NCBI RefSeq assembly: GCF_900115125.1
Contig: NZ_FOVJ01000001.1
Span: 777,852 to 841,851 of the forward strand
DNA length: 64,000 nt
Origin: Nitrosospira briensis
GTDB lineage: Bacteria; Pseudomonadota; Gammaproteobacteria; Burkholderiales; Nitrosomonadaceae
Direction of reading: 5' to 3'
Shown: in pieces, positions 1-64,000 of the stretch
Layout of the letters: each line of letters opens with the position of its first letter
How positions within the stretch are numbered: position 1 is the first letter of the stretch
Notes under the pieces: model-generated
The model's input: the letters and a program-made list of their open reading frames with translations, nothing else
Databases searched by the model: none
What the model was told of the DNA's origin: nothing
Translations under genes and position numbers: made by a program

Positions 1-506
1 CCATCTGTGATGCCTATGAGGCCAGGGAACAAGCCATTGCCGTAATGTCCTCTTCAGCAAAGCGAGGAGTGAATCACGCGCTATTTTTAAAGACCTATAC
101 GGATACGGTAACGCTTATCCATATGGCCGACGCAACGCTCGCGAAAACGGAGCAAAAGACATTGCGCCGGGCGAAAATCACCTTGATCGAGGATGTGCAT
201 GCCGAGGTCAGGATTGCTGAGCAATCGCAACCGGCAGTTCGCCTTTCAAGCGGAGAAGAACTTTATTTTGACGTGATTTATCCGATGCTGGGGGAAAGCC
301 CAAGGTCGGAACTGGCGACTCGAATGGGAGCCAGATGCAATAAAACCGGGAATCTGCTTGTGAACCGCCATCAGCGCACCACGGTCCCGGGCCTATATGC
401 CGCAGGAGATGTGGTTAATGAACTTAGCCAGATAAGCGTTGCAACCGGGCAAGCCGCCATCGCCGCAACCGATATTCACAATTGGCTGAACAGGACCCCT
501 TTTTGA
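1..506 (+). CDS. NAD(P)/FAD thioredoxin-reductase-like oxidoreductase, C-terminal part
   Basis: The gene enters from the left edge; codons are in frame from base 3 (I-C-D-A-Y-E), so the first ATG at 45 is internal. ICDAYE matches the stretch after the redox cysteines in thioredoxin-reductase-like flavoproteins (usually CPxCDGYE). The C-terminus has the FAD-binding signature TTVPGLYAAGDVV followed by QISVATGQAAIAA, also typical. It probably reduces a small redox protein or acts as a stand-alone disulfide/NAD(P)H oxidoreductase in the cytosol. The substrate cannot be told because the N-terminal FAD domain lies outside the window. Confidence 0.85.
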   Translation, partial: ICDAYEAREQAIAVMSSSAKRGVNHALFLKTYTDTVTLIHMADATLAKTEQKTLRRAKITLIEDVHAEVRIAEQSQPAVRLSSGEELYFDVIYPMLGESPRSELATRMGARCNKTGNLLVNRHQRTTVPGLYAAGDVVNELSQISVATGQAAIAATDIHNWLNRTPF

Positions 507-807
507 CGGCGGCATCCGTTCTTTACCTCTGAGTCACGCGTAGTGGATACGAGCAAGAGAAGCTCTGTTAGGAGCCTTGCATCTGACTTGAAACCATGAA
601 TTGCAGCTCGGCAAAGGCATGGCGGAAGGATAGGGTATTAAGGAAGGGCCGGATCATGAAGGAGATGAATGTGCGTTAACGAACGGAAGTCGGTTGCCTT
701 CAAGGTACGATACACGCTCCGGTCAAGATTCAATGCAGACCGTCATATGTTTCAAGAAAGCGATTTACTGCTGACGTAAATATATAAACTCACTATTGGA
801 GATAATC

Positions 808-1311
808 ATGCCAACCACGCAAAGCGGCACAACACGAAAAACCACGGGTACCACGGTACGCAGGTCAAAAAACGACGCTATCAAATTATTGATGGCGGAC
901 CATGCCAAGGTAAAAAAAATGTTCAAGGAATTCCAGAAACTAAGTAAAAAGAATGATGAGGCAGGAAAGGAAGAGCTGGCAGGACAGATTTGCAAGGAAT
1001 TGACCATTCACGCGCAGCTGGAAGAAGAAATATTCTACCCCGCTGCGCGCGAGGAAATAGATGATGACGACCTGATGAATGAAGCCCTTGTCGAGCATAC
1101 TGCCGCAAAGGATCTGATTTCGCAAATTCAGTCGATGGATGTGTCAGACCCGATGTACGATGCGACCGTAAATGTCCTGGGCGAATATGTTAATCATCAT
1201 GTAGAAGAAGAGGAGAAAGAAATATTTCCAAAAGTGCAGAAAGCCAAAATGGACCTGGAGGAAATCGGCTCCGAAATAGCCGAGCGCAAAGAGGCGTTGA
1301 CAGAGGAATAA
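808..1311 (+). CDS. Hemerythrin HHE cation-binding domain protein
   Basis: A 167-residue soluble protein with the HHE four-helix layout: LLMADHAKVKKMF, then HAQLEEEIFYP, then LVEHTAAKDLI and HHVEEEEKEIFP. These His and Glu residues are the expected ligands of a di-iron centre binding O2 or NO. The N-terminal ~25 residues (Thr/Arg-rich) look disordered. Start: ATG 808 follows GGAG at 798-801 at good spacing; the TTG at 796 overlaps that ribosome site and is rejected. The gene stands alone with its own strong terminator. A role in oxygen/NO or iron stress is inferred from the family. Confidence 0.9.
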   Translation: MPTTQSGTTRKTTGTTVRRSKNDAIKLLMADHAKVKKMFKEFQKLSKKNDEAGKEELAGQICKELTIHAQLEEEIFYPAAREEIDDDDLMNEALVEHTAAKDLISQIQSMDVSDPMYDATVNVLGEYVNHHVEEEEKEIFPKVQKAKMDLEEIGSEIAERKEALTEE

Positions 1312-1351
1312 GCGAAACAGAAACGGCAAAGAGCCAGCGTTTCGTTATGAA

Positions 1352-1389
1352 AAGCAGTTAGCAGGAGCCTTCCTGCTAACTGCTTTTTT
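1352..1389 (+). terminator. Strong intrinsic terminator
   Basis: A perfect 15-bp stem (1352-1366 with 1371-1385) closes a GCCT loop and runs into six T residues. It terminates the hemerythrin gene and lies between it and the convergent ABC transporter gene. Confidence 0.93.
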
Positions 1390-1488
1390 ATCTGTTATTC
1401 GCCGCTTGTCCTGAGATTGGAGACCAGGAACCGGCATCCAGCCTGGACGCCGGGGATTCGATCACTCCTGGGCCCCATCATCGTATTC

Positions 1489-3465
1489 TCAGAGTTCAGC
1501 TTCTGGTTGCGGCCAGATCGAAAGGCCGCTCTTGCCGAAAGGAGTATGAATAGCCCTCGCAGTGACAGCTTGCCTTGATGGATACGGGTCCGCCTGCTGC
1601 GGCAATTCGACCTGGTTGTCTCGTTCTCCGGCGCTATAGAGAAAACCGCCCGACTGGTGCCGCCAAAGCGACGCATACTGCCCGCCAAGTTCCAGCAACT
1701 CGTCATGTGTGCCTTGCTCGACGATCTGTCCGTCCTTCAGCACGAGCAACCGGTCCAGGCAAGCGATGGTGGATAGCCGGTGCGCGATTGCGATCACCGT
1801 CTTGCCTTCCATCAACCCGATCAACTGGTCCTGAATCGCAAGCTCCACTTCGCTATCAAGTGCGGAGGTTGCCTCATCCAATATGAGGATCGGCGCATTC
1901 TTGAGCACTACGCGGGCGATTGCAATACGCTGCCTCTGGCCGCCGCTGAGCTTCACGCCCCGTTCTCCCACCTGCGCGTCATATCCGGTGCGTCCTTGCC
2001 AGTCCGTCTGGCCCAGAATGAACTCATGCGCCTGTGCCCGGCGTGCAGCCGCTTCAATCTGTGCCCGGGTCGCCCCTGGGCTGCCATAAGCAATATTCTC
2101 GGCAATGGAACGATGCAGCAGGGATGTATCCTGCGCAACGACGCCGATGGAACGGCGCAGGCTTTCCTGAGTCACTTCACGAATATCCTGCCCATCGATC
2201 CGGATACTGCCTGCCTCGATCTCGTGAAAGCGCAGCAACAAGTTGATCAACGTGGACTTGCCGGCCCCCGAACTCCCGATCAACCCGACGCGTTCGCCTG
2301 GCCGGATGACGCAATTGAGGTTATCCAGTATCTTGCGGCCATCATTCCGGCCAAACGTAAAAGTCAATCTCTCAAAACGTATTTCGCCTCGTACTTCACC
2401 GGGGTCCAGAGTTTGCGCGGCGGGTTTATCGGCGGACGTATTTGTCACGGCCACCGTTTGCATGCCTTCCTGCACCACGCCCATGTTTTCAAAAGCCCTG
2501 ATCAGTTCCCAGCTTACCCATCCGGCTGCATTTGCGATTGTCCAGGCAAGCGGCACCGCCATCGCCACGGCCCCTGCGTCAAGTGTTCCCTGCGACCACA
2601 GCATGATGCCTATAGCGGTTGTGCCCGCCAGCAGAAGCGCATTCAGCAGCGACAACGTGGTCGTGAATTTCGTAATCATGCGCATATGGGCGGCGATAGC
2701 GGTCGTATGGGTATCAATCGCTTCGCGCACGTATGCGTCCTCATCGCTGGCGCGCGAGAACAGTTTGACGGTGAGGATGTTGGTGTAGCTGTCTACCACC
2801 CGGCCCATTACCGCCGAGCGCTGCTCGCTGCTGCTTTTGGCAAGATCACGCATGCGCGGAACGAAGTACCGCAGGAAAAATATATATCCGATAAACCATA
2901 AGCCTGTTGGTACCGCCAGCCGCCAGTCCGCCTCGCTCATCAGCCATAGTGATGAAACGCCGAATACGGCAATGTACCAGATGGCATGAATGCTTGAAAC
3001 GACGCACTCGCGCACGGCGTCGCCCATATGCATCACGCGATTTGCGATGCGTCCGGCAAAATCGTTCTGGAAGAGTGACCAGCTCTGACGCACGACATGC
3101 CAATGGCTTTGCCAGCGAATCATGCTTGTCACCCCCGGCACGACAGCGTTATGGCGTACAAGGCTGTCAATCAGGACAGCCAGAGGCCTGGCAACAAGCA
3201 CCAGCAGGGCCATGCCGGTCAGCATCGGCGCTGCATCCTGCAATGCGGCAACACGCGCCGTCGCCTCCATAACCTCGACAAGACGGCCGATGAAAACGGG
3301 AATCAGGGTATCAATAAGCGCTACCGCCAGGCCGGTGGCAAATAACGCCCCGTACAGGCCCTTGGTCTGGCTGATGAAGTGCCAGTAAAACGCGGTTAAA
3401 CCTGGGGGAGGCGATTTTTTGGGAACGACAGTGGGCCGAACGCACTGCTCAAAGAAAGCAAACAT
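1489..3465 (-). CDS. ABC transporter, fused membrane and ATPase domains (exporter type)
   Basis: A 658-residue half-transporter of the MsbA/multidrug-exporter type that should work as a homodimer in the inner membrane. The N-terminal ~330 residues form a six-helix type-1 exporter domain. The ATPase domain shows Walker A (GSSGAGKST), the signature LSGGQRQRIAIAR, Walker B ILILDEATSALD and the H-loop IAHRLSTI. About 55 residues after the ATPase domain are hydrophilic and not family-typical. ATG 3465 follows GAGG with 7-nt spacing; the upstream TTG-type start at 3516 has no such site. The substrate (lipid or drug) is unknown. Confidence 0.92.
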   Translation of the reverse strand: MFAFFEQCVRPTVVPKKSPPPGLTAFYWHFISQTKGLYGALFATGLAVALIDTLIPVFIGRLVEVMEATARVAALQDAAPMLTGMALLVLVARPLAVLIDSLVRHNAVVPGVTSMIRWQSHWHVVRQSWSLFQNDFAGRIANRVMHMGDAVRECVVSSIHAIWYIAVFGVSSLWLMSEADWRLAVPTGLWFIGYIFFLRYFVPRMRDLAKSSSEQRSAVMGRVVDSYTNILTVKLFSRASDEDAYVREAIDTHTTAIAAHMRMITKFTTTLSLLNALLLAGTTAIGIMLWSQGTLDAGAVAMAVPLAWTIANAAGWVSWELIRAFENMGVVQEGMQTVAVTNTSADKPAAQTLDPGEVRGEIRFERLTFTFGRNDGRKILDNLNCVIRPGERVGLIGSSGAGKSTLINLLLRFHEIEAGSIRIDGQDIREVTQESLRRSIGVVAQDTSLLHRSIAENIAYGSPGATRAQIEAAARRAQAHEFILGQTDWQGRTGYDAQVGERGVKLSGGQRQRIAIARVVLKNAPILILDEATSALDSEVELAIQDQLIGLMEGKTVIAIAHRLSTIACLDRLLVLKDGQIVEQGTHDELLELGGQYASLWRHQSGGFLYSAGERDNQVELPQQADPYPSRQAVTARAIHTPFGKSGLSIWPQPEAEL

Positions 3466-3806
3466 GGTAAAACCTCGAGTGGAAAAAGCGGATGGAGTGT
3501 GTCTGCATCGATACAAGAGCGCAGGGGATTTCGTTTTTCATGGGTTGTGAACGGCGAACAAGATAACGCAAGGCATGATCAGGCAATTAATGGAATTCAA
3601 GCACGTTTCCATTCCTGTTCCTGCATTGCAATTTTTTTCCCGGATCCAACTCTTGTCCGGCTGATCCCATAACCGGCCCCCCGCCTCGCCAAGGGTTGCG
3701 CATTGTCGCGCGCCACCGCCCGTATGCGGCCTATCGCACAGATGGAACAAGCACAAAGAGGAAGAATGAGGGGAACGTTATCTTACTTTTGTGTGAGGAG
3801 GACGCC

Positions 3807-3887
3807 ATGAATAGCATTCTCTCCTGGGTTGCCTACATAGTGATACTTGTCGCGGGCTTGGGAGTCTTGGGAATAAGTTCTATATGA
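3807..3887 (+). CDS. Small 26-residue single-pass membrane protein
   Basis: ATG 3807 follows GAGGAGG (3795-3801) at 5-nt spacing, one of the best ribosome sites in the window. The product, MNSILSWVAYIVILVAGLGVL plus a short tail, is almost entirely one transmembrane helix with no charged residue. Such peptides often assist membrane complexes or act as stress proteins, but no function can be assigned. It stands alone between the ABC exporter and a membrane protein on the other strand; no gene is seen in 3888-4174. Confidence rests on the ribosome site and the helix. Confidence 0.5.
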   Translation: MNSILSWVAYIVILVAGLGVLGISSI

Positions 3888-4174
3888 GGTTCGGGCAACA
3901 AGACCCGCACGACAATCCATGAGATCAGGAGGGGTATGGCTGTGGGAGAAAGCTAGCCCGGCCTCCTGTTGACGACGCACTGGAGCCGCAGCATATCGTC
4001 CACCAGGTGGTGCCCCGTCCAACCACCGCTACAGGCGGAAACCGGCGATATCCCCGTCGTGTGAACGTTGCCATGGCGCCTCAGGATGCCATTACGCCCC
4101 CTACCGGAATCGATCCCCGCACATGCCTTTAACTTTTCACTCGCAAGCAGCACAAGCGGCGGAAGAGAGCGAAA

Positions 4175-4702
4175 TTATGTGCGACTGCGACGAGCTTTTG
4201 CGATATCAGCCAGGTCTCTTGCGGCAAGCCCCGCTGCGAGCGTAAAAAAAATCACCGCCATGGATTTTCCTGAAAGGCGCTTTTCGAACCCGGGCGTGAA
4301 GCGTTTGGGAATAGCGTGGTAGTCGATGACATAAGCGGCTGCCGCTACAGCGGCGCCTCGGCATAAGGGGCTCATCACTTGGGGCGGATTGGCCGCGCCC
4401 AGGCTCGAAACTCTCCCTTCGCGTCGCCCATCGCCACGTCCGGCAGCCAGTTTTTCATAGAACGACGCCCAGAAGATCGCGGACCCGTGGTTTAGCAAAA
4501 AACCGGTAAGTGTGTATTTCACTGAAGCCAGGTCCTGTTTTGCCGCTTCATCGCCCCAGATAATGTGACTCGTCGCATTCAACGGCGCTGCATAGGAGCC
4601 GCTCTCGCGCTTGCCCGCCAGCGAAGCAACAGCCGCTGTTGCCAGGCCGCTTATTGTTCCGGACTTTACAGCCCGGCTCAGAACGCTTCGTTCCTTGTCC
4701 AT
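4175..4702 (-). CDS. Conserved hypothetical membrane protein
   Basis: A 175-residue protein of a family I recognise only as conserved and uncharacterised in proteobacteria. It begins with a small-residue-rich segment (SGTISGLATAAVASLAG), then a stretch around NATSHIIWGDEAA, and has hydrophobic helices near residues 60-80, 115-130 and 150-165. The order suggests three or four membrane segments. ATG 4702 follows GAGGAG in a proper ribosome site. It is probably monocistronic: the next minus-strand gene (GH1-RmlD) ends 220 bp upstream. Confidence 0.75.
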   Translation of the reverse strand: MDKERSVLSRAVKSGTISGLATAAVASLAGKRESGSYAAPLNATSHIIWGDEAAKQDLASVKYTLTGFLLNHGSAIFWASFYEKLAAGRGDGRREGRVSSLGAANPPQVMSPLCRGAAVAAAAYVIDYHAIPKRFTPGFEKRLSGKSMAVIFFTLAAGLAARDLADIAKARRSRT

Positions 4703-4922
4703 CCTGAATCTCCTCGGCTTTTAGCCTTTAAGTTGGAAGAGGCCGCTTCGCGGCCGGTGAACTATCGGACCTGAAAATTGGCATTGGCCTTGCTTTAATA
4801 AAACAGGTATTTAAGGTGATGCGCAAATCGTTACTGGAACGCAGCCTTCTTTTTTTATGAGATATGTATCCCGTTATGGAGATTGTCCGAAGAAGAACCG
4901 TCGTCAGGCACCGGATCCTGGC

Positions 4923-7190
4923 TCAAGCGACCATCCCGCTTCCCCGTCTGCCGGATTTATTCTGCTCAGCCTCCGCTGACGCTTCTTGCCGCCTTGATTC
5001 GATATAACGATCGAGCGCATCATCCAGGGAAGGCAGGAGTATGCCTCGCTCGCTGGAGAGCGCGCTGTATAGCGGACGGACAGCAACGTAGCCGAGCTCG
5101 TTCCCGCAACGGCCATCGAGTCTGCTGGTATCGATACCGGCCTTCTTCGCCGCCTTGAGGGCAAGCTCCACCCAGGTTACAGGCTCGCCGTTCGTCAGGT
5201 GCCAGATCCCCGCCTCCTTGTCGATAAGCAGATCAAGGCAAGTGTTCACAAGGTCCGGGACGTAGGTAGGCGATACCGTGATGTCTGTGGAGGCGGAAAA
5301 CCTTTCTTCCTGCGCCAGTGTTTTCAACGCGAGCGTAACAAAATTGTAGATGTCCCAAGGGCCGAAGAAAGCACTGGTGCGCACTACCAGTGCGTCCGGA
5401 TGATGGTCGAGCACCCTGCGCTCCGCCTCCACCTTGCTCCTGCCATAGTGATTCAGCGGGCACACCGTATCGCTCTCCCGATAGGGAGACGCCTGCCGGC
5501 CATCGAACACGAGATCACTGGAAAACGTAAGCAGCTGAATATCCCGCTCCCGGCATAGGGCCGCGAGAACAGATGGTCCGACGGCGTTTTCCCGGAAACA
5601 GCGGTCGATATCACTTTCTGCGTTGTCCACGTTGACATAGCCGCTTGCATTGATAATGGCCCAAGGCTGGTACCGGGCGACGGCACACTCGACGGAAGCG
5701 CGTACCGCTATATCCATCTCCTGCCGGCTCAGCAATATGCCCGCCACATTCCGTTTCCCGCAAATAATCGCGAACGCCCTGCCCAGCGTCCCGGTTGCTC
5801 CCGTAACGAGAATCGGCCGCATGGTTCCATTTACCGAGGATTTGTACTTTGAATGAAGAGAGGTGATAGCGGTTGGTGTCGCAACCGGCTTGCAGGTGAG
5901 GCGGTCAGCCCGGCGCCACCAGCCCTGCCCTTTCAAGACGGGGTGGGAGGGCTGCCGGCCTGCCGCCAGTTCCCGCATGAGACCTGCCACGGCCGTTGGG
6001 CGCGGCAGGGCCGAGCGCACATCGAAAGGTCCCGGCTCATAATACCCTTTGCATGCGGTAACCAGGCAGTTCCAGTCGTACGAGCCCAGCAGCGCCCAGA
6101 CCGTGACAGCGCGAATGTCAATGCCTCTCTGCCGCGCGTTCCGTGCGGCTTGCCACATCTCAAGCAGCCAACGCATCTGGTCTTCCCGGCTTGCACCTAT
6201 ATGCACTTCTGTAATCGCCAACGGCAACCGATACCGTTCCCATGCTTCGGTAAGCAGGTGCTCAACCCCGGTGCTCGGCGTAGCCAGCACCCGGACAGGC
6301 TCCATATCGACAAAGCGATAGCCGTGATAATCGGTAATATGCTGTCCTGGATATCTTTCCACGCGCTCATCCAGCCATCGCTCGCTTGTAATGTAATAAT
6401 TGATACCGATGATTTCAGGGTGGCAAACGTTATCCTTGAACCATAGAACTTGGGAAGGTTCGATCCCCGTGCCGACCAGGTAGTTCCAGAGGGGATGCTC
6501 CTGCCCGACCTTTCCACATAGTAAATCCCAGGCCAGCCACCGGCGGGCGTTATAAAACTCCGCCAGCCCGGATAGTTGGGGAGTGCTATAGGCCTTGCCC
6601 AGGTCATCCGTCTGGACCAGCTTCGCATCAGGATTGACCTGGCGGATAGCGCGCATGGATAAAACAACAGCGCGGCACTGGTTCAGCAATGCCTGAACGA
6701 ATGTCCGCTCATCACTTCCGTGCGGGTACCATAGACCGTACAGTCCGCTAAAGCGGGCTGTAGTCAGCGGTTCGTTGACCGGGGTGTAGTGTTCCACCCA
6801 AGGGTAGCGCTGGGCTACGGCCCCGGCAAAAACGGCCAGCTTTTCGGCGAACCCGGGATCCACCAGGCTGGTGTATTGTGGCCCGCTGCCGTGGTGCACC
6901 AGCCCAACAATCGGAGTAATACCGCGCTCGCGCAGCGCGGGTAGGCGATCGTCCGGCCAGGACCAGTCTATCCGGTCAAGCCCATCCGGCGCCATGTGTT
7001 CCCACAGAACCGGATAACGTATCGAGCGGATCCCCAGAGAGGCGAACCTCTCGAGGTCGCATAAGCGGTGGATATGGCCGTTGCGGTCCATCTGACTGAA
7101 ATACGTATCGAGCACGCGGTTCACCGTGCATTCGAGGCCACCCCATAGCTCCAGCGCCTCCGTGGCTCCCTGGTCCTCTTCCCCGCTCAT
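4923..7190 (-). CDS. GH1-like glycosidase fused to RmlD-like sugar-nucleotide reductase
   Basis: A 755-residue two-domain protein. Residues ~15-420 are a family-1 glycoside hydrolase barrel with acid/base Glu in TPVNEP (E140) and nucleophile Glu in ITEVH (E328). Residues ~457-740 are an SDR-type dTDP-4-dehydrorhamnose-reductase-like domain with GATGTLGR and the catalytic Y582-xxx-K586 pair (NHYGRSK). A ~30-residue linker joins them without a stop. The pairing suggests handling of a deoxysugar glycan or glycoside, but the substrate is unknown. ATG 7190 follows GGGGA; TTG 7205 overlaps that site. No signal peptide is seen, so it should be cytosolic. Confidence 0.88.
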   Translation of the reverse strand: MSGEEDQGATEALELWGGLECTVNRVLDTYFSQMDRNGHIHRLCDLERFASLGIRSIRYPVLWEHMAPDGLDRIDWSWPDDRLPALRERGITPIVGLVHHGSGPQYTSLVDPGFAEKLAVFAGAVAQRYPWVEHYTPVNEPLTTARFSGLYGLWYPHGSDERTFVQALLNQCRAVVLSMRAIRQVNPDAKLVQTDDLGKAYSTPQLSGLAEFYNARRWLAWDLLCGKVGQEHPLWNYLVGTGIEPSQVLWFKDNVCHPEIIGINYYITSERWLDERVERYPGQHITDYHGYRFVDMEPVRVLATPSTGVEHLLTEAWERYRLPLAITEVHIGASREDQMRWLLEMWQAARNARQRGIDIRAVTVWALLGSYDWNCLVTACKGYYEPGPFDVRSALPRPTAVAGLMRELAAGRQPSHPVLKGQGWWRRADRLTCKPVATPTAITSLHSKYKSSVNGTMRPILVTGATGTLGRAFAIICGKRNVAGILLSRQEMDIAVRASVECAVARYQPWAIINASGYVNVDNAESDIDRCFRENAVGPSVLAALCRERDIQLLTFSSDLVFDGRQASPYRESDTVCPLNHYGRSKVEAERRVLDHHPDALVVRTSAFFGPWDIYNFVTLALKTLAQEERFSASTDITVSPTYVPDLVNTCLDLLIDKEAGIWHLTNGEPVTWVELALKAAKKAGIDTSRLDGRCGNELGYVAVRPLYSALSSERGILLPSLDDALDRYIESRRQEASAEAEQNKSGRRGSGMVA

Positions 7191-7548
7191 ATGTTGTCCC
7201 CGCAATATCCCTTTTTACCTATAAATCTGACGGATCATGAGATCTAATTAGCGTTCGCCTATTTCCAATGCAACTCCGCGTTGCAAGAATCCTCTTGCCT
7301 GAGGTTCAGTTCTGTTCGGTTCTTAACATAGATGGCTTCAATTACAATGACAGGGTGAACGGATATGCGGGAGCGAACCAGATCATGCGACATTCAAGGC
7401 CGTGGGCACGGAGACATTGGATAAATAACGATAACGGGAAAGCAGGCGCGAAATGGAGGCTGCCGATTATTGAACCGCTACCTTTCTTCGCTCAAATGAG
7501 GAAGTCGGAAGGCGAAGGCAATACAGACTAGTACGCGATATATAATCA
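7191..7548. other. Intergenic region with no convincing gene
   Basis: About 360 bp between the GH1-RmlD gene and the ferritin-like pair. An 87-codon open frame on the plus strand (7268-7531) has no ribosome site and no recognisable motif, so I do not call it. The GH1-RmlD promoter should lie just right of 7190. Confidence 0.6.
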
Positions 7549-7580
7549 GCGGCTTGAACGCTACGTGCCGTTCAAGCCGC
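7549..7580 (-). terminator. Hairpin after the ferritin-like operon
   Basis: A perfect 12-bp stem, 7549-7560 (GCGGCTTGAACG) with 7569-7580, closes an 8-nt loop just downstream of the stop codon at 7596. There is no clear T-run on the minus strand, so it may be an mRNA 3'-end stabiliser or a weak terminator. Confidence 0.65.
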
Positions 7581-7595
7581 TCGTGTGCCGCCAGG

Positions 7596-8327
7596 TCAGG
7601 ATGCGACAGCAGCGTCTTCCATCACCATTTGCCTGAACCACTGGCGGATGTAAGCAAGGTGCTCGTCTTCCTCCCGCAGCGCATTCTGGAAATCCCGTGC
7701 CATATCGCTCATGCCCATCTTTTCCGTGAGCGCAATAAGGAGTTGCCACGCATCGTTGTCGGCGAGTTCGGCAATAAGAATGGCTTCAAGGCAGTGGGCC
7801 ACCGACGTCCGCGGGTCGGTCAGTACTTGGACCAGACCTATCGAAGCCATGCCATCCACATCAGCCGAGGGGGTCTGCGCCGTGGGGTCCGCGCCGATGG
7901 AGCGCATCGCGTTCTCCACGAGCTTGAAGTGCTCCAGCTCTTCGTTTCGAAAGTCCTGCAACCTGTCGAGCGGGACAATGGAGTTTGCAGGAGCTGCCGA
8001 ACACTTCGCGATCAGGGCATCGTACAGCCGCACGCCGGCGCGCTCGAAGGCAAGCCGGCACCCCAGCTTGTCTATAAACGCCTCCGGATTCTTGCCTGTC
8101 AATTTTTCCATCGCGGTACTTGCAATGCCTTTCAAGGTCCCGGGCGGCGGAACCGATCCTATCACGCCGGCCTCTGCAAAATACTGGCTCCGCCGTTCCG
8201 CGATAGCCTGCTCATTCCCTGCAGAGGAAGGAGGCGATACTCTGACAAGCGCCATCATTTCCTTGGCATCGATCGGCGACATATCGATGCCGGTACGATT
8301 TTTTCCTGAAATTGTGCTTTTTCCCAT
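7596..8327 (-). CDS. Ferritin-like domain protein (second of a pair)
   Basis: A 243-residue protein with a ferritin-like four-helix core. It shows repeated Glu/His metal-ligand motifs: RLAFERAGVRLYDAL, RNEELEHFKLVENAM, CLEAILIAELADNDAW and REEDEHLAYIRQWF. A di-iron or di-manganese site is therefore likely, with peroxide or iron detoxification as inferred role. ATG 8327 follows AGGAGG at 7-nt spacing; the frame extends upstream to 8360 but that part overlaps the preceding gene's end. It lies 32 bp after the first ferritin-like gene and is surely cotranscribed with it. Confidence 0.82.
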   Translation of the reverse strand: MGKSTISGKNRTGIDMSPIDAKEMMALVRVSPPSSAGNEQAIAERRSQYFAEAGVIGSVPPPGTLKGIASTAMEKLTGKNPEAFIDKLGCRLAFERAGVRLYDALIAKCSAAPANSIVPLDRLQDFRNEELEHFKLVENAMRSIGADPTAQTPSADVDGMASIGLVQVLTDPRTSVAHCLEAILIAELADNDAWQLLIALTEKMGMSDMARDFQNALREEDEHLAYIRQWFRQMVMEDAAVAS

Positions 8328-8359
8328 GAGTGACCTCCTGATGTCTGTATCCTGGAACA

Positions 8360-9568
8360 CTAGCGAATGAGCTCTGTATCGCGCGCAAGCTCCTCATTAA
8401 AGGGAAGCTCCTTGCCTCGGACGAGTTCAGTGCCAGGCAACCATTGATAGCCCGCCGCAACGGTATCGGTTGGCGAACCTGATGAGTTGACGTCGGCCCG
8501 ATATCGCCTGGAAGCGTCCCCTTCCCGGGATTTATCCACGAACTGGGTGCCGAGCGCGCGCAGATCTACTTCCTGGTTGAGGATGCGGCGCACGAACTCG
8601 CGCTGACTTTCATATTTGATCGGTTCAGGCAATTCCGCCGGCAAAATCTCGGCTGGATCGCGGCGCTCGTATTGCTTGAACAAATCCATCGCAACCTGCA
8701 AATGCCCCAGTTCATAGTCGAGGCAGCGCTCCCAGATCGCTTTGATCCGAGGATTGGGCTCCTGCTGCATGCAGCCATAATAGTTATAAACCTCGTTTGC
8801 TTCATGCAGCATCCATTTCTCGAGCCAGCTTTCGTTGGGGTCGATAATGGACTCGTATTGCGTCACGTGCTGCTCTTCGATGGAGGCGATCTCGGCATAT
8901 AACTGGCGTGCTACCGGGTCGGCATAGAGAGGCCCCACATTCAGATAGAAATTCTGCGTTTGCTGTTCGCTCGACATGATAGTCAGAGCGTTGAGCTTGG
9001 TAAGTGGCGCCGCGCCTGCGCGGTGATAGTGTTCCCGCAGGTTGTCCTGGGGTGCCCGGTGCTCCACTACTGTAGGACGGCCTGGAACAATATCGGTATA
9101 GCATTGCAGAATATTATTGGCATCCTTGCCTTCCAGCCGGTCCAGCATCGCGCTGTAACGGTAGAGATGGTGAAAATCCTCCAGCATTCCGAACCGGTAC
9201 ACTTGAGCCAGATACGGATCAGGTTCATTCTGAGCGACGACAGCAGTAATTTCGATGGCAACCTGCTCATAGGCGACGGTTGTTTCGAGCGTCGAATGGT
9301 CCGCGCCCAGCAACCCGTTCACCATTGTTGCCTGGTGCTGTTCCACGATGCGCACCTGTGCAAGTGGCAGTTGCAAATCACGATTCATGCGCGCGCATGC
9401 GTGCGAGAAGCGGTTCGCCTCCATCTCTATCCCATTCATGAGGATAACCCGCACGCGCGTGAAAGCGTCATCGTCAAGCTTGCTGATCGGGGGTTGAACC
9501 AGTTCCTTCCAGGTAAACCGCTGCCTGTCCAGCGGACAACCTTTATCTTCGTATAGATTGAGTGCCAT
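8360..9568 (-). CDS. Large ferritin-like conserved protein
   Basis: A 402-residue helical protein with paired ligand-type motifs: EMEANRFSHACARM, AYEQVAIEITAV, EDFHHLYRYSAML, IASIEEQHVTQYESI, HEANEVYNYYG and CLDYELGHLQVAMDLF. EEQH and EL-H helices of this sort bind a dinuclear metal centre in ferritin-like proteins. Two such bundles seem present, one per half. ATG 9568 follows AGAGGAG at good spacing. It is the promoter-proximal gene of a two-gene operon with the smaller ferritin-like protein. Function is inferred as metal or oxidative-stress defence; no enzymatic role is proven. Confidence 0.78.
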   Translation of the reverse strand: MALNLYEDKGCPLDRQRFTWKELVQPPISKLDDDAFTRVRVILMNGIEMEANRFSHACARMNRDLQLPLAQVRIVEQHQATMVNGLLGADHSTLETTVAYEQVAIEITAVVAQNEPDPYLAQVYRFGMLEDFHHLYRYSAMLDRLEGKDANNILQCYTDIVPGRPTVVEHRAPQDNLREHYHRAGAAPLTKLNALTIMSSEQQTQNFYLNVGPLYADPVARQLYAEIASIEEQHVTQYESIIDPNESWLEKWMLHEANEVYNYYGCMQQEPNPRIKAIWERCLDYELGHLQVAMDLFKQYERRDPAEILPAELPEPIKYESQREFVRRILNQEVDLRALGTQFVDKSREGDASRRYRADVNSSGSPTDTVAAGYQWLPGTELVRGKELPFNEELARDTELIR

Positions 9569-9838
9569 TTCTGTTCTCCTCTGCTTAAATTCGCCCATGA
9601 GCAGCGATGCGAGCCGTCGGGCTGATATACGATGAGTAAATCAAAAGAAAGAGGACGTTGGTCTTGTGCAATACAAAGTCGCCCGATAGCGGGCGCAGCA
9701 ATTACACGGCAAGGAATGGAAGCGTCTCCCCCGCGGCGATATGGCCAGCTCGACCCCGACAAAGATCCCTTGATTCCATCTTCTCGCTTTCGAGCGGATG
9801 ATCTTGCCCGCGCATGAGAACAGGGGCCTGAAAATTCA

Positions 9839-9867
9839 AAAAAAGGTGAGATGGACCCACCTTTTTT
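9839..9867 (-). terminator. Bidirectional intrinsic terminator
   Basis: AAAAAAGGTG (9839-9848) pairs with CACCTTTTTT (9858-9867). The A-run on one side and T-run on the other let it work on both strands. It lies 14 bp beyond the stop codon of the KGG gene. Confidence 0.85.
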
Positions 9868-9880
9868 CCTCCTGCTCTAC

Positions 9881-10153
9881 TTAATCGTTTTTATGGCTTT
9901 GGCCGCTGGCCTTGCCATGCTGCCCGGGCGATGAACCGCCGCGACTTGAAGATGAGCGTCCCTTTCCCCCGCCGTGGGATGCTTCACCGCCTTTTCGACC
10001 GGCTTCACGAGCCTCTTCGGAATCGAATTCGTGTGCCGTTCCTTTTTCATGTGCCGCTTTTCCGCCTTTGCTCGCGATCTCCCGCTGTTTATCCTGGTCC
10101 ATCGAGGCAAAGCCCCGTTTGCTCTCGCCGCCACTATTTTTTGATGAAGGCAT
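9881..10153 (-). CDS. KGG-repeat stress-induced protein
   Basis: A 90-residue hydrophilic protein with two KGG repeats, first REIASKGGKAAHEKG and then EEAREAGRKGGEASHGGG, preceded by GFASMDQDKQ. This is the layout of GsiB/YciG/con-10-type general stress proteins. The C-terminus is a Ser/Gly/His/Lys tail, so the protein is probably disordered. ATG 10153 follows AGGAG at 6-nt spacing; the longer frame to 10306 has no ribosome site. It forms a single-gene unit with its own terminator and is likely induced by desiccation, heat or osmotic stress, by family analogy. Confidence 0.88.
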   Translation of the reverse strand: MPSSKNSGGESKRGFASMDQDKQREIASKGGKAAHEKGTAHEFDSEEAREAGRKGGEASHGGGKGRSSSSRGGSSPGQHGKASGQSHKND

Positions 10154-10386
10154 GTTGATCTCCTGATATAAAAATATTAAGAAATTCCGCTGACATTCCG
10201 CTTGGGCTGGGAGCGTCATCTCCGGAACCTTATCTCCGCTATCAAAGCCGAGATGTGATTGCATATTAATAAGCATATTGACTTTTTTATGTACGGCGCC
10301 CCACATAGACTTAAAAAAATCTCACTCATTTGTATTATTACGTTTGAATGAAAACGGTGCCGGGAATATTAATTTCAGAAGTGGTT

Positions 10387-11277
10387 TCATGGCGATACCA
10401 GACCATGGCTTGACCCGGACTCTCCCGGTTCATACAACGTACCTTGGGGGTGAAGCGGCGGTATGTCTTCCTGCTGGCTGCTCCCGCGTTTTGCCGACAT
10501 CTTGTCGCCGAGGCTGGGCATCAGCTTGGATATCGTAGTGTTGATCACCGCCATCGCGCCGACTTTCACATCGCGGCCACCCTCCGTAGCTGCTTTCAGT
10601 ATCGCTTCGGCAACCTGTTCAGGCTCGATCACTGGCGGCGGCAACTTCGGCTCCCTGTTCATATAGTTCCTTGCGTGTTGCGGAAATGGAGTATTGACCG
10701 CGGTGGGCTGAATCAGCGTAATTGATACGGGAGCCTTGTCGAACTCTTCGATTTCCACGCGCAGCGCATCGGTAAATCCCTTGACTGCGTGTTTGGACGC
10801 AGAATATATGCCCAGCAAGGGCGAGATGGCTTCGGATACTTCGCTGCCCACATTGATGAGTGCGCCCCCGCGCGCGCTCAAATGCGGCAGGGCCGCAAGC
10901 GAACCATTGACCACGCCCCAGAAGTTGGTTTCGAAAAGGCGCCGGCTGTCTGCGTCGCTGACTTCATCCAGCCGGCCGTAGATGGACACGCCTGCGTTAT
11001 TGATCCATGTATCGATACGGCCAAACCGGTTGATGGCCTCTTGCGCCGCACCGAGCATTTTTTTACGATCAGCGACATCCGCGACAACAAAAATAGCCTC
11101 GCCGCCCCCATCGGCTATTTGCGCCACCAGCTTCCTGAGCGTTTCCGCGCTACGGGCGATAAGGACCAGTTTGGCGCCACGTTCGGCAGCCAGCTTTGCC
11201 GTAGCAAGACCAATGCCGCTTGAAGCGCCTGTAATGACAATGACCTGTTGATTCAGGGGTTTAAGAGAAACGGGCAT
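10387..11277 (-). CDS. Short-chain dehydrogenase/reductase
   Basis: A 296-residue classical-type SDR. The NAD(P) motif is TGASSGIGLA near residues 17-26, the structural NNAG is at ~92-95, and the active site is Ser in INVGSE plus YSASK near residues 157-161. Residues ~245-296 form a hydrophilic extension with the TLYEPGESG motif common in the SDR family often annotated with stress genes. ATG 11277 follows AAGGAGAG. The substrate is unknown. It lies between the KGG gene and a hybrid kinase, all on the minus strand, but gaps over 200 bp argue against one operon. Confidence 0.9.
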   Translation of the reverse strand: MPVSLKPLNQQVIVITGASSGIGLATAKLAAERGAKLVLIARSAETLRKLVAQIADGGGEAIFVVADVADRKKMLGAAQEAINRFGRIDTWINNAGVSIYGRLDEVSDADSRRLFETNFWGVVNGSLAALPHLSARGGALINVGSEVSEAISPLLGIYSASKHAVKGFTDALRVEIEEFDKAPVSITLIQPTAVNTPFPQHARNYMNREPKLPPPVIEPEQVAEAILKAATEGGRDVKVGAMAVINTTISKLMPSLGDKMSAKRGSSQQEDIPPLHPQGTLYEPGESGSSHGLVSP

Positions 11278-11509
11278 AATCTCTCCTTGATGAGAAAACG
11301 ACGGAAAACGACGGCCGGAAGGCCCTCATCAAAGACTAGGAGCAATTGTCCGTTGCGACTGTGCAGAAACGCACATACCAGGAGTGTGCAAGATTACGGG
11401 AGAGGACCGGGACGCGGCCTGACCAGTCCCTGGTCGACTCCGAAAGCCGATATCACATCAAGACAGGTTATCGAGACTTTTCTGTTGCTTCCAATAGCGC
11501 GGAAGCAGA

Positions 11510-14329
11510 TTAAAAAGCGTCAATCAAACCCTTCAGGACCTTGAAATTCACCGGCTTTGTAAGGTGATAATCGAACCCGCTCTCGTGCGAGAGCCGGCGG
11601 TCTTTCTCCTGACCCCAACCCGTCAGCGCGATCAGCTTGACATCGTTGAATTGCGGTTGCTCGCGAATGCGCCGCGCCACTTCGTTCCCATCCATCCCCG
11701 GCATGCCGATATCCATGAGAATTATATTGGGCCGGTATTCGGGAATCGCCGCGAGTGCCGCGGGACCACTGTCGACAGAGTGGACGTCAAGTCCCATGGA
11801 CTCGAGCAACATGGAAAGAACTTCAGCAGCATCATGGTTATCATCAACTACCAATATGCGTAGCCCGGTTGGCGCCGCCGCTGTTTTTTCTGGTTCCATC
11901 ATTTCTCCCTGTATAACGCTTGCCGCCAAGGGCAGGCGCACAATAAATTCGCTGCCTCGATCTTTACCTTCGCTTCTGGCTTCGACTGTACCGCCGTGCA
12001 TCTTGACGAGACGGTAGACCAGGCTGAGTCCAATGCCCAGCCCCTCCTGTGTCCCGACGCCATTGCGCCGTTCCTGCGCGAACATATCGAACAGACGGGG
12101 CAGCATCCCCGCCAGGATTCCTATTCCATTGTCCCGTATCGACACTACGGCATTATCAGCTTCCCGATGCGCCGTAAGCCCGATCTGGCCCCGTTGTCCG
12201 GTGTATCGTGCGGCATTGTTGAGCAGATTCGTAAACACCTGCTCCAGGCGTACGGCATCGGCGTAAACAATCAAAGGCGCATCGTAAATGGAGACGCTCA
12301 ATTTGTGTTCCTTCCCATCGATCTGCGGCCTGCCCGCCTCGACCGCGTTGTGCAGCACAACGGCCAGATCGACAGGAGCCTGCCGCAACTCAACCTTGCC
12401 GCTGGTGATACGCGATATCTCCAGCAGATCATCAACCAGACGAATCATATAGTTGACTTGCCGGTTGATGACCGGCAGCAGGTGCGGAACAGCTGCGGCA
12501 CCCTCCGGACGTGCGATAACCGCCAGTGCGTTCGCAATCGGCGCAAGCGGGTTGCGCAATTCGTGCGCCAGCGTAGCCAGAAACTCATCCTTGCGGAGGT
12601 CGGCGTCCCGCAGGGCTGTTTCCGCTTTGACCGCTTCGGTAATATCTATTGAAACGCCGACATGCCCCGCATACTCGTCAGGGCCGGTGAACCACGGCAA
12701 CGCGTACGACTCCAGCCAGTGCCATTCTCCTCCCCTGCCCCGGGCACGAACCCGATATTGGAAGCGGGTGCGATTCAGTAGCGCCTGCTCGATCGCCGCA
12801 AGGCATCCTGGTTCGTCATCCGGATGAAGAACGGACCGCCATCTTGAAGGCAACAGTTCTTCCAGAGTCATCCCGACCATATCCATGACTCTCTGGTTAA
12901 CATAAACCAGGTCGCCCCGCGCATTTACCTGCCAGGTCAGGGCGGGAGAAGCTTCGGCCATGGCACGGAACCTGGCCTCGCTTTCCCGCAGATTCTGCTC
13001 GACGCGCTTACGTTCGGTTATGTCGATAATATATACAACGCCTTCCTTCTTGTTGAGCTGCATTGCGGCGATCAACGCCCACCAGCGCGAGCCATCCTTG
13101 CGAAATAATTCCTTCTCATAGGGGGTAGCGCGTCCTGTTGCCTTGAGCTCCTCGCCTGCCCGCAAGGTTGTCGCCATCCACTCCGGAGGTGTAAGTTCAT
13201 CGCATCGCAACAAGCCCGCCCGCTCATCCTCCCGACTGAAGCCGCTCATCTCGAGAAAGGCGTCATTGGCTTCAGTAATTTGCCCGTCCTTATCGAGGAA
13301 AATGACGCCGACGGTGTCGATTTCGAGGGCATCGCGGAAACGCCTCTCTGTTTCAAACAGCGCTTGCTCGGTCTTTTCACGCTTTCTTACATGATCGGTA
13401 ACATCGACGCCATGCCCCAGTACATACTCGTAACTTCCATCCTCCTCCAGCAGAGGGAGATAAACAGCGTCGATAAAACGCTTTTCCGGTGGCTGACCAG
13501 GATCGGAAATAACTGTTATCGGCAATTCCCATCCTATAAATGGCTTGCCTGTGGCCATCACCTTCGCCAACTGACGCCGGCAATAATCCTCCACCGCTTC
13601 GGGAAGCGCTTCAAATAGTGGCCGGCCCAGCAGTTTCCGGTGGCCGACCAACTGGTAGTACGCTTCGTTTGCAAGCTCAAAGACGAGTCCAGGACCGCGA
13701 AGCACGTACAGGAACGATGGCGAATTGCGGAAGACTTCTTCCAGCAACTGTATTCGTTTTGCTTGCAGTGCCTCCCTGAGCCGGGCCCGGTCCGCCTCCC
13801 CGGCCCGTTCGTTGACTATTTCCGTCGTCTCGCTTACTGTCACGAATATGCCTGGCGCACTGGCCTCGGCTCCCGCTGTATTCGAAGCGCCGCAGGAAAA
13901 GCTGTCAATCTCGTCGGGGATAGGGCTATAGGTAAGCCTGAAGAACGCCTCTTCGGGCGTTCCTGTCCGGTTGACAAGCAGCGGCTCGTCATTGAAAATA
14001 AAGGATTCACGCCGCTGCATCACTCCTTCGCAAATAGGCGCAAGAAAATTCCACACCTCTGGCCAGCAAGCTGAAACCGGCTGTCCCAGGCCGCCGGGGT
14101 GCTTGAGGCCAATCAGATCGCGGTAGTTGTCGTTATAGATCTGTATGTGCCTGGGCCCCCAAAGCAACAAGGCAGCCGAGGGCATCAACAATATCGTGTT
14201 GACGGCAAATTTCAGGTTTGGCGGCCAGGTTGAGATGGGGCCAAGACCTGACTCCGTCCAGTCGTGGTCAAAAATTAGTTCGCCCATTTCGCTGCCGCGC
14301 AACCAACCCGGCATTTCAACCAGATTCAT
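11510..14329 (-). CDS. PAS-rich hybrid histidine kinase with C-terminal receiver
   Basis: A 939-residue cytosolic sensor kinase. Four PAS-like segments are visible (about 20-175, 195-320, 325-440 and 450-570), each followed by a DIT/E-type PAC end. The phosphoacceptor is His589 in EFLATLAHELRNP. The ATPase domain has NLLNNAARYT, DNGIGI and GLGIGLSLV. A receiver domain (~823-939) has phosphoacceptor Asp873 in ILMDIGMPG. No membrane segment or DNA-binding output is present, so the signal must pass on to another protein. ATG 14329 follows GGGAGA. It is divergent from a second hybrid kinase. Confidence 0.93.
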   Translation of the reverse strand: MNLVEMPGWLRGSEMGELIFDHDWTESGLGPISTWPPNLKFAVNTILLMPSAALLLWGPRHIQIYNDNYRDLIGLKHPGGLGQPVSACWPEVWNFLAPICEGVMQRRESFIFNDEPLLVNRTGTPEEAFFRLTYSPIPDEIDSFSCGASNTAGAEASAPGIFVTVSETTEIVNERAGEADRARLREALQAKRIQLLEEVFRNSPSFLYVLRGPGLVFELANEAYYQLVGHRKLLGRPLFEALPEAVEDYCRRQLAKVMATGKPFIGWELPITVISDPGQPPEKRFIDAVYLPLLEEDGSYEYVLGHGVDVTDHVRKREKTEQALFETERRFRDALEIDTVGVIFLDKDGQITEANDAFLEMSGFSREDERAGLLRCDELTPPEWMATTLRAGEELKATGRATPYEKELFRKDGSRWWALIAAMQLNKKEGVVYIIDITERKRVEQNLRESEARFRAMAEASPALTWQVNARGDLVYVNQRVMDMVGMTLEELLPSRWRSVLHPDDEPGCLAAIEQALLNRTRFQYRVRARGRGGEWHWLESYALPWFTGPDEYAGHVGVSIDITEAVKAETALRDADLRKDEFLATLAHELRNPLAPIANALAVIARPEGAAAVPHLLPVINRQVNYMIRLVDDLLEISRITSGKVELRQAPVDLAVVLHNAVEAGRPQIDGKEHKLSVSIYDAPLIVYADAVRLEQVFTNLLNNAARYTGQRGQIGLTAHREADNAVVSIRDNGIGILAGMLPRLFDMFAQERRNGVGTQEGLGIGLSLVYRLVKMHGGTVEARSEGKDRGSEFIVRLPLAASVIQGEMMEPEKTAAAPTGLRILVVDDNHDAAEVLSMLLESMGLDVHSVDSGPAALAAIPEYRPNIILMDIGMPGMDGNEVARRIREQPQFNDVKLIALTGWGQEKDRRLSHESGFDYHLTKPVNFKVLKGLIDAF

Positions 14330-14683
14330 GGATATTTTCTCCCACGTTTTCTAATCAATTCCATTGCGCCGCCGCTCGTTTTCACGCAAGCCTTCAAAAT
14401 TTACCTGAAAGAAGTACTCGCTACAGCGTTTGAAGCGTTTCTCATTTCTAGACTAGCATAATCTCGCCTTTCCTTGCTCCCGTATCTGAAGCTCGGCATT
14501 ATGTTCAAATTTCCCGCGAATAAGCGAGAATCACAGATATCGATGGAGATCTACCGATAAAAACCTCCTCCCCAAACGATTGTCCAAGGTATGGATATAT
14601 CCGCGGCCGCCGAGGAGTACTTTTTTTACGTTTTTACTGCTGCTTCACGCCTGTCCCGTCAACTTATAAAAGGATAGTAATAA
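14330..14683. other. Divergent intergenic region between two hybrid kinases
   Basis: This 354-bp region must hold the promoters of both kinase genes. I see no perfect sigma70 box and no obvious palindrome. It is AT-richer near 14440-14470 and 14560-14680. Confidence 0.5.
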
Positions 14684-16777
14684 ATGGAAGATAACGAGGA
14701 AAAGCCGTCTCACTCTATTTCCCTGCAAACCTCCAACGCTGTTCTCCGGGCGGGCGAACTTGTCGAGCGAGAGCTCAAGCAAATCAAGAAAGCATTAGAG
14801 GAAAAGACGAGGCAGCTTGATCACTCGCTATCGATCCTGCGGGCAACCATAGAATCCACTGCCGACGGTATTCTGGTTACCGACGAGGAAGGCCATGTGT
14901 TTCGCTTCAATGAACGCTATCTGCAAATGTGGCAGATTCATCTCCCCGAGATTATCGATATGCGGCAACACCGGCAATTGCTGAAATTCTACTGCAAATA
15001 TTTGGCTGATCCACAGGCATTCATGTGCAGGATCAAGGAGATATATGAGACATGGCCGCGCGAGAGCTTCGACTCGCTGGAACTTGCAGATGGAAGGGTA
15101 TTCGAGCGGTTTTCCAAAATCCAGTACGTCGACGGGCGAAGTGTAGGCCGTGTCTGGAGCTTCAGAGACATCACGGCACGCAAACATGCTGAAGAGGCTT
15201 TACGGGAAAGCAACGAGCGCTTGTTCTTCATGGCGGATGCCATGCCTCAGAAGATATTTATCGCACGCGCCGACGGTGAGCTGGATTATTTCAATCAGCA
15301 ATGGAAAGATTACACCGGGCTCGCCCTCGAACAAATGGCAGGTTGGGAATGGATAAAGCTCATCCATCCTGACGACGCGGAGGAGAGCGTCGGACATTGG
15401 CGCGATTCTCTTGCCACCGGGGAGCCTTTCCAGGTGGAATGCCGGTTCCGGCAGGCAGACGGCGGCTACCGATGGCACTTGATACGAGCCCAGGCCAGAC
15501 GCGACGCCAAAGGCGCTATATTAATGTGGGTCGGTTCAAACACGGATATCGATACCATAAAGCGTGCGGACGAGGAGAAAAAGCAACTTCTGGAGAATGA
15601 ACGCATCGCAAGAAGCGAGGCCGAACGGGCAAGTCATATCAAGGATGAATTCCTTGCAACGCTATCTCACGAACTCAGGACGCCGCTCAATGCCATCCTT
15701 GGATGGTCTCAGCTCATCCTGCACGGAACAATGAGCAGAGAGGACATCCATCGAGGCCTGGAAACCATCGAGAGAAATGCTCGCGCCCAGAACAAGCTGA
15801 TCGAGGATCTTCTCGAAATGAGCAGTATCATTTCCGGGAAAGTAAGGCTCGACGTGCAACGGCTGGATGTTGCGGCCATCGCTGAAGTCGCGATTGAATC
15901 GGTGACACCGGCGGCGGAAGCCAAGGGAATCCACCTTCAAAAAACCATTGATACTGGAGCCGGGCTCGTTTCCGGGGACAGCAACCGGCTTCAGCAGATC
16001 ATCTGGAACCTTCTTTCGAATGCGGTCAAATTCACGCCCAGGGGCGGCACTGTGGAAGTCAGCGTCGGGCGCATAGCTTCGCATCTCGAAGTGACGGTAA
16101 GAGACACCGGATTGGGCATCAAACCGGAGTTCCTGGTTTACGTTTTCGACCGCTTCCGGCAGGCCGACTCCTCGCTCACCCGGAACTACGGCGGTCTCGG
16201 CCTGGGTCTCGCCATCGTGAAGCAGCTTGTAGGGCTCCATGGGGGAACCGTACGAGCAGAAAGCGCCGGCGAAGGCAAAGGCGCTTCGTTTATCGTATGT
16301 CTCCCGCTTGCGCCCGTAGACGATACCCGAGGCCGGCAAAGCCCCGCCCCGGCGCCGCCCATATTCGGTGACGGGAACATCGCCCTTGCCGGGTTGACGA
16401 TACTGGTCGTCGATGACGAACTGGATGCTCGCGAGCTTATCAATGAAGTGCTCACGCAATGCGAGGCTAAAGTCATCACCGCATCCAATGCCGTGGAAGG
16501 ACTGGGCATCCTGAAGAGCCACAGGCCGGATCTGATCATAAGCGATATCGGCATGCCGGAAATGGATGGGTACCAGCTTATCCGCGAAGTGAGAAGCCTT
16601 CCCGCGACCCACGGCGGAAAAACACCCGCTATTGCGCTGAGCGCGTTTGCGCACTCGGAAGACCGGACGAAAGCGATGATTGCCGGCTACCAGATATATC
16701 TTTCGAAGCCCGTCGAATCGCATGAACTGGTTGCTTCCATCGGAAATCTGGCGGGATGGAAGAGGAAAACAGGTTAG
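14684..16777 (+). CDS. PAS hybrid histidine kinase with C-terminal receiver
   Basis: A 697-residue soluble kinase. An N-terminal coiled coil (~25-50) is followed by two PAS domains (~52-170, ending in SFRDITARK, and ~175-292). The phosphoacceptor is His329 in EFLATLSHELRTPLNAIL. The ATPase domain shows NLLSNAVKFTPRGG, DTGLGI and GGLGLGLAI. The receiver domain (~572-690) carries Asp621 in LIISDIGMPEMDG. It has the same architecture logic as the divergent kinase upstream, and again lacks a DNA-binding domain. ATG 14684 follows AAGGA. Confidence 0.93.
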   Translation: MEDNEEKPSHSISLQTSNAVLRAGELVERELKQIKKALEEKTRQLDHSLSILRATIESTADGILVTDEEGHVFRFNERYLQMWQIHLPEIIDMRQHRQLLKFYCKYLADPQAFMCRIKEIYETWPRESFDSLELADGRVFERFSKIQYVDGRSVGRVWSFRDITARKHAEEALRESNERLFFMADAMPQKIFIARADGELDYFNQQWKDYTGLALEQMAGWEWIKLIHPDDAEESVGHWRDSLATGEPFQVECRFRQADGGYRWHLIRAQARRDAKGAILMWVGSNTDIDTIKRADEEKKQLLENERIARSEAERASHIKDEFLATLSHELRTPLNAILGWSQLILHGTMSREDIHRGLETIERNARAQNKLIEDLLEMSSIISGKVRLDVQRLDVAAIAEVAIESVTPAAEAKGIHLQKTIDTGAGLVSGDSNRLQQIIWNLLSNAVKFTPRGGTVEVSVGRIASHLEVTVRDTGLGIKPEFLVYVFDRFRQADSSLTRNYGGLGLGLAIVKQLVGLHGGTVRAESAGEGKGASFIVCLPLAPVDDTRGRQSPAPAPPIFGDGNIALAGLTILVVDDELDARELINEVLTQCEAKVITASNAVEGLGILKSHRPDLIISDIGMPEMDGYQLIREVRSLPATHGGKTPAIALSAFAHSEDRTKAMIAGYQIYLSKPVESHELVASIGNLAGWKRKTG

Positions 16778-17063
16778 ATAATGAACACTGCCGGGCTGGC
16801 TGGTGTACCCTTGTTGGCACGGGGGACGCACCGGTGCCGGCCCTGACGTCCTGCCCCGGCGAACACTGCTGAACCAGCAGGTGGGAAGTACTTGCCCACA
16901 TATCTTGCCCACATATCTCGCCCCCAGCAATGGCACTCCGGTTTTCCCCCTGATACTGATAGCCGCTCATCCGGAAATGATCAAGTTTTCGCGAACAGCC
17001 ACTTATTGCCGCGATATGGCGAGCTGCATGGCAAAATACCCGTTTCAATCTCGCCAGTTACTC

Positions 17064-17972
17064 ATGGATATGCGTCAGTGGATCAGGTTCGGCGTGTTTT
17101 CATTGCTTTGCGGCATTGCCGCCCTGCTGATTATTGCAGTTGGCGTTGGCGAGCTGTTATCGGGCGCGGTGCCCACCGCGGTAGACTCGCTATCCGGCGC
17201 TGTCTCTGCCGATTTTCCGGTTGAAGGGGTGCAAATACCCGTCAGTGCCAATTCCAGGAATACCGATTCCAGCGTGCACGGCTGGTTGGTACGCGGCAGG
17301 CGTGGCGATGGAATCATATTGCTTGTCCATTCGCTCCGAAGCAATCGCATCGAGATGCTGAGCCGGGCAAAATTCTTGAACGAGCAGGGATACGGCGTAC
17401 TCCTCATCGATCTGAGGGCCCATGGGGAAACGCCGGGGGATCGCATTACCTTTGGCTTGGGCGAAGCGGAAGATGTTGAAGCGTCGATAGCTTATTTACG
17501 GAACGCTTTTCCCGGCGAACGCATCGCAACCATCGGGGTTTCGCTGGGTGCGGCTGCAATCGTGCTCTCGAAACATGCGCCAAGGCTTGATGCCGTGGTG
17601 CTCGAGTCGCTCCACGCGACCTTTGAGGAAGCGGTAGAAAACCGCTTGAGGCTTCATCTTGGCGAGTTTGGACCGGTCTTCTCACCACTCCTGCTGTGGC
17701 AATTATCATTTCGCTTCGGTACATCTCCTGATGAATTGAGCCCCATCAACCGGATAGGCGATCTCAATGCGCCATTGCTCCTGATTTCAGGCACAGATGA
17801 CCAGCATACGAAAGTGGCGGAAACCGAACGGTTGTTCGAGGCGGCCCGGCAGCCGAAAGAAATATGGGTCGTTCCCGGCGGCGGCCACTTCAACATGCAC
17901 GCTTATGCTGGCAAGGAATACGAGAACCGCATATCCGGTTTTCTTGAGCGGTATTTGCGCAGGCGGAACTAG
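17064..17972 (+). CDS. Membrane-anchored alpha/beta hydrolase
   Basis: A ~302-residue hydrolase. An N-terminal membrane anchor (RFGVFSLLCGIAALLIIAVG) precedes the fold. The oxyanion region is LLVHSLRSNR, the nucleophile Ser lies in IGVSLGAAA, the acid Asp in ISGTDDQHT and the catalytic His in GGGHFN, giving a complete Ser-Asp-His triad. It should act as an esterase or peptidase-like enzyme facing the periplasm; the substrate is unknown. The open frame extends to 16803 and the start is uncertain. I choose ATG 17064 because the anchor follows at once, but the ribosome site is weak. Confidence 0.8.
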   Translation: MDMRQWIRFGVFSLLCGIAALLIIAVGVGELLSGAVPTAVDSLSGAVSADFPVEGVQIPVSANSRNTDSSVHGWLVRGRRGDGIILLVHSLRSNRIEMLSRAKFLNEQGYGVLLIDLRAHGETPGDRITFGLGEAEDVEASIAYLRNAFPGERIATIGVSLGAAAIVLSKHAPRLDAVVLESLHATFEEAVENRLRLHLGEFGPVFSPLLLWQLSFRFGTSPDELSPINRIGDLNAPLLLISGTDDQHTKVAETERLFEAARQPKEIWVVPGGGHFNMHAYAGKEYENRISGFLERYLRRRN

Positions 17973-18056
17973 GGAGAGCTGTGCCGGTATCGCCGTACTC
18001 GGTATGGCCATCCCTTGTCAAATAAATGCTGCCGCTGCCGGCAAGATGGAGTTTTA

Positions 18057-19085
18057 TTACAACGGAGTAAGAAAAGACACGCCGGTCGCGCCTACTGCCG
18101 AGCCATCGCGCAGGCGCTGCCCGAACCGGTTGCCTTGTGTCTCGCTCGGATCGCCAAGCACGCGGGCAACCCTGCCCTTGTGGAAGCTGGCCAGTTGCTT
18201 GCCGAACGGGATGACAACATTCGCCGCATTTCCATATAACGCTTCATGCAACTTTGGCAGCTCGTGCCAAGGGGCTGTCGGCCTGCTGTGGTGTGCGTTG
18301 TGATAACCGAAATTGAGAGTAAGGAGATTCAACCATGGATAGCGGGTTGAAATCAGATTGCTGAACGTATGAGATTGCTCATAATCCTGGTCTTCCCTGC
18401 GCTCCGCCAAGCCGGCGCGGCCAGCGGACGTAATGATGTTGTCGTAGTTGTGCTGAAGCGCATCCATAAAACGCAAAACCGTCACAAGGATCGCATATGC
18501 CGCCAGATAGCACGCAAAGGCAAGGGGCGAATAGAGCAATAAGGCCAGAAGCAGGCCGAATCGAACCGCGATTGTTCCAACGATTCGAGACCGCTGGTCT
18601 TTTTTCTCCCTGACGAGAAATGGAGCAAGAATGAGGGCGCCATGCATGAAGAACTCGACGACCGGGACATACAGCCACTCCAGCGCCTCCACGATCTTGA
18701 GCTGAACCGGGTGACGCGTCAGATACCCTCTGTAGTCGAGCCCGCCCACGTCGGCATTATCCACGTGATGTTTCATATGCACAGACCGCAAATCTTCATA
18801 ACTGCCATAGCATCCGCCGGCAAGCCAGTTCAAGGCGCCTCCCAGCATGGCATTGTGACGGGGGGATTTAAATACCGTATTGTGGCCGCACTCATGAATC
18901 ATATAGGAAGCAATCACCATACCGTGAGCCATTGCCAGTGTACCCGCCGCCATGAGAACCGGATTCATCGACAGGATGAGCGCGGCTCCGCCAAAATAGG
19001 CCAGCTGGCAGTAAAGCAGGGCCATGACGTTTGGACGCAAGCCGCCTTTATGGCGAAAACAGGTTTTCTCGATTCTGTCTAACAT
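18057..19085 (-). CDS. Membrane fatty acid desaturase
   Basis: A 342-residue integral-membrane di-iron desaturase/hydroxylase. Its three histidine boxes are complete: HECGH (64-68), HMKHH (103-107) and HNAHH (262-266). Four to six hydrophobic segments surround them. The family introduces double bonds or hydroxyls into acyl chains; the position is not predictable. ATG 19085 follows AGAGG at 10-nt spacing. It is divergent from a winged-helix regulator, and its promoter contains a perfect 16-bp palindrome. Induction linked to membrane fluidity is inferred. Confidence 0.9.
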   Translation of the reverse strand: MLDRIEKTCFRHKGGLRPNVMALLYCQLAYFGGAALILSMNPVLMAAGTLAMAHGMVIASYMIHECGHNTVFKSPRHNAMLGGALNWLAGGCYGSYEDLRSVHMKHHVDNADVGGLDYRGYLTRHPVQLKIVEALEWLYVPVVEFFMHGALILAPFLVREKKDQRSRIVGTIAVRFGLLLALLLYSPLAFACYLAAYAILVTVLRFMDALQHNYDNIITSAGRAGLAERREDQDYEQSHTFSNLISTRYPWLNLLTLNFGYHNAHHSRPTAPWHELPKLHEALYGNAANVVIPFGKQLASFHKGRVARVLGDPSETQGNRFGQRLRDGSAVGATGVSFLTPL

Positions 19086-19186
19086 GGCTTTGCAACCTCT
19101 ATGGCTGATGACGCACCTCTACTGGCGTATCCGGGCTATTCCAGGCGGTGAAAAAATCATATTTCATGCTTCCTCGTGAACTTGTA

Positions 19187-19214
19187 ATTATACATGTAAA
19201 TTTACATGCAAAAA
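19187..19214 (-). promoter_or_regulatory. Desaturase promoter with operator palindrome in the spacer
   Basis: On the minus strand, TTTTTG (19209-19214) and a perfect TATAAT (19187-19192) are separated by 16 bp. That spacer is exactly the perfect palindrome CATGTAAATTTACATG (19193-19208). A repressor bound there would block RNA polymerase. On the plus strand a TATAAT at 19219-19224 would serve the divergent regulator, whose -35 region would overlap the same palindrome. Confidence 0.7.
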
Positions 19215-19276
19215 GAACTATAATTTCTCCCTGCCCGGAATAGCCGGAAAATGCAAAGACGAAGGTATCGGAAACA

Positions 19277-19687
19277 ATGAATAAACCACAGAAGCAGGCG
19301 GATGCAAGGCGACGCCAGTTCATCCAGCTACTCAACAACACCGATCAATATTGGGTGGATATCCTGGGAAACCAGCTTTTTCATGACTTGAATTACTACG
19401 ACCTCTTTACGCACATGTGGCTAAGACTGAACGGCGCCAGTTGCGATGCTGTTCAAAAGTCCGAGTTGTACCAGCTCATGCCGAACATCAGCCAGCGGAC
19501 GGCGGTCAAATACGTCCAGATCGCGATCGATCATGGCTTGCTCATCGAGCATATCGACCCGCAAGACCTTCGTTTCAGGCGAATTACCATGTCCGCGGAT
19601 CTCAAGCAGAAAATCGAGCTTTTCCTGGATTACTCCATTTCAGTGTTCGAGGCCCTGCCCCTGCAAGCGGGCCCGGCTGTTCCATAG
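19277..19687 (+). CDS. Winged-helix (MarR-like) transcriptional regulator
   Basis: A 136-residue protein with a predicted helix-turn-helix at about residues 58-95 (KSELYQLMPNISQRTAVKYV then IAIDHGLL), followed by a wing (DPQDLRFRRITMS). This matches MarR-type small regulators. ATG 19277 is preceded by GGAA. It is divergent from the desaturase gene with the shared palindrome between them, so it is the obvious candidate for control of both genes. The effector is unknown. Confidence 0.78.
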   Translation: MNKPQKQADARRRQFIQLLNNTDQYWVDILGNQLFHDLNYYDLFTHMWLRLNGASCDAVQKSELYQLMPNISQRTAVKYVQIAIDHGLLIEHIDPQDLRFRRITMSADLKQKIELFLDYSISVFEALPLQAGPAVP

Positions 19688-19916
19688 CGCGGACCAGCCA
19701 GGGGCCGCGTCCGTTTGACAGCTATCGAAGGCCGCGATGAAAAGGCTATGTGCCATAGCGTACAGAGCCCTTGATCCGTGTTTGACGATAATGGTTTCGC
19801 CACATTCTTCTCCCCCGCGCCGGGCGCAAGGTCCTCACCGGCGGTTGGAATCAGGCCGAGCTAATCACGTAATCGGGGAAGTTTTGATAATGTTTTGAAT
19901 ACCGAGAGGAATTATC

Positions 19917-21416
19917 ATGAACACAACCTCTGTCTGGCGCGCCACGGCACCAAAAACAGCTTTTCCCATTCTGCAGGAAGAGGCTACTGCCGACGTGGTG
20001 ATTGTGGGAGGCGGTATCACGGGAATTACATTGGCGTTGAATTTGGTGGAGCAAGGCACTTCCGTCATATTGCTGGAGGCTCGGGATGTCGGCTGCGGCA
20101 GCACCGGCAATTCAACGGGCAACCTTTATGAAACCATCAGCAGCGGCATTCGCACCATCGTCGACCGGTGGGGCGAGGACGTCGCCCACGCTGTCAGCAC
20201 CGCTCGCCGCAAAGCGGTCGAGCAGATCGAGCAGCGTGTGCGGCAATTCAATATTCCCTGTGAATTTCGGCGCTGCGCGCTCTACCGCTACGCAACATCG
20301 GCAAGCGCGCAGACCTCCATAGAAAACGAGTATCAAGGCTCGCTCAAGGCAGGGCTGAGAGCACATTTCGAGAAGACCTTGCCTACCCCCTTTGAGCAGC
20401 CGCACGGACCCGTGCTCGTCCTGAATAACCAGGCACAATTTCAGCCTCAGGCTTATGTCGAGGGGCTTGCACGCGAGGCCGCAAACCGGGGGTGCCGAAT
20501 CTTCGAAAATTCGATCGTCCTTGGAGTGGATACAGATCAGCACGTCGTAAGCACGGCTAACGGCAAGGTAAAAGCCAGGGAAATCGTGCTGGCTACCCAC
20601 TCGCCTATCGGCATGCATCTTGTGCAGGCGGAAATGACGGTAAAACGCGAATATGGGCTCGCCACCCGAATTCCCCGGGGCTCGTTTCCGGAGGGTATCT
20701 TCTGGGGCAGCGGCGTCGAGCGGCTCTCGGTACGCAGCCTGGATGTGGATAATGAGTCGTTTTTCGTCTGTGTCGGGGAAGAGCACAAGACCGGGCAACA
20801 AGACACGAGCATCAGCATGGACCGGCTCGAATCCGCTGCGCATGCGAATTTCAAGGTACCCGAGGCGGAGTTCCGGTGGTCCGCCCAGAACTATAGCGCC
20901 GCCGATGGCTTGCCCTACATTGGCCGGGATGCCACGGGTTGCTTCATTGCAACCGGTTTTGCAACCGATGGCCTGACTTATGGAACGGTTGCCGCATCGC
21001 TTATCGCCGATCAGATTGCCGGCCGCGATAACGTCTTCGCGCCCATCGTCAAGGCAAGCCGCTTTTCACCGCTGAAGGGCGCAAAGGGGTTGGCCGAGGA
21101 AAACGTGACCGTGCTCAAATCCCTGGTCAAGGATTACGTGACCGATCGGGAGTCAATTCCACTATCCCAGCTCATGCCCGGCAAGGCAGCAATGGTAAAG
21201 TTCGAGGATGTATCGCTTGCGGCTTACCGGGATCCGGATGGTGCATTGTTCGCTGTTTCTCCCGTCTGCACGCACATGAAATGCAAAGTGCACTGGAACG
21301 CCGTGGAAAGCAGCTGGGATTGTCCTTGCCACGGCAGCCGTTTCGCACCCGACGGAACGGTAATCGAGGGGCCCGCGACCGAGCCGCTGTATCGTCACTT
21401 CCTGCCCGGTCATTGA
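19917..21416 (+). CDS. FAD-dependent oxidoreductase with C-terminal Rieske domain
   Basis: A 499-residue fusion. The N-terminus is a DAO-type FAD fold with VVIVGGGITGITLAL and the GCGSTGNSTGN substrate-loop region. The C-terminus (~400-499) is a Rieske 2Fe-2S domain with ligands C451, H453, C469 and H472 (CTH-x15-CPCH). Family members transfer electrons between an amine- or sugar-type substrate and an acceptor through FAD and the iron-sulfur cluster; the real substrate is unknown. No signal peptide is seen. ATG 19917 follows GAGAGGA. It appears monocistronic. Confidence 0.92.
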   Translation: MNTTSVWRATAPKTAFPILQEEATADVVIVGGGITGITLALNLVEQGTSVILLEARDVGCGSTGNSTGNLYETISSGIRTIVDRWGEDVAHAVSTARRKAVEQIEQRVRQFNIPCEFRRCALYRYATSASAQTSIENEYQGSLKAGLRAHFEKTLPTPFEQPHGPVLVLNNQAQFQPQAYVEGLAREAANRGCRIFENSIVLGVDTDQHVVSTANGKVKAREIVLATHSPIGMHLVQAEMTVKREYGLATRIPRGSFPEGIFWGSGVERLSVRSLDVDNESFFVCVGEEHKTGQQDTSISMDRLESAAHANFKVPEAEFRWSAQNYSAADGLPYIGRDATGCFIATGFATDGLTYGTVAASLIADQIAGRDNVFAPIVKASRFSPLKGAKGLAEENVTVLKSLVKDYVTDRESIPLSQLMPGKAAMVKFEDVSLAAYRDPDGALFAVSPVCTHMKCKVHWNAVESSWDCPCHGSRFAPDGTVIEGPATEPLYRHFLPGH

Positions 21417-21655
21417 ACCAGAGCCCGTTGAGCGATTGGAGTTTTATGGGCCGGCGTAGCAAAGCTTCCCGCGAGGCGTAGAGCTGTCCCGAAGCGCTAT
21501 CGCGGCAGTCCAATTCCATTGGTAAGACGGCGACGGAGAACTCTAGGTGGAAAGATAAGATTCGTAAAAATTATCGAAGCAAGATGACGGTAATTTGATT
21601 TCCGTTTTGGCTTATAGGCTTCAACTGGCTGGGCGCGGTTCAAAGGAAAAAGATC

Positions 21656-22069
21656 ATGCGGGTCACGAACAAACCGATTCTCCTCGTCGAAGACGACCGG
21701 GTGGATATGATGATGGTAATCCGGGCGCTCAAGCAGGTCCACGTTACAAATCATGTCGTGCACCTGGAAAACGGGGAGGATGCACTAAATTATCTCCGGG
21801 ATGAGGACAACGAGAAGCCTTGCATCATTTTCCTCGATTTGAACATGCCTATCATGAACGGCATCGAATTCCTGCAAACGGTTAAAGGTGATGAGCAACT
21901 GATGCGCATTCCAGTGGTGGTACTGACCACGTCGGATGAACAGCAGGACAAGATAAACAGCTTCGACTTCGGCGTGTCCGGATATATGGCGAAACCTGTT
22001 GACTATGCGCAATTCGTCGAAGTCATGCGGTCAATCGATGGGTATTGGACTATCAGCGAGATGCCCTGA
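21656..22069 (+). CDS. Single-domain CheY-like response regulator
   Basis: A 137-residue receiver domain of the Rcp1 type, which typically partners PAS or phytochrome kinases. The acidic pocket is VEDD near residues 11-14, the phosphoacceptor Asp is in IIFLDLNMP near residue 61, the Thr is in VVVLTTSD and the Lys in GYMAKPVD. There is no output domain. ATG 21656 follows AAGGA. It may receive phosphate from one of the hybrid kinases in this window or from an unlinked kinase. Confidence 0.92.
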   Translation: MRVTNKPILLVEDDRVDMMMVIRALKQVHVTNHVVHLENGEDALNYLRDEDNEKPCIIFLDLNMPIMNGIEFLQTVKGDEQLMRIPVVVLTTSDEQQDKINSFDFGVSGYMAKPVDYAQFVEVMRSIDGYWTISEMP

Positions 22070-22071
22070 GG

Positions 22072-22177
22072 TTTGGCAGTTACCCCTGCCGGGTCTTTGC
22101 TGCCAAACAGGAGCTCAACACCCTTAACGATCCCCAGCAACGGAGGATACTATTTACCACCTCTAAATTTGAGGTGG
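22072..22177. terminator. Two hairpins between convergent genes
   Basis: TTTGGCAG (22072-22079) pairs with CTGCCAAA (22100-22107). CCACCTC (22157-22163) pairs with GAGGTGG (22171-22177). Both lie between the response-regulator stop and the convergent lipoprotein stop. No long T-run follows either stem, so they are weak or bidirectional transcript ends. Confidence 0.5.
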
Positions 22178-22202
22178 AGCATCACAGCCCGCAAATTGAA
22201 CG

Positions 22203-22841
22203 CTACCTGGATTGTTTCTCGAATAACACAACGGCTGGCATGCCTTGCCATACAAGTTCTCCGCTTTGCTGCATGACTTGCAGGGAACGAAGAAGCATTT
22301 GCTCGAGTACGCGGGGGAACGCCTGGTCCTGGGGAAAAGTCTGGATATCGTCAGGTATGCTCATGTTGCCGATAGCGGTATGAACAGCCTGTTTGATACC
22401 GGTCCGGCTGATTGTCTTCTCCTGTAGCAAGATAAACATCGACAATTCGTAGGCATCGGTGATGGTTTTCCCAATCATCCATAACGGATAGCCCGTGCGG
22501 GATGCTTCCGCCGCAACGGTGCCGCTGTCCGCGACATTATTCAAGACTACCCTGATTTGCCCCTCCGCCTTGTCGTCGTCGACGGGCATGATAACGCCCG
22601 AATCCCGCAATATCGATGCTGCGTAGTCTTTCAGGGGTATGTCTCCCTTGGGAAAGTGCTCTCCATTTCGCTGAAACTCGACAATGAGCTTTAGCTGAAG
22701 CGGTTTATTTCTCTGCTCTATATCCTTGTACGCAACCTTGGGGAGCGAAGCGCCTAAAAAAGATCTTTTCGGTGATGCGCATCCCGCCAATACAAAAGAG
22801 GCAATGACGGATCCCAGTACTATGTGACGGCTGATATTCAT
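22203..22841 (-). CDS. Lipoprotein of unknown function
   Basis: A 212-residue protein with a type-II signal peptide ending in the lipobox LAGC, followed by ASPKRS, so it should be lipid-anchored. The mature part has alternating beta-type segments (LQLKLIVEFQRNG, GQIRVVLNNVAD) and a hydrophobic stretch (AYELSMFILLQEK). I do not recognise the family. ATG 22841 follows GGAG; the ATG/GTG-type extension to 22865 lacks a site. It stands alone between convergent and divergent neighbours. Confidence 0.78.
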   Translation of the reverse strand: MNISRHIVLGSVIASFVLAGCASPKRSFLGASLPKVAYKDIEQRNKPLQLKLIVEFQRNGEHFPKGDIPLKDYAASILRDSGVIMPVDDDKAEGQIRVVLNNVADSGTVAAEASRTGYPLWMIGKTITDAYELSMFILLQEKTISRTGIKQAVHTAIGNMSIPDDIQTFPQDQAFPRVLEQMLLRSLQVMQQSGELVWQGMPAVVLFEKQSR

Positions 22842-23007
22842 GAAAGCTCCATCCGGATCAGGCACTCCGTTCCCGGGAAATGGCAGGGATATACCAAGAA
22901 TAGCAATTGCTGAGAATAATGCGTTATTCTTTGCGTTGCAACCTGCTCGACTGTACGGTCATTTTTCCATGCGCCGGTCGATCAGGGTTGCTTCTCCTCC
23001 GGGATAA

Positions 23008-24099
23008 ATGTTCGGGGCAGGAATGAACGCTGAAACCACACCTCATTGCACGGCGCTCGGGTTTGACGATAAGCGAATCCAGGAAGTGCTTTCCATGCTC
23101 CGACTCGGTGAAGAGCACCGTGCGATTGCGGACCGCATACGTACGCAGGTGATCGCCGGACGTGCCGATGAATTGGTGGATCGCTGCTTCACCGCCTTCG
23201 CGCGCACCCGGGGCTTCTCATTGATCGAGAGGAGCTTCGGCGCCAAATCTTTCAAGCGGGCCTGGATCAATCGGCTTCGGCGCTTCGGCCTTGATTTCGA
23301 TACAAAGGAATACTTCGAAGAGCGCCTGGCTACAGCCGCTGCTTTCGCGCGCGCAAAAATCCACCTCAGCCTTTTGCATCTCCCTTATTTCCTCACGCAA
23401 GAAATCCTGATAGAAGCGCTATCCGAAAAATTCAATGACAGGGCCACGACCCTGTGGCCTTTTCTGAACGCTGTTTTGAAACTTACCTCTCTCGATTTGT
23501 ACCTGACCGCGGAAGGTTATCGCCTGCCGGAACTGGATGAACTGGAGGGGGACCTGGACAAGCTGCGCCAGGAGACATTCCGCTTGCGGAGGAGAACTTC
23601 GATCGATGAACTCACGGGCTTGATGAACTATGCCAAGCTGATGGAATCGCTCGAGCAACAGATCAACCGTGCCCGGCGCAGGGGCCACGAGAGCAATCCC
23701 TTGTGCCTGATCATGTCCGATCTCGATTTCTTCAAGAAGATCAATGACACCTACGGGCATATGGTGGGCGATCTTGTCCTGCGGCATGTGGCAGGCCGGA
23801 TTAAGTCAGCCACGCGTGACTTCGACCTGATCGGCCGGTTTGGCGGAGAAGAATTTGTCATCGTGATGATGAACACCGACTTGGCGTTGGGAGAGGCGAT
23901 AGCCGAGCGGATACGCGAAGGCGTCATGAAGGCTCCCTTTCATGTAAAGCAATACAATATTCCGGTAACCCTCAGCCTGGGAGTGGCGATGCTGAGACAA
24001 GGCGAAAACAAGGAATCATTGCTTGAGCGCGCCGACGCGGCCATGTATGAAGCAAAAAGAAGTGGCCGCAACCGCGTAGTGGTCGCAAGCGATTCCTAG
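23008..24099 (+). CDS. Globin-like sensor diguanylate cyclase
   Basis: A 363-residue GGDEF protein. The catalytic loop is GGEEF (279-283) with a complete inhibitory I-site R270-D-F-D273, so it should make c-di-GMP and show product inhibition. The N-terminal ~175 residues are all-helical; FDTKEYFEERLATAAAF followed by KIHLSLLHLPYFL resembles the heme-pocket region of protoglobin sensors, with His119 as possible proximal ligand. Heme sensing of O2 is therefore plausible but not proven. ATG 23008 and ATG 23023 are both possible; the latter has GGGG at a better distance. Confidence 0.85.
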   Translation: MFGAGMNAETTPHCTALGFDDKRIQEVLSMLRLGEEHRAIADRIRTQVIAGRADELVDRCFTAFARTRGFSLIERSFGAKSFKRAWINRLRRFGLDFDTKEYFEERLATAAAFARAKIHLSLLHLPYFLTQEILIEALSEKFNDRATTLWPFLNAVLKLTSLDLYLTAEGYRLPELDELEGDLDKLRQETFRLRRRTSIDELTGLMNYAKLMESLEQQINRARRRGHESNPLCLIMSDLDFFKKINDTYGHMVGDLVLRHVAGRIKSATRDFDLIGRFGGEEFVIVMMNTDLALGEAIAERIREGVMKAPFHVKQYNIPVTLSLGVAMLRQGENKESLLERADAAMYEAKRSGRNRVVVASDS

Positions 24100-24201
24100 T
24101 CCGGGAATAAAGGTCGCTGAAAACCCGCTGCAGCGCATCAGCCTTAGAGCGGTAACACAGGTAATACTCACATCTCCGGGATTGCAGCTGCTGGCTGGCC
24201 T

Positions 24202-24273
24202 CTAAGTAATGACCTTGGATGAAGAGGCCGTTACGCGCTGCCTGTGCGCCTTCGCAATTTTGTGATCAGTCAT
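24202..24273 (-). CDS. Possible 23-residue peptide or gene remnant
   Basis: ATG 24273 is preceded by AAAGGAG at 5-nt spacing, a near-ideal ribosome site. The frame reads MTDHKIAKAHRQRV and nine more residues before TAG. It is basic, with no hydrophobic segment. It is either a real small protein or the start of a gene lost by deletion. No family is recognised. Confidence 0.3.
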   Translation of the reverse strand: MTDHKIAKAHRQRVTASSSKVIT

Positions 24274-24335
24274 AGTGACTCCTTTGTGTTCAGCGTCTCA
24301 GTGTATGCAGTAGCACGGCCGGTCGTTCATCCATG

Positions 24336-25148
24336 CTATCGATTTTTTACTCCACGATCAGTCTTTTCCGCTTCGAATAGTATGGCTTGCATCGGGTAGC
24401 GCGTCGGGTTCGAACCAAACTCCCTTGTCAGAGCTTCCACCAGTGCCTCGATGATCCTCTCGGGGTCTCCGCCACGCTCTCTTATTTCTTCGATGAGCGG
24501 ACTGAAGACCAACCCGCGAGCAAAGGCCGGCACGTCCAGAATATCGTATTCCCGCGGTTGAACCGAGATGACAATTTGCTCAAAACCTGAACGAATAAGC
24601 GTTTCCTTGATAGGGTCGATTTCAAAACAGGAAACAGGAGCCTCAAGGAACCCGGGTGGATCCGATGGAAAGAACTGCTTCATCACTTCGAAAGTCAGGC
24701 TGGCGAACGGATTGTAGTGCCGCGAGTCCCAAACGCTGAACAGGTACCGGCCGCCGCGCTTCAACGTCCGATGCACCTCACGAAATGCCGCATCCTTATC
24801 GAAGAACATCACTCCGAACTGGCAGACCACCGCCTCGAACGCCTCATCGTCGAAAGGCAGCGCAGTAGCGTCGGCGATCTGGAACGTGACCTGCTCGTGG
24901 GGAAGAAATTTTGCGCGCGCGACGTCCATCATCGAGTCGCTGATGTCGATCGCAGTCAGCAGCGCATCCATGGGGAGCGCATCGCGCAATTGCCGGCTGG
25001 CTATTCCCGTGCCCGCCGCAATTTCAAGCATGTTGCGGACCGGTCTTTGCGTTGCTCGACGCGCAATGTCAGTTGCATAGTGCTCGAAAAGCACGTGTCC
25101 GAGATCACGATCGTAAGCGATGGCGACATCGCCAACATAACCTGCCAT
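24336..25148 (-). CDS. SAM-dependent class I methyltransferase
   Basis: A 270-residue methyltransferase of the UbiE/Methyltransf_11 type. Motif I is LEIAAGTGIASRQL, the acidic residue after beta-2 is in TAIDISDSMM, and the later core segments are IADATALPFDDEAFEAVVCQ and LKRGGRYLFSVWD. The substrate is unknown. ATG 25148 follows TGGAG; the TTG at 25172 is an alternative but would overlap that site. It stands on the minus strand after the TetR operon, with a 170-bp gap that suggests separate transcription. Confidence 0.9.
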   Translation of the reverse strand: MAGYVGDVAIAYDRDLGHVLFEHYATDIARRATQRPVRNMLEIAAGTGIASRQLRDALPMDALLTAIDISDSMMDVARAKFLPHEQVTFQIADATALPFDDEAFEAVVCQFGVMFFDKDAAFREVHRTLKRGGRYLFSVWDSRHYNPFASLTFEVMKQFFPSDPPGFLEAPVSCFEIDPIKETLIRSGFEQIVISVQPREYDILDVPAFARGLVFSPLIEEIRERGGDPERIIEALVEALTREFGSNPTRYPMQAILFEAEKTDRGVKNR

Positions 25149-25319
25149 TCGAAAATTCTCCAGTAAATGCAACCGATGAAGGATGAGAAATGCAACGGGC
25201 TTAACCGTGCCTTTCAGCGGAGCGTGAGCCTGGCGTTGCGAGATGTTGATGGGTTGCAGGCGCCAGACGCCTTCTTCCCCGGAATCGCCGCAGGTATCAC
25301 GCCGTCATTGCGAATCCCG

Positions 25320-26090
25320 TTAGAAAACGCAGGTTTCACCATCGGCAGGCACCAATACGCGTTGCGTCATACCCTTTTCACTGATGAACTCCTGCAGTTC
25401 TTTCCTCGATAGCATGGCGTGGTTCACAGATTCCATGTGGCTCGCAATAATGGTTGCCTTGGGAGCGGCTTTATAAACCTCGTAAACATCCTCTTTATCC
25501 ATGATGATGGGCTCATAGCCCAGTACCTGAGCGTCTCCGCTGTTCAAGACAACGACATCGGGCTCATATTTCTTCAGATTTTCCTCGACCCCCTCGTACC
25601 AGACCGTATCCCCGGCAATGTAGAGCGTTTTTTCATTCGGATGTTTGAATACGACTCCGGACACATGCCCCAATAGCTCCGCAAACTCTTCCATGGTTTT
25701 TTCTCCACCATGGCGACCAGGGGTTTTGATTAGCGTGATGCCGTCAAAAACAGTATTCTCCCCCAGAACCCGGATATTGCTGAATCCTTGCGCCCGGATT
25801 TCCGCTGCGTCTTTCTCGTTCTGCGTAAAGATCAACATGTTCTTGGGCACCAGTTTTATGGCTGCATCGTCCCAGTGATCCGCATGAGTATGGGTAACGA
25901 TGACCGCATCAACATCAAGAATCTCGTCCATGGGAATGGGCAGGTCGACCAGGGGATTGGGTATGTGGCTATTGATGGTTCCGTCGAATCCCGGAAACCC
26001 CCCTTTTTCTGCCAGCATGGGATCAACCAGAATCTTTTTCCCCGCATACTCGATAATGATTGTTGCATTCCTCAGTTGTTGGAATTTCAT
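25320..26090 (-). CDS. MBL-fold metal-dependent hydrolase (UlaG-like)
   Basis: A 256-residue metallo-beta-lactamase-fold protein. The metal motif HTHADHWD supplies H67, H69, D71 and H72; further ligands are in PGRHGG, IAGDTVWY and IASHMESVNH. The layout (a beta-strand start KFQQLRNATIIIEYAGKKIL with LVDPML) is that of the UlaG/YtnP-like MBL-fold group. The substrate is unknown. ATG 26090 follows AAGGAG. It is the last gene of the TetR-led operon, 11 bp after the preceding stop. Confidence 0.88.
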   Translation of the reverse strand: MKFQQLRNATIIIEYAGKKILVDPMLAEKGGFPGFDGTINSHIPNPLVDLPIPMDEILDVDAVIVTHTHADHWDDAAIKLVPKNMLIFTQNEKDAAEIRAQGFSNIRVLGENTVFDGITLIKTPGRHGGEKTMEEFAELLGHVSGVVFKHPNEKTLYIAGDTVWYEGVEENLKKYEPDVVVLNSGDAQVLGYEPIIMDKEDVYEVYKAAPKATIIASHMESVNHAMLSRKELQEFISEKGMTQRVLVPADGETCVF

Positions 26091-26101
26091 GAAAATTCTC
26101 C

Positions 26102-26728
26102 TTAAAGTCTTCTGAAAATATTGAAAAGAACTGCGGACGCGATGAGAAGGAGCAAGGGCCAGAATTGAGCGATGCTTTCATACAAGGACGTTCCCACCGT
26201 GATGGGGATTTCCAGCGTGAAATCGGTCTGATTCCTGTCTTTCCCGGATAGATAAAGCCTGTATTCCCCCGTTTCGCGGATATTCAGTACCTGTGTGATG
26301 ATGCCGGATTCATAGATGCCCGCAGGAATCGTCACAAGTGTTTTCGACGGGGTGCTGCCCTCCATTTTTACGAGGCTCATGGCCAGGGGCTGTTTTCGCG
26401 CAGATTCCGGGTAAAGAAGATCAACAGTGACATTCAGTAGTCCGGGACCGGGTATTTTTCCGCACAGGACAGGAACGGACATCGCGCTGCTTGTGTTCTC
26501 GGGGATTTCATAGTTTCCAGGAATGAAATAACCGGAATACCCAATCACCAGGGATTCGGACTCTATGGTGCAGGTACCGCCACGAAAGCCCTTCGGATAG
26601 GTGTTTGACTGATCTCCCTGGGAACTCACGTGAAATTGCCAGCCAACCGCGACCACAACCGCAAGTGATCCGGCCAGGACCAGGAAACGCCGCATGCCAG
26701 TCGATAAATTTGCCCAGACGCTGTCCAC
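26102..26728 (-). CDS. Membrane-anchored protein of unknown function with two end helices
   Basis: A 208-residue protein with a membrane helix at residues ~13-30 and another at ~188-203 (LLLLIASAVLFNIF). The ~150 residues between them look beta-rich and should be exported (GEYRLYLSGKDRNQTDFTLEIPITVG). I do not recognise the family. The start is GTG 26728, set by AGGAGA five bases upstream. It lies 24 bp after the tetR stop and 11 bp before the MBL gene, so it is the middle gene of one operon. A bicistronic role with the MBL enzyme is inferred. Confidence 0.75.
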   Translation of the reverse strand: MDSVWANLSTGMRRFLVLAGSLAVVVAVGWQFHVSSQGDQSNTYPKGFRGGTCTIESESLVIGYSGYFIPGNYEIPENTSSAMSVPVLCGKIPGPGLLNVTVDLLYPESARKQPLAMSLVKMEGSTPSKTLVTIPAGIYESGIITQVLNIRETGEYRLYLSGKDRNQTDFTLEIPITVGTSLYESIAQFWPLLLLIASAVLFNIFRRL

Positions 26729-26752
26729 TGATCTCTCCTGTAAAAATCCTGA

Positions 26753-27388
26753 TTAAACCGGTTCCATTGCGCTATCCGTGGCGAACGGTGCAGGGCTCTC
26801 CGAGAGAGAGGGGGAGCACTCCGTGCACCGCAGGACGTCCTCGGCGGCAAGCCGTGCGATATGCGCGGCTTTGCTGTTTTGGGTGACCATGGCAGTCACG
26901 ATCGCCCCCTCGATGATCAGGCCCAATTTCTGGGTGACCACTTCCGAATCCCTGGCCCCGCTTTCCACGACCAACGCCTTCAAGCGATCGATAATCTGGT
27001 CCCGGTACGCCCCCGCCACATCCTTTACCCAGCGGCTATCCTTTTCATGCTCCGCCACGGCATTGATGAATACACAGCCGAAGAAGTCTTCCTTCTCGAA
27101 CCATTTCTCCAGCAGGTCGAACAGGGCCAGGATGCGTTCCCTGACGGAGCACTCCAGATTCGGCAGATCCAGGTCGAACCAGTGAAACCACATGTTCGCT
27201 TCCGTATCGAACACCGCCTTGAGCAGATTTTCTTTCGAGCCGTAGTGCTTGTAGAGACTGCCCCGCGCCACGCCTGCTTCCTCCAGAATCCGTGTAATGC
27301 CCGTCGCGTGGATCCCGGCCCGGCAGAACAAGCGGCGCGCGGCCAACAGCAACTTTTCTTGAGTCGATTTGCGATTTTCCTTTGCCAA
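26753..27388 (-). CDS. TetR-family transcriptional regulator
   Basis: A 211-residue regulator. The N-terminal HTH is classical TetR (KLLLAARRLFCRAGIHATGI then ILEEAGVARGSLYKHYGSKENLL). The C-terminal domain resembles the AcrR/YxaF/LmrA-type fold (AYRDQIIDRLKAL). The start is probably TTG 27388, placed 6 nt after GGAGG; the upstream TTG 27403 would put that site inside the gene. A near-perfect 20-bp palindrome at 27511-27530 is its likely operator, giving autoregulation of the tetR-membrane protein-MBL operon. The ligand is unknown. Confidence 0.88.
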   Translation of the reverse strand: MAKENRKSTQEKLLLAARRLFCRAGIHATGITRILEEAGVARGSLYKHYGSKENLLKAVFDTEANMWFHWFDLDLPNLECSVRERILALFDLLEKWFEKEDFFGCVFINAVAEHEKDSRWVKDVAGAYRDQIIDRLKALVVESGARDSEVVTQKLGLIIEGAIVTAMVTQNSKAAHIARLAAEDVLRCTECSPSLSESPAPFATDSAMEPV

Positions 27389-27510
27389 CCTATTCCTCCA
27401 CAATCTGCATTGACAGGCGCGGCTTTGCCCCGCTCGTGGGAGCTATGTGCCGCCAATTGTTTCCAGGTCCTTTTTGCGATCCTGCCAGGTGCATTAAAGA
27501 GGGCATCAAT

Positions 27511-27530
27511 AATAGACCGATCAGTCTATT
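27511..27530. promoter_or_regulatory. TetR-type operator palindrome
   Basis: AATAGACCGATCAGTCTATT is palindromic except for one central base pair. It matches the TAGACC-N4-GGTCTA type bound by NemR/AcuR-like TetR regulators. It lies about 120 bp upstream of the tetR start codon, and may also control something on the plus strand (see findings). Confidence 0.75.
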
Positions 27531-27718
27531 TTTATTCTACGCCCGGAATAAAGACATTACAAGAGAAATGGAGATGAATCTTTGAATAGGAAATTCCAGT
27601 CGAGGAGAAAGATGCCAAATAGAGAAGAAGAGACTGAATACTTGAAAATGAAGGTATCAGGGGGCTGTCGCTTCATAAGCGAGTGGAAAATGAACCTGGA
27701 TCTTATCCGGCGTTCGTT

Positions 27719-28585
27719 TCAGCCGCTGATCCCTGTCACCGCCGCTATGGCCTTGACCCCCATGCCAGTCGCCACGACCGCCGCAAGAATGGCAAACGCT
27801 TTTTGCAATCCCGGACCCGTGAAGTGATCGCCAAACCAGCCTGCTGCCAGCATTGCTGTCAGCGCACCCCCTGCAAAGGGCAGAGCAATCGACCAATTCA
27901 TGCTTCCGGTCAATGCCGCTGTAAAAGCACCAGCCCCGGACACCAGCGCAATGACCGCGAGGGAAGTGGGCACGATGGCCCGCATGTGAAGAAGGGTAGC
28001 TTTTTGAAGTGCGGGCACAATGATGAAGCCACCTCCCACTCCGAGCATGCCGGAGAGAAAGCCGGCCGCAATCCCGGAGAGCGCGAGCAATCTCGCGCAG
28101 CGAGCGTCCCAGATCAGACGCCCGCTGAAATCGTCGAGTTGGCACGGCGTGGCGGCCGAGGATGCGGTTGGAGCTTTCGCATAATGATTTCCCGACCGTC
28201 TAAACATTTTGATTGCGATATAGCCGAGCACCACGGCGAACAGGAGTCTCAAGGCCGCGTCGGGCATCTGCCGGGCGACGTATATCCCCAGCGGCGAGGT
28301 CAAGGCACCGGTTAACGCTATGAAGCCAGCGGCCCTGTACCTTACCTTCCCCTTTTTCAGCGCCAGCAGTGTGCCAAGGGCGGCGGAAACACTGACGGCA
28401 AGCAGCGCGACGGGCGCGGCCTCCGTCAGCGGCAATTGCAATCCGAAAACAAGCAGCGGAACGGCGATGATGGCGCCGCCTGCTCCGGTCAGCCCGAGTA
28501 TCACGCCGACCAGGGCGCCAAAAAGTGCGGCGACTATTAACACTGTCACCGTACTCAGGTGATGCTGCCCGGGCGTGCAAGCCAT
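27719..28585 (-). CDS. TauE/SafE-family sulfite/sulfonate exporter
   Basis: A ~288-residue integral membrane protein with two repeats of the family motif, LGLTGAGGAIIAVPLL near the start and LGVGGGFIIVPAL in the second half, and about eight membrane helices. The family exports sulfite, thiosulfate or organosulfonates. Two starts are possible: ATG 28585 after GAAGGG, overlapping the sqr end by 31 bp, or GTG 28549 just behind the sqr stop. It is the last gene of the fmdB-pdo-sqr-tauE operon and probably removes the sulfite formed there. Confidence 0.88.
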   Translation of the reverse strand: MACTPGQHHLSTVTVLIVAALFGALVGVILGLTGAGGAIIAVPLLVFGLQLPLTEAAPVALLAVSVSAALGTLLALKKGKVRYRAAGFIALTGALTSPLGIYVARQMPDAALRLLFAVVLGYIAIKMFRRSGNHYAKAPTASSAATPCQLDDFSGRLIWDARCARLLALSGIAAGFLSGMLGVGGGFIIVPALQKATLLHMRAIVPTSLAVIALVSGAGAFTAALTGSMNWSIALPFAGGALTAMLAAGWFGDHFTGPGLQKAFAILAAVVATGMGVKAIAAVTGISG

Positions 28586-29838
28586 TCGCGGCCCTTCAGG
28601 AAGCCGTGCCAGTAAAACCACGGCAGGAACTTTGCCTTGAGCAGCCACGCCAGGTAACGCGGAACGGTCGGATCGAGCCGGAAAGTCGGTAGCAATTTGC
28701 CACCAAACCCGAACTCCGCAAGAATGACCTTGCCCTTTTCGACCGTGAGCGGACATGAGCCATACCCGTCATAGAGCGTTGCCGGGTCCCTTCCTTCCCC
28801 GACAGCCAGGAGATTTTCCGCGACCACGACAATCTGCTTCCTGACGGCAGCGGCGGTCTTCGCATTAGGGGCGGAACACACATCTCCGAGAGAAAAGATG
28901 TTCGCATAGCGGAGGTGCCGCAGCGTCCTGTGGTCGACCTCACACCATCCGGCGGCATCCGCCAATAGGCTTTTACGCACAAAACTCGGTGCCGCCTGGG
29001 GTGGCGAAACGTGCAGCATGTCGAAGGACTTTTCCACCCGTTCGATGCTTCCGTCGGGCTGGCGGATATCAAACCAGGCGACCCTGTTTGGTCCGTCTAC
29101 CTTGACGAGATTGGAGTTGAATACGAGATTTGCGTTATAGCGCTTCACGTACTCCATTAATGGCGGAACGAAGGCTGCCACGCCGAACAGCACGGGCGCC
29201 GCACTGTTGAACTCGACACTGATGTTGTCGAGCATCCCTTTCCGCAACCAATGGTCGCATGACAGGTACATTGCCTTCTGCGGGGCGCCCGCGCACTTGA
29301 TCGGCATGGGCGGCTGGGTGAAAATGGCCTTCCCGTCCTTGAGCCCCTTTACCAGCGACCAGGTATACGAGGCCAGATCAAAAAGATAATTGGAGGTTAC
29401 GCCATTTTCCCCGAGCGTATCCTCCAGCCCCTCGATCTGTTCCCACGCAAGGCGCAGGCCAGGGCACACCACGAGTTGCCTGTAGCCGATAGAACGGCCG
29501 TCTGTCAGATGAACAAGATTCGAGTCCGGATCAAAACCGTTCGCAACGGCCTGGATCCAGGTGGCCTTGGGTGGAATGACGCTGGCCATGGGTTGCACGG
29601 TTTTTGCCACGTCATAAGCGCCTCCTCCCACAAGTGTCCAGGCGGGCTGATAATAATGCCTGTCATTGGGCTCGACGATTGCTATGCGCAGGGAGGGCTG
29701 ACGCCGAAGCAGGCTCGCTGTGACCCCTATGCCTGCCGCGCCTCCTCCGATCACGACGACATCAAAGTGTCCGCTCCAGTTGCATGCGGCGTCGATCGGA
29801 ACTGCGAGTGTTTCGTTGTTTCGGGTACGCTGGTTCAT
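28555..29838 (-). CDS. sqr: Sulfide:quinone oxidoreductase (SQOR type)
   Basis: A 427-residue flavoprotein. The FAD motif is VVVIGGGAAGIG (31-36 core). Two redox cysteines sit in family-typical contexts: C182 in PIKCAGAPQKAMYLSC and C321 in SLGDVCSAPNAKTAAAV. This is the mitochondrial-type SQR signature. A C-terminal amphipathic segment (FLPWFYWHGFLKG) fits monotopic membrane binding. The enzyme oxidises sulfide, passes electrons to quinone and yields persulfide or polysulfide. ATG 29838 follows AAGGAGA. It sits 65 bp after the persulfide dioxygenase and overlaps tauE. Confidence 0.9.
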   Translation of the reverse strand: MNQRTRNNETLAVPIDAACNWSGHFDVVVIGGGAAGIGVTASLLRRQPSLRIAIVEPNDRHYYQPAWTLVGGGAYDVAKTVQPMASVIPPKATWIQAVANGFDPDSNLVHLTDGRSIGYRQLVVCPGLRLAWEQIEGLEDTLGENGVTSNYLFDLASYTWSLVKGLKDGKAIFTQPPMPIKCAGAPQKAMYLSCDHWLRKGMLDNISVEFNSAAPVLFGVAAFVPPLMEYVKRYNANLVFNSNLVKVDGPNRVAWFDIRQPDGSIERVEKSFDMLHVSPPQAAPSFVRKSLLADAAGWCEVDHRTLRHLRYANIFSLGDVCSAPNAKTAAAVRKQIVVVAENLLAVGEGRDPATLYDGYGSCPLTVEKGKVILAEFGFGGKLLPTFRLDPTVPRYLAWLLKAKFLPWFYWHGFLKGREWLARPGSIT

Positions 29839-29903
29839 TTTTCGTTCTCCTTCTTTCATTGTTCCTGCTCGGCCCGCACCCGCGATCATCGCTCTCCAGC
29901 GTT

Positions 29904-30764
29904 TCAGATCACATTCAGTGGTATTTTCAGGTATGAAATCCCGTTATCTTCGGGAGGAGGCATTTGCCCGGCGCGCACGTTCACCTGAATCGACGGAAGC
30001 AGGAGATTGGGCATGTCGAGCGAGGCGTCCCGCGCTTGCCGCATGGCTACGTACTGGTCTTCGCCGATGCCATCTTGCACATGGATATTATGAGCGCGCT
30101 GTTCGCCGACTGTAGTCTCCCATCGGGTGGAGCGGGTTGCGGGAGCATAGTCATGACACAGGAATAGACGCGTTTCCACTGGGTAGGCCAGAAGCCTGCG
30201 TATCGACTGGAACAGGCGGCGGGCATCCCCCCCGGGGAAATCAGCGCGCGCAGTGCCGAGATCGGGCATGAAAAGCGTATCGCCCACAAAAATTGCATCG
30301 TCTATCTGATAAGACAGGTCCGCCGCGGTGTGGCCCGGCGTCAAGATCGCCATCGCGGTCATCCTGCCGATACTGAATGTTTCACCGTCGGCAAAGAGAT
30401 GATCGAAGTGACCGCCATCCGGCGTAAAGTCCGGTCCCAGATTGAAAATCTTTTTGAAAGTCTTCTGAACCTCGGGAATCTCCTTTCCGATAGCCGTTCT
30501 GCCGCCCAGCTTGTTCTTGAGATAGTCCGCGGAGGTGAGGTGATCGGCGTGCGCATGCGTCTCGAGTATCCATTCCGTCTTCAGTCGTTTTTCGCTGATG
30601 AAGGCGATTATTCTGTCTGCTGATGCCATGCGTGTCCTGCCTGATTTCGAGTCGTAATCCAGCACCGGGTCGATAATCGCGCAGCTGCCACCAGGTTCGT
30701 CGTAAATGACGTAACTCACCGTCCATGTGTACGGGTCGAAGAATGCCTCGATATTTGGTTTCAT
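29904..30764 (-). CDS. ETHE1/Blh-like persulfide dioxygenase
   Basis: A 286-residue MBL-fold protein. Metal-binding motif ETHAHADH supplies H70, H72, D74 and H75; LTPGHTAADLSY, GDTLFMPDLGTARADFPGG and LFLCHDYAP complete the ETHE1/Blh pattern. It should oxidise glutathione persulfide to sulfite with non-heme iron. Codons upstream of 30764 continue the frame but lie over the fmdB region; ATG 30764 follows GAAGG. It is cotranscribed with fmdB (29 bp upstream) and sqr. Confidence 0.9.
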   Translation of the reverse strand: MKPNIEAFFDPYTWTVSYVIYDEPGGSCAIIDPVLDYDSKSGRTRMASADRIIAFISEKRLKTEWILETHAHADHLTSADYLKNKLGGRTAIGKEIPEVQKTFKKIFNLGPDFTPDGGHFDHLFADGETFSIGRMTAMAILTPGHTAADLSYQIDDAIFVGDTLFMPDLGTARADFPGGDARRLFQSIRRLLAYPVETRLFLCHDYAPATRSTRWETTVGEQRAHNIHVQDGIGEDQYVAMRQARDASLDMPNLLLPSIQVNVRAGQMPPPEDNGISYLKIPLNVI

Positions 30765-30793
30765 CTGCGGTCTACCTTCTAGACAAGGGGGAG

Positions 30794-31036
30794 TTAAGCC
30801 TGCCCACACCCACACCCTGGTCCGTGCCGATGTTTTGCCAGTTCGGCTTTTGGCTGAAGCGAACGCATTGCTTGATCCCGCCCTCGCGCCATTTCCCCAT
30901 GCATGGCAGGAACAGAAAGAATCAATTTTTCTGTCGAGCTTCCGCATGCCAGGCAATCCGGATTAGGCGTGTGGATTGAATGGCGTACTTCAAATTGAAG
31001 TTTGCACTCCGTACACAAGTAGTCGTAAGTCGGCAT
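30794..31036 (-). CDS. FmdB-family zinc-ribbon protein
   Basis: An 80-residue protein with the FmdB zinc ribbon, MPTYDYLCTECKLQFEV, CxxC at 8-11, then CLACGSSTEKL as the second knuckle. The C-terminus ends in a Cys/His/Gly tail (RHGPGCGCGQA), possibly a metal ligand. FmdB proteins are small putative regulators. ATG 31036 follows GGGA. It heads the sulfur operon fmdB-pdo-sqr-tauE. Confidence 0.88.
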   Translation of the reverse strand: MPTYDYLCTECKLQFEVRHSIHTPNPDCLACGSSTEKLILSVPAMHGEMARGRDQAMRSLQPKAELAKHRHGPGCGCGQA

Positions 31037-31067
31037 TTAGAATTCCCATATCCATTAGAACGTCAAG

Positions 31068-31099
31068 ACGTGGTCACCTCGTGTGGCAAGTGACCACGT
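31068..31099. terminator. 10-bp hairpin between carbonic anhydrase and fmdB
   Basis: ACGTGGTCAC (31068-31077) and GTGACCACGT (31090-31099) form a perfect stem with a 12-nt loop. No T-run follows on either strand. It could attenuate readthrough from the carbonic anhydrase gene into the sulfur operon, or be an operator. Confidence 0.5.
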
Positions 31100-31117
31100 T
31101 CCCGGTTTCTCTTGAGC

Positions 31118-31771
31118 TTAGCTCCAGCGCGCCGGTTGTTTCCCCTGGATCCCGAATTGTGCCGAGGTGACGTCGGTCCTGGCCCGCTTCTCGCCATCTC
31201 TTGTCGGCGCTCTCAACCGACGCGTCTCGACTTCCCAAACCCAACCGCTGATGACTACATCCTTCGGAATGAGCGGATGATTTTTAAATGCTTCTATTGT
31301 CCTCATGCAGGTTTCATCCACGTCATCCATCATTCCGATCCACTTTGCAAAAGCGCCCTTCTCCAGCTTCAATTCGGGCAATGTGGGATCCATTGGAATC
31401 ATGTCGGTGTCGATCCCTTTGTCACGCAACATTTTCTCCAGATCAGTAGCGTTCGCAGACAGCATGCCGCATTGCGTATGCTGCACGATGACGATTTCCG
31501 TCGTCCCGAAAAAATTACAAGTCAGCATTGCCGAGCGGATTGCGTCGTCCGTGACAATTCCTCCGGCATTACGGAAGCAATGCGCATCTCCACCACCTAC
31601 CGGACTGTCTACACGGATACCAAGCGCTTCATCTACCGGCAGACGTTCATCCATACAGGCAAGTACCCACAGCTTCCGGTTATTATGTCCGTCCGGTCCA
31701 TGACGGCGACGTTGTGCCCAGAAATCGTATGCTTCGACGCGTGTGCTCAGCTCCTCTTGGAGAGTTTTCAA
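31118..31771 (-). CDS. Beta-carbonic anhydrase family protein (candidate COS hydrolase)
   Basis: A 217-residue zinc enzyme. Zinc ligands are C39, H98 and C101 (CMDERL and QHTQCG) with the D41-R43 dyad intact. The DERLPVDEALGI and GDAHCFRNAGG segments are the short form of the family that includes carbonyl-sulfide hydrolase; by itself the sequence does not exclude plain CO2 hydration. The sulfur context makes COS hydrolysis worth testing. The start is TTG 31771, 8 nt after GAGGAG. A sigma54-type promoter lies 130 bp upstream, and the divergent gene encodes a sigma54 activator. Confidence 0.88.
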   Translation of the reverse strand: MKTLQEELSTRVEAYDFWAQRRRHGPDGHNNRKLWVLACMDERLPVDEALGIRVDSPVGGGDAHCFRNAGGIVTDDAIRSAMLTCNFFGTTEIVIVQHTQCGMLSANATDLEKMLRDKGIDTDMIPMDPTLPELKLEKGAFAKWIGMMDDVDETCMRTIEAFKNHPLIPKDVVISGWVWEVETRRLRAPTRDGEKRARTDVTSAQFGIQGKQPARWS

Positions 31772-31900
31772 TTTTGAGTCTCCTCGTTAATTGTTTTCAA
31801 TTTAACAACATCCCTAAAGTGAACTACTTTTTCCGGTAGAACTGAAGGGAATTCATAAACGGATATTTAACCCGCACATCGGCGATGCAATAGTACTGCA

Positions 31901-31916
31901 TGCAAATCCCATGCCA
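31901..31916 (-). promoter_or_regulatory. Sigma54 (-24/-12) promoter for the carbonic anhydrase gene
   Basis: On the minus strand the sequence reads TGGCATGGGATTTGCA, matching TGGCACG-N4-TTGCA with one base different and GG-N10-GC spacing exact. Transcription should start near 31890, giving a ~120-nt leader before the TTG at 31771. Confidence 0.8.
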
Positions 31917-31979
31917 GGAAGAACAGAAATAAAAATGCCTTATTTTCAAGCATCTAGCTTTTCATTCTTGTCATCGTAG

Positions 31980-32014
31980 TGAAGCTGTGCTTCAATCAGT
32001 GAAGTTCAACTTCA
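31980..32014. promoter_or_regulatory. Two tandem 15-bp activator-binding palindromes
   Basis: TGAAGCTGTGCTTCA (31980-31994) and TGAAGTTCAACTTCA (32000-32014) share arms TGAAG and CTTCA. Their start-to-start distance is exactly 20 bp, two helical turns. They lie about 97 and 117 bp upstream of the predicted sigma54 transcript start, the usual place for enhancer-binding proteins, and directly before the activator gene. Confidence 0.82.
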
Positions 32015-32031
32015 TACGTAGGCCACAATTC

Positions 32032-33591
32032 ATGAATGACAATCCTCTTTCTGAGTTAACCCCGGATTTTTTTCTGCAAACCTTTATTCTCGAGTTGATG
32101 CATGCGAGCGAACAACAGGGACAAAAACATTGCGAACAGTTGATTGAGCATATAGCCCAAACCGCAGGATGCTTTTTTGAAGAAACTTATCGGGAAAATA
32201 CTCAAAGAAATGAACAACTCGATAATGAAAGCTATACCGAGCTCATCCTCGGCATCAAGAACAATATCGGTGGAAAATTTTCACTGGTTTCCAGTAATCA
32301 GGATTGCATTACCGTTACCAATTCGCGCTGTCCCTTTGGCGAACAGGTTACCAACTTTCCCGAATTATGCAGAATGACTTCCAGCGTATTCGGAGGCATC
32401 GCAGCCAGAAACTTTGGCTATGCCAAAGTTGACATCAAAAAAAGCATAGCTCGCAAGGATGGCAAATGTGATGTATGTATTTACACCAACCCACAGGCAG
32501 CAAAAGGGCAGCGGGGAATGGAATATACCGATACGACGCCGGTCAAGGAAATTAACGATGCCAAGGAGTTGCAGTGTCGAATTGAAACAAGCATGCAAAG
32601 GCTTTGGCAGAAACAGAACAAAAAAATATCGGAGAAGCATCAGCCCCCTGCAATCATCGCAAAATCGCCAATGATGCAGAAAATACTGCAATCAATCGAG
32701 GTTATTGCACCCACTTCGGCAACAGTACTGATTCAGGGCCAAACAGGTGCAGGTAAAGAGTTGATAGCACGCGCCATACATGCGATGAGCGATCGCTCCC
32801 ATAAACCATTCATCGCAATTAATTGTGGCGCAATTCCGGAAAGCCTGATTGAAAGCACGCTGTTTGGACATGAAAAAGGCGCTTTTACAGGAGCCATAGA
32901 AGTACACCAGGGCTATTTCGAGCGGGCGGAAGGCGGTACATTGTTTCTGGATGAAGTCGATTCATTGTCGCCGGCAGCACAAACCAGGTTGCTTCGTGTA
33001 ATCCAGGAAGGAGAATTGGAGAGAGTTGGCGGCAAACAAACATTGGCGGTTGATGTAAGAATCATCTCGGCAACAAATCAAAACCTGGAAGATCTTGTCA
33101 AGCAGGATCGATTTCGCAACGACCTGTACTATCGCATCAATGTAGTCCGTTTAAGTATTCCTCCTCTGGCCGAACGGCCGGAAGATTTGCCTTATCTCGT
33201 GCAATTGATCATGCAGCGCTTGAATAAGCGGTATAACAAGCAGGTCGAATCAGTAAGCCGCGAAGTCATGAAGAAAATCCGGGCTTATCACTGGCCGGGT
33301 AATGTTCGTGAACTGGAAAACATCCTTGAGCGCAGCATCCTGTTTGTCACCGGAAAAGAAATGACTGAACTGGATTTAGAGCTCCCGGCTAAAGCAAAAA
33401 ACAGGGGTGAATGGAAAGACGAAAAAGAACAGGCTCTTACCAAAATTGAAAAATCCTTCCTTGAAACCGCTTTGAAAGAAAACTCCGGAAATATAAAGAG
33501 AGTCTCTGAAAACATGGGAATCACGTCACGCGCGGTTTACGCCAAGCTAAAAAAACACAAAATCGAGTTGGCGGATTTTCGGGTTTCTTGA
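32032..33591 (+). CDS. Sigma54-dependent activator with V4R/MOD1-like sensor domain
   Basis: A 519-residue enhancer-binding protein. Residues ~1-160 are a sensory domain whose end (FGGIAARNFGYAKV) resembles the methanogen-output/V4R fold. Four cysteines, C100, C113, C146 and C149 (CPFG, KCDVC), could bind metal. The AAA domain has Walker A GQTGAGKE (~236-243), the sigma54-contact loop GAFTGA (~283-288) and Walker B LFLDE. A Fis-type HTH ends the protein. ATG 32032 has only a weak ribosome site; a GTG at 31987 is possible. It is divergent from the carbonic anhydrase, with palindromes between. Confidence 0.9.
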   Translation: MNDNPLSELTPDFFLQTFILELMHASEQQGQKHCEQLIEHIAQTAGCFFEETYRENTQRNEQLDNESYTELILGIKNNIGGKFSLVSSNQDCITVTNSRCPFGEQVTNFPELCRMTSSVFGGIAARNFGYAKVDIKKSIARKDGKCDVCIYTNPQAAKGQRGMEYTDTTPVKEINDAKELQCRIETSMQRLWQKQNKKISEKHQPPAIIAKSPMMQKILQSIEVIAPTSATVLIQGQTGAGKELIARAIHAMSDRSHKPFIAINCGAIPESLIESTLFGHEKGAFTGAIEVHQGYFERAEGGTLFLDEVDSLSPAAQTRLLRVIQEGELERVGGKQTLAVDVRIISATNQNLEDLVKQDRFRNDLYYRINVVRLSIPPLAERPEDLPYLVQLIMQRLNKRYNKQVESVSREVMKKIRAYHWPGNVRELENILERSILFVTGKEMTELDLELPAKAKNRGEWKDEKEQALTKIEKSFLETALKENSGNIKRVSENMGITSRAVYAKLKKHKIELADFRVS

Positions 33592-33653
33592 TTGAAAACC
33601 TGGACAACACAGCCCGTTCTTCGCTGTTGTCATAAATCCCCTGATCATGGAAA

Positions 33654-33741
33654 AAAATATTTGGCGCTAGAAGCAGTTTTAAAAGCAAATGAGGCTGTTG
33701 CGGCGCACGACATCTCCAATGGGAAACCTTTTACCGATTCA
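33654..33741. repeat. Dispersed repeat, copy A
   Basis: Shares long identities with copy B at 37057-37158: CTAGAAGCAGTTTT, AAGCAAATGAGGC, ATCTCCAATGG and AAACCTTTTACCGA. Copy A has a GC insertion near its left end and lacks ~13 bp in the middle. It starts about 60 bp after the stop codon of the sigma54 activator. Confidence 0.85.
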
Positions 33742-33788
33742 GGGGTTCAGGGAGTAATGGAACGTAAAACCGGAAGTCGTAGATCGGA

Positions 33789-34543
33789 TCATTTTCGGAT
33801 TTTGTACCCTGTTTTCAGCATTCGCAATGTCCACCACGATACTGCCAGGAAACATGCCATCAGAGTCCCAAGGCTGAGGTAGGGTGAAACATCCGAGGCG
33901 CGAAAGAAGCCGTAGCGAAACCCGTCTACCATGTAGAAAAACGGATTCAGATACGATAATCCCTGCCAAAGTGGAGGCAACGACGGGATCGTATAGAAAA
34001 CCCCCGATAAAAACGTCAGTGGCAGGACGATAAAGTTTTGCAACGCAGCAAGCTGCTCGATTTTTTTTGCCCAGATTCCGCAATGATGCCTAAGGCGACC
34101 AGCAACGCGGTGCTCATCAAGGCAAATGCGAATACCCATGCGAACGAGTACAGGGGAAGTTCAAAAAACCCCAGGGTCACCACGTAAATACCCAGTCCTA
34201 CCACGAGACCGCGAACGACCGATGCCAGTACATAGGCAGTGAATATTTCCTGGTAAGAAAGCGGCGATAACAGCATGAAGATGTGATTGCCCGAGACCGT
34301 CGATTGAATCAGGCTTGATGAGGAGTTGGCGAAAGCGTTCTGCAACATGGCCATTATCACCAGTCCCGGAATTAGAAAAACGGTGTAGGTTACACCGGGA
34401 TATGGCCTGACCCGTTCTTCCAGAGCGTGAGAAAAAATCAACAGATAGAGCAAGGTGGACAGCATGGGCGCAAATACGGTCTGGCACCCAACTTTCCAGA
34501 ACCGTAGCAGTTCCTTGTAGAGCAGTGTAAGAAATCCATTCAT
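33789..34543 (-). pseudogene. Frameshifted ABC-2 permease (YadH-like)
   Basis: The first part (frame from ATG 34543) reads a YadH/NodJ-type permease to GIIAESG. The family sequence then continues in another frame as IWAKKIEQLAALQNFIVLPL, then PFFYMVDGFRYGFF, to the stop at 33789. The shift falls near 34077-34081, next to a run of eight T. Together they make about 250 residues, the full family length with six helices. ATG 34543 overlaps the ATPase stop in an ATGA junction, showing former translational coupling. No functional product is expected unless this is a sequencing error. Confidence 0.85.
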
Positions 34544-35130
34544 ACCGATGCAGATTCCAGACTCTCTGCATCGTGCATGATCTTTACGAACACTTCTTCC
34601 AGATCAGGTTGCAATATCTGCAGTTCCAGGACTTGAGTCTGGGTTGTGCGTAATGTTGCAATCACATTTTCCAGCTGGGAGTATTCCTTGATTGCCAGAA
34701 CCTAGCAGCCCTGATCGTGGCTGATTGCCAGTACCTGTAACGCCGCCGGCAGCGTATCGGGAGATAACCGCAGTCGTATCCGGTGTCCGGAAATGTTGCC
34801 GACGAGATTTCTGACGCTATCGAGCACAACGATACTGCCATTTTTGAGCATCGCCACGCGGTCGCATAAAGCCTCTGCTTCTTCCAGATAATGCGTAGTG
34901 AGCACAATGGTATGACCGGTGCGGTTTAACTGCTTGATGAAGCGCCACAGGGCCTGCCGCAATTCCACATCTACACCTGTGGTGGGTTCATCCAAAACGA
35001 TTACCGGGGGTTTGTGGACCAATGCCTGCTCTACCAGTACGCGCCGCTTCAGCCGCCGGACAACAAACGCATGTTGGTATCGGCCTTGGCGGCAAGGTCG
35101 AGATGGTGGATTATCTCGTCTATCCAGCTG
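34540..35130 (-). pseudogene. Truncated, twice-broken ABC-2 ATPase
   Basis: Reading the minus strand, homology starts at WIDEIIHHLDLAAKADTNM and the signature LLSGG. A one-base loss near 35050 shifts frame before KRRVLVEQALVHKP. The frame then gives IVLDEPTTGVDVELR (Walker B), TTHYLEEAEALCDR (H-loop) and runs into an in-frame TAG at 34702-34704. Past it, sequence of the family type continues (LEEVFVKIMHD) to 34540. The N-terminal third, including Walker A, is missing at a junction near 35130. The gene is dead. Confidence 0.85.
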
Positions 35131-35131
35131 T

Positions 35132-35260
35132 TACTACGCGAATATTTTTCGCGCTGCAATCGGTCCGTTGATTGCACTGCTGCTGCTTAGCCTGCTTGGT
35201 TACAAACTTATGAAATCCGAGCGGGTACAAGTTTGGCGGGCTTCCAGGCGCCGGGGATAA
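35132..35260 (+). pseudogene. C-terminal fragment of an unknown membrane protein
   Basis: Plus-strand frame reads YYANIFRAAIGPLIALLLL, then SLLGYKLMKSERVQVW, and ends RASRRRG. This looks like a final transmembrane helix with a basic cytosolic tail. Its left end abuts the truncated ATPase, so it seems to be what remains of a second gene joined there by deletion. No family is recognised. Confidence 0.4.
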
Positions 35261-35324
35261 TGCGGTATCGAGAACACCCGAAACGCAGGAAGAGTGCTTC
35301 TTTACTTTATTACACTCATGGACC

Positions 35325-35352
35325 TACATTAATTGCAGAATGCAAGTATAAT
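35325..35352 (+). promoter_or_regulatory. hxlR promoter with internal palindrome
   Basis: CTACAT (about 35324-35329) and a perfect TATAAT (35347-35352) are 17 bp apart. The spacer holds the inverted repeat TTGCA-gaa-TGCAA (35333-35345). This is a plausible self-binding site of the HxlR regulator that starts at 35398. Confidence 0.55.
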
Positions 35353-35397
35353 TCCTGGTTGCAAAAAGCAGGTTAATCCGCAGGCGAGCGCGAAGTT

Positions 35398-35832
35398 ATG
35401 AAGAAATCAAACCAGATCAGCCGTTCCTCCTGTCCAGTCAGTTGCGCTCTGGACATATTGGGCGACAAATGGACGCTGCTTGTCGTTCGTGATCTCATTT
35501 TCTTCCGTAAGCGATACTTCGGGGATTTTCAAAATTCCCCGGAAAAAATCGCGACTAATATCCTTTCTGATCGCCTGAAAAAGCTGGAGGAATGCCACCT
35601 CCTTTTTCGACGCCCCGATCCCGCTAATGCGCGCAAGATTATTTATATGCCTACTGAAAAATGCGTCGATCTGGCGCCTCCAATCATGGAGCTGGTACGT
35701 TGGGGTGCAAAGTATGTTCCTGAAAGTGACAAGCACGAGAATCTGATTCAAGGATTCGAACGGGATCCGGTGCAATTCATGGTGGAAATACGATTATCTC
35801 TACGTAAAGAGAATGAAGCGAATAAAGAATAG
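35398..35832 (+). CDS. HxlR-family transcriptional regulator
   Basis: A 144-residue winged-helix protein. The HxlR signature is clear: CPVSCALDILGDKWTLLVVRDL, then FGDFQNSPEKIATNILSDRL, KKLEECHLLFRR and YMPTEKCVDLAPPIMEL. C12 and C16 sit at the position used for redox or aldehyde sensing in some members. It is followed by a glutathione S-transferase gene, so it probably controls electrophile or oxidative stress response. AT-richer than the flanking genes. The ribosome site before ATG 35398 is weak. Confidence 0.9.
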   Translation: MKKSNQISRSSCPVSCALDILGDKWTLLVVRDLIFFRKRYFGDFQNSPEKIATNILSDRLKKLEECHLLFRRPDPANARKIIYMPTEKCVDLAPPIMELVRWGAKYVPESDKHENLIQGFERDPVQFMVEIRLSLRKENEANKE

Positions 35833-35920
35833 CGAAATTAGACGATGCAAAAGGAAATCAAGGCTGTGAGATAGATGAAAGTCAATTTTTAACTCAACTT
35901 TTATTGGATTGCCTCTGGCA

Positions 35921-35957
35921 TTACTACCGGGGGCACGTCAGTACGCCCCCCTAGTAA
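35921..35957. terminator. Hairpin between hxlR and GST
   Basis: TTACTA (35921-35926) pairs with TAGTAA (35952-35957), continuing as GGGGGC (35929-35934) with GCCCCC (35945-35950) across a small bulge. No T-run follows. It may end the hxlR transcript or attenuate entry into the GST gene. Confidence 0.5.
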
Positions 35958-36000
35958 GGGACCTACTTAACATTAAACTGCTATGCAAAAGGAATTCTCC

Positions 36001-36798
36001 ATGTCCAATCAATCAAATGTCGAGCGTACGCTGTACGGATTCTGGCTCTCACCTTATATGAGTCAGGTCGCACACATGCTCTCGGAAACCGGTCTACCTT
36101 ATCGTTATGAACGAGTGTCTCCCTTTCAGGGGAGCACGCTCACGCCAGAGCATATGGAACGAAATCCTCTTGGGAAAATCCCTACTCTCACAGATGTCAA
36201 CGGTGTGGATGTTTCAGAAAGTCACGCGATCTGTCGTTATCTCGCGAGAATCTATCCAGAAGCACGAAAGTTTTATCCTGTTGATGATCCGATGCTCTGT
36301 GCAGAGGTCGATGCCAAGAATGACTTCATCACTTTCTCCATTGCGGGTCCATTCTTTAACTGGTTTGTTGTCAGCGCATATTTTCCAAAAGCATGGAAAC
36401 TGAAAATCGAAAAAGAAGGGCATATCTATAATCTTTGCTCTGTTCTGTTAAGCAAAATGTGGCTACCCAGATTGGTTAATGGCTCGAAAATGGCGCCGTT
36501 CCTGCTTGGCAAAGAGCCTTTTTTGCCGGATTTCCAGTTGTTCTATACGCTCGAGCTTAGCCAAATGTTTTCCGAACTGTTCGAAATACCCGAGATGCAT
36601 CTGTTTCGAGACGATCCCGCATTACAGACGTTTTATGATGCAATGTGCGAGCGTCCTTCTACCCGTGAAATACTGGCGGCCAAAGAATCGGAACTGGATG
36701 TTACGAAGAAGGAACTCTTCGGGGGGTTTGGGGCAGCTTATCTTAATAAGCATATCGACAGAAAAATCCTTGGAGGGATATTCGGGCGTGAAGTCTGA
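36001..36798 (+). CDS. Glutathione S-transferase
   Basis: A 265-residue protein. The thioredoxin-like half has LYGFWLSPYMSQVAHML, the glutathione-contacting NPLGKIPTL and the conserved ESHAICRYLAR. The all-helical half follows, with a longer C-terminus than usual (LFGGFGAAYLNKHIDRK). It should conjugate glutathione to an electrophile or reduce a peroxide in the cytosol. ATG 36001 follows AAGGA at good spacing; the ATG at 35983 contains that site. The stop overlaps the start of a recombinase remnant. Confidence 0.88.
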   Translation: MSNQSNVERTLYGFWLSPYMSQVAHMLSETGLPYRYERVSPFQGSTLTPEHMERNPLGKIPTLTDVNGVDVSESHAICRYLARIYPEARKFYPVDDPMLCAEVDAKNDFITFSIAGPFFNWFVVSAYFPKAWKLKIEKEGHIYNLCSVLLSKMWLPRLVNGSKMAPFLLGKEPFLPDFQLFYTLELSQMFSELFEIPEMHLFRDDPALQTFYDAMCERPSTREILAAKESELDVTKKELFGGFGAAYLNKHIDRKILGGIFGREV

Positions 36799-36990
36799 TC
36801 GAACGTATTTGCGATGGCCTGGCTGCCGCACGCAAGGAAGGGCGTGCTGGAAGCCGGTGCCCAAAACTCAATACGCATCAGCAGCAAGAGATCATGCGGC
36901 TGGTCATTTCCGGACAGAAGACCGCAGCGGATGCGCCAGACTATTCAACGGCCATCCAGCTACCGTGTCACGTCTCCTGCAGGATAACAG
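36795..36990 (+). pseudogene. Serine recombinase (resolvase/invertase) C-terminal remnant
   Basis: Codons from 36795 read ERICDGLAAARKEGRAGSR then PKLNTHQQQEIMRLVISGQ, the linker and first HTH helix of Tn3-type resolvases. Near 36933 a one-base shift is needed to continue with ARLFNGHPATVSRLLQDN, the recognition helix. The catalytic domain is missing. It is a decayed end of a mobile element, adjoining repeat copy B. Confidence 0.8.
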
Positions 36991-37056
36991 GGGACCTAAA
37001 CCGGATTTTACTTCCATACTCCCTAAACCCCTCAATCGCCTGCCCATCCTGGGCCG

Positions 37057-37158
37057 AAAATATTTGGCTAGAAGCAGTTTTGAAAGCAAATGAGGCAGCC
37101 ATCCGTCAGCTGCTGTGGCGACGCATGAAATCTCCAATGGTAAACCTTTTACCGACTC
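37057..37158. repeat. Dispersed repeat, copy B
   Basis: Second copy of the ~90-100 bp repeat seen at 33654-33741, same orientation. It has an extra stretch around 37104-37118. Its right end supplies the last codons and the stop of the pyruvate kinase gene on the opposite strand. Together the copies bracket the decayed segment. Confidence 0.85.
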
Positions 37159-38657
37159 ATCCTCACAAGTTGCAAGGTATCAGCCTCCCCTCCACTGTTG
37201 CCCGGAAGACCGGAGACAGACAATAGCACTGCCTGATCGCCGGGCTGTGCGAGTCCCTGCAAGAATAACCATTCCCGGGCCTGGGCGATGCACGGCTGAA
37301 GCTCAACCCCATCCAGGGCGGTAGAGAAAAGCGGCGCCACTCCACGCACCAGTGACAGAGTGCGATATAACCGCCCGGAGTCCGTAATCATGACCAGCGG
37401 AACATCGGGTCGGAAGCGGGCGATGGTCAACGCGCCCGCCATGCTGGGGATCGAGACCACCACGGCGCGGGCGCCCGCGCGCACGGCGAGCTGGCAGGCG
37501 GCAACGTTCAGAGCGTCCTTCGCGAAACCGGAGGTATACGGGTGCAGCTTGTCAGCCAGTGGCCCGGCATCCTTCGGCTCGCAAGACTCAGAAATGCGAT
37601 GTACCGCTTCAGTGGCTGCCAGCACGCGATGAAGCATCTTTACGGCAGCAATGGGAAACCGGCCAATGGCCGTCTCGGCAGACAGCATTACCGCATCCGT
37701 GCCATCAAGCATCGCGTTGGCCACATCGGTGACTTCCGCTCGGGTGGGATGTTCGTGCTCCACCATCGACTCAAGCATTTGCGTGGCCGTGATAACCGGT
37801 CGTGCCCAGGCATTGGCTACGGTAATGATCCGTTTCTGCACAATGGGAATCTCGGCCAGGTCAGTCTCGACGCCAAGGTCTCCGCGGGCCACCATCACGC
37901 CGTCCGCTGCTTCGACAATTTCATCAAGATTGGCAAGCGCCCTGCGCTTCTCTATCTTGGCCATCAGCAGGGGTTGCTCCCCTGAGGGAAGCAGCGCTCG
38001 TACGCGGGCAAGATCGCTCGCCGACTGCACGAAAGAAACACCCACCCACTCCACTTCTTGCGATACTGCGAACGCGAGATGGCGGCGATCATCGTCTGTC
38101 GGCACCAACTCATTCAAGGCGGATTCGGGCACATTGATGCCAGAGCCGGAGCGCACTGTGCCGCCAATGAGCACTTCGCATTGGACGCGATTACTGATGC
38201 TGGCAGCAATTTTCACCTTGAGCTCGACCGAGCCGTCTGCAAGAAACACTCGCTCCTGTGCCCGCAGAGCCGCCAGCAACTCAGGGTTGCGCACTGGCAA
38301 AAAACTGCTACCCTCTCTCCGATCGCCGGCCGCGTCTGCCGTATCGCCCTCCTCGGCAAGCATGACTATCGAGCCTTCCACCAGCTTGCAGCATCCGTCC
38401 GGCAGGTCACCGAGCCGGAATTTCGGACCTGGCAGATCAATAAGAACAGCTACCGGCTGATCGCATTGCTGCGCCGCATGGCGGACTCGCTGAATGCGTT
38501 TGGCATGATCGGCATGATCGCCGTGCGATGCGTTTATGCGGGCAACATCCATGCCGCTTTCGATCAAGCGTTCGATAACGCCAGGTGCATCTGTGGCCGG
38601 ACCCAGGGTGCATACGATCTTCGTCCGGGTCCAGCGGGACATGGAGGTTACATCCAT
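37149..38657 (-). CDS. pyk: Pyruvate kinase
   Basis: A 502-residue enzyme for PEP + ADP to pyruvate + ATP, the last glycolytic step. Family segments: KIVCTLGPATDAPGVIERLI, MDVARINASHGDH, KIEKRRALANLDEI, DGVMVARGDLGVE and the MLSAETAIGRFP region with the K+/Mg2+ site, then a C-domain ending near DTLQLVRM. It is of the group with insertions in the B domain. The annotated C-terminus (-MSR) and stop lie within repeat copy B. ATG 38657 is used; ATG 38642 is an alternative. Monocistronic. Confidence 0.93.
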   Translation of the reverse strand: MDVTSMSRWTRTKIVCTLGPATDAPGVIERLIESGMDVARINASHGDHADHAKRIQRVRHAAQQCDQPVAVLIDLPGPKFRLGDLPDGCCKLVEGSIVMLAEEGDTADAAGDRREGSSFLPVRNPELLAALRAQERVFLADGSVELKVKIAASISNRVQCEVLIGGTVRSGSGINVPESALNELVPTDDDRRHLAFAVSQEVEWVGVSFVQSASDLARVRALLPSGEQPLLMAKIEKRRALANLDEIVEAADGVMVARGDLGVETDLAEIPIVQKRIITVANAWARPVITATQMLESMVEHEHPTRAEVTDVANAMLDGTDAVMLSAETAIGRFPIAAVKMLHRVLAATEAVHRISESCEPKDAGPLADKLHPYTSGFAKDALNVAACQLAVRAGARAVVVSIPSMAGALTIARFRPDVPLVMITDSGRLYRTLSLVRGVAPLFSTALDGVELQPCIAQAREWLFLQGLAQPGDQAVLLSVSGLPGNSGGEADTLQLVRMSR

Positions 38658-39206
38658 TGATTTACGTTCCTGAAGTCTTCTTTCCGTGAAGTGGCAGGAG
38701 GAAGCACACGCGCCTCATCTGCCCAAGCCCTCAAGCCGAACCATGATAGCCCTTTTTTCCCTATTCCAAAGAATCGTAAGATGACTTTCCCCTTTTTAAT
38801 GGGGAGCTTGTCATTAATTCAACTCCTTGCGCCATGTCACACCATACAGGCCGTCGGGCATCCGGGCCAGGCAACGTGTCGCCATCGGCAATTTTCACCT
38901 CCTGGCCGGTTAATTTTTCTGCATACGGAGGAAAAAAATATGAGCATGAATTGCTACGGCGGATAATCTTAAGGCTAAAATGGCGAACGGTGTTTTCTAA
39001 AGCAGGCAAGTACTACCGTAACGACAACCGAAGGAACTGTAAAACGGTTTCGAGGGTTTTGTTTCACGCCTCGCGAAATAAATTGTTCCGTACGAAGTAG
39101 ATTTAAGTCCAATTGGTCCAGCTTGATTACCTTACAATTGATCCCAGCAAAAGAAAACAAAAAAACGCGAGCAGTCCTTTCCACATACGAAAACGGAGAT
39201 ACCAAA
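38658..39206. other. Long intergenic region between pyk and hupB
   Basis: About 550 bp without a convincing gene. It contains a GGAGG ribosome site and a nine-codon frame (MSMNCYGG, 38940-38966). A GGGCCAGG / CCTGGCC inverted pair lies around 38863-38910. The 39070-39170 part should carry the hupB promoter. Confidence 0.5.
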
Positions 39207-39485
39207 ATGACCAAAAAAGAACTCATCGACGCCATTGCGACAAAGACCGGCTCAACCAAAGCTGATGCAGAACGCACTCTGGGCGCGCTAATCGAAGTCA
39301 TTTCCGACACCCTGAAAAAAGGTGATTCGCTGTCCTTCCCCGGTTTCGGAACCTTCGAAGTGCGGGAGCGCCCGGCGCGTGCCGGACGCAATCCCAGAAC
39401 AGGTGAAGAACTGCAAATCGCAGCGTCGAAAATCCCTGCGTTCAAGGCAGGCGCCACGTTGAAAGCCGCAGTGAATGGCAAGTAA
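39207..39485 (+). CDS. hupB: HU-beta DNA-binding protein
   Basis: A 92-residue histone-like protein that bends and packages DNA. The family signature is FPGFGTFEVRERPARAGRNP with the helix MTKKELIDAIATKTGST at the start and GEELQIAASKIPAFKAG in the arm. ATG 39207 follows CGGAGA; the frame open to 39123 is upstream leader. Likely monocistronic and highly expressed. Confidence 0.95.
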   Translation: MTKKELIDAIATKTGSTKADAERTLGALIEVISDTLKKGDSLSFPGFGTFEVRERPARAGRNPRTGEELQIAASKIPAFKAGATLKAAVNGK

Positions 39486-39660
39486 AGAAGCAACTTCAAT
39501 TTAAGACCGGGTGTGCGTGAGGTGCCGGGCTCGCTAAAAGTCCGAGCCTGCCAAGGGGTGAGTGCGCCTGGAAAGAAAACGCCTACCCCAGATAATGGGC
39601 ATTACTCGCGACTCACAGGGGGTCGAACCTGAACCAGGGCTAAATCCGTTTTCTGGATCG

Positions 39661-40146
39661 TCAATGCCCCTCTGATTTCGGCCAGATTTTAGGCAGGAAA
39701 TGCAATATGATCAGTGCGAGGACGGCGCACAATACGGCGGAGGCTTCTCGCCCAAGCCCAGCGGCAATGCCGATCGCTGCCGTCAGCCATAGCCCTGCGG
39801 CGGTAGTGAGGCCTATCACCGTTTCTTCACGCGTGCTTTTTATGATGGTTCCTGCCCCAAGAAATCCCACCCCGGTAATAACACCCTGGATGATGCGCGA
39901 CAGGGCTTCATCGGACATTTGCATTTGTTGAGGAACGAGGACGAAGAGCGCCGCGCCCACGGCTACCAGCATATGTGTCCGAACTCCCGCTGCCTTGCCG
40001 CTTTGCTCCCGCTCGAGGCCCAGCAGCCCGCCGAGCATCGCGGCGATTAGCAGGCGTAAAGTGATCCTGGCAAATTCGGTCAGGGTAGGAAGGTCTGAGA
40101 ACTCAGACGCCACCATGTTGCAGATTTCCTGCCACCAGTCATTCAC
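39661..40146 (-). CDS. MgtC/SapB-family membrane protein
   Basis: A 161-residue protein with four membrane helices. The family signature is LLGLEREQSGKAAGVRTHMLV followed by GVGFLGAGTIIK and TTAAGLWLTAAIGIAAGLG. MgtC proteins help growth at low Mg2+ and modulate F-ATPase in pathogens; here the role is inferred. ATG 40146 follows AAGGAG at 9-nt spacing. Confidence 0.92.
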   Translation of the reverse strand: MNDWWQEICNMVASEFSDLPTLTEFARITLRLLIAAMLGGLLGLEREQSGKAAGVRTHMLVAVGAALFVLVPQQMQMSDEALSRIIQGVITGVGFLGAGTIIKSTREETVIGLTTAAGLWLTAAIGIAAGLGREASAVLCAVLALIILHFLPKIWPKSEGH

Positions 40147-40238
40147 GACGTCTCCTTGCTCCCTGGTTTCGGAACCGGAAATCGGGGATCGGCATGACCC
40201 TTGGTAATCTTCCTTGGAAAAGGCCCGCCGTTATGAAA

Positions 40239-41570
40239 TCATCCAAAAGCGAGATTCATGGGACGCTCTTCCCGATAAGGCTGATCCTGGCTGGATCCGG
40301 ACCTCCCTTGTTCCTCCAGCAGCGCCACATAGCGGGACAGCACGTCCGCGTCTCCCACATCGATCATTTCCTTCACGAAACGCTGGTGGTGCGCTTCGAT
40401 ATAAAAATCATTACAGCCATGAGCAAGAAATTTTTCAATCTGCCGATAAACATCATCCCGGCAGCGCAGTTCCGTCTCCGGCAGATATTCCGCCAGGGCA
40501 GAACGTCCCGCATGCAGGTAGTCTCCGGCTAGTACCGGCTTCTTCGCCTTGACCGCCTCAAATACCACCGAGGTGGCCAGGTCAATGATTACGTCCGCCC
40601 AGTTCAAGAGGTGTATGGAGTGAATGTCGCCGGCTACGCTCACGTTGGGCAGGCGCCGCAGGGAGGCGTCGCTGGTCAGCGATTGTTGCCAGCCACCGCG
40701 CGTATGCGGCTTGATGATCAGTTCCACGCCCGGAAAACTGGCGACTATGCGCACCACTTCACCCACTTCTTCCCAGAAGGTAGAAAAGTTGCTCTTTCTC
40801 AGAAAGATGACGACTTTAAGCCGGCTGCCGGAACGGGTCAGCGGCGAGGGCGGCATCAATGTGGCCAGCTTGGCAAGCCACTCGTCGCAGTAACGCGGCG
40901 ACCCCAGGACGGCTAGCTTGCGGTTGTCCATGAAGGGACGAAAACGAACCGAGCAAAGTTCATTCGGGACCACCACTTTGTCAAATATCCCTGCATTCGC
41001 AAAGGTCGTGTCCGGCTCCAGGCGTAATTCACCGCGCCGGATCAGCTGGCTCGCATGCGGGCTGTCTCCATGTGGCAGCGATACGGTGCCAAGCCCCATG
41101 GCGCGCGCCATCGATAGTACGACCGATACCCATTCCACGCATATGGAGGAGTTCCGTTCGATCCAGTCGAACACCACCACGCCTTCACCGGCCCCTTCAC
41201 GGGCATCCCCAAAACTGCGGGTCAGCAGGCGCCTGGCAGTGCTGTGCCATACGGGCGCGCGTTTCTTGTCGTCATAGAATCTGACCAGCGCCGCCGTTAT
41301 CGACGCCAGGTAAGGACGGCGTACCTTGCGGATCAGCAGCAGCGTCTGCAGAAACCAGCGGGCAAATTCGAGCCGCGGCAACAGGTCGCTGATGTAGGCC
41401 ATGCGCACGCCATCGAGCTCGCGCAGAAATTCAATACGATAGTCATTGCTGAACCGCGACCTGCCTATCAGGACAATATCGCAGGTATGACCCGAATGAA
41501 CCCACTTGTAGATTACTGGGGTAATGTGATCAATATCGTTATAATGGCGGAGAAAAAAAAGAGCTTTCAT
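40239..41570 (-). CDS. GT-B-like surface glycan protein
   Basis: A 443-residue cytosolic protein with a GT-B-like layout. An N-terminal half has MKALFFLRHYNDIDHITPVI, then VSLPHGDSPH. The C-terminal half has LKVVIFLRKSN, VELIIKPHTRGG, LLNWADVIIDLATSVVFEAV and AKKPVLAGDYLH. The last pattern is like CDP-glycerol glycerophosphotransferases and other polymerases using nucleotide-activated groups. The acceptor is unknown. The ribosome site before ATG 41570 is weak. It is divergent from a sugar nucleotidyltransferase gene. Confidence 0.65.
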   Translation of the reverse strand: MKALFFLRHYNDIDHITPVIYKWVHSGHTCDIVLIGRSRFSNDYRIEFLRELDGVRMAYISDLLPRLEFARWFLQTLLLIRKVRRPYLASITAALVRFYDDKKRAPVWHSTARRLLTRSFGDAREGAGEGVVVFDWIERNSSICVEWVSVVLSMARAMGLGTVSLPHGDSPHASQLIRRGELRLEPDTTFANAGIFDKVVVPNELCSVRFRPFMDNRKLAVLGSPRYCDEWLAKLATLMPPSPLTRSGSRLKVVIFLRKSNFSTFWEEVGEVVRIVASFPGVELIIKPHTRGGWQQSLTSDASLRRLPNVSVAGDIHSIHLLNWADVIIDLATSVVFEAVKAKKPVLAGDYLHAGRSALAEYLPETELRCRDDVYRQIEKFLAHGCNDFYIEAHHQRFVKEMIDVGDADVLSRYVALLEEQGRSGSSQDQPYREERPMNLAFG

Positions 41571-41988
41571 ACCCAGGCGTCTGGCTTCGGCGTGGTAAGG
41601 GGCGACAGTATATCGATCATTTAATTATCCATCACAAGGTTTGGGCGGCCGGGTCAGCCCGGTCAGCGTTGGACGCGGCGATAATGCTGCACGAAGGGAG
41701 AGCTGGCATGGAACCCAAGTATGAAGTCGTACGATTTTTCAGATAGAGTACCATTTTGCATGGATAACGAAATACCTGTACAAGTGCTGAACCGGGAAGT
41801 TTCCGCCGAATTCGGGAACTGGTGCGCGAAAACGGGCGAAAAGGGCGTAATTGTACACTCGCGAATATGCGTTTACCAGTAGAGTGCCGCGATGCCGTAG
41901 TGAGGCACGACAAAGTAGATGTGATGCTGAAAGCAGGTTCAGCACGCATGGTTTTTGGAATTTTTGAACCGTCAGAAGGCTATTGGAC

Positions 41989-42780
41989 ATGACTGGCAAC
42001 AAGGAAAAGAACGCTATCAGAGCGATTATTCTCAGCGCTGGCCAGGGCCGGCGATTGTTGCCGCTCACCGAAAACATCCCGAAGTGCCTGTTGCCGATCG
42101 GAGGCAAGCCAGTTATTGAATGGCAGATTGAAGCGCTGCTCGCTGCCGGGATTCATGACATCGCTGTGGTGACCGGTTTCAAATCCAGCCTGGTTGAAGC
42201 TCAGTTGCAACGCTATGCGAAGCAAGCGCAGATCAGTACGATTTTCAATCCATTCTTTGAAGTTGCGGATAACCTGGCCAGCTGCTGGATCGCACGTTCT
42301 GTCATGGACCACGACTTTCTGCTCCTGAATGGAGATACTATTTTTGATAAAGCGCTGTTGGTACAGGTGTTGAACTCCGTCTCCACTCCCATTACTCTCA
42401 GTGTCAGCCACAAACCCAGCTATGATACCGACGACATGAAGGTGCAACTGGATGAGAATGGATGGGTCAGGCACGTAAGCAAGAGCTTGTCCGCCGATCA
42501 AATAGACTGCGAATCCATCGGTCTTATCTTTTTTCGGGAGCGCGGGCCGCAATTGTTCAGCAACGCGGTCGAGGAAGCGCTTCGGGACCAGGCAAGGCTT
42601 AATTGCTGGTATCTCTCCATCGTGGATGCCCTGGCCTCCAGACAACTGGTGAGTACGTGTTCAGTGCCAGGGCACCTCTGGTGTGAAATCGATTTTGTCG
42701 GGGATCTGGCCAAGGCCGAAGCACTTTTCAGCAAAACAGATCAAGACAAAACGCTGCATAACTTCCTTTGCACGGGTTAA
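41989..42780 (+). CDS. Sugar/choline-phosphate nucleotidyltransferase (LicC-like)
   Basis: A 263-residue nucleotidyltransferase fold. Signature: AIILSAGQGRRLLPLTENIP then KCLLPIGGKPVIEW, DFLLLNGDTIF and CEIDFVGDLAKAEAL. The short single-domain form resembles LicC (CTP:phosphocholine cytidylyltransferase) and related enzymes; sugar-1-phosphate is equally possible. ATG 41989 follows AGAAGG; the TTG at 41983 is an alternative. Followed 54 bp later by a HIT gene. Its product may feed the CDP-alcohol phosphatidyltransferase at 46608-47831. Confidence 0.85.
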   Translation: MTGNKEKNAIRAIILSAGQGRRLLPLTENIPKCLLPIGGKPVIEWQIEALLAAGIHDIAVVTGFKSSLVEAQLQRYAKQAQISTIFNPFFEVADNLASCWIARSVMDHDFLLLNGDTIFDKALLVQVLNSVSTPITLSVSHKPSYDTDDMKVQLDENGWVRHVSKSLSADQIDCESIGLIFFRERGPQLFSNAVEEALRDQARLNCWYLSIVDALASRQLVSTCSVPGHLWCEIDFVGDLAKAEALFSKTDQDKTLHNFLCTG

Positions 42781-42834
42781 TCAGTCACTTCGACTTTGCC
42801 CGTTCGTTACGAGAAAAAGCACAAGGATTACTGA

Positions 42835-43293
42835 ATGGTTAGTTCGCCGCCGGATGCACCGATCTTTAACCCAACAATGCGAAAATTCGGGGCGCCCCAG
42901 ACAATAATTCGTCAATATCAGTACTGGACCGTCATGCTCCGCCCCGTCCAGTTAACGCTTGGTTCCCTGGTTCTCGCCGCCCATGAGCCAGTTCACGAAT
43001 TCTCCAAACTCAGTCAAACGAGTTTTGTCGAGCTTCACAAAATAACAGCACAGCTGGAACCCGCTTTAGCAAAAGCCTTTAATTACGATAAGCTTAATTA
43101 TCTGATGCTGATGATGGTTGACCCGGACGTGCACTTCCATGTTATTCCACGTTACGCGAAGACAAGGCATTTTAACGGGTTGGAGTTTATAGACTTTGGT
43201 TGGCCTGGAGCGCCCGACCTCCGCCAGTCGAATGAAACCGATGCTGAAACCAACCAACGTATCATTGATTACATTTTGCCCTGCTGGACATAA
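42835..43293 (+). CDS. HIT-family nucleotide hydrolase/transferase
   Basis: A 152-residue protein. The HIT signature is VHFHVIPRY near residues 104-112, with HFHV as the core His motif, plus a conserved LGSLVLAAHEPVHEF. HIT proteins hydrolyse nucleotide conjugates or transfer nucleotidyl groups. ATG 42835 follows AAGGA at 7-nt spacing. Short gap to the nucleotidyltransferase upstream suggests cotranscription. Confidence 0.82.
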   Translation: MVSSPPDAPIFNPTMRKFGAPQTIIRQYQYWTVMLRPVQLTLGSLVLAAHEPVHEFSKLSQTSFVELHKITAQLEPALAKAFNYDKLNYLMLMMVDPDVHFHVIPRYAKTRHFNGLEFIDFGWPGAPDLRQSNETDAETNQRIIDYILPCWT

Positions 43294-43590
43294 ACCGTTT
43301 GTTTCGTAATTCGAACTTTCCGAAATTAACGCCTTAGTTGCGTATGAATTCGGGTAATGGCATGTTCGCGAGGCCTGGTACTGCTTTGCCATTGTCGAAA
43401 AGAGCTTCAGATTGCTGCTTTGCTCTACAATTAATTGCTAAAATCCTGCTGGTCTCTTATTCGAGAAAACCAAAGTACGGCAAGCCTTCGATACTGGCAG
43501 CGTTCCCGGACCGATTGGTCTCATTGACCAGTTAGATTGTAAAATTTTAGCCGGATATACTATAGAAATTATTCACGAAATGAGCCAACG
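43294..43590. other. Intergenic region before the phosphatase gene
   Basis: About 300 bp, with no gene seen. A TATACT sequence near 43556 and AT-rich sequence around 43530-43575 may hold the promoter of the downstream phosphoglycerate-mutase-like gene. Confidence 0.4.
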
Positions 43591-44292
43591 ATGACACAAC
43601 TCGTCCTGTTGCGACATGGGGAAAGCATCTCGAACCGGGATGGGTATTTTACCGGCTGGAATGACGTTGCACTGAGTCAGCGGGGTGAACACCAGGCGGA
43701 GCAGGCGGGTCGCCTGCTCAAGGAGACGGGTTGTGAATTCGACATATGCTTTACTTCGGAACTTAGACGAGCCACTGATACATTACGCATCCTGCTATCG
43801 TCGATGGGGCTTGACAAGGTGACTACACGGCAGAGTTGGCGCTTGAATGAGCGCCACTATGGCGCGCTGGAGGGGGTTCATCGTATTAACGCTATCGGGA
43901 AATTCGGCATATGGCCCGTCCTTGGCCCCCAATTGAGGTTTACCGCGATACCCCCCCCACTGCGCCCTGGTGATGCGCGTTGTCCGGGAAATCAGCTCCG
44001 CTATTCAGAGGTCGACAAGAATGAGTTGCCGCTTTCGGAAAGCATGCAGCAGACTTTCTCGCGCGTCCTGCCTTATTGGCAGGAAGCAATCGCACCCGAG
44101 CTCCTGCTTGGCAAACGGGTTCTCGTCGTATCTCACCGGCATGTCTTGCGCTCATTGATCATGCAGTTGGACGGATTGTCCGTTTCCCAGTTGATGAAGG
44201 TTACCGTAGCCACGGGACGTCCATTGGTATACAACCTTGATCATAAACTCGATCCCGTTCAGCACTACTATGCAGATCGTCTGTCCGCCTAG
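43591..44292 (+). CDS. Phosphoglycerate mutase family histidine phosphatase
   Basis: A 233-residue protein of the GpmA family. [12 protein letters not shown] holds the catalytic His; [36 protein letters not shown] and [18 protein letters not shown] follow, including the second active-site His. The region after GALEG ([14 protein letters not shown]) differs from the usual GLNK sequence, so it may be a phosphatase rather than a glycolytic mutase. ATG 43591 has a weak ribosome site. Lies within the surface-lipid gene group. Confidence 0.82.
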
Positions 44293-44481
44293 CATCATAT
44301 CGGGTACCAGGCTTGGCACTTCCAGGGCTCCATGCCTTTCAGGTAACGGGCGGTAGCTGAAACCAATCATGAATTCCATCGTGCTTCAATGGCCCCCAAG
44401 CCCGTGGTGCGCGCACGCGTGCAGAGGATTCTGCTCGAACTACCGGTGTTTTAAAAGCGCCCCATCTCTTTTCGTGATCGC

Positions 44482-46479
44482 ATGAATACTTCCAAACTGT
44501 CATTCCGTCATCTACCGATTCATCTGCAACGCGTGATGACGCTGGCGGGCGGTACGGTCCCCTTCCGCAGCGCCAGTCGATTTGCGGCGGCCGGGATGGC
44601 TGGTGTCGTCACCGACGTGCTGTTATTTCAATTGTTCACGAGCCTTGGCGCGAGTCTCGCGCTGGCGCATATGGGGAGTTTTTTCGCCGCCGCTGCGTTG
44701 AACTACTTTCTCGATTCGAAATGGCCGTTCTGGCCCCGCCACGCGGAGGATCAGCGATGGCGCCACTTTGGCCGCTTGCTCACTGTCGGCTTACTCGCCT
44801 TGCTGATGCGTGGTGGAATCCTCGCATTGCTGGTCTTCAGCTGGCATATGCCTCCCATGCTGGCTATTTTTCCCGCCGTTGCCGTTACGGCCGCCATCTG
44901 CTATCTCGGTGCCGCCTTCTACGTATTCCCTGTCACGCAAAATCCTCCCTCCGCGAACGTGCGCTGGCGGGTCGCTTCCCTTGGTATTGTCGCCTTTACC
45001 ATACTGTTGCGCCTGGTCTACCTGGGACAAGCGCAGCTGATTCCCGACGAGGCGTACTACTGGAATTACGCGCAGCACATGGATCTGAGTTTTTACGATC
45101 ACCCGCCCATGATTGCCTGGCTGATCTGGCTGGGCACCGCGCTCTTCGGCAATACGGAGTTCGGCGTCCGCATTGGTGCATTCATTTGCGGCCTTGTAAC
45201 AATGGGCTATGTGTACGCGCTCGCACGCAACCTGTATGACGAATCCACCGCAATGCGCGCGGTGCTGCTGCTGGCGATACTACCGTTTTACTTTTCCACC
45301 GGCATGGTGATGACAACGGATGCGCCACTGGTTGCGGCCTGGGCTGCCACACTCTACTACATGGAACGGGCGTTGATCGCCGATCAAAATTCCGCCTGGC
45401 TGGGCATGGGTATTGCATTCGGCCTGGGCATCCTGTCCAAGTATACCTTGGGCCTGCTGGGGCCGGCTGCGTTGCTGTTTGTGATCCTGGACCCGGCCTC
45501 GCGCCGCTGGCTGCGCCGTCCGCAGCCTTACCTCGCCGCCGGGCTTGCCCTGCTGCTGTTCTCACCTGTCATCATCTGGAACATGGAGAACGACTGGGCC
45601 TCGATTATGTTCCAGTCAAACCGGGTCAAGGGAGGAAGTGAAAATCAATTTGCGGCACATCTGTTATTTCTCCACCTTATGGTCCTGTTGACCCCGGTGG
45701 GCTTGCTTGCCGCAGCCATGTCGTTCTGGCCAGGCGCCGAGCGCGACAACAGCGCCGTTGCGCGCCGGCGTCGCCTATTCGTACGAGTGTTAACCGGCTT
45801 GCCGTTGGCAGTTTTTTTCGTTCTCAGCATTTCCGAGTCGCAGCGGTTCCACTGGACCGGGCCGACATGGCTCGCGCTGCTGCCCACGATGGCATGGTTG
45901 ATAGGCCAGGCGGGCGATTTCAGTACCCTTTCGCGCCGCGTGAGAGCGGCCTGGAAACCCACTATTGCAGTTTGCGTCTTTTTCTACGCATTGGTACTGC
46001 ACTACGTGGTGCTCGGCATTCCCGGCTTCCCCTATGGCTTTTTGTCGGAACACTATTTCTGGCGCGAGGCCACGGAGGAAATCGAGCAGGTGGTAGCGGA
46101 AGTTCGACAGGAAACCGGGCAAGAGCCTCTTGTCGTGGGCATGAGTAAATGGTCGGTAGCGTCCTCCCTGGCCTTTTACAATCGCAATGGCAAGCCGATG
46201 GAGATACGTTCGCGCAATATGTTTGGCGACAGCGGCGCCATGTATGATTTCTGGCACCCTTCTGAACCAGCCACGTCCCGGCCAATCATCCTGGTGGGCA
46301 TGAGGAGCCACGAGCTCGCGCGTACCCGAAGAATCGATGACATAGACCGGATGCTCGTACAACCGGGTCCGATACAGGAGCAAGTAGCCACGCGCGACGG
46401 CAAGCCGCTGCGGCGAATATATCACCGCATTGCACAAGGGTATCTGGGTAAAGACCCTGATCCTGAATCGGGCAGTTGA
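44482..46479 (+). CDS. GtrA-like domain fused to GT39 glycosyltransferase
   Basis: A 665-residue multi-pass membrane protein. Residues ~30-150 are a GtrA-like four-helix flippase domain. Residues ~165-550 are a PMT/ArnT-type glycosyltransferase with the first periplasmic loop IPDEAYYWNYAQHMDLSFYD and HPPMIAWL. A soluble tail of about 130 residues follows. The family moves sugar from a polyprenyl-phosphate donor to lipid A or protein in the periplasm. The fusion suggests it also flips its own donor. The ribosome site at ATG 44482 is unclear. Confidence 0.87.
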   Translation: MNTSKLSFRHLPIHLQRVMTLAGGTVPFRSASRFAAAGMAGVVTDVLLFQLFTSLGASLALAHMGSFFAAAALNYFLDSKWPFWPRHAEDQRWRHFGRLLTVGLLALLMRGGILALLVFSWHMPPMLAIFPAVAVTAAICYLGAAFYVFPVTQNPPSANVRWRVASLGIVAFTILLRLVYLGQAQLIPDEAYYWNYAQHMDLSFYDHPPMIAWLIWLGTALFGNTEFGVRIGAFICGLVTMGYVYALARNLYDESTAMRAVLLLAILPFYFSTGMVMTTDAPLVAAWAATLYYMERALIADQNSAWLGMGIAFGLGILSKYTLGLLGPAALLFVILDPASRRWLRRPQPYLAAGLALLLFSPVIIWNMENDWASIMFQSNRVKGGSENQFAAHLLFLHLMVLLTPVGLLAAAMSFWPGAERDNSAVARRRRLFVRVLTGLPLAVFFVLSISESQRFHWTGPTWLALLPTMAWLIGQAGDFSTLSRRVRAAWKPTIAVCVFFYALVLHYVVLGIPGFPYGFLSEHYFWREATEEIEQVVAEVRQETGQEPLVVGMSKWSVASSLAFYNRNGKPMEIRSRNMFGDSGAMYDFWHPSEPATSRPIILVGMRSHELARTRRIDDIDRMLVQPGPIQEQVATRDGKPLRRIYHRIAQGYLGKDPDPESGS

Positions 46480-46607
46480 ACCTCATTCAGGATCGATAGC
46501 CTGCTTGTGATACAGGTAAGCCTGCCGCACGGACCTGGTAGTTGGCGAACAAACGCCACGCGCATGGCTACGCAAAAACCAGGCGGGCCGATATGGCGGA
46601 CCTCGAC

Positions 46608-47831
46608 CTATTTATCCTTGAGCTTTCCATCATCTTTCCTGATAGCCAGCGGTGCAAAAATACGAACCGCCAGCTTTCCTTCATCCTCACCGGGAACAAT
46701 GTCCTCGAACCATGATCGCAAGGGCTTTTGAAATTGCTTCGCTTGCCAGCCCATCATTACACGGAAAGCAAGAAAGACTGTTGAAAGAAGATGCCAGATA
46801 ATTACCGACCAGAGGCCGATGTCCGGCCGGTCCATAAACCAGCCGAATGTCAGCAGGATAAGGTTGGGATTACGCCGGGCAGTAATCAGCCGGTTAAACG
46901 AATCCACCGGGCGCCAGATAAAAATATCAAATGACGCAATCCAGAACTGAAAAGCTCCTTCACACAACCGGCCGCCAATATAACCGATGAGTATCAACGA
47001 GAACATTATTTGCAAGTCGGAAACGTGCACCAGTCCTGCTGTCAAGCCTACACCCCAGGCTATATACCAAAGCGGAGGATGAATAATATCCAGGCCGTGA
47101 TCGAGCACATCTCCCAGACGGCTTGAGGTGACGGTTACCCGGGCCAGCTTCCCATCGACGGTATCCAGGAAGGTCATCAGCCATCCCATCACCAGGCCCA
47201 CCCCGTAGTGCCCATGCCAAAAGGCGACCCCCGCCAGCACTGCAAACACAAGACTCAGCAGCGTAACCTGGTTTGGCTTTATACCGAAGCGTACGCAAGC
47301 GCGAACAGCCCAGAACGCGGGCATGGGCCAGAGCCATTTCGTCACGAGGTCGGTGACGCTTTTGTATGACCTGGCAAATAATTCCGACTCCAGTTGCCGG
47401 CTGTTAACCCTGTTGATGGGCAACACGTAGGGCAGATCCCTTTTCTTGAGATTTTGCTGAAGCCCCAGCAGATTCAAATCCTTCAGTGTATAGCGCGGCA
47501 GGTCCGGGAAAGTCTCTCCTTCTCCCTCGCCCATGAAATTCGCCAGCGCATCGCGCATGTTTCCGTCGATGACCCGGACTGCGACCGGTTGGCCTGCGTC
47601 ACTGTTTAGCACGAGGTTCTCTCGCGCATTAATCAACGCCGACAGGACCCTGGCATCAAATAAATGATCTGCGCGTAAAAATACCGCCGGCGCTTGCTCC
47701 GGAACCTGATCGGGACTATCGACAGTTTTCGTCTGGCTGAATCCTTTTAACATCCGCTCCAGGCGCTCACGCCCGCTCAAGCCCCAGATGTCCGTCTCGC
47801 TATCTCCGAGGATATGGATGTAGGTTGTCAC
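46608..47831 (-). CDS. CDP-alcohol phosphatidyltransferase with N-terminal extension
   Basis: A 407-residue protein. The catalytic signature D-xx-DG-xx-AR-x8-G-xxx-D-xxx-D is complete, from FLDTVDGKLARVTV to GDVLDHGLD (D223, D226, D244, D248), with about six helices around it. The N-terminal ~165 residues are soluble and resemble a worn nucleotidyltransferase-like part. It should move a phospho-alcohol from a CDP-alcohol to a hydroxyl or lipid. The start is GTG 47831. Convergent with the GtrA-GT39 gene. Confidence 0.87.
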   Translation of the reverse strand: MTTYIHILGDSETDIWGLSGRERLERMLKGFSQTKTVDSPDQVPEQAPAVFLRADHLFDARVLSALINARENLVLNSDAGQPVAVRVIDGNMRDALANFMGEGEGETFPDLPRYTLKDLNLLGLQQNLKKRDLPYVLPINRVNSRQLESELFARSYKSVTDLVTKWLWPMPAFWAVRACVRFGIKPNQVTLLSLVFAVLAGVAFWHGHYGVGLVMGWLMTFLDTVDGKLARVTVTSSRLGDVLDHGLDIIHPPLWYIAWGVGLTAGLVHVSDLQIMFSLILIGYIGGRLCEGAFQFWIASFDIFIWRPVDSFNRLITARRNPNLILLTFGWFMDRPDIGLWSVIIWHLLSTVFLAFRVMMGWQAKQFQKPLRSWFEDIVPGEDEGKLAVRIFAPLAIRKDDGKLKDK

Positions 47832-47957
47832 TGGAATATTCCGCTTCGTTTATCGTGTCTGAATCTGCGATCATTCTAACGCCAAAGAGATCGCGCGATT
47901 TTTTTTTAGCGGTATCAAACCAGCAGTCCGAGATGATCCGCTCATACTTGTAAGATC

Positions 47958-48855
47958 TTGCAGGTACTCACCGGCGCGGTTCTATTATCTAATACGCGTG
48001 TCGCTGACCGGCGACAACGAAAACGCTTTAGCAACACATGTCACTTGCGCCTTACTGGTCAGGCACAGTCATCTTCGAACCTGGTTCGAAAGATTAGCCC
48101 GCCCCAGTGGCCGTGGAAGGTAAATCAGGCACTCGCGAATAAAGGCAAGGTGATTTTTGCGCGCAAAACCGAGCAGGGCGGTTGCATCGAATGCCATGGA
48201 AAGAAACCTGGACAAACCCGTTTCCTGAATCAAAAAACCTGGGCTACACCGATCATGGATGTGGGTACGGACCCCAGGGAATATGACGTACTCGGGTGGA
48301 CCGTCAAAACCGGCGTGCTCGAGGGCGCAAAGATTCCCTTTGTCGCCACGCCGCTCAAACCCCTCGATACCGCCTTCAATGTACGGGGAACGTCGGTGAT
48401 CGGGTCCATTCTCCAGCATTATGTTCCTGTTTTGATGAAACCAGAGGGTCAGGCACAGGTGAAAGGTGTGCAATCGCTATTTACGCCGGAGACGGAGTCC
48501 CTGAAGGAAGCATTTATTGCGCCTCCGCCCGGCGCCCAGCCTTCCTATGCATACGAATCCCGCGTGCTTGAAGGCATCTGGTCTGCGGCTCCGTACCTGC
48601 ATAATGGCTCGATGCCAACGCTCGCCGAATTGCTGAAGCCGGCAGCCGACCGGGTCAGTTCGTTCAAAGTCGGCCCGGAGTATGACATTGTTAATGTTGG
48701 CCTTGCTGTCGACCAGACGGCGGTTCGACTATACATTGCAGACAACGGATTGCAGCGATCGCAATTCAGGAAACAGCCGCTGCGGCCATGAGTTTGGAAC
48801 CATGCTGTCGGCAGACGAGAAAAAAGCGCTGCTTGAGTATCTCAAGACGCTTTAA
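47958..48855 (+). pseudogene. Remnant of a di-heme cytochrome c peroxidase/RoxA-like protein
   Basis: Only the C-terminal part survives. One heme-binding CIECHG motif (near residue 76), then GIWSAAPYLHNGSMPTLAELL, a clear signature of the RoxA/cytochrome c peroxidase group. The usual frame ends early at 48791. A shift near 48717-48724 restores EFGTMLSADEKKALLEYLKTL, stopping at 48855. The N-terminal half with its first heme is missing, and no signal peptide remains. Not functional. Confidence 0.8.
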
Positions 48856-48866
48856 TGCCCGGCAGA

Positions 48867-48907
48867 TGAAAGTTTCCCTCCCCGGTGCACGGGGAGGGAA
48901 ACTTTCA
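48867..48907. terminator. Perfect 17-bp hairpin between convergent units
   Basis: TGAAAGTTTCCCTCCCC (48867-48883) pairs fully with 48891-48907; the loop is GGTGCAC. It lies between the cytochrome remnant and the convergent SelO gene and can stop transcription from both sides. No T-run follows. Confidence 0.75.
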
Positions 48908-49005
48908 CAGAAATTACAACTAATCGGCATTTAATCGAACCTATTCCAAACCCTCCCGAAATTGCCCATTCCGATCTTTATGTCCGAGCTAGCAAGACGT
49001 CAAAA

Positions 49006-50688
49006 TCAGGAACTGCACGACAATGCCGAACATCCCGCCTTGTTACGCGCCCATTCAGGACGCCTGCCCGCCAGCTCGTCATGCTCGGGTTGCTCGTCAT
49101 AAGGATATTTCAGTACCTCCATAAGCCGCTCGATGACTTCCGCATTTCCCTGCTCCAGCGCTTCGATTGCCTGCTGCGCCAGGTAATTGCGCAGCACATA
49201 CTTGGGGTTGGCGCGGCTCATCTGCTGATAACGAATACTTCCACGTTCCCCCTCAAGGCGTACTCGCGCGATATAGCGCCGCAGCCAGCCAGTCAGCTTG
49301 CTGGATTGCGCGTGCGCGAAAGCCTGCTGCTCGTCATAAAATGCCGGGCGAAAAAATTCCGCCAGCGCGCTATCCTCGATATGATCCGCATTGCCAGCCG
49401 GACTTTCCGGCGAGCCATCCACGGGAACGACCATCAGGCAGCGAAAAAATAGCGTCATATCCGTCTCGACCTGCTGCAGTAGTTCGAACAGGTCGCTGAC
49501 CAATGTGTCATCATCCTTGTGTTCGAGGGAGGCCAGTCCGAGCTTGTCAGCCAGCATCTTCCGCCACGTGTTATTGAAGGTCTCGCCAAAGACCGTCAAC
49601 CCATGCTCCAGCACGGCGTTGTCCTCGATCAGCGGAGTAAGGGCACCGGCGAGCCGGGTCAAATTCCATTGCGCGATCCGGGGCTGGTTGCCGAAGCAGT
49701 AACGCCGCCCCTGCGCATCCGTGGTATTGGGCGTCCACTGCAGATCAAACCCTTCGAGCCAGCCATAGGGGCCATAATCTATTGTAAGGCCCAGTATCGA
49801 CATATTGTCGGTATTCATCACGCCGTGGACGAAGCCCACGCGCATCCAATGGGCGATGAGCACTCCCGTACGCCGGCAGATTTCCTCGAACCACATGGCA
49901 TATATGCCCGGCGTAAAAGGAGCCTGCCCACCCAACTCGGGGAAATGTTCACCTATTACGTAATCGGCCAGCCGCTTGAGCGTTTCGGGCTCATTCTGCG
50001 CCGCAAGTATTTCGAAGTTGCCGAAGCGAACGAATGAAGGCGCCACACGGGACACGATAGCCCCCGTTTCAGCCTGCGGATTCCCGTCGTAGAACATATC
50101 GCGCACCACTGTTTCACCAGTTGCCACCAAACTCAATGCACGAGTAGTCGGCACGCCCAGATAATGCATGGCTTCGCTGCACAGGAACTCGCGCACCGAG
50201 GAGCGCAGCACGGCACGGCCATCCGCTGTGCGCGAGTATGGCGTTTTACCGGCCCCTTTTAGCTGCAACTCCCGGCGTACGCCGTCCGGGCTGAGTACTT
50301 CGCCCAGCGTAATGGCCCGGCCATCGCCCAGCTGTCCGGCCCAATGGCCGAACTGGTGGCCCCCATAACGCGCAGCGTAGGGTTGCATGCCTGGAAGAAC
50401 ACGATTGCCGCCAAGCACCTCTACTGCGGGATCAACAGGCGAGACCGGGCGAGAGATGCCCAGCATTTCTCCCACCGGGTCCGCCCAGGCCAGCAGCCGC
50501 GGCCCGCGCACCGGTGTCGGATCAACCAGCGTATAGCACGCGTTGTGCACCGCACGCGGCACATTATGCGTAACCGGATCGCCCGGCAGTTCGCGCACGA
50601 AACTGTTGTCGAATTGCATATCGCAGAGGTCGACAGGATTCGGCAGATCGGGAACCCTGCAGCTATGCTCAAGATTGCTGTGATTCAT
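49006..50688 (-). CDS. selO: Protein adenylyltransferase SelO
   Basis: A 560-residue pseudokinase-fold AMPylator. Family landmarks: MQPYAARYGGHQFGHWAGQLG, GDGRAITLGEV, LQLKGAGKTPYSRTADGRAV, then VREFLCSEAMHYLG and VHGVMNTDNMSILG. Its C-terminus ends in CSALSCSS, the Cys version of the selenocysteine-containing end of animal SelO. It transfers AMP to Ser/Thr/Tyr residues in redox-related proteins. ATG 50688 follows GAGGA. Confidence 0.95.
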   Translation of the reverse strand: MNHSNLEHSCRVPDLPNPVDLCDMQFDNSFVRELPGDPVTHNVPRAVHNACYTLVDPTPVRGPRLLAWADPVGEMLGISRPVSPVDPAVEVLGGNRVLPGMQPYAARYGGHQFGHWAGQLGDGRAITLGEVLSPDGVRRELQLKGAGKTPYSRTADGRAVLRSSVREFLCSEAMHYLGVPTTRALSLVATGETVVRDMFYDGNPQAETGAIVSRVAPSFVRFGNFEILAAQNEPETLKRLADYVIGEHFPELGGQAPFTPGIYAMWFEEICRRTGVLIAHWMRVGFVHGVMNTDNMSILGLTIDYGPYGWLEGFDLQWTPNTTDAQGRRYCFGNQPRIAQWNLTRLAGALTPLIEDNAVLEHGLTVFGETFNNTWRKMLADKLGLASLEHKDDDTLVSDLFELLQQVETDMTLFFRCLMVVPVDGSPESPAGNADHIEDSALAEFFRPAFYDEQQAFAHAQSSKLTGWLRRYIARVRLEGERGSIRYQQMSRANPKYVLRNYLAQQAIEALEQGNAEVIERLMEVLKYPYDEQPEHDELAGRRPEWARNKAGCSALSCSS

Positions 50689-50770
50689 TTTTTCCTCGAA
50701 TGGAATAGAGATTATTGACACCCGTTCATGGTAGACCTAAATTGGGTTCAAATAATTCGTGGAGAACAAA

Positions 50771-51031
50771 ATGCCCAAGCTGACGGACTACGTCAAAATG
50801 GCGGCAGACGAGTATGTGCGTGAATACGGAAGCACCGAACTCGACGCGCGCTGGGTGGCTGAATTCTTCCAGGACAGCGGCGTGCAGGAGGCTTATCCTC
50901 GACAGGACCTGGTTGCTTTCGCGGAAATGGTGCAAAAAGAACTCAATAATGAAGACGAACGCGCCAACAAAAAAGCGGCGTTTCATCTGGACAAGATGAT
51001 CCGCCGAATAAAGTTTCCGCCTAAGCCTTGA
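50771..51031 (+). CDS. Conserved small hypothetical protein
   Basis: An 86-residue soluble, mostly helical protein starting MPKLTDYVKMAADEYVREYG, then FQDSGVQEAYPRQDLVAFAE, and ending in a basic tail. ATG 50771 follows GGAG at 7-nt spacing; the GTG-type start at 50759 overlaps this site. I do not recognise the family. It is divergent from selO. Confidence 0.65.
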   Translation: MPKLTDYVKMAADEYVREYGSTELDARWVAEFFQDSGVQEAYPRQDLVAFAEMVQKELNNEDERANKKAAFHLDKMIRRIKFPPKP

Positions 51032-51061
51032 GTTTACCGCTCATCTCCGCGCGGGGCCCCA

Positions 51062-51607
51062 TTACTGTGGAGGCGGAGGCGGTGGATTGCCGGGCGGCGG
51101 TGGTGGCGGCGTCGCTGCGCCGGGTAAAGGTTGCGTTGATGTTCCCGAGGGCCGGTTACCGGAGTTATCCATGATCTGCCCTGAAATGGGAACCCTGTGG
51201 CCCTTGCCGTACATGCACTGCGTGTAACCCATATCATATCGTTGCTGGCGAATCGCGCCTGAAGCGCTGGCAGTATTGGATCCCATCAACCCTCCCAGCA
51301 AGAGGCCGCTTCCCGCGCCAATCGCAGCACCGGTGCCTCCACCGAAAGCGCCCCCCGCAGCCGCGCCCACCCCGGTACCAACCGCGGCGGTTCCCACGCC
51401 GCTCATTATCGAAGCTCTATTCGGGGTTTCGCCCCTGATTTGCTCGTGGGCATACAATCTGCAGTAGGCGTCGTCATCGCGAAACTGGTCAAAGTTTTTG
51501 CCCGTACCCGGCAAGGCCATCACGCTCGGGCCACTGGGTATGCTTGCACAGGAAACCAGTAAAGAAGACGCCAGCAGGAAAGGAGCCGATTTATGAATTG
51601 TGGACAT
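51062..51607 (-). CDS. Glycine-zipper lipoprotein
   Basis: A 181-residue lipoprotein. Signal peptide ends in LLVSC lipobox followed by AS. The middle, VGTAAVGTGVGAAAGGAFGGG and GTGAAIGAGSGLLLGGLMG, is a glycine zipper that can span or pierce a membrane. C-terminus is Pro-rich (PPPPPPGNPPPPPPQ), fit for cell-wall or extracellular contact. ATG 51607 follows AAGGA; longer starts lack a site. It follows the His/Gly-rich gene by 13 bp in the same operon. Confidence 0.82.
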   Translation of the reverse strand: MSTIHKSAPFLLASSLLVSCASIPSGPSVMALPGTGKNFDQFRDDDAYCRLYAHEQIRGETPNRASIMSGVGTAAVGTGVGAAAGGAFGGGTGAAIGAGSGLLLGGLMGSNTASASGAIRQQRYDMGYTQCMYGKGHRVPISGQIMDNSGNRPSGTSTQPLPGAATPPPPPPGNPPPPPPQ

Positions 51608-51620
51608 GTTCATTCCTTGG

Positions 51621-52235
51621 TTATTGGGTTGCGGGCTGAGGAGCGACTTGCAGCCAGCCATCCGGGCATTTCTGTATATATGGATAGTACCCTTCCGGGT
51701 TTCTGCAATAGTGCCAATAAGAGGCTGGCTTCTGTGCCGGCGGTGGCGCAAGGTCCTGTTTCTCGATATAGACCGGCGGCGTCATCGGCGCGGCAACTAC
51801 CGGAGGGTAGGCGTAATAAGGGGGAGGATAATAAGGCCGCGCGAAACCGTATCCGCCGTAACCATAGCCACCGTAATACCCGCCATAACCCAGCCCGAAT
51901 CCAGGTCCATACCCATAACCATAACCATAGCCAGGATAGAAGCCGCCTATCCCATAAAAAGCCGAAATACCGAGATGACGATGGCCTCCATGATGATGGT
52001 GACCCCCGTGGTGGTGACCGCCGTGGTGGTGATGGCCGCCGTGGCTATGGTTGCCGCCGCCATGGTGCCCGCCACCGCCATGGTGCCCGCCACCGCCATG
52101 ATCGCCTCCTCCACCCCCGTCGCCACCTCCGCCGCCGCCATCACCTCCGCCGCCATCACCTTCTTGCGCCCATGCACCGCCGGCGGAAATTGACCCCAAG
52201 GTTAAGAGGATAAGGCATATCTGTTTAATTTTCAC
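51621..52235 (-). CDS. Secreted His/Gly-rich repeat protein
   Basis: A 204-residue protein with signal peptide (ILLTLGSISAGGAWAQ). Residues ~26-85 are Gly/His repeats (GGGGHH, HHGGHHHGGHHHH), then a Gly/Tyr-rich part (YGYGYGYGPGFGLGYGGYYGG). The C-terminus has a conserved-looking YWHYCRNPEGYYPYIQKCP, with two Cys probably forming a disulfide. The His density suggests binding of Ni, Zn or Cu in the periplasm, which is inference. Start is GTG 52235 after AGGAGTGAG. Confidence 0.78.
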   Translation of the reverse strand: MKIKQICLILLTLGSISAGGAWAQEGDGGGGDGGGGGGDGGGGGDHGGGGHHGGGGHHGGGNHSHGGHHHHGGHHHGGHHHHGGHRHLGISAFYGIGGFYPGYGYGYGYGPGFGLGYGGYYGGYGYGGYGFARPYYPPPYYAYPPVVAAPMTPPVYIEKQDLAPPPAQKPASYWHYCRNPEGYYPYIQKCPDGWLQVAPQPATQ

Positions 52236-52616
52236 GTAAACTCACTCCTGTACTCCGGCCGTGGCAGCGACCGCCAAAAACAATGATGGATGCGAGAATC
52301 GCGTTAGTACCGATCCGCTTTGAATCAGGCTTGCTTCGCCTTATATCTGATGATTTAGAACATCGAATCATCCTGACGTTCCACTTGACCGGGTCAATTT
52401 GGTTGAGAGATACCGTGTTTTTCGCATTGCCTGAACGAGTATGGGCGAACCATACTTGATTGCAACGCTCGAATCACACAGAATGGCTGCTTGCCCGCGA
52501 AAAGGGCGTAGAACTGCCGTTCGCCTGGAATCCACTGGCTCTTTAGCCCAGCATGGCCAGAGCGGCGCGAAAACCGGAAATTTCCAGTAAAGACTGACAT
52601 TGCCAAAGGAGGCCTT
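52236..52616. other. Divergent intergenic region before egtB
   Basis: About 380 bp between the minus-strand His/Gly-rich gene and egtB. No gene is seen; a minus-strand open frame at 52394-52606 has no recognised motif. It should hold promoters for both sides. Confidence 0.45.
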
Positions 52617-53915
52617 GTGACTCTTTCTTCGCTTTTTCCTCAATATACCGCTATTCGTAACCGCACCAAGGATCTGGTCGAGCCATTGCTCGACGAGGAC
52701 TGCTGCGTGCAATCGATGCCGGAGACCAGCCCGGTGAAATGGCACCTGGGCCACGTAACGTGGTTCTTCGAAAATTTCGTGCTCCGGCATTACGAAAAGC
52801 CGTTCAAAACCTTTCACAATGCGTTTGATACGATATTCAGTTCCTACAACCCGTCAGGACAACCTCATCCGAACCCGAAGCGCGGGCTGTTTACACGGCC
52901 TTCCCTGCCGGTTACGCGGGATTACTGGCGGAACGTCAACGAACGCATGGACCGGCTGTTGAACCAATCCGCGGAAGACGAAATGCTGCGCATGCTGTTC
53001 GTCCTCGGCATGCATCATGAGCAACAGCATCAGGAGCTCATTCTTACCGACATCAAGCATCTGTTCTCGCAGAGCCCGCTGAATCCGTGTTACAACTCAC
53101 CTCAGGCGCTACAGTCGGATCGTGCTGGAACCTCCCCTCTCGAATGGCACACCTTCGATGGAGGCCTCGTTGAAGCCGGTTACCAGGGAGAGGGGTTCAG
53201 CTACGATAATGAGTCACCCCGGCATAAGCAGCACCTGCAACCCTACCAGCTGGCCTCACGCCTCATAACGAACGGAGAATACCTCCAGTTCATGGAGGCA
53301 GGCGGATACGATGAACCAAGCGTATGGCTTGTCGAAGGATGGGACTGGATAAAGGCCAGCGGATGCAGTCATCCGCTCTACTGGCGCCGGAATGACGGCG
53401 GGTGGGAAGAATTTACGCTCAGCGGCCCGATGCCGATGAATCCCGACCTTCCTGCCATACACATGTCGCTCTATGAGGCCGACGCATTCGCGCGCTGGTC
53501 CGGCGCCCGGCTCCCCACGGAATTCGAGTGGGAAAATGCGGCTTCGCGGCAGGAAATCAAAGGGTGCTTTGCGGATAACAACCGTTTTCATCCCTCCCCC
53601 GCCAGCGCCGGGGATACAGGCAAAAACGGCAAACTTGCCCAGCTTTATGGCGATGCATGGGAATGGACGCGGTCGAGCTACTCCCCTTACCCGGGTTATA
53701 ACCAGGCGAAACCAAACGATAGCGAGCCTCTGTCACGTGTGTGGAATGAGGCAGTGGGGGAATACAACAGCAGGTCGATGGTAAACCAGTATGTGCTGAG
53801 GGGCGGGTCCTGCATTATTCCAAAAGAGCGTATCCGTTCGAGCTTTCGTAATTTCCTTCCGGCCAGCACATGCTGGCAGTTTTCCGCCATTCGTCTGGCA
53901 CGGGACGTCACTTGA
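52617..53915 (+). CDS. egtB: Ergothioneine biosynthesis protein EgtB
   Basis: A 432-residue non-heme-iron sulfoxide synthase that joins gamma-glutamylcysteine or cysteine to hercynine. The DinB-like N-terminus gives iron ligands H46 (WHLGH) and H134/H138 (HHEQQHQEL). The C-terminal FGE-sulfatase domain has MSLYEADAFARWSGARLPTE, LYGDAWEWTRSSY and YVLRGGSC. The start is GTG 52617 after AAAGGAGG. The usual partner EgtD is not in this window, so hercynine must come from elsewhere. Confidence 0.92.
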   Translation: MTLSSLFPQYTAIRNRTKDLVEPLLDEDCCVQSMPETSPVKWHLGHVTWFFENFVLRHYEKPFKTFHNAFDTIFSSYNPSGQPHPNPKRGLFTRPSLPVTRDYWRNVNERMDRLLNQSAEDEMLRMLFVLGMHHEQQHQELILTDIKHLFSQSPLNPCYNSPQALQSDRAGTSPLEWHTFDGGLVEAGYQGEGFSYDNESPRHKQHLQPYQLASRLITNGEYLQFMEAGGYDEPSVWLVEGWDWIKASGCSHPLYWRRNDGGWEEFTLSGPMPMNPDLPAIHMSLYEADAFARWSGARLPTEFEWENAASRQEIKGCFADNNRFHPSPASAGDTGKNGKLAQLYGDAWEWTRSSYSPYPGYNQAKPNDSEPLSRVWNEAVGEYNSRSMVNQYVLRGGSCIIPKERIRSSFRNFLPASTCWQFSAIRLARDVT

Positions 53916-54035
53916 AGGAGCTGCGTAGCCGTCCTGGACCAAAAATAATAATTTCCGGCATTTTTAAGTGCCGCTTTTATCAGAACTGCAGCGCTCAAGC
54001 TGAAGCACGCCTCGGGTACAAACCATGAAAACGAC

Positions 54036-54689
54036 ATGATCAAAACCTTCAAAACCCTGGTTTTCGTTGCGGTTTCCATCGGCTTGATGACGAGTTGTTC
54101 AACCATGCATGAAGCAACGCGGTCTCAAAGAACACCTGTCGAACAACTCCTCATCAGCGAAGCGGTACTGCGCAGTCTTCCCGCCACAGCTGACGGCAGC
54201 CTGCCTATTCCTCCTGGCTCGAGCGTGATACTGGATACGTCAGGAATAAGCATAGCAGCCGGAATAAGCTCGGATCAGACTCTTCTGCAAAAGATTTTGA
54301 CCGGATGGCTGGGACGGCAGGGGTATTCTGTTCAGAAAAGCGAGGAAAAAGCGACGCATCGCGTCAATGTAATCGTGCAAGCCCTGGGCACTGAGCTGGG
54401 CAACAGTTTTTTCGGGATGCCCCCCGTGCGAAGTCAGATCATTCCTTTTTCTCTTCCCGAGCTGGCGCTTTATAAAGCCGAGTATCAGACCGGGTACGTA
54501 AAGTTCTACATGGATATCTTTGAATTGCCGTCAGGCGCTTTTGTCCAGTCCACCCCTGCATACCTCGCCGAAACCTATTACAACGGGCATACGGTTCTGC
54601 TCATTTTTTCGTTTACCTCGACAGATCTTGACTTCCCCCCGCAGCTTGGCTCATACCGCAAGCCTAACGTTTCCAACATGCTCGAGTAG
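54036..54689 (+). CDS. Lipoprotein of unknown function
   Basis: A 217-residue protein with a signal peptide ending in the lipobox LMTSC. The mature part has a beta-rich pattern (SVILDTSGISIAAG, HRVNVIVQALGTELGNSFFG, LALYKAEYQTGYVKFYMDIF). I do not know the family. The gap to egtB is 120 bp, so cotranscription is possible but not shown. The ribosome site before ATG 54036 is poor. Confidence 0.72.
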   Translation: MIKTFKTLVFVAVSIGLMTSCSTMHEATRSQRTPVEQLLISEAVLRSLPATADGSLPIPPGSSVILDTSGISIAAGISSDQTLLQKILTGWLGRQGYSVQKSEEKATHRVNVIVQALGTELGNSFFGMPPVRSQIIPFSLPELALYKAEYQTGYVKFYMDIFELPSGAFVQSTPAYLAETYYNGHTVLLIFSFTSTDLDFPPQLGSYRKPNVSNMLE

Positions 54690-54811
54690 AAGATCTTGCA
54701 AAATCGCCGGTGATACAGGGCTAAAAGCAGGATAACAAACCAGCCCGCGTGCTGCTGTGACGGACTGACAACCGCTTTTGCGACATTTCGTTGTATTGCA
54801 CGCCGCGGCAC

Positions 54812-56086
54812 TCAGGCAACCGCATCGAGCGCCTGTGATATATCCTCGATAATATCGTCGATATGCTCGATCCCTACCGATATCCTGACAAGGCCTTCTG
54901 AAACCCCCGCGGCCCTGAGCTCATCCTGATTCAATTGTCTGTGGGTGGTCGATGCGGGATGACAGGCAAGCGACTTTGCATCCCCGATATTGACCAGCCG
55001 TAAAATCATCTTCAGCGCATCGATGAACTGCTGGCCGGCTGCTGCTCCGCCCTTGATGCCAAAGCTTAATAGCCCGGAAGCCTTCCCCTTGCTTATTCTG
55101 TTGCACAGGTCGTGAAATTTGCTGCCGGGCAACGCCGCGTAGTTGACCCATTCCACTTTCGGATGTTCCTCCAGGTATTTCGCGACCTTCAGCGCGTTCT
55201 CGCAATGCCTCTCCATCCTCAAACCCAACGTTTCCAGCCCCTGCATTATCAAAAACGCGCTATGCGGCGACAGCGCCGCGCCGGTATTGCGCAGCGGCAC
55301 CACCCGGCAGCGGCCGATAAAAGCAGCGGCTTCAAATGCCTCCGTGTAAACAACATTGTGATACGAGGGATCGGGCTCGTTCAGCAAGGGGAAGCGTTCC
55401 TTCTGTCTTATCCAGTCAAATTTACCTGAATCGACGATCATGCCGCCCACTGTCGTACCATGGCCCCCGATGTATTTCGTCAGCGAATGCACAACAATAT
55501 CCGCGCCCAGGTCAAACGGCCGGCATAGATAGGGGGTGGAGACGGTACTGTCGACGATGAGCGGAACACCATGCTTGTGGGCAATATCCGCCAGTTTCCC
55601 GATATCAACGATATTTCCCGCCGGATTTCCGATTGACTCGCAAAAAACCGCTTTGGTATTGTTATCTATATGCCTCTCGATACCTTCGTAATCATCGTAG
55701 GACACCATGCGCGCATCTATGCCCTGCCGGGGGAACGAGTGGGCAAACAAATTGTAAGTGCCGCCATAGAGCTGGCTGGTACTCACGATATTGTCGCCCG
55801 CGCTGGTTATACACTGAATGGCATAGGTGATTGCCGCCATGCCGGACGCCACCGCCAGGGCGCCCACTCCGCCTTCCATCTCAGCCAAGCGCTGCTCCAG
55901 CACCGCATTGGTGGGATTCATTATTCGCGTATAAATGTTTCCCGCCACCTTTAAGTCGAATAAATCGGCGCCATGCTGGGTATTATCGAACGTATAGGAG
56001 GTTGTCTGGTAGATGGGGACTGCCGCAGCCCTGGTCGTCGGTTCGGATTTGTATCCATGGTGCAATGCCAGCGATTCTAGTTTCAT
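54812..56086 (-). CDS. metY: O-acetylhomoserine sulfhydrylase (homocysteine synthase)
   Basis: A 424-residue PLP enzyme of the Cys/Met family. The PLP lysine is K204 in HSLTKYIGGHGTTVGG. Other landmarks: YTRIMNPTNAVLEQRLAEME, VASGMAA, and the C-terminal LVRISVGIEHIDDIIED. It turns O-acetylhomoserine plus sulfide into homocysteine, so it also assimilates sulfide. ATG 56086 follows AGAGAGA; the longer frame to 56131 lacks a site. Three TATCCAAA repeats lie just upstream. Confidence 0.95.
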   Translation of the reverse strand: MKLESLALHHGYKSEPTTRAAAVPIYQTTSYTFDNTQHGADLFDLKVAGNIYTRIMNPTNAVLEQRLAEMEGGVGALAVASGMAAITYAIQCITSAGDNIVSTSQLYGGTYNLFAHSFPRQGIDARMVSYDDYEGIERHIDNNTKAVFCESIGNPAGNIVDIGKLADIAHKHGVPLIVDSTVSTPYLCRPFDLGADIVVHSLTKYIGGHGTTVGGMIVDSGKFDWIRQKERFPLLNEPDPSYHNVVYTEAFEAAAFIGRCRVVPLRNTGAALSPHSAFLIMQGLETLGLRMERHCENALKVAKYLEEHPKVEWVNYAALPGSKFHDLCNRISKGKASGLLSFGIKGGAAAGQQFIDALKMILRLVNIGDAKSLACHPASTTHRQLNQDELRAAGVSEGLVRISVGIEHIDDIIEDISQALDAVA

Positions 56087-56124
56087 ATGATTCTCTCTTG
56101 TATGATTAAAGGTGGCGCAAATTC

Positions 56125-56152
56125 TATCCAAAGGCTATCCAAAGTATCCAAA
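56125..56152 (-). promoter_or_regulatory. Three TATCCAAA repeats upstream of metY
   Basis: On the plus strand TATCCAAA occurs at 56125-56132, 56136-56143 and 56145-56152, with spacings of 11 and 9 bp. They sit 40-65 bp upstream of the metY start codon and may be regulator sites. Confidence 0.4.
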
Positions 56153-56212
56153 CCAGTCAAGCAACCACCCGCAACCCCTGTCAAGAAAGAGCTTATCTCG
56201 CGATCACTTGCA

Positions 56213-58711
56213 TTATTCCGCAGTATGCGTATCGAGGCTCCGCGAGTTTTCCCCATCAGGTGGAGCGGAGGAAGCTTGAGTGACCACCTGCCTTTCCTGG
56301 GGATTGACCAACTGGATTCCCTGTTCCCGGAAGCGCTGCAGAATACGGCGGTTGAAGCCGCGTTGGACCGGCCATCGACCCCTGTCAAGAGTCCGTATTT
56401 GTCCGAGGATGGTAATCATCGAGCCATCTATTTGATCCACGCCCCAGATATCGATATCAGCCAGTATCAGATCCTTGAATTGCGGATCAGCCTGCATCTC
56501 TGCACCCACGCTCCTGATAGCGGCAAATACCTTATCAACGTCCGAATCGGCCGTCACGCTGACCCTGATGGAAGCGTTGCCGATGCCGCGGTTGGTATTG
56601 GTGACGGTCGAGACGGAACTGAAAGGCACCACGTGCAGCGAGCCATCGGGAGCGCGTAGCCGGACAGTGCGTATCGAAAGGTGCTCCACTGCTCCCGACA
56701 CGTTGGCCACCGTGATGAAATCTCCCACCTGGATGGCGTTCTCCATCAACAGGAAAATGCCGGTAATGAAATCCTGCACCAGCTTTTGCGACCCAAAACC
56801 CAAAGCGACGCCGATAATGCTGGCGCCTGCCAGCAAGGGCGCGATGGTGATGCCCAACTGATCCAGCGCTGCAAGCAGCACGACCATCGCGATAACAAAG
56901 AACAGCATGGTACGCAGCATCGGCACGAGAGTGCGCAGGCGCGCGGCACGGGCAACATCGCCAGCTTCCGTCCACTGGTCGATTCGCCGGGAAATCGTGG
57001 TATTGAGAGCTTCCCATGCGGCCACCGCCAATGCGCAGGTAACTGCAATCGTGGCAACCGCGGAGGCGAGCCGCCGTCCCACCGACCCGCTTTCAAACCA
57101 TGAAAGCGTATCCACGCCCCAGACCTGCAGCAGGACGATAAGCGCTATGATGGCAATCAATATGGAGACAGCCCGGTGCACCAGGAGGTGATAGGTGCTT
57201 TTAGCCGCGGCCTCGGTAGCAATATGCCCTGCCGATTCCGGCTGCCCCGGCTGCTCCTCCTGCCCCAGCCTCGTTTTACGATCGTCAATAAACGCCCGGT
57301 CAATGGCGCCCAAAACAAAAATCGATACCAGGCTGGCGCCGACGATGACGGCAGCAGACAACGCAAAAAAATTGAGTACGCTCTGGAAGCCATCTTTCGC
57401 CGCCAGGGACCACAGCAGCCACGTGGCGACGATAAAGAACGTTGCGACGAAAATCCAGCTGTCGGCCAGTATTCCGCGCAAGCCAGACCAGGCACCCGAA
57501 CTGTCTGCAGCCATACCGCGTATTGCCGCCGCCGTGGCGGCGCGGCTGCGAAAGACCATGATCAGGAGCATGACGTGAACAACCAGCCCGACCAGTTTGG
57601 AAAGCGCGTCATGCGTGTTCTGCGTCCCGCCGGTCTCAAGCGAGATATCGGCAATGGCAGTACCGAATACGGCAACGATGACGATGCGCCGCAGCCAGCG
57701 ATTCAGATAATCCGCCGCGCCATCGCTGATGTGCATCAGGCGCAGGCCCTGCCCGAGTGGAGAAGCCATCAGATGAACCACGCTCAGCACAATGCGGGTG
57801 GTTGCGTAAGCTCCAATGACAGGCAGCGTCGCGCTGTAAAATATAGCATCCCGGCCGCCGAATGCATTCAGGAGTGCGATGGCCACTCCGACAAAAGCGG
57901 CCAGTGGGATCAGCTCAAGCATCCAGTGCGCCAGTGCAAAAGGAAACCGGCGCAGGAGGCTCCAGTGGCGATCCGCAGCCGGCGCCCCGTGTACCACCGT
58001 AGCGTGAGAATGGACTACAGGCGTTGCATTGCGACCCGCTCTCTCCGTTTCTTCCGCTTCCTGCGCTTTTTCTTTTTTGCGGTTTATTGCCATCTGGCGA
58101 TCAGCCGCGCGGTCCTCGACCAGCTTGCGAAGCTGCGAAAGCGCGCGTCGCAACAACCATTCGGCAAATAGCGCGCCTGCGAGTATGACTGCAGCCTCCC
58201 ATAACGCTTCCAGCACGACCGACCGTCGTTCAGGCACGCCCAGATTATACTGCCACCACTGGCCCACCGTTTTGACCTCAAGCAACATGCGCGCGGTGAA
58301 CTGCAACTGATTCACAACCATATCCAGGCGCTGTCCTATCAAATCGAATACCTGATCAACCAGTCCGCCTTGAGTCAGTTCGATAGGCACTGCTTCTTCT
58401 GCTGCCGTGGGCGCAACGGGGGCGACGGGGACGACACGGTCGGCGCCTTCCGCCGGCCCGGCGAATTCGCCGGACACAGCGGGCTCGGCTGGCGCAGCAG
58501 CTGTGGCTTGTGCTATTGCGCTGAGCGTCTGTTCAAGTTCCGCGCGCTGCTTGTCATCCTGGAGAATGGAAAGCGTGCGCTTGGCTTGAGCCGGCGTAAG
58601 CACGGTTTCACCCACGGGTTCATCCGCACAAGCCCTCTGAAACGCCGCGCTCCCTGCTAAAAAAAACAGGGAGAGCAGTGCGGCAGCAAATTTATTGGGT
58701 TGGGAAAACAT
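56213..58711 (-). CDS. MscS-family mechanosensitive channel (YbiO-like)
   Basis: A ~832-residue channel. Signal peptide ends near ACA|DEP. A long periplasmic N-part is followed by about ten membrane helices and the MscS core. The pore helix is LLAGASIIGVALGFGSQKLVQDF, followed by the beta domain GAVEHLSIRTVRLRAPDGSLH and VVPFSSVSTVTN. It opens under hypo-osmotic stress to release solutes. The start is uncertain: ATG 58711 fits the signal peptide; ATG 58753 and TTG 58783 are alternatives. Confidence 0.9.
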   Translation of the reverse strand: MFSQPNKFAAALLSLFFLAGSAAFQRACADEPVGETVLTPAQAKRTLSILQDDKQRAELEQTLSAIAQATAAAPAEPAVSGEFAGPAEGADRVVPVAPVAPTAAEEAVPIELTQGGLVDQVFDLIGQRLDMVVNQLQFTARMLLEVKTVGQWWQYNLGVPERRSVVLEALWEAAVILAGALFAEWLLRRALSQLRKLVEDRAADRQMAINRKKEKAQEAEETERAGRNATPVVHSHATVVHGAPAADRHWSLLRRFPFALAHWMLELIPLAAFVGVAIALLNAFGGRDAIFYSATLPVIGAYATTRIVLSVVHLMASPLGQGLRLMHISDGAADYLNRWLRRIVIVAVFGTAIADISLETGGTQNTHDALSKLVGLVVHVMLLIMVFRSRAATAAAIRGMAADSSGAWSGLRGILADSWIFVATFFIVATWLLWSLAAKDGFQSVLNFFALSAAVIVGASLVSIFVLGAIDRAFIDDRKTRLGQEEQPGQPESAGHIATEAAAKSTYHLLVHRAVSILIAIIALIVLLQVWGVDTLSWFESGSVGRRLASAVATIAVTCALAVAAWEALNTTISRRIDQWTEAGDVARAARLRTLVPMLRTMLFFVIAMVVLLAALDQLGITIAPLLAGASIIGVALGFGSQKLVQDFITGIFLLMENAIQVGDFITVANVSGAVEHLSIRTVRLRAPDGSLHVVPFSSVSTVTNTNRGIGNASIRVSVTADSDVDKVFAAIRSVGAEMQADPQFKDLILADIDIWGVDQIDGSMITILGQIRTLDRGRWPVQRGFNRRILQRFREQGIQLVNPQERQVVTQASSAPPDGENSRSLDTHTAE

Positions 58712-59011
58712 GGATACGGATAACGTAATCAAGCGAAGAAAATACTTTGGCATGAGTGAAAAGCAATTGGAGCCAACACTCAATGGCTCTTGCGGGAATT
58801 GTAGTGAGAACCAGTTACCGCAAGACTTGCAGGTCGCGAGAGATTACTTCTTCATTGCGCGTCTCGAGGCAACCTCAGTTCGGCGAGGGTCATCCGCGGG
58901 ACCGTTATCCTGATGAATTGTTCGGAAAACCCCGGGGATCGCCCTTTCTGAATCGCCATCCCCTGCAACGGGAACGGGCCGGCAATACTTCGAACCAGAC
59001 ACGAGAGTCAA
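58712..59011. other. Intergenic region between the MscS gene and a secreted-protein gene
   Basis: About 300 bp. Plus-strand open frames here have no ribosome site or known motif. No gene is called. Confidence 0.5.
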
Positions 59012-59476
59012 TTATTTTACAGCGGGCCAGAGCAAGGTGATCTTCTTATGACTTCCTTCCCGGATGTCCAGATGGCGATGAAGTTTTACTGATTCGTAGA
59101 CGGCATCCAGCGAGTATTTCCCCGGTGGAAGTTTTATCAGGATGTAAGGGCCTTCGGCACTGGTATCCAGGACGGTGTTCCCCGATTTATCCTTGACGGT
59201 TATCTGGACATCACTGATATATTGGGCACGAGGGTCGGCTGCCTGGGCCAGTTCAAGCATCAAGGGCCATGCCTTTCCCTCCTGCAATATTGCGTCCGAC
59301 TCATCTTTTCCGATTCCCCCCGTCAGAAATTCTGTATCACCTTGTGTTTGCACGGCTGGAAGCGATGGGTTGTGCCTTGATGAATCGGTTTCAGCGAAGC
59401 TTGAGATTGAGAAGCTCGAAAAAGAAAAAACAACGGCAGCCGCCAATATTGAAATGAGTTGAGTATGCGTTTTCAT
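59012..59476 (-). CDS. Secreted protein with carboxypeptidase-regulatory-like beta domain
   Basis: A 154-residue exported protein. Signal peptide ends near SSFAE. The mature part has YISDVQITVKDKSGNTVLD then GPYILIKLPPGKYSLDAVY, the pattern of a carboxypeptidase regulatory-like (CarboxypepD_reg) beta sandwich. Function unknown. ATG 59476 follows AAAGG. Confidence 0.75.
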   Translation of the reverse strand: MKTHTQLISILAAAVVFSFSSFSISSFAETDSSRHNPSLPAVQTQGDTEFLTGGIGKDESDAILQEGKAWPLMLELAQAADPRAQYISDVQITVKDKSGNTVLDTSAEGPYILIKLPPGKYSLDAVYESVKLHRHLDIREGSHKKITLLWPAVK

Positions 59477-59628
59477 TAGAGTTAAACCTTTGAATGCGTC
59501 AATTTTACACAATGCCGGCGGTTCTGCGGCGATGCCCGGCTTCTTTACAGCCGCCTCCCGGCTCGGCTGTCCGGGCATTTCCTCGCAGATCAAGCCGAAC
59601 CGTCGCCTTTTTCGGCCTTACCCGCTTT

Positions 59629-60006
59629 TTAACCCTTATCGCTTTTCTTGTCCTTGCCTCCGGGCGTGTTCTTTGGAGCGGTATCCGGTCCCGGGACGCC
59701 TGAAGCAACGATATCAGAGGGTATTCCCCTGCGATCCGTATCTTTCAGTCCTTGCTCGGTGTCTTCCGCCGCCTGCCCGATCACTTCGCGTGAACGCCCC
59801 TCCTGGTTAGCCAGACCGGTACCGGCTGGTCCGGTTGTCTCGTCCCGCTCGTGCGGCAGCAAGGGCTGTCCCTCCGCCTGATCTTGTTCCGGGTGCTCCG
59901 ATTTCGCTTTTGGCAGTTTTACCCTCTCTGTCAGCATGCCCGTTTCCCGTTTCGGCGGTGTTTGCCCGGAAGGGGATTTCTCGTCTGATTTCTTGTCAGT
60001 AACCAT
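59629..60006 (-). CDS. Hydrophilic low-complexity hypothetical protein
   Basis: A 125-residue, strongly charged protein with no hydrophobic core; Pro, Lys, Glu and Gly rich. A conserved-looking core is HERDETTGPAGTGLANQEGR then QAAEDTEQGLKDTDRRG. Probably disordered. Similar to small conserved hypotheticals of unknown role. ATG 60006 is preceded by GGGCGAG at short distance. Confidence 0.6.
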   Translation of the reverse strand: MVTDKKSDEKSPSGQTPPKRETGMLTERVKLPKAKSEHPEQDQAEGQPLLPHERDETTGPAGTGLANQEGRSREVIGQAAEDTEQGLKDTDRRGIPSDIVASGVPGPDTAPKNTPGGKDKKSDKG

Positions 60007-60262
60007 GGCTCGCCCGATTATCAAGTTATCGGCTACCGCTTACAGGACTTGGAAAACCCCTCAGGTTTTGAGGATCCGGGTAGCTGAAACAGGTTACTGT
60101 ACCTTTCATTCACTTCAATGGCTGTGCCCCACCGCACATAGCGCCCGTGTAGCGTCAGCAAGGCGTCAAAACATTCGTCCTTATGTTGGTTATCGCACTA
60201 CATCCGGCTCCATATTCATTCACACTTGCTTTCACCGCAGTACTTGAAAGAGAGGTGACATC

Positions 60263-60841
60263 ATGAACGAATTATTTACCAAATCGTGGCGTTCGCTCGC
60301 CCTGCGCGGGATCGTTTCGCTGCTATTTGGCGTTCTCGCTGCATTCTGGCCTGGAATCACCCTCATGTGGCTGCTTGTCATGTTCGGCGCCTATGCGCTG
60401 ATTGGAGGAGCGGCATCAGCCATTGCCGCTGTGAAGAACCGGAAAAATAATAGTGACTGGTGGCTGATGCTCCTGGCAGGATTGGTAGGAATCGGAGCAG
60501 GAATAGTCGTTTTCATGCTTCCAAACCTGACGGCTGTGGTGCTGGTGCTACTCATAGGCGCCACCGCGCTGGGCAGCGGCATTGTGGATATTGTCATGGC
60601 GATCCGCTTGCGCAAGGCCATCCGCGGCGAAGGCTTCCTGATCCTCAATGGCATTATCTCGATCGCATTCGGGGTATTTGTTTTCTTCTTCCCCGGTGCG
60701 GGAGCTTTAGCCCTGGTATGGTTGATCAGTATGTACGCTATCGTCTCAGGGCTTTTACTGCTGGCGCTGGCCTGGCGCGCACGCAGCTGGAAAAGCGGCG
60801 ATGATGCATGGCCTCATGGAGTTCCGCACGGCAGTCACTGA
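60263..60841 (+). CDS. HdeD-family membrane protein
   Basis: A 192-residue protein with six membrane helices in three hairpins. Begins WRSLALRGIVSLLFGVLAAFW, later LMLLAGLVGIGAGIVVF and GFLILNGIISIAFGVFVFFFP, the DUF308 triple hairpin. HdeD proteins are linked to acid or stress resistance. ATG 60263 follows AGAGAGG. Lies before the CbpA-CbpM pair. Confidence 0.9.
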   Translation: MNELFTKSWRSLALRGIVSLLFGVLAAFWPGITLMWLLVMFGAYALIGGAASAIAAVKNRKNNSDWWLMLLAGLVGIGAGIVVFMLPNLTAVVLVLLIGATALGSGIVDIVMAIRLRKAIRGEGFLILNGIISIAFGVFVFFFPGAGALALVWLISMYAIVSGLLLLALAWRARSWKSGDDAWPHGVPHGSH

Positions 60842-60955
60842 CAGCCGGGTTGCAGAACGCCGACTCTGGTTGTATAAAAGGAGAATCAAGTTCAATGTCT
60901 GAGCAAAACATCGCGCTTGCTTTTCCAAGGTACCTTCGCATAAACCTTTGGTAGC

Positions 60956-60990
60956 GCGCCTTCGTCGCAAGATTGTAATGACGAGGGCGC
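60956..60990 (+). promoter_or_regulatory. Hairpin upstream of cbpA
   Basis: GCGCC-T-TCGTC (60956-60966) pairs with GACGA-G-GGCGC (60980-60990) with one U-G pair; loop 13 nt. It lies 80 bp before cbpA and 115 bp after hdeD. No T-run. Either the end of the hdeD mRNA or a leader structure. Confidence 0.4.
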
Positions 60991-61070
60991 TGAAGGTCAT
61001 ACCAGTTCGCTTTCACGAGGTTCAAGCGGAGGTTCCGCTAACTGCCTGCCCACCGGAAACATAAATATAA

Positions 61071-62069
61071 ATGGAATACAAGGATTATTACAAGATCATG
61101 GGGGTTGCGCGCGACGCCTCTCAGGACGATATCAAGCGTGCTTACAGAAAACTTGCACGGAAGTATCACCCGGACGTAAGCAAGGAACCGCAGGCTGAAG
61201 CACGCTTCAAGGAACTGGGCGAGGCCTATGAAGTGCTCAAGGATCCCGAGAAACGGGTGGCTTACGACCAGCTCGGCACGAACTGGAAAGCAAACCAGGA
61301 ATTTCGGCCGCCGCCAGACTGGAACGCAGGCTTCGAGTTTTCCGAGCGGGGTTTTGGGGGCGGCGACGCGTCCCAGTACAGCGATTTTTTCGAATCCTTG
61401 TTCGGCCGAAGCTTTCGATCAGGCTATGACGCATATGGCGGTGCGGCAGGCAATGCGAGCGGCGGTAGAGGACGCGGCGGCGCCTCGTTTCATGCCCCTG
61501 GCGAGGATCATTACGCCAAGATAATGATCGATCTGGAAGATTCCTATACCGGCGCTACCCGCACCATTACCTTGCAGGTGCCCGAGGTCGATGTACAGGG
61601 ACATGTATCGACCCGCGAACACAGGCTTAATGTCGCCATTCCGCGGGGGATCCGGCCCAAGCAGTATATTCGCCTCGCCGGGCAGGGCGCACCGGGCCGT
61701 GGACAGGGCAAACGGGGCGACCTTTATCTTGAAATCGAATTCCGCCAGCATTCCCATTACCGCGTCGATGGGAGCGACGTATATCTTGATCTGCCGGTTG
61801 CGCCTTGGGAAGCTGCATTAGGCGCCACCGTGAAAGTCCCTACGCCGGAAGGAATTGTCGAACTCAAAATACCTGCGGAGTCCGCTACCGGCCGCAAGCT
61901 GCGATTGAAAGGGCGGGGCATTCCCGGCAAAACGCCGGGGGATTTCTATGTCGTGCTGCGCATTGTTCCGCCACCCGCCAACGATGAAGCGGCGAAAGCG
62001 TTCTACCGCGGCATGGCCGAACAGTTTAAATCGTTCAACCCGAGGGCCAGACTTGGAGTGCAGACATGA
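61071..62069 (+). CDS. cbpA: CbpA-like DnaJ co-chaperone
   Basis: A 332-residue class B J-protein. The J domain has YYKIMGVARDASQDDIKRAY and the HPD motif (YHPDVSK). A Gly/Phe-rich linker (~90-140) has no zinc finger, as expected for CbpA. Two C-terminal beta-sandwich domains follow (YAKIMIDLEDSYTGATRTI, RLKGRGIPGKTPGDFYV). It stimulates DnaK and binds DNA or unfolded protein. Stop codon overlaps the start of cbpM in ATGA. Confidence 0.95.
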   Translation: MEYKDYYKIMGVARDASQDDIKRAYRKLARKYHPDVSKEPQAEARFKELGEAYEVLKDPEKRVAYDQLGTNWKANQEFRPPPDWNAGFEFSERGFGGGDASQYSDFFESLFGRSFRSGYDAYGGAAGNASGGRGRGGASFHAPGEDHYAKIMIDLEDSYTGATRTITLQVPEVDVQGHVSTREHRLNVAIPRGIRPKQYIRLAGQGAPGRGQGKRGDLYLEIEFRQHSHYRVDGSDVYLDLPVAPWEAALGATVKVPTPEGIVELKIPAESATGRKLRLKGRGIPGKTPGDFYVVLRIVPPPANDEAAKAFYRGMAEQFKSFNPRARLGVQT

Positions 62070-62440
62070 CGGAGAGAAAGCCGCCCGGGATGTCAGGCGA
62101 GAAGCCAGCCGACTCGCGAACCGAGCGGAACGCGATCATTATCGACGAGCAACACGCTCTCACGCTCGCCGAGTTCAGCCACGCCTGCGCCGTGCAGACA
62201 GGCTACATTATCGAACTGGTCGACGAGGGCCTGCTCACCCCGGAATCGGAGGAAGAACGCGAGCCTCATCTCTGGCGCTTCGCAAGCGATCAAATGCGAC
62301 GCGCCAGAGTTGCGCTGCGGCTGCAAAACGACCTCGGCATCAATTTGGCTGGCGTAGCGCTGGCCCTGCAGTTGCTGGATGAAATCGAAACCCTGCAGCA
62401 ACGGCTGAATACCATCGACGTGATGATGAACGGTGAATGA
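62066..62440 (+). CDS. cbpM: CbpM-like chaperone modulator
   Basis: A 124-residue MerR-like winged-helix protein with a helix-turn-helix type start LTLAEFSHACAVQTGYIIEL, then VDEGLLTPE and DQMRRARVALRLQNDLGINL. CbpM binds the J domain of CbpA and blocks its activity. Overlaps cbpA by 4 bp (ATGA), so the two are translationally coupled. Confidence 0.9.
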   Translation: MTERKPPGMSGEKPADSRTERNAIIIDEQHALTLAEFSHACAVQTGYIIELVDEGLLTPESEEEREPHLWRFASDQMRRARVALRLQNDLGINLAGVALALQLLDEIETLQQRLNTIDVMMNGE

Positions 62441-62543
62441 CAGCGGTTCAGACGGTTCGGTGGATCACGCTACGCCAGTCCAGACTGCTTCCGTTTCCTC
62501 ACCTTAGATACAGTTCGTTGGATTACGCAGATGGAGGTGCAGG

Positions 62544-62567
62544 TCGGATTAGCGCAGCGTAATCCGA
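62544..62567. repeat. REP-like palindrome
   Basis: TCGGATTA (62544-62551) and TAATCCGA (62560-62567) flank a GCGCAGCG core. Related partial copies occur at 62518-62527 (GGATTACGCA) and 63345-63354 (GGATTAGCGC). This matches a common type of dispersed palindrome in many proteobacteria. Confidence 0.6.
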
Positions 62568-62586
62568 TGTCATTTGCTGCGCGAGG

Positions 62587-63144
62587 CTAGTAGCCAGCAG
62601 CCTGTTTATTCTCCTTTACGTTCGTCACCGCTTTTGCCACTCCTTCCGCGAACCCCTGCTCCACGTCCTCGATCGATGTCACGCCACCGTAGATTCCCCC
62701 CCAGGCGAACGTCTTGTCGATGTCGAATTCCGCAACCTTCTTTCGGTCCGGCAGCAGCAAAACCGAGACTTTGCCGTCTATGTGTATTTGTCCAAGACCA
62801 GCAAGCATGAATCTCGCGAAAGCATTGCCTTTATCATATCTCGTCACCTGCACCACGATTTCGAATTCCCGCTTGCCACGAGTATCCCCATTCTGGATCT
62901 TTTGAGCATCGATCTTTCCCGATATGGTTCAGGCCAGTCGTTGTTTCTCAAGCTCCTCAATCGTGACGCCCTCCCCTCCCTCTACTTTCACAGCGGCGGT
63001 GTCGTTCGCCGCCAGATAATGTTCCTTCGGCAGCGCTTCCTTGAATCTCGCATCAGGCGAGGTCGTCGCGCAGCCTGTAAGCAATAGTCCTGCCCCTGCA
63101 ACAAACAAAATACCGACTTTGAAGGCCTTGCTTGAACCGTACAT
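62587..63144 (-). pseudogene. DUF4410-like lipoprotein interrupted by one in-frame TGA
   Basis: Signal peptide with lipobox LLTGC (GAGLLLTGCATTSP), then EGVTIEELEKQRLA, then TGA at 62929-62931. After it the same frame continues as TISGKIDAQKIQNGD, then NAFARFMLAGLGQIHIDGKV and TFAWGGIYGGVTSIEDVE, the DUF4410 signature, to 62587. Both parts lie in the same frame, so only one codon breaks a 185-residue gene. ATG 63144 follows AAGGGG. Either a fresh nonsense mutation, a sequencing error, or readthrough. Confidence 0.82.
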
Positions 63145-63540
63145 ATATAGTTTCCCCTTTTGTGAATAATTCGACATTGGCTTCAGATATCCGCGAACAT
63201 GTTTCAGCCTCCGATATCCCTGTCCATTAAAAGCGGAACACGAATATCACCAACGTGAATGCACGTGTTCGCCGATCCTTGAATACGGGATCGCATAGTA
63301 TCAATACGGTTGAGCTAGAGCAATACTGCCAAGCCGGGGGATCGTTGGATTAGCGCATCTTGGTCCGACAGTCATTGCGGGGAGCGTCTGCCGCTGATGA
63401 GCGACTATCCTGCCCATGTATGTACGACAACGAACGGAAGAGCAGGATTAGGTCTGGCATCGTAGCAGGGACGCCATTGGGCCTTGCGCCCACGGGCTCG
63501 AATCTGGCATTGCATCCATTGGACCAATCAGGAACGAGGA
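63145..63540. other. Intergenic region before a small hypothetical gene
   Basis: About 400 bp. It has a GGATTAGCGC fragment of the REP-like palindrome at 63345-63354. A plus-strand frame at 63360-63584 has no ribosome site or motif. No gene is called. Confidence 0.5.
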
Positions 63541-63882
63541 ATGGAAAAAGAACCTTTGATCAAGCTGCCGTGGCACGGGCATGAAACGATAGCATCAATA
63601 CCGTCACTACTGGACAAGGGCGAGCGTATAGAAGTCACGCTGCCCTCCAACTATAACCATGCTTTGTTCCGGGTGCTGCATCCTGGCAAACCGGCGGCGC
63701 AACTGGAAGAAATTGACGCTTCAGGAGGACCGGAACTTCTGGCGGAAATCGCAACTGTCACCGGCCTGGAGGAATTTGCCACGCTTACGCAAGCACTCGC
63801 CAGCGCGGACGCTACGGTGCAGGTCGTCAGTCCTCCAAAAGTGCTCATCACGCTTCCTTCTGCGAACGTAAAAAAGCAATGA
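63541..63882 (+). CDS. Small hypothetical protein upstream of a PLD-family gene
   Basis: A 113-residue soluble protein with beta-type segments (GERIEVTLPSNYNHALFRVL) and a helical part (ELLAEIATVTGLEEFATLTQ). ATG 63541 follows AGGAACGAGGA. The stop overlaps the start of the next gene in ATGA, so the two are coupled. No family recognised. Confidence 0.65.
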   Translation: MEKEPLIKLPWHGHETIASIPSLLDKGERIEVTLPSNYNHALFRVLHPGKPAAQLEEIDASGGPELLAEIATVTGLEEFATLTQALASADATVQVVSPPKVLITLPSANVKKQ

Positions 63883-64000
63883 CCCGTTCCACCATTCTTA
63901 AGCCGGGAGATAACTGCTGGCGTATCGATCACGCCGATCAGATCGCCTTTATCGTCGATGGGGCGGATTTTTTTCGCGCTTTCCGTGAAGCGGTAAAACA
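63879..64000 (+). CDS. Phospholipase D-like protein, N-terminal part
   Basis: Starts at ATG 63879 overlapping the previous stop and runs off the right edge. It reads MTRSTILKPGDNCWRIDHAD, then QIAFIVDGADFFRAFREAVK. This start (ILKPGxNCWRIxHADxxAFLVDG) is typical of PLD-domain proteins of the cardiolipin-synthase-like type. The catalytic HKD motifs lie outside the window. Confidence 0.65.
   Translation, partial: MTRSTILKPGDNCWRIDHADQIAFIVDGADFFRAFREAVK

Follow-up and report, generated by a model that had tools for sequence, protein, structure and literature searches.

The described enzymes closest to the one considered here are the CS2 hydrolases of Acidianus A1-3 (PDB 3ten and 3teo) and Acidithiobacillus thiooxidans, clade-D beta-carbonic anhydrases with a zinc site and a Phe-Phe motif, and the COS hydrolase of Thiobacillus thioparus THI115 (3vqj), which belongs to the same clade but has Leu-Leu in place of Phe-Phe. 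According to PMC8209446, clade D includes both hydrolytic activities, and CO2 activity of these enzymes is negligible or absent. Phe-Phe is given as the CS2-hydrolase motif in PMC6382920. No description of a dedicated sigma54 activator for the Acidianus or A. thiooxidans enzymes was found in the literature consulted. Among sigma54 activators, the phenol-sensing DmpR, MopR, PoxR and CapR are one-component proteins with a V4R sensor domain.

In the window, that is the whole analysed 64 kb stretch of Nitrosospira briensis DNA, a gene with TTG start located on the minus strand (31118..31771) encodes a clade-D beta-carbonic-anhydrase homologue resembling CS2 hydrolases. The Pro_CA profile matches its product with 36.5 bits, and its closest solved relative is the Acidianus CS2 hydrolase (3ten/3teo, E 5.5e-49), similarity to the COS hydrolase 3vqj being weaker (E 4.1e-17). 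For comparison we used 80 named loci, the best 80 of 110 relatives, chosen by the carbonic anhydrase gene. All 80 have the zinc-ligand pattern C-x-D-x-R...H-x-x-C, and H97 and C100 of the enzyme, as well as the Phe-Phe motif (counted by aligned column), are kept in 81 of 81 aligned rows. The insertion [VA]-D-[TSK]-P-x-G-x-G, which the archaeal Acidianus enzyme lacks, is also common to all homologues from the best 80 of 110; the octameric S1p enzyme of A. thiooxidans reportedly carries a similar one, TPAGGG. In a midpoint-rooted tree of 45 rows picked for spread, with long branches for 3ten and the outgroups, several of them partial only, and the second beta-carbonic anhydrase of the same genome left aside, the enzyme appeared together with 3ten (support 100/99) and 3vqj (a partial row) on the other side. 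The earlier note had proposed a possible COS or CS2 hydrolase. Of the two, CS2 hydrolase is favoured over the Thiobacillus COS hydrolase by the solved relative, the Phe-Phe motif and the tree. A COS hydrolase of T. thioparus type was rejected as a candidate, since THI115 is not the closest relative either by E-values or in the tree.

Nevertheless, the enzyme might chiefly hydrolyse COS, which, originating from thiocyanate or organosulfur breakdown, would serve both as signal and substrate and leave CS2 incidental. Both activities do occur in clade D (PMC8209446), and Thiohalobacter thiocyanaticus, a thiocyanate user judging by its name, is among the hosts, but the greater proximity to the CS2 hydrolase and Phe-Phe instead of Leu-Leu make this version rather unlikely. 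A still smaller chance is left for an enzyme that, as a common carbonic anhydrase, provides the cell with CO2 or bicarbonate under an activator that senses carbon or nitrogen status, and this option was set aside. It could rely on the beta-carbonic anhydrase family with its retained zinc ligands and on the module hosts, autotrophs being among them. However, another beta-carbonic anhydrase is encoded elsewhere in the same genome with a better score (113 versus 37 bits), so that the enzyme is not the sole one there; it is distributed patchily, having turned up in 40 of 199 relatives and, for a separate class draw, in 14 of 369; and the CO2 activity of clade-D CS2 and COS hydrolases is described in PMC8209446 as negligible or none.

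The divergent neighbour of this gene (32032..33591, plus strand, ATG start) encodes a predicted sigma54 activator composed of a sensor, an AAA+ domain with Walker A at residue 236 and GAFTGA at 283, and a Fis-type helix-turn-helix (matches to Sigma54_activat PF00158 and HTH_8). Its presence just beyond the palindromes described below, already noticed earlier, was confirmed. Of the “V4R/MOD1-like domain” ascribed to it only the second part stood: MetOD1 (PF18546) covers approximately residues 18–150 with 52.8 bits at a cut-off of 23.8, and no match to the V4R family at E ≤ 0.01 was obtained in the Pfam profile search. Four cysteines had also been pointed out. In the alignment of 77 rows (ORFs of 480–580 aa from the window, 70 of the 73 activator loci and 6 of 8 paralogues) C100, C113 and C146 are invariant (77/77), and C149 is variable, being Cys in 50 of 77. 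According to PMC5847659, a three-Cys cluster is shared between MetOD1 and the V4R sensor domains that PoxR and MopR possess. The activator is one-component, as are the four phenol sensors, and its AAA+ part matched CapR and others in a sequence search of solved structures, where the sensor part itself gave no match to DmpR, MopR, PoxR or CapR; it differs from them in having MetOD1 by Pfam instead of V4R and a CS2-hydrolase-like gene as the putative target. The sensor model (pLDDT 78, fold alignment from 41 sequences) had mostly TRAPP/Bet3 and H-NOX proteins as top fold matches, all weak, with one at E ≤ 0.001 and TM of about 0.3–0.5. Some de novo designs were also present among these top matches.

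A MetOD1-AAA+-Fis activator was found near the enzyme gene in 73 loci of the best 80 of 110 relatives; stricter clustering gave 72, and 73 is the figure used. In the class draw all nine homologues with at least 63% identity have both the activator and the zinc ribbon described below, two of the nine being already among the 80. No activator match was registered in two carriers of the carbonic anhydrase gene among close relatives (G018 and G040).

Upstream of the enzyme gene a sigma54-dependent −24/−12 promoter, TGGCATGGGATTTGCA, is predicted on the minus strand (31901..31916) with exact GG-N10-GC spacing, just as the earlier note had it. It is the sole exact match to TGGCAYRNNNNTTGCW within the 64 kb window, but if up to one mismatch is tolerated, the window holds 4 matches where 2.7 are expected, which makes the motif weak by itself. 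Sites of at least 12 bits precede the enzyme in 72 of 73 activator loci and in none of the 7 loci without activator (all among the best 80 of 110; Fisher p 2.5e-9), these loci being kin by descent and their counts therefore not independent, and random windows for the comparison being drawn from the same loci, where they may contain true sites. The exceptional activator locus, L165, scored 10.2 bits only. Thus, the possibility raised earlier that relatives with the same gene pair lack this promoter did not materialize, and a chance match was set aside in view of conservation across the related loci. Sigma70-like matches were only weak (2 versus 1.5 in shuffles), and rpoN has one match in the genome.

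Two 15-bp palindromes of TGAAG-N5-CTTCA type, TGAAGCTGTGCTTCA (31980..31994) and TGAAGTTCAACTTCA (32000..32014), lie further upstream 20 bp apart, as had been reported, with outer ends 78 and 98 bp from the promoter TGG, and are considered here as putative enhancer sites 1 and 2. They are the only such sites in the window, where 0.08 are expected and none of 100 shuffles reached two. The palindrome followed by N5 and a half-site has a single exact occurrence in the whole genome (3.23 Mb); allowing two mismatches adds 12 matches, compared with 6 in the reversed-pattern control. Tandem GAAG-N5-CTTC in the register of the window is present in 26 of 29 divergent loci among the best 80 of 110. Statistics was collected for the 72 loci (out of the same best 80 of 110) whose promoter scores 12 bits or more: for a gap of 20 it gave z 39 in the 29 divergent loci (next best gap z 19) and z 33 in the 43 non-divergent ones (next best z 18), where other spacings are the real control because the block-shuffle null is crude and every spacing scores above it. 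No significant tandem pair was detected in 8 of the 43 non-divergent loci and no clear palindrome in divergent loci L160 and L175.

Since site 2 ends 17 bp ahead of the activator ATG, one may suppose that the palindromes serve only for activator autorepression and that the carbonic anhydrase gene has some other promoter. This we regard as hardly credible and set aside: the distances from operator to promoter (98–99 and 78–79 bp) stay constant while the leader varies by approximately 145 bp between loci, tandem sites remain where the activator is non-divergent and located downstream of the carbonic anhydrase gene, and the candidates for sigma70 are as weak as indicated above. The arrangement of a tandem operator upstream of the −24/−12 promoter is seen in the sequences.

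Directly downstream of the enzyme gene there is a gene missed by the earlier note. It encodes an FmdB-type zinc ribbon of 80 aa (30794..31036, minus strand; PF09723 45.7 bits, TIGR02605), which follows the enzyme in 76 loci of the best 80 of 110. The CxxC...CxxC ribbon, with four Cys invariant in 77 of 77 rows, is common to the FmdB family, but the conserved PAxHGxMAxGR middle, the tail rich in metal ligands (HGPGCxC, here H-x-HGPGCGC) and the association with the enzyme are its own features. Three more genes of the minus strand come next, encoding a persulfide-dioxygenase-like metallo-hydrolase (29904..30764; NF040641 398.8 bits, below the cut-off of 625, and PF00753), a sulfide:quinone reductase (SQR)-like flavoprotein (28555..29889; best NCBIfam match NF049943, type III SQR, 166 bits, below the cut-off of 525) and a TauE/SafE-type exporter with uncertain start (27719..28756; PF01925 145 bits), possibly for sulfite. 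The former description “next to a sulfide operon” was therefore an understatement, as these genes and the zinc ribbon trail the carbonic anhydrase gene, all in one orientation and separated by short gaps. Among the best 80 of 110 loci, however, SQR was matched in 13 (one at 24% identity only), persulfide dioxygenase in 6 and TauE in 10, which makes the sulfide branch local. Its genes were accordingly discarded as part of the common core.

The family assignments and linkage of the enzyme, zinc ribbon and activator genes are evident from profile matches and gene order, and the enzyme, the zinc ribbon and the activator with its promoter recur jointly across numerous nitrifying, methane-oxidizing and sulfur bacteria; cultured carriers include Nitrosovibrio sp. 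Nv4 and Nv6 and Nitrosomonas ureae Nm13. The initial observation as a whole holds and is strengthened by related genomes. Within its own genus the enzyme was found in only 7 of 23 searched genomes, which speaks against the module proposed below. PF02461 matched neither the N. briensis genome nor its controls. With PF04896 the same genome yielded six partial AmoC hits, some of them at contig ends, and 27 of 61 genomes were matched.

Based on these data one can assume, with good probability, an inducible module of CS2/COS hydrolysis switched by its own sigma54 activator, which agrees with the earlier idea of a sigma54-controlled enzyme (72/73 versus 0/7 for the promoter), even if the breadth of the module had been overlooked. 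Binding, ligand, substrate, co-transcription and protective role are inferred. The MetOD1 enhancer-binding protein would occupy the pair of GAAG-N5-CTTC palindromes, which are spaced by two turns of the helix and precede the −24/−12 promoter, and binding of a thio-volatile, either CS2 or COS or something closely derived from them, to the sensor domain would allow the AAA+ domain to open the sigma54-RNA polymerase complex. The transcript may cover the enzyme and zinc ribbon genes, and in this genus those for persulfide dioxygenase, SQR and TauE as well. The zinc ribbon is probably a zinc or folding helper. The enzyme would convert CS2 to COS and then to CO2 and H2S, sulfide might be oxidized by SQR and persulfide dioxygenase, and the product might be exported by TauE. 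Ammonia monooxygenase is classically inhibited by CS2, a subject reportedly treated by Hyman, Kim and Arp in 1990, judging by the title. In ammonia oxidizers the likely gain is the shielding of this enzyme from CS2.

The nature of the signal leaves room for another scheme, in which the activator responds to a shortage of copper, to sulfide or to thiols generally and CS2 hydrolysis is only one among several outputs of a thiol- or copper-stress sensor. Close activator paralogues face operons without a CS2-hydrolase-like enzyme, controlling, by the proposed scheme, copper-chaperone-type or MEDS outputs: all 8 paralogue promoters without carbonic anhydrase carry the same tandem operator and face either DUF938-SDR-DUF1326-PpoB2 genes (copper chaperone family) or a MEDS protein, so that the activator signal may be broader than CS2. 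The three invariant cysteines of the sensor are also in line with this. On the other hand, the zinc ribbon and the activator are constant neighbours in loci chosen by carbonic anhydrase (the best 80 of 110), and the operator is found at one place in the N. briensis genome, so we consider this scheme possible but not favoured. It overlaps with the CS2/COS-hydrolysis module, differing in the signal and retaining the same enzyme. A literature search for DUF1326 and DUF2182 returned nothing.

Tentatively, and with less assurance than for the module itself, MetOD1 activators may be dedicated sensors of small thio-volatiles that disable copper monooxygenases, providing inducible self-protection in ammonia oxidizers and methanotrophs through a CS2-hydrolase branch (plus sulfide disposal) and a paralogue branch with the same operator leading to a copper-chaperone-type operon. 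If so, these activators would confer inducible resistance to one class of nitrification inhibitors. If the module functions as proposed, nitrifiers and methanotrophs would possess a specific inducible defence against CS2, and soil turnover of CS2 and COS would be partly a nitrifier trait. The provisional MetOD1 domain gains a concrete candidate input, and the compact set of promoter, operator and activator may be regarded as a candidate thio-volatile reporter.

The clade-D beta-carbonic anhydrase (CA) homologue is encoded on the minus strand (31771–31118) with a TTG start and a GAGGAG ribosome site ahead of it, downstream of a predicted sigma54-type promoter, the motif TGGCATGGGATTTGCA at 31916–31901 on the same strand. 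It is followed by an FmdB-type zinc ribbon of 80 residues (31036–30794, minus strand) and then, with short gaps or overlaps and in the same direction, by persulfide-dioxygenase-like (PDO), SQR-like and TauE/SafE genes. On the other side the gene of a putative sigma54 activator runs along the plus strand from its ATG at 32032 to 33591. Two TGAAG-N5-CTTCA palindromes, drawn on the plus-strand side, precede it at 31980–31994 and 32000–32014. Judging by the −12 element, the CA transcript is expected to start near 31890, and the palindromes would therefore be centred about 97 and 117 bp upstream. Beyond the activator, ABC-transporter-like permease and ATPase frames (33789–35022, minus strand) come as overlapping pieces in differing frames, which points to possible disruption of the two genes or to a sequencing error; an HxlR-type regulator and then a glutathione S-transferase-like gene occupy 35398–36798.

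Taken alone, the promoter motif is not beyond chance within the 64-kb window, and the weight of its assignment comes from conservation. Using approximate weights of our own setting, we scored the region before the CA gene, to a limit of 420 bp, in 80 loci (the best 80 of 110 relatives). The best −24/−12 site reached 12 bits or more in 72 loci, as against 3.5% of 2000 random windows drawn from the same loci. Loss of the promoter in relatives having the gene pair, which the earlier note named as evidence against its reading, was checked: the site is kept in 72/73 loci with the activator versus 0/7 without it (Fisher p 2.5e-9, for loci that share descent), the seven including the actinobacterium Pseudonocardia asaccharolytica, several lying on short contigs and two (L156 and L180) scoring 11.8–11.9, barely under the cut. 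After dereplication at 90% CA identity the figures are 32/33 and 0/3, with phylogenetic dependence remaining.

The tandem palindromes that the earlier note described are indeed there, and their number, two versus 0.08 expected in the window, is far beyond chance; the genome (3.23 Mb) contains a single exact match to the palindrome with the second half-site. They stand 98 and 78 bp from TGG, in the same register as in divergently arranged loci, 26/29 of which have the pair at 98–99 and 78–79 bp (better copy with at most one mismatch, the other with at most two); of the exceptions, the palindromes are unclear in L160 and L175 and weak in L172. Operator–promoter spacing is unchanged even in seven loci (L129–L135) where the promoter lies about 290 bp before the CA gene rather than about 145 bp. 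For 43 loci of other gene order, GAAG-N5-CTTC pairs exactly 20 bp apart gave a z of 32.6, the runner-up gap reaching 17.9, and the tandem pair was individually significant (p < 0.05) in 35/43. The pair at 20 bp was not significant in L128, L149, L157, L158, L166, L168, L174 and L179; L166 has two sites 21 bp apart.

Among the best 80 of 110 relatives the zinc ribbon adjoins the downstream end of the CA gene in 76. The activator is near the CA gene in 73, divergent in 29, downstream on the same strand in 40, upstream on the same strand in three and otherwise placed in one; the distance between the two is usually no more than about 0.5 kb, reaching 2.5 kb in L138 and a greater value in L179. Sulfide genes are matched less often (SQR 13, TauE 10, PDO 6) and do not always share the strand. 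Hosts, many of them represented by MAGs, include the nitrifiers Nitrosomonas, Nitrosovibrio and Nitrosospira, as well as Methylobacter, Methylomonas, Methylomicrobium, Sulfuricella, Thiobacillus, Thiocapsa and Thiohalobacter. A class-wide draw contained the enzyme in 14/369 genomes, and 13 stretches from 12 of these carriers (the window's own genome and G024 set aside) were inspected. Ribbon and activator were both present beside all nine homologues of at least 63% identity, seven of them new, since L194 and L196 are records already counted among the 80 (L178 and L141); neither was found beside the other four (two of 57–60%, two of at most 33% identity). In a search of 199 relatives the enzyme occurred in 40 and the activator N-domain in 45. 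Both were present in 37 of the 40 enzyme carriers, counting G163 with a match of only 34% on another contig; no activator match was found in G018, G040 and G154, and eight of the remaining 159 relatives have the domain without the enzyme. Distances over 58 dereplicated rows correlate for CA and activator (Mantel r 0.56) and for CA and ribbon (Mantel r 0.78), with p 0.001.

As to the enzyme itself, the Acidianus CS2 hydrolase 3ten is its best match among solved structures (E 5.5e-49), whereas COS hydrolase 3vqj is matched far more weakly (E 4.1e-17) and has Leu-Leu in place of the Phe-Phe motif present in 81/81 aligned rows (80 loci and the window). The earlier note had considered either activity and proposed placing the enzyme in a tree relative to COS hydrolase; a 45-row tree favours the CS2-hydrolase side, the enzyme and 3ten standing together with support 100/99, on long branches and with partial rows, and COS hydrolase, Rv1284 and four further rows standing opposite. 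An insertion, [VA]-D-[TSK]-P-x-G-x-G, is present in 80/80 homologues and resembles the TPAGGG insertion that the octameric CS2 hydrolase of A. thiooxidans S1p reportedly carries. The genome's second beta-CA scores 113 bits on the Pfam profile versus 37 for the window enzyme. Phe-Phe is given as characteristic of CS2 hydrolase in PMC6382920, and according to PMC8209446 neither the CS2 hydrolases nor the COS hydrolase of THI115 hydrate CO2 to more than a negligible degree, if at all. Homologues of 57–60% identity in L203 and L204 are devoid of the insertion and of activator and ribbon nearby. Among actinobacterial homologues, neither partner was found for P. asaccharolytica (L144), where the locus stops about 400 bp past the CA gene, or annotated within 8 kb on a Mycobacterium paragordonae plasmid (L208).

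On a plasmid of Methylobacter sp. YRD-M1 (L207) the CA gene is followed by the zinc ribbon, then by a ZIP metal transporter and last by the sigma54 regulator, an arrangement that fits a role of the ribbon in zinc supply; L138 and L139, too, have ZIP behind CA. This plasmid is 349 kb long, and IS elements flank the module on both sides.

The activator combines a MetOD1 sensor, an AAA+ domain with GAFTGA and a Fis-type HTH, and three cysteines are invariant in 77/77 aligned rows. According to PMC5847659, MetOD1 is similar to the heme-NO-binding domain and has three conserved cysteines in common with V4R phenol sensors and ATC hydrolase. Our sensor model (pLDDT 78) gave weak matches to TRAPP/Bet3 and H-NOX folds; phenol sensors were absent among the 50 structural matches listed. 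The domain may plausibly detect a small thio-volatile by means of zinc or thiolates.

In seven genomes that carry the activator but gave no CA match (L078–L084), the activator gene diverges from a DUF938-SDR-DUF1326-PpoB2 operon, assigned by Pfam in L080 and by likeness of reading frames in the other six; DUF938 is methyltransferase-like and PpoB2 belongs to a copper-chaperone family. G070 has a second activator copy (L087), and this one lies opposite a MEDS-domain gene. Paralogue promoters have a sigma54-type site and a tandem pair at −96/−97 (from GAAG) in 8/8 cases (p ≤ 0.008 each). Operator and layout are thus common to the family, whose outputs are more than one; this speaks for a signal that extends beyond CS2, or else for several closely related ones. 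G167, the eighth genome with the domain and no CA match, encodes it as a protein of its own, ahead of a kinase-like gene (L085).

That the host is an ammonia oxidizer is taken from its genus. A PF02461 profile search of its genome gave no match, control genomes being likewise silent; six partial AmoC matches (C6, C13, C16, C17, C18, C20), some at contig ends, suggest multi-copy amo operons collapsed in the assembly. In L063 (~3400–4220; G017:C42:12947–13666) amoC lies about 1 kb past the end of the activator gene. PMC6382920 mentions a putative carbon disulfide hydrolase gene in one Thioalkalivibrio, and a clade-D paper mentioning CS2 hydrolase activity has nothing on Nitrosomonas, nitrification, ammonia oxidation or sigma factors. 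Among the matches listed, with subscription literature mostly outside their scope and absence therefore unproven, there was no description of a sigma54-switched CS2/COS hydrolase in ammonia oxidizers.

The likely course is that a thio-volatile would bind the activator's sensor and that the activator, on its two sites, would remodel sigma54 polymerase, so that enzyme and zinc ribbon are produced; the enzyme would then convert CS2 via COS to CO2 and H2S, and in the genus of the window sulfide would be handled by SQR, PDO and TauE. Inhibition of ammonia monooxygenase by CS2 was reportedly the subject of Hyman, Kim and Arp in 1990, to go by their title. In sulfur oxidizers the role may be catabolic, while ammonia oxidizers probably benefit in that their ammonia monooxygenase is protected.
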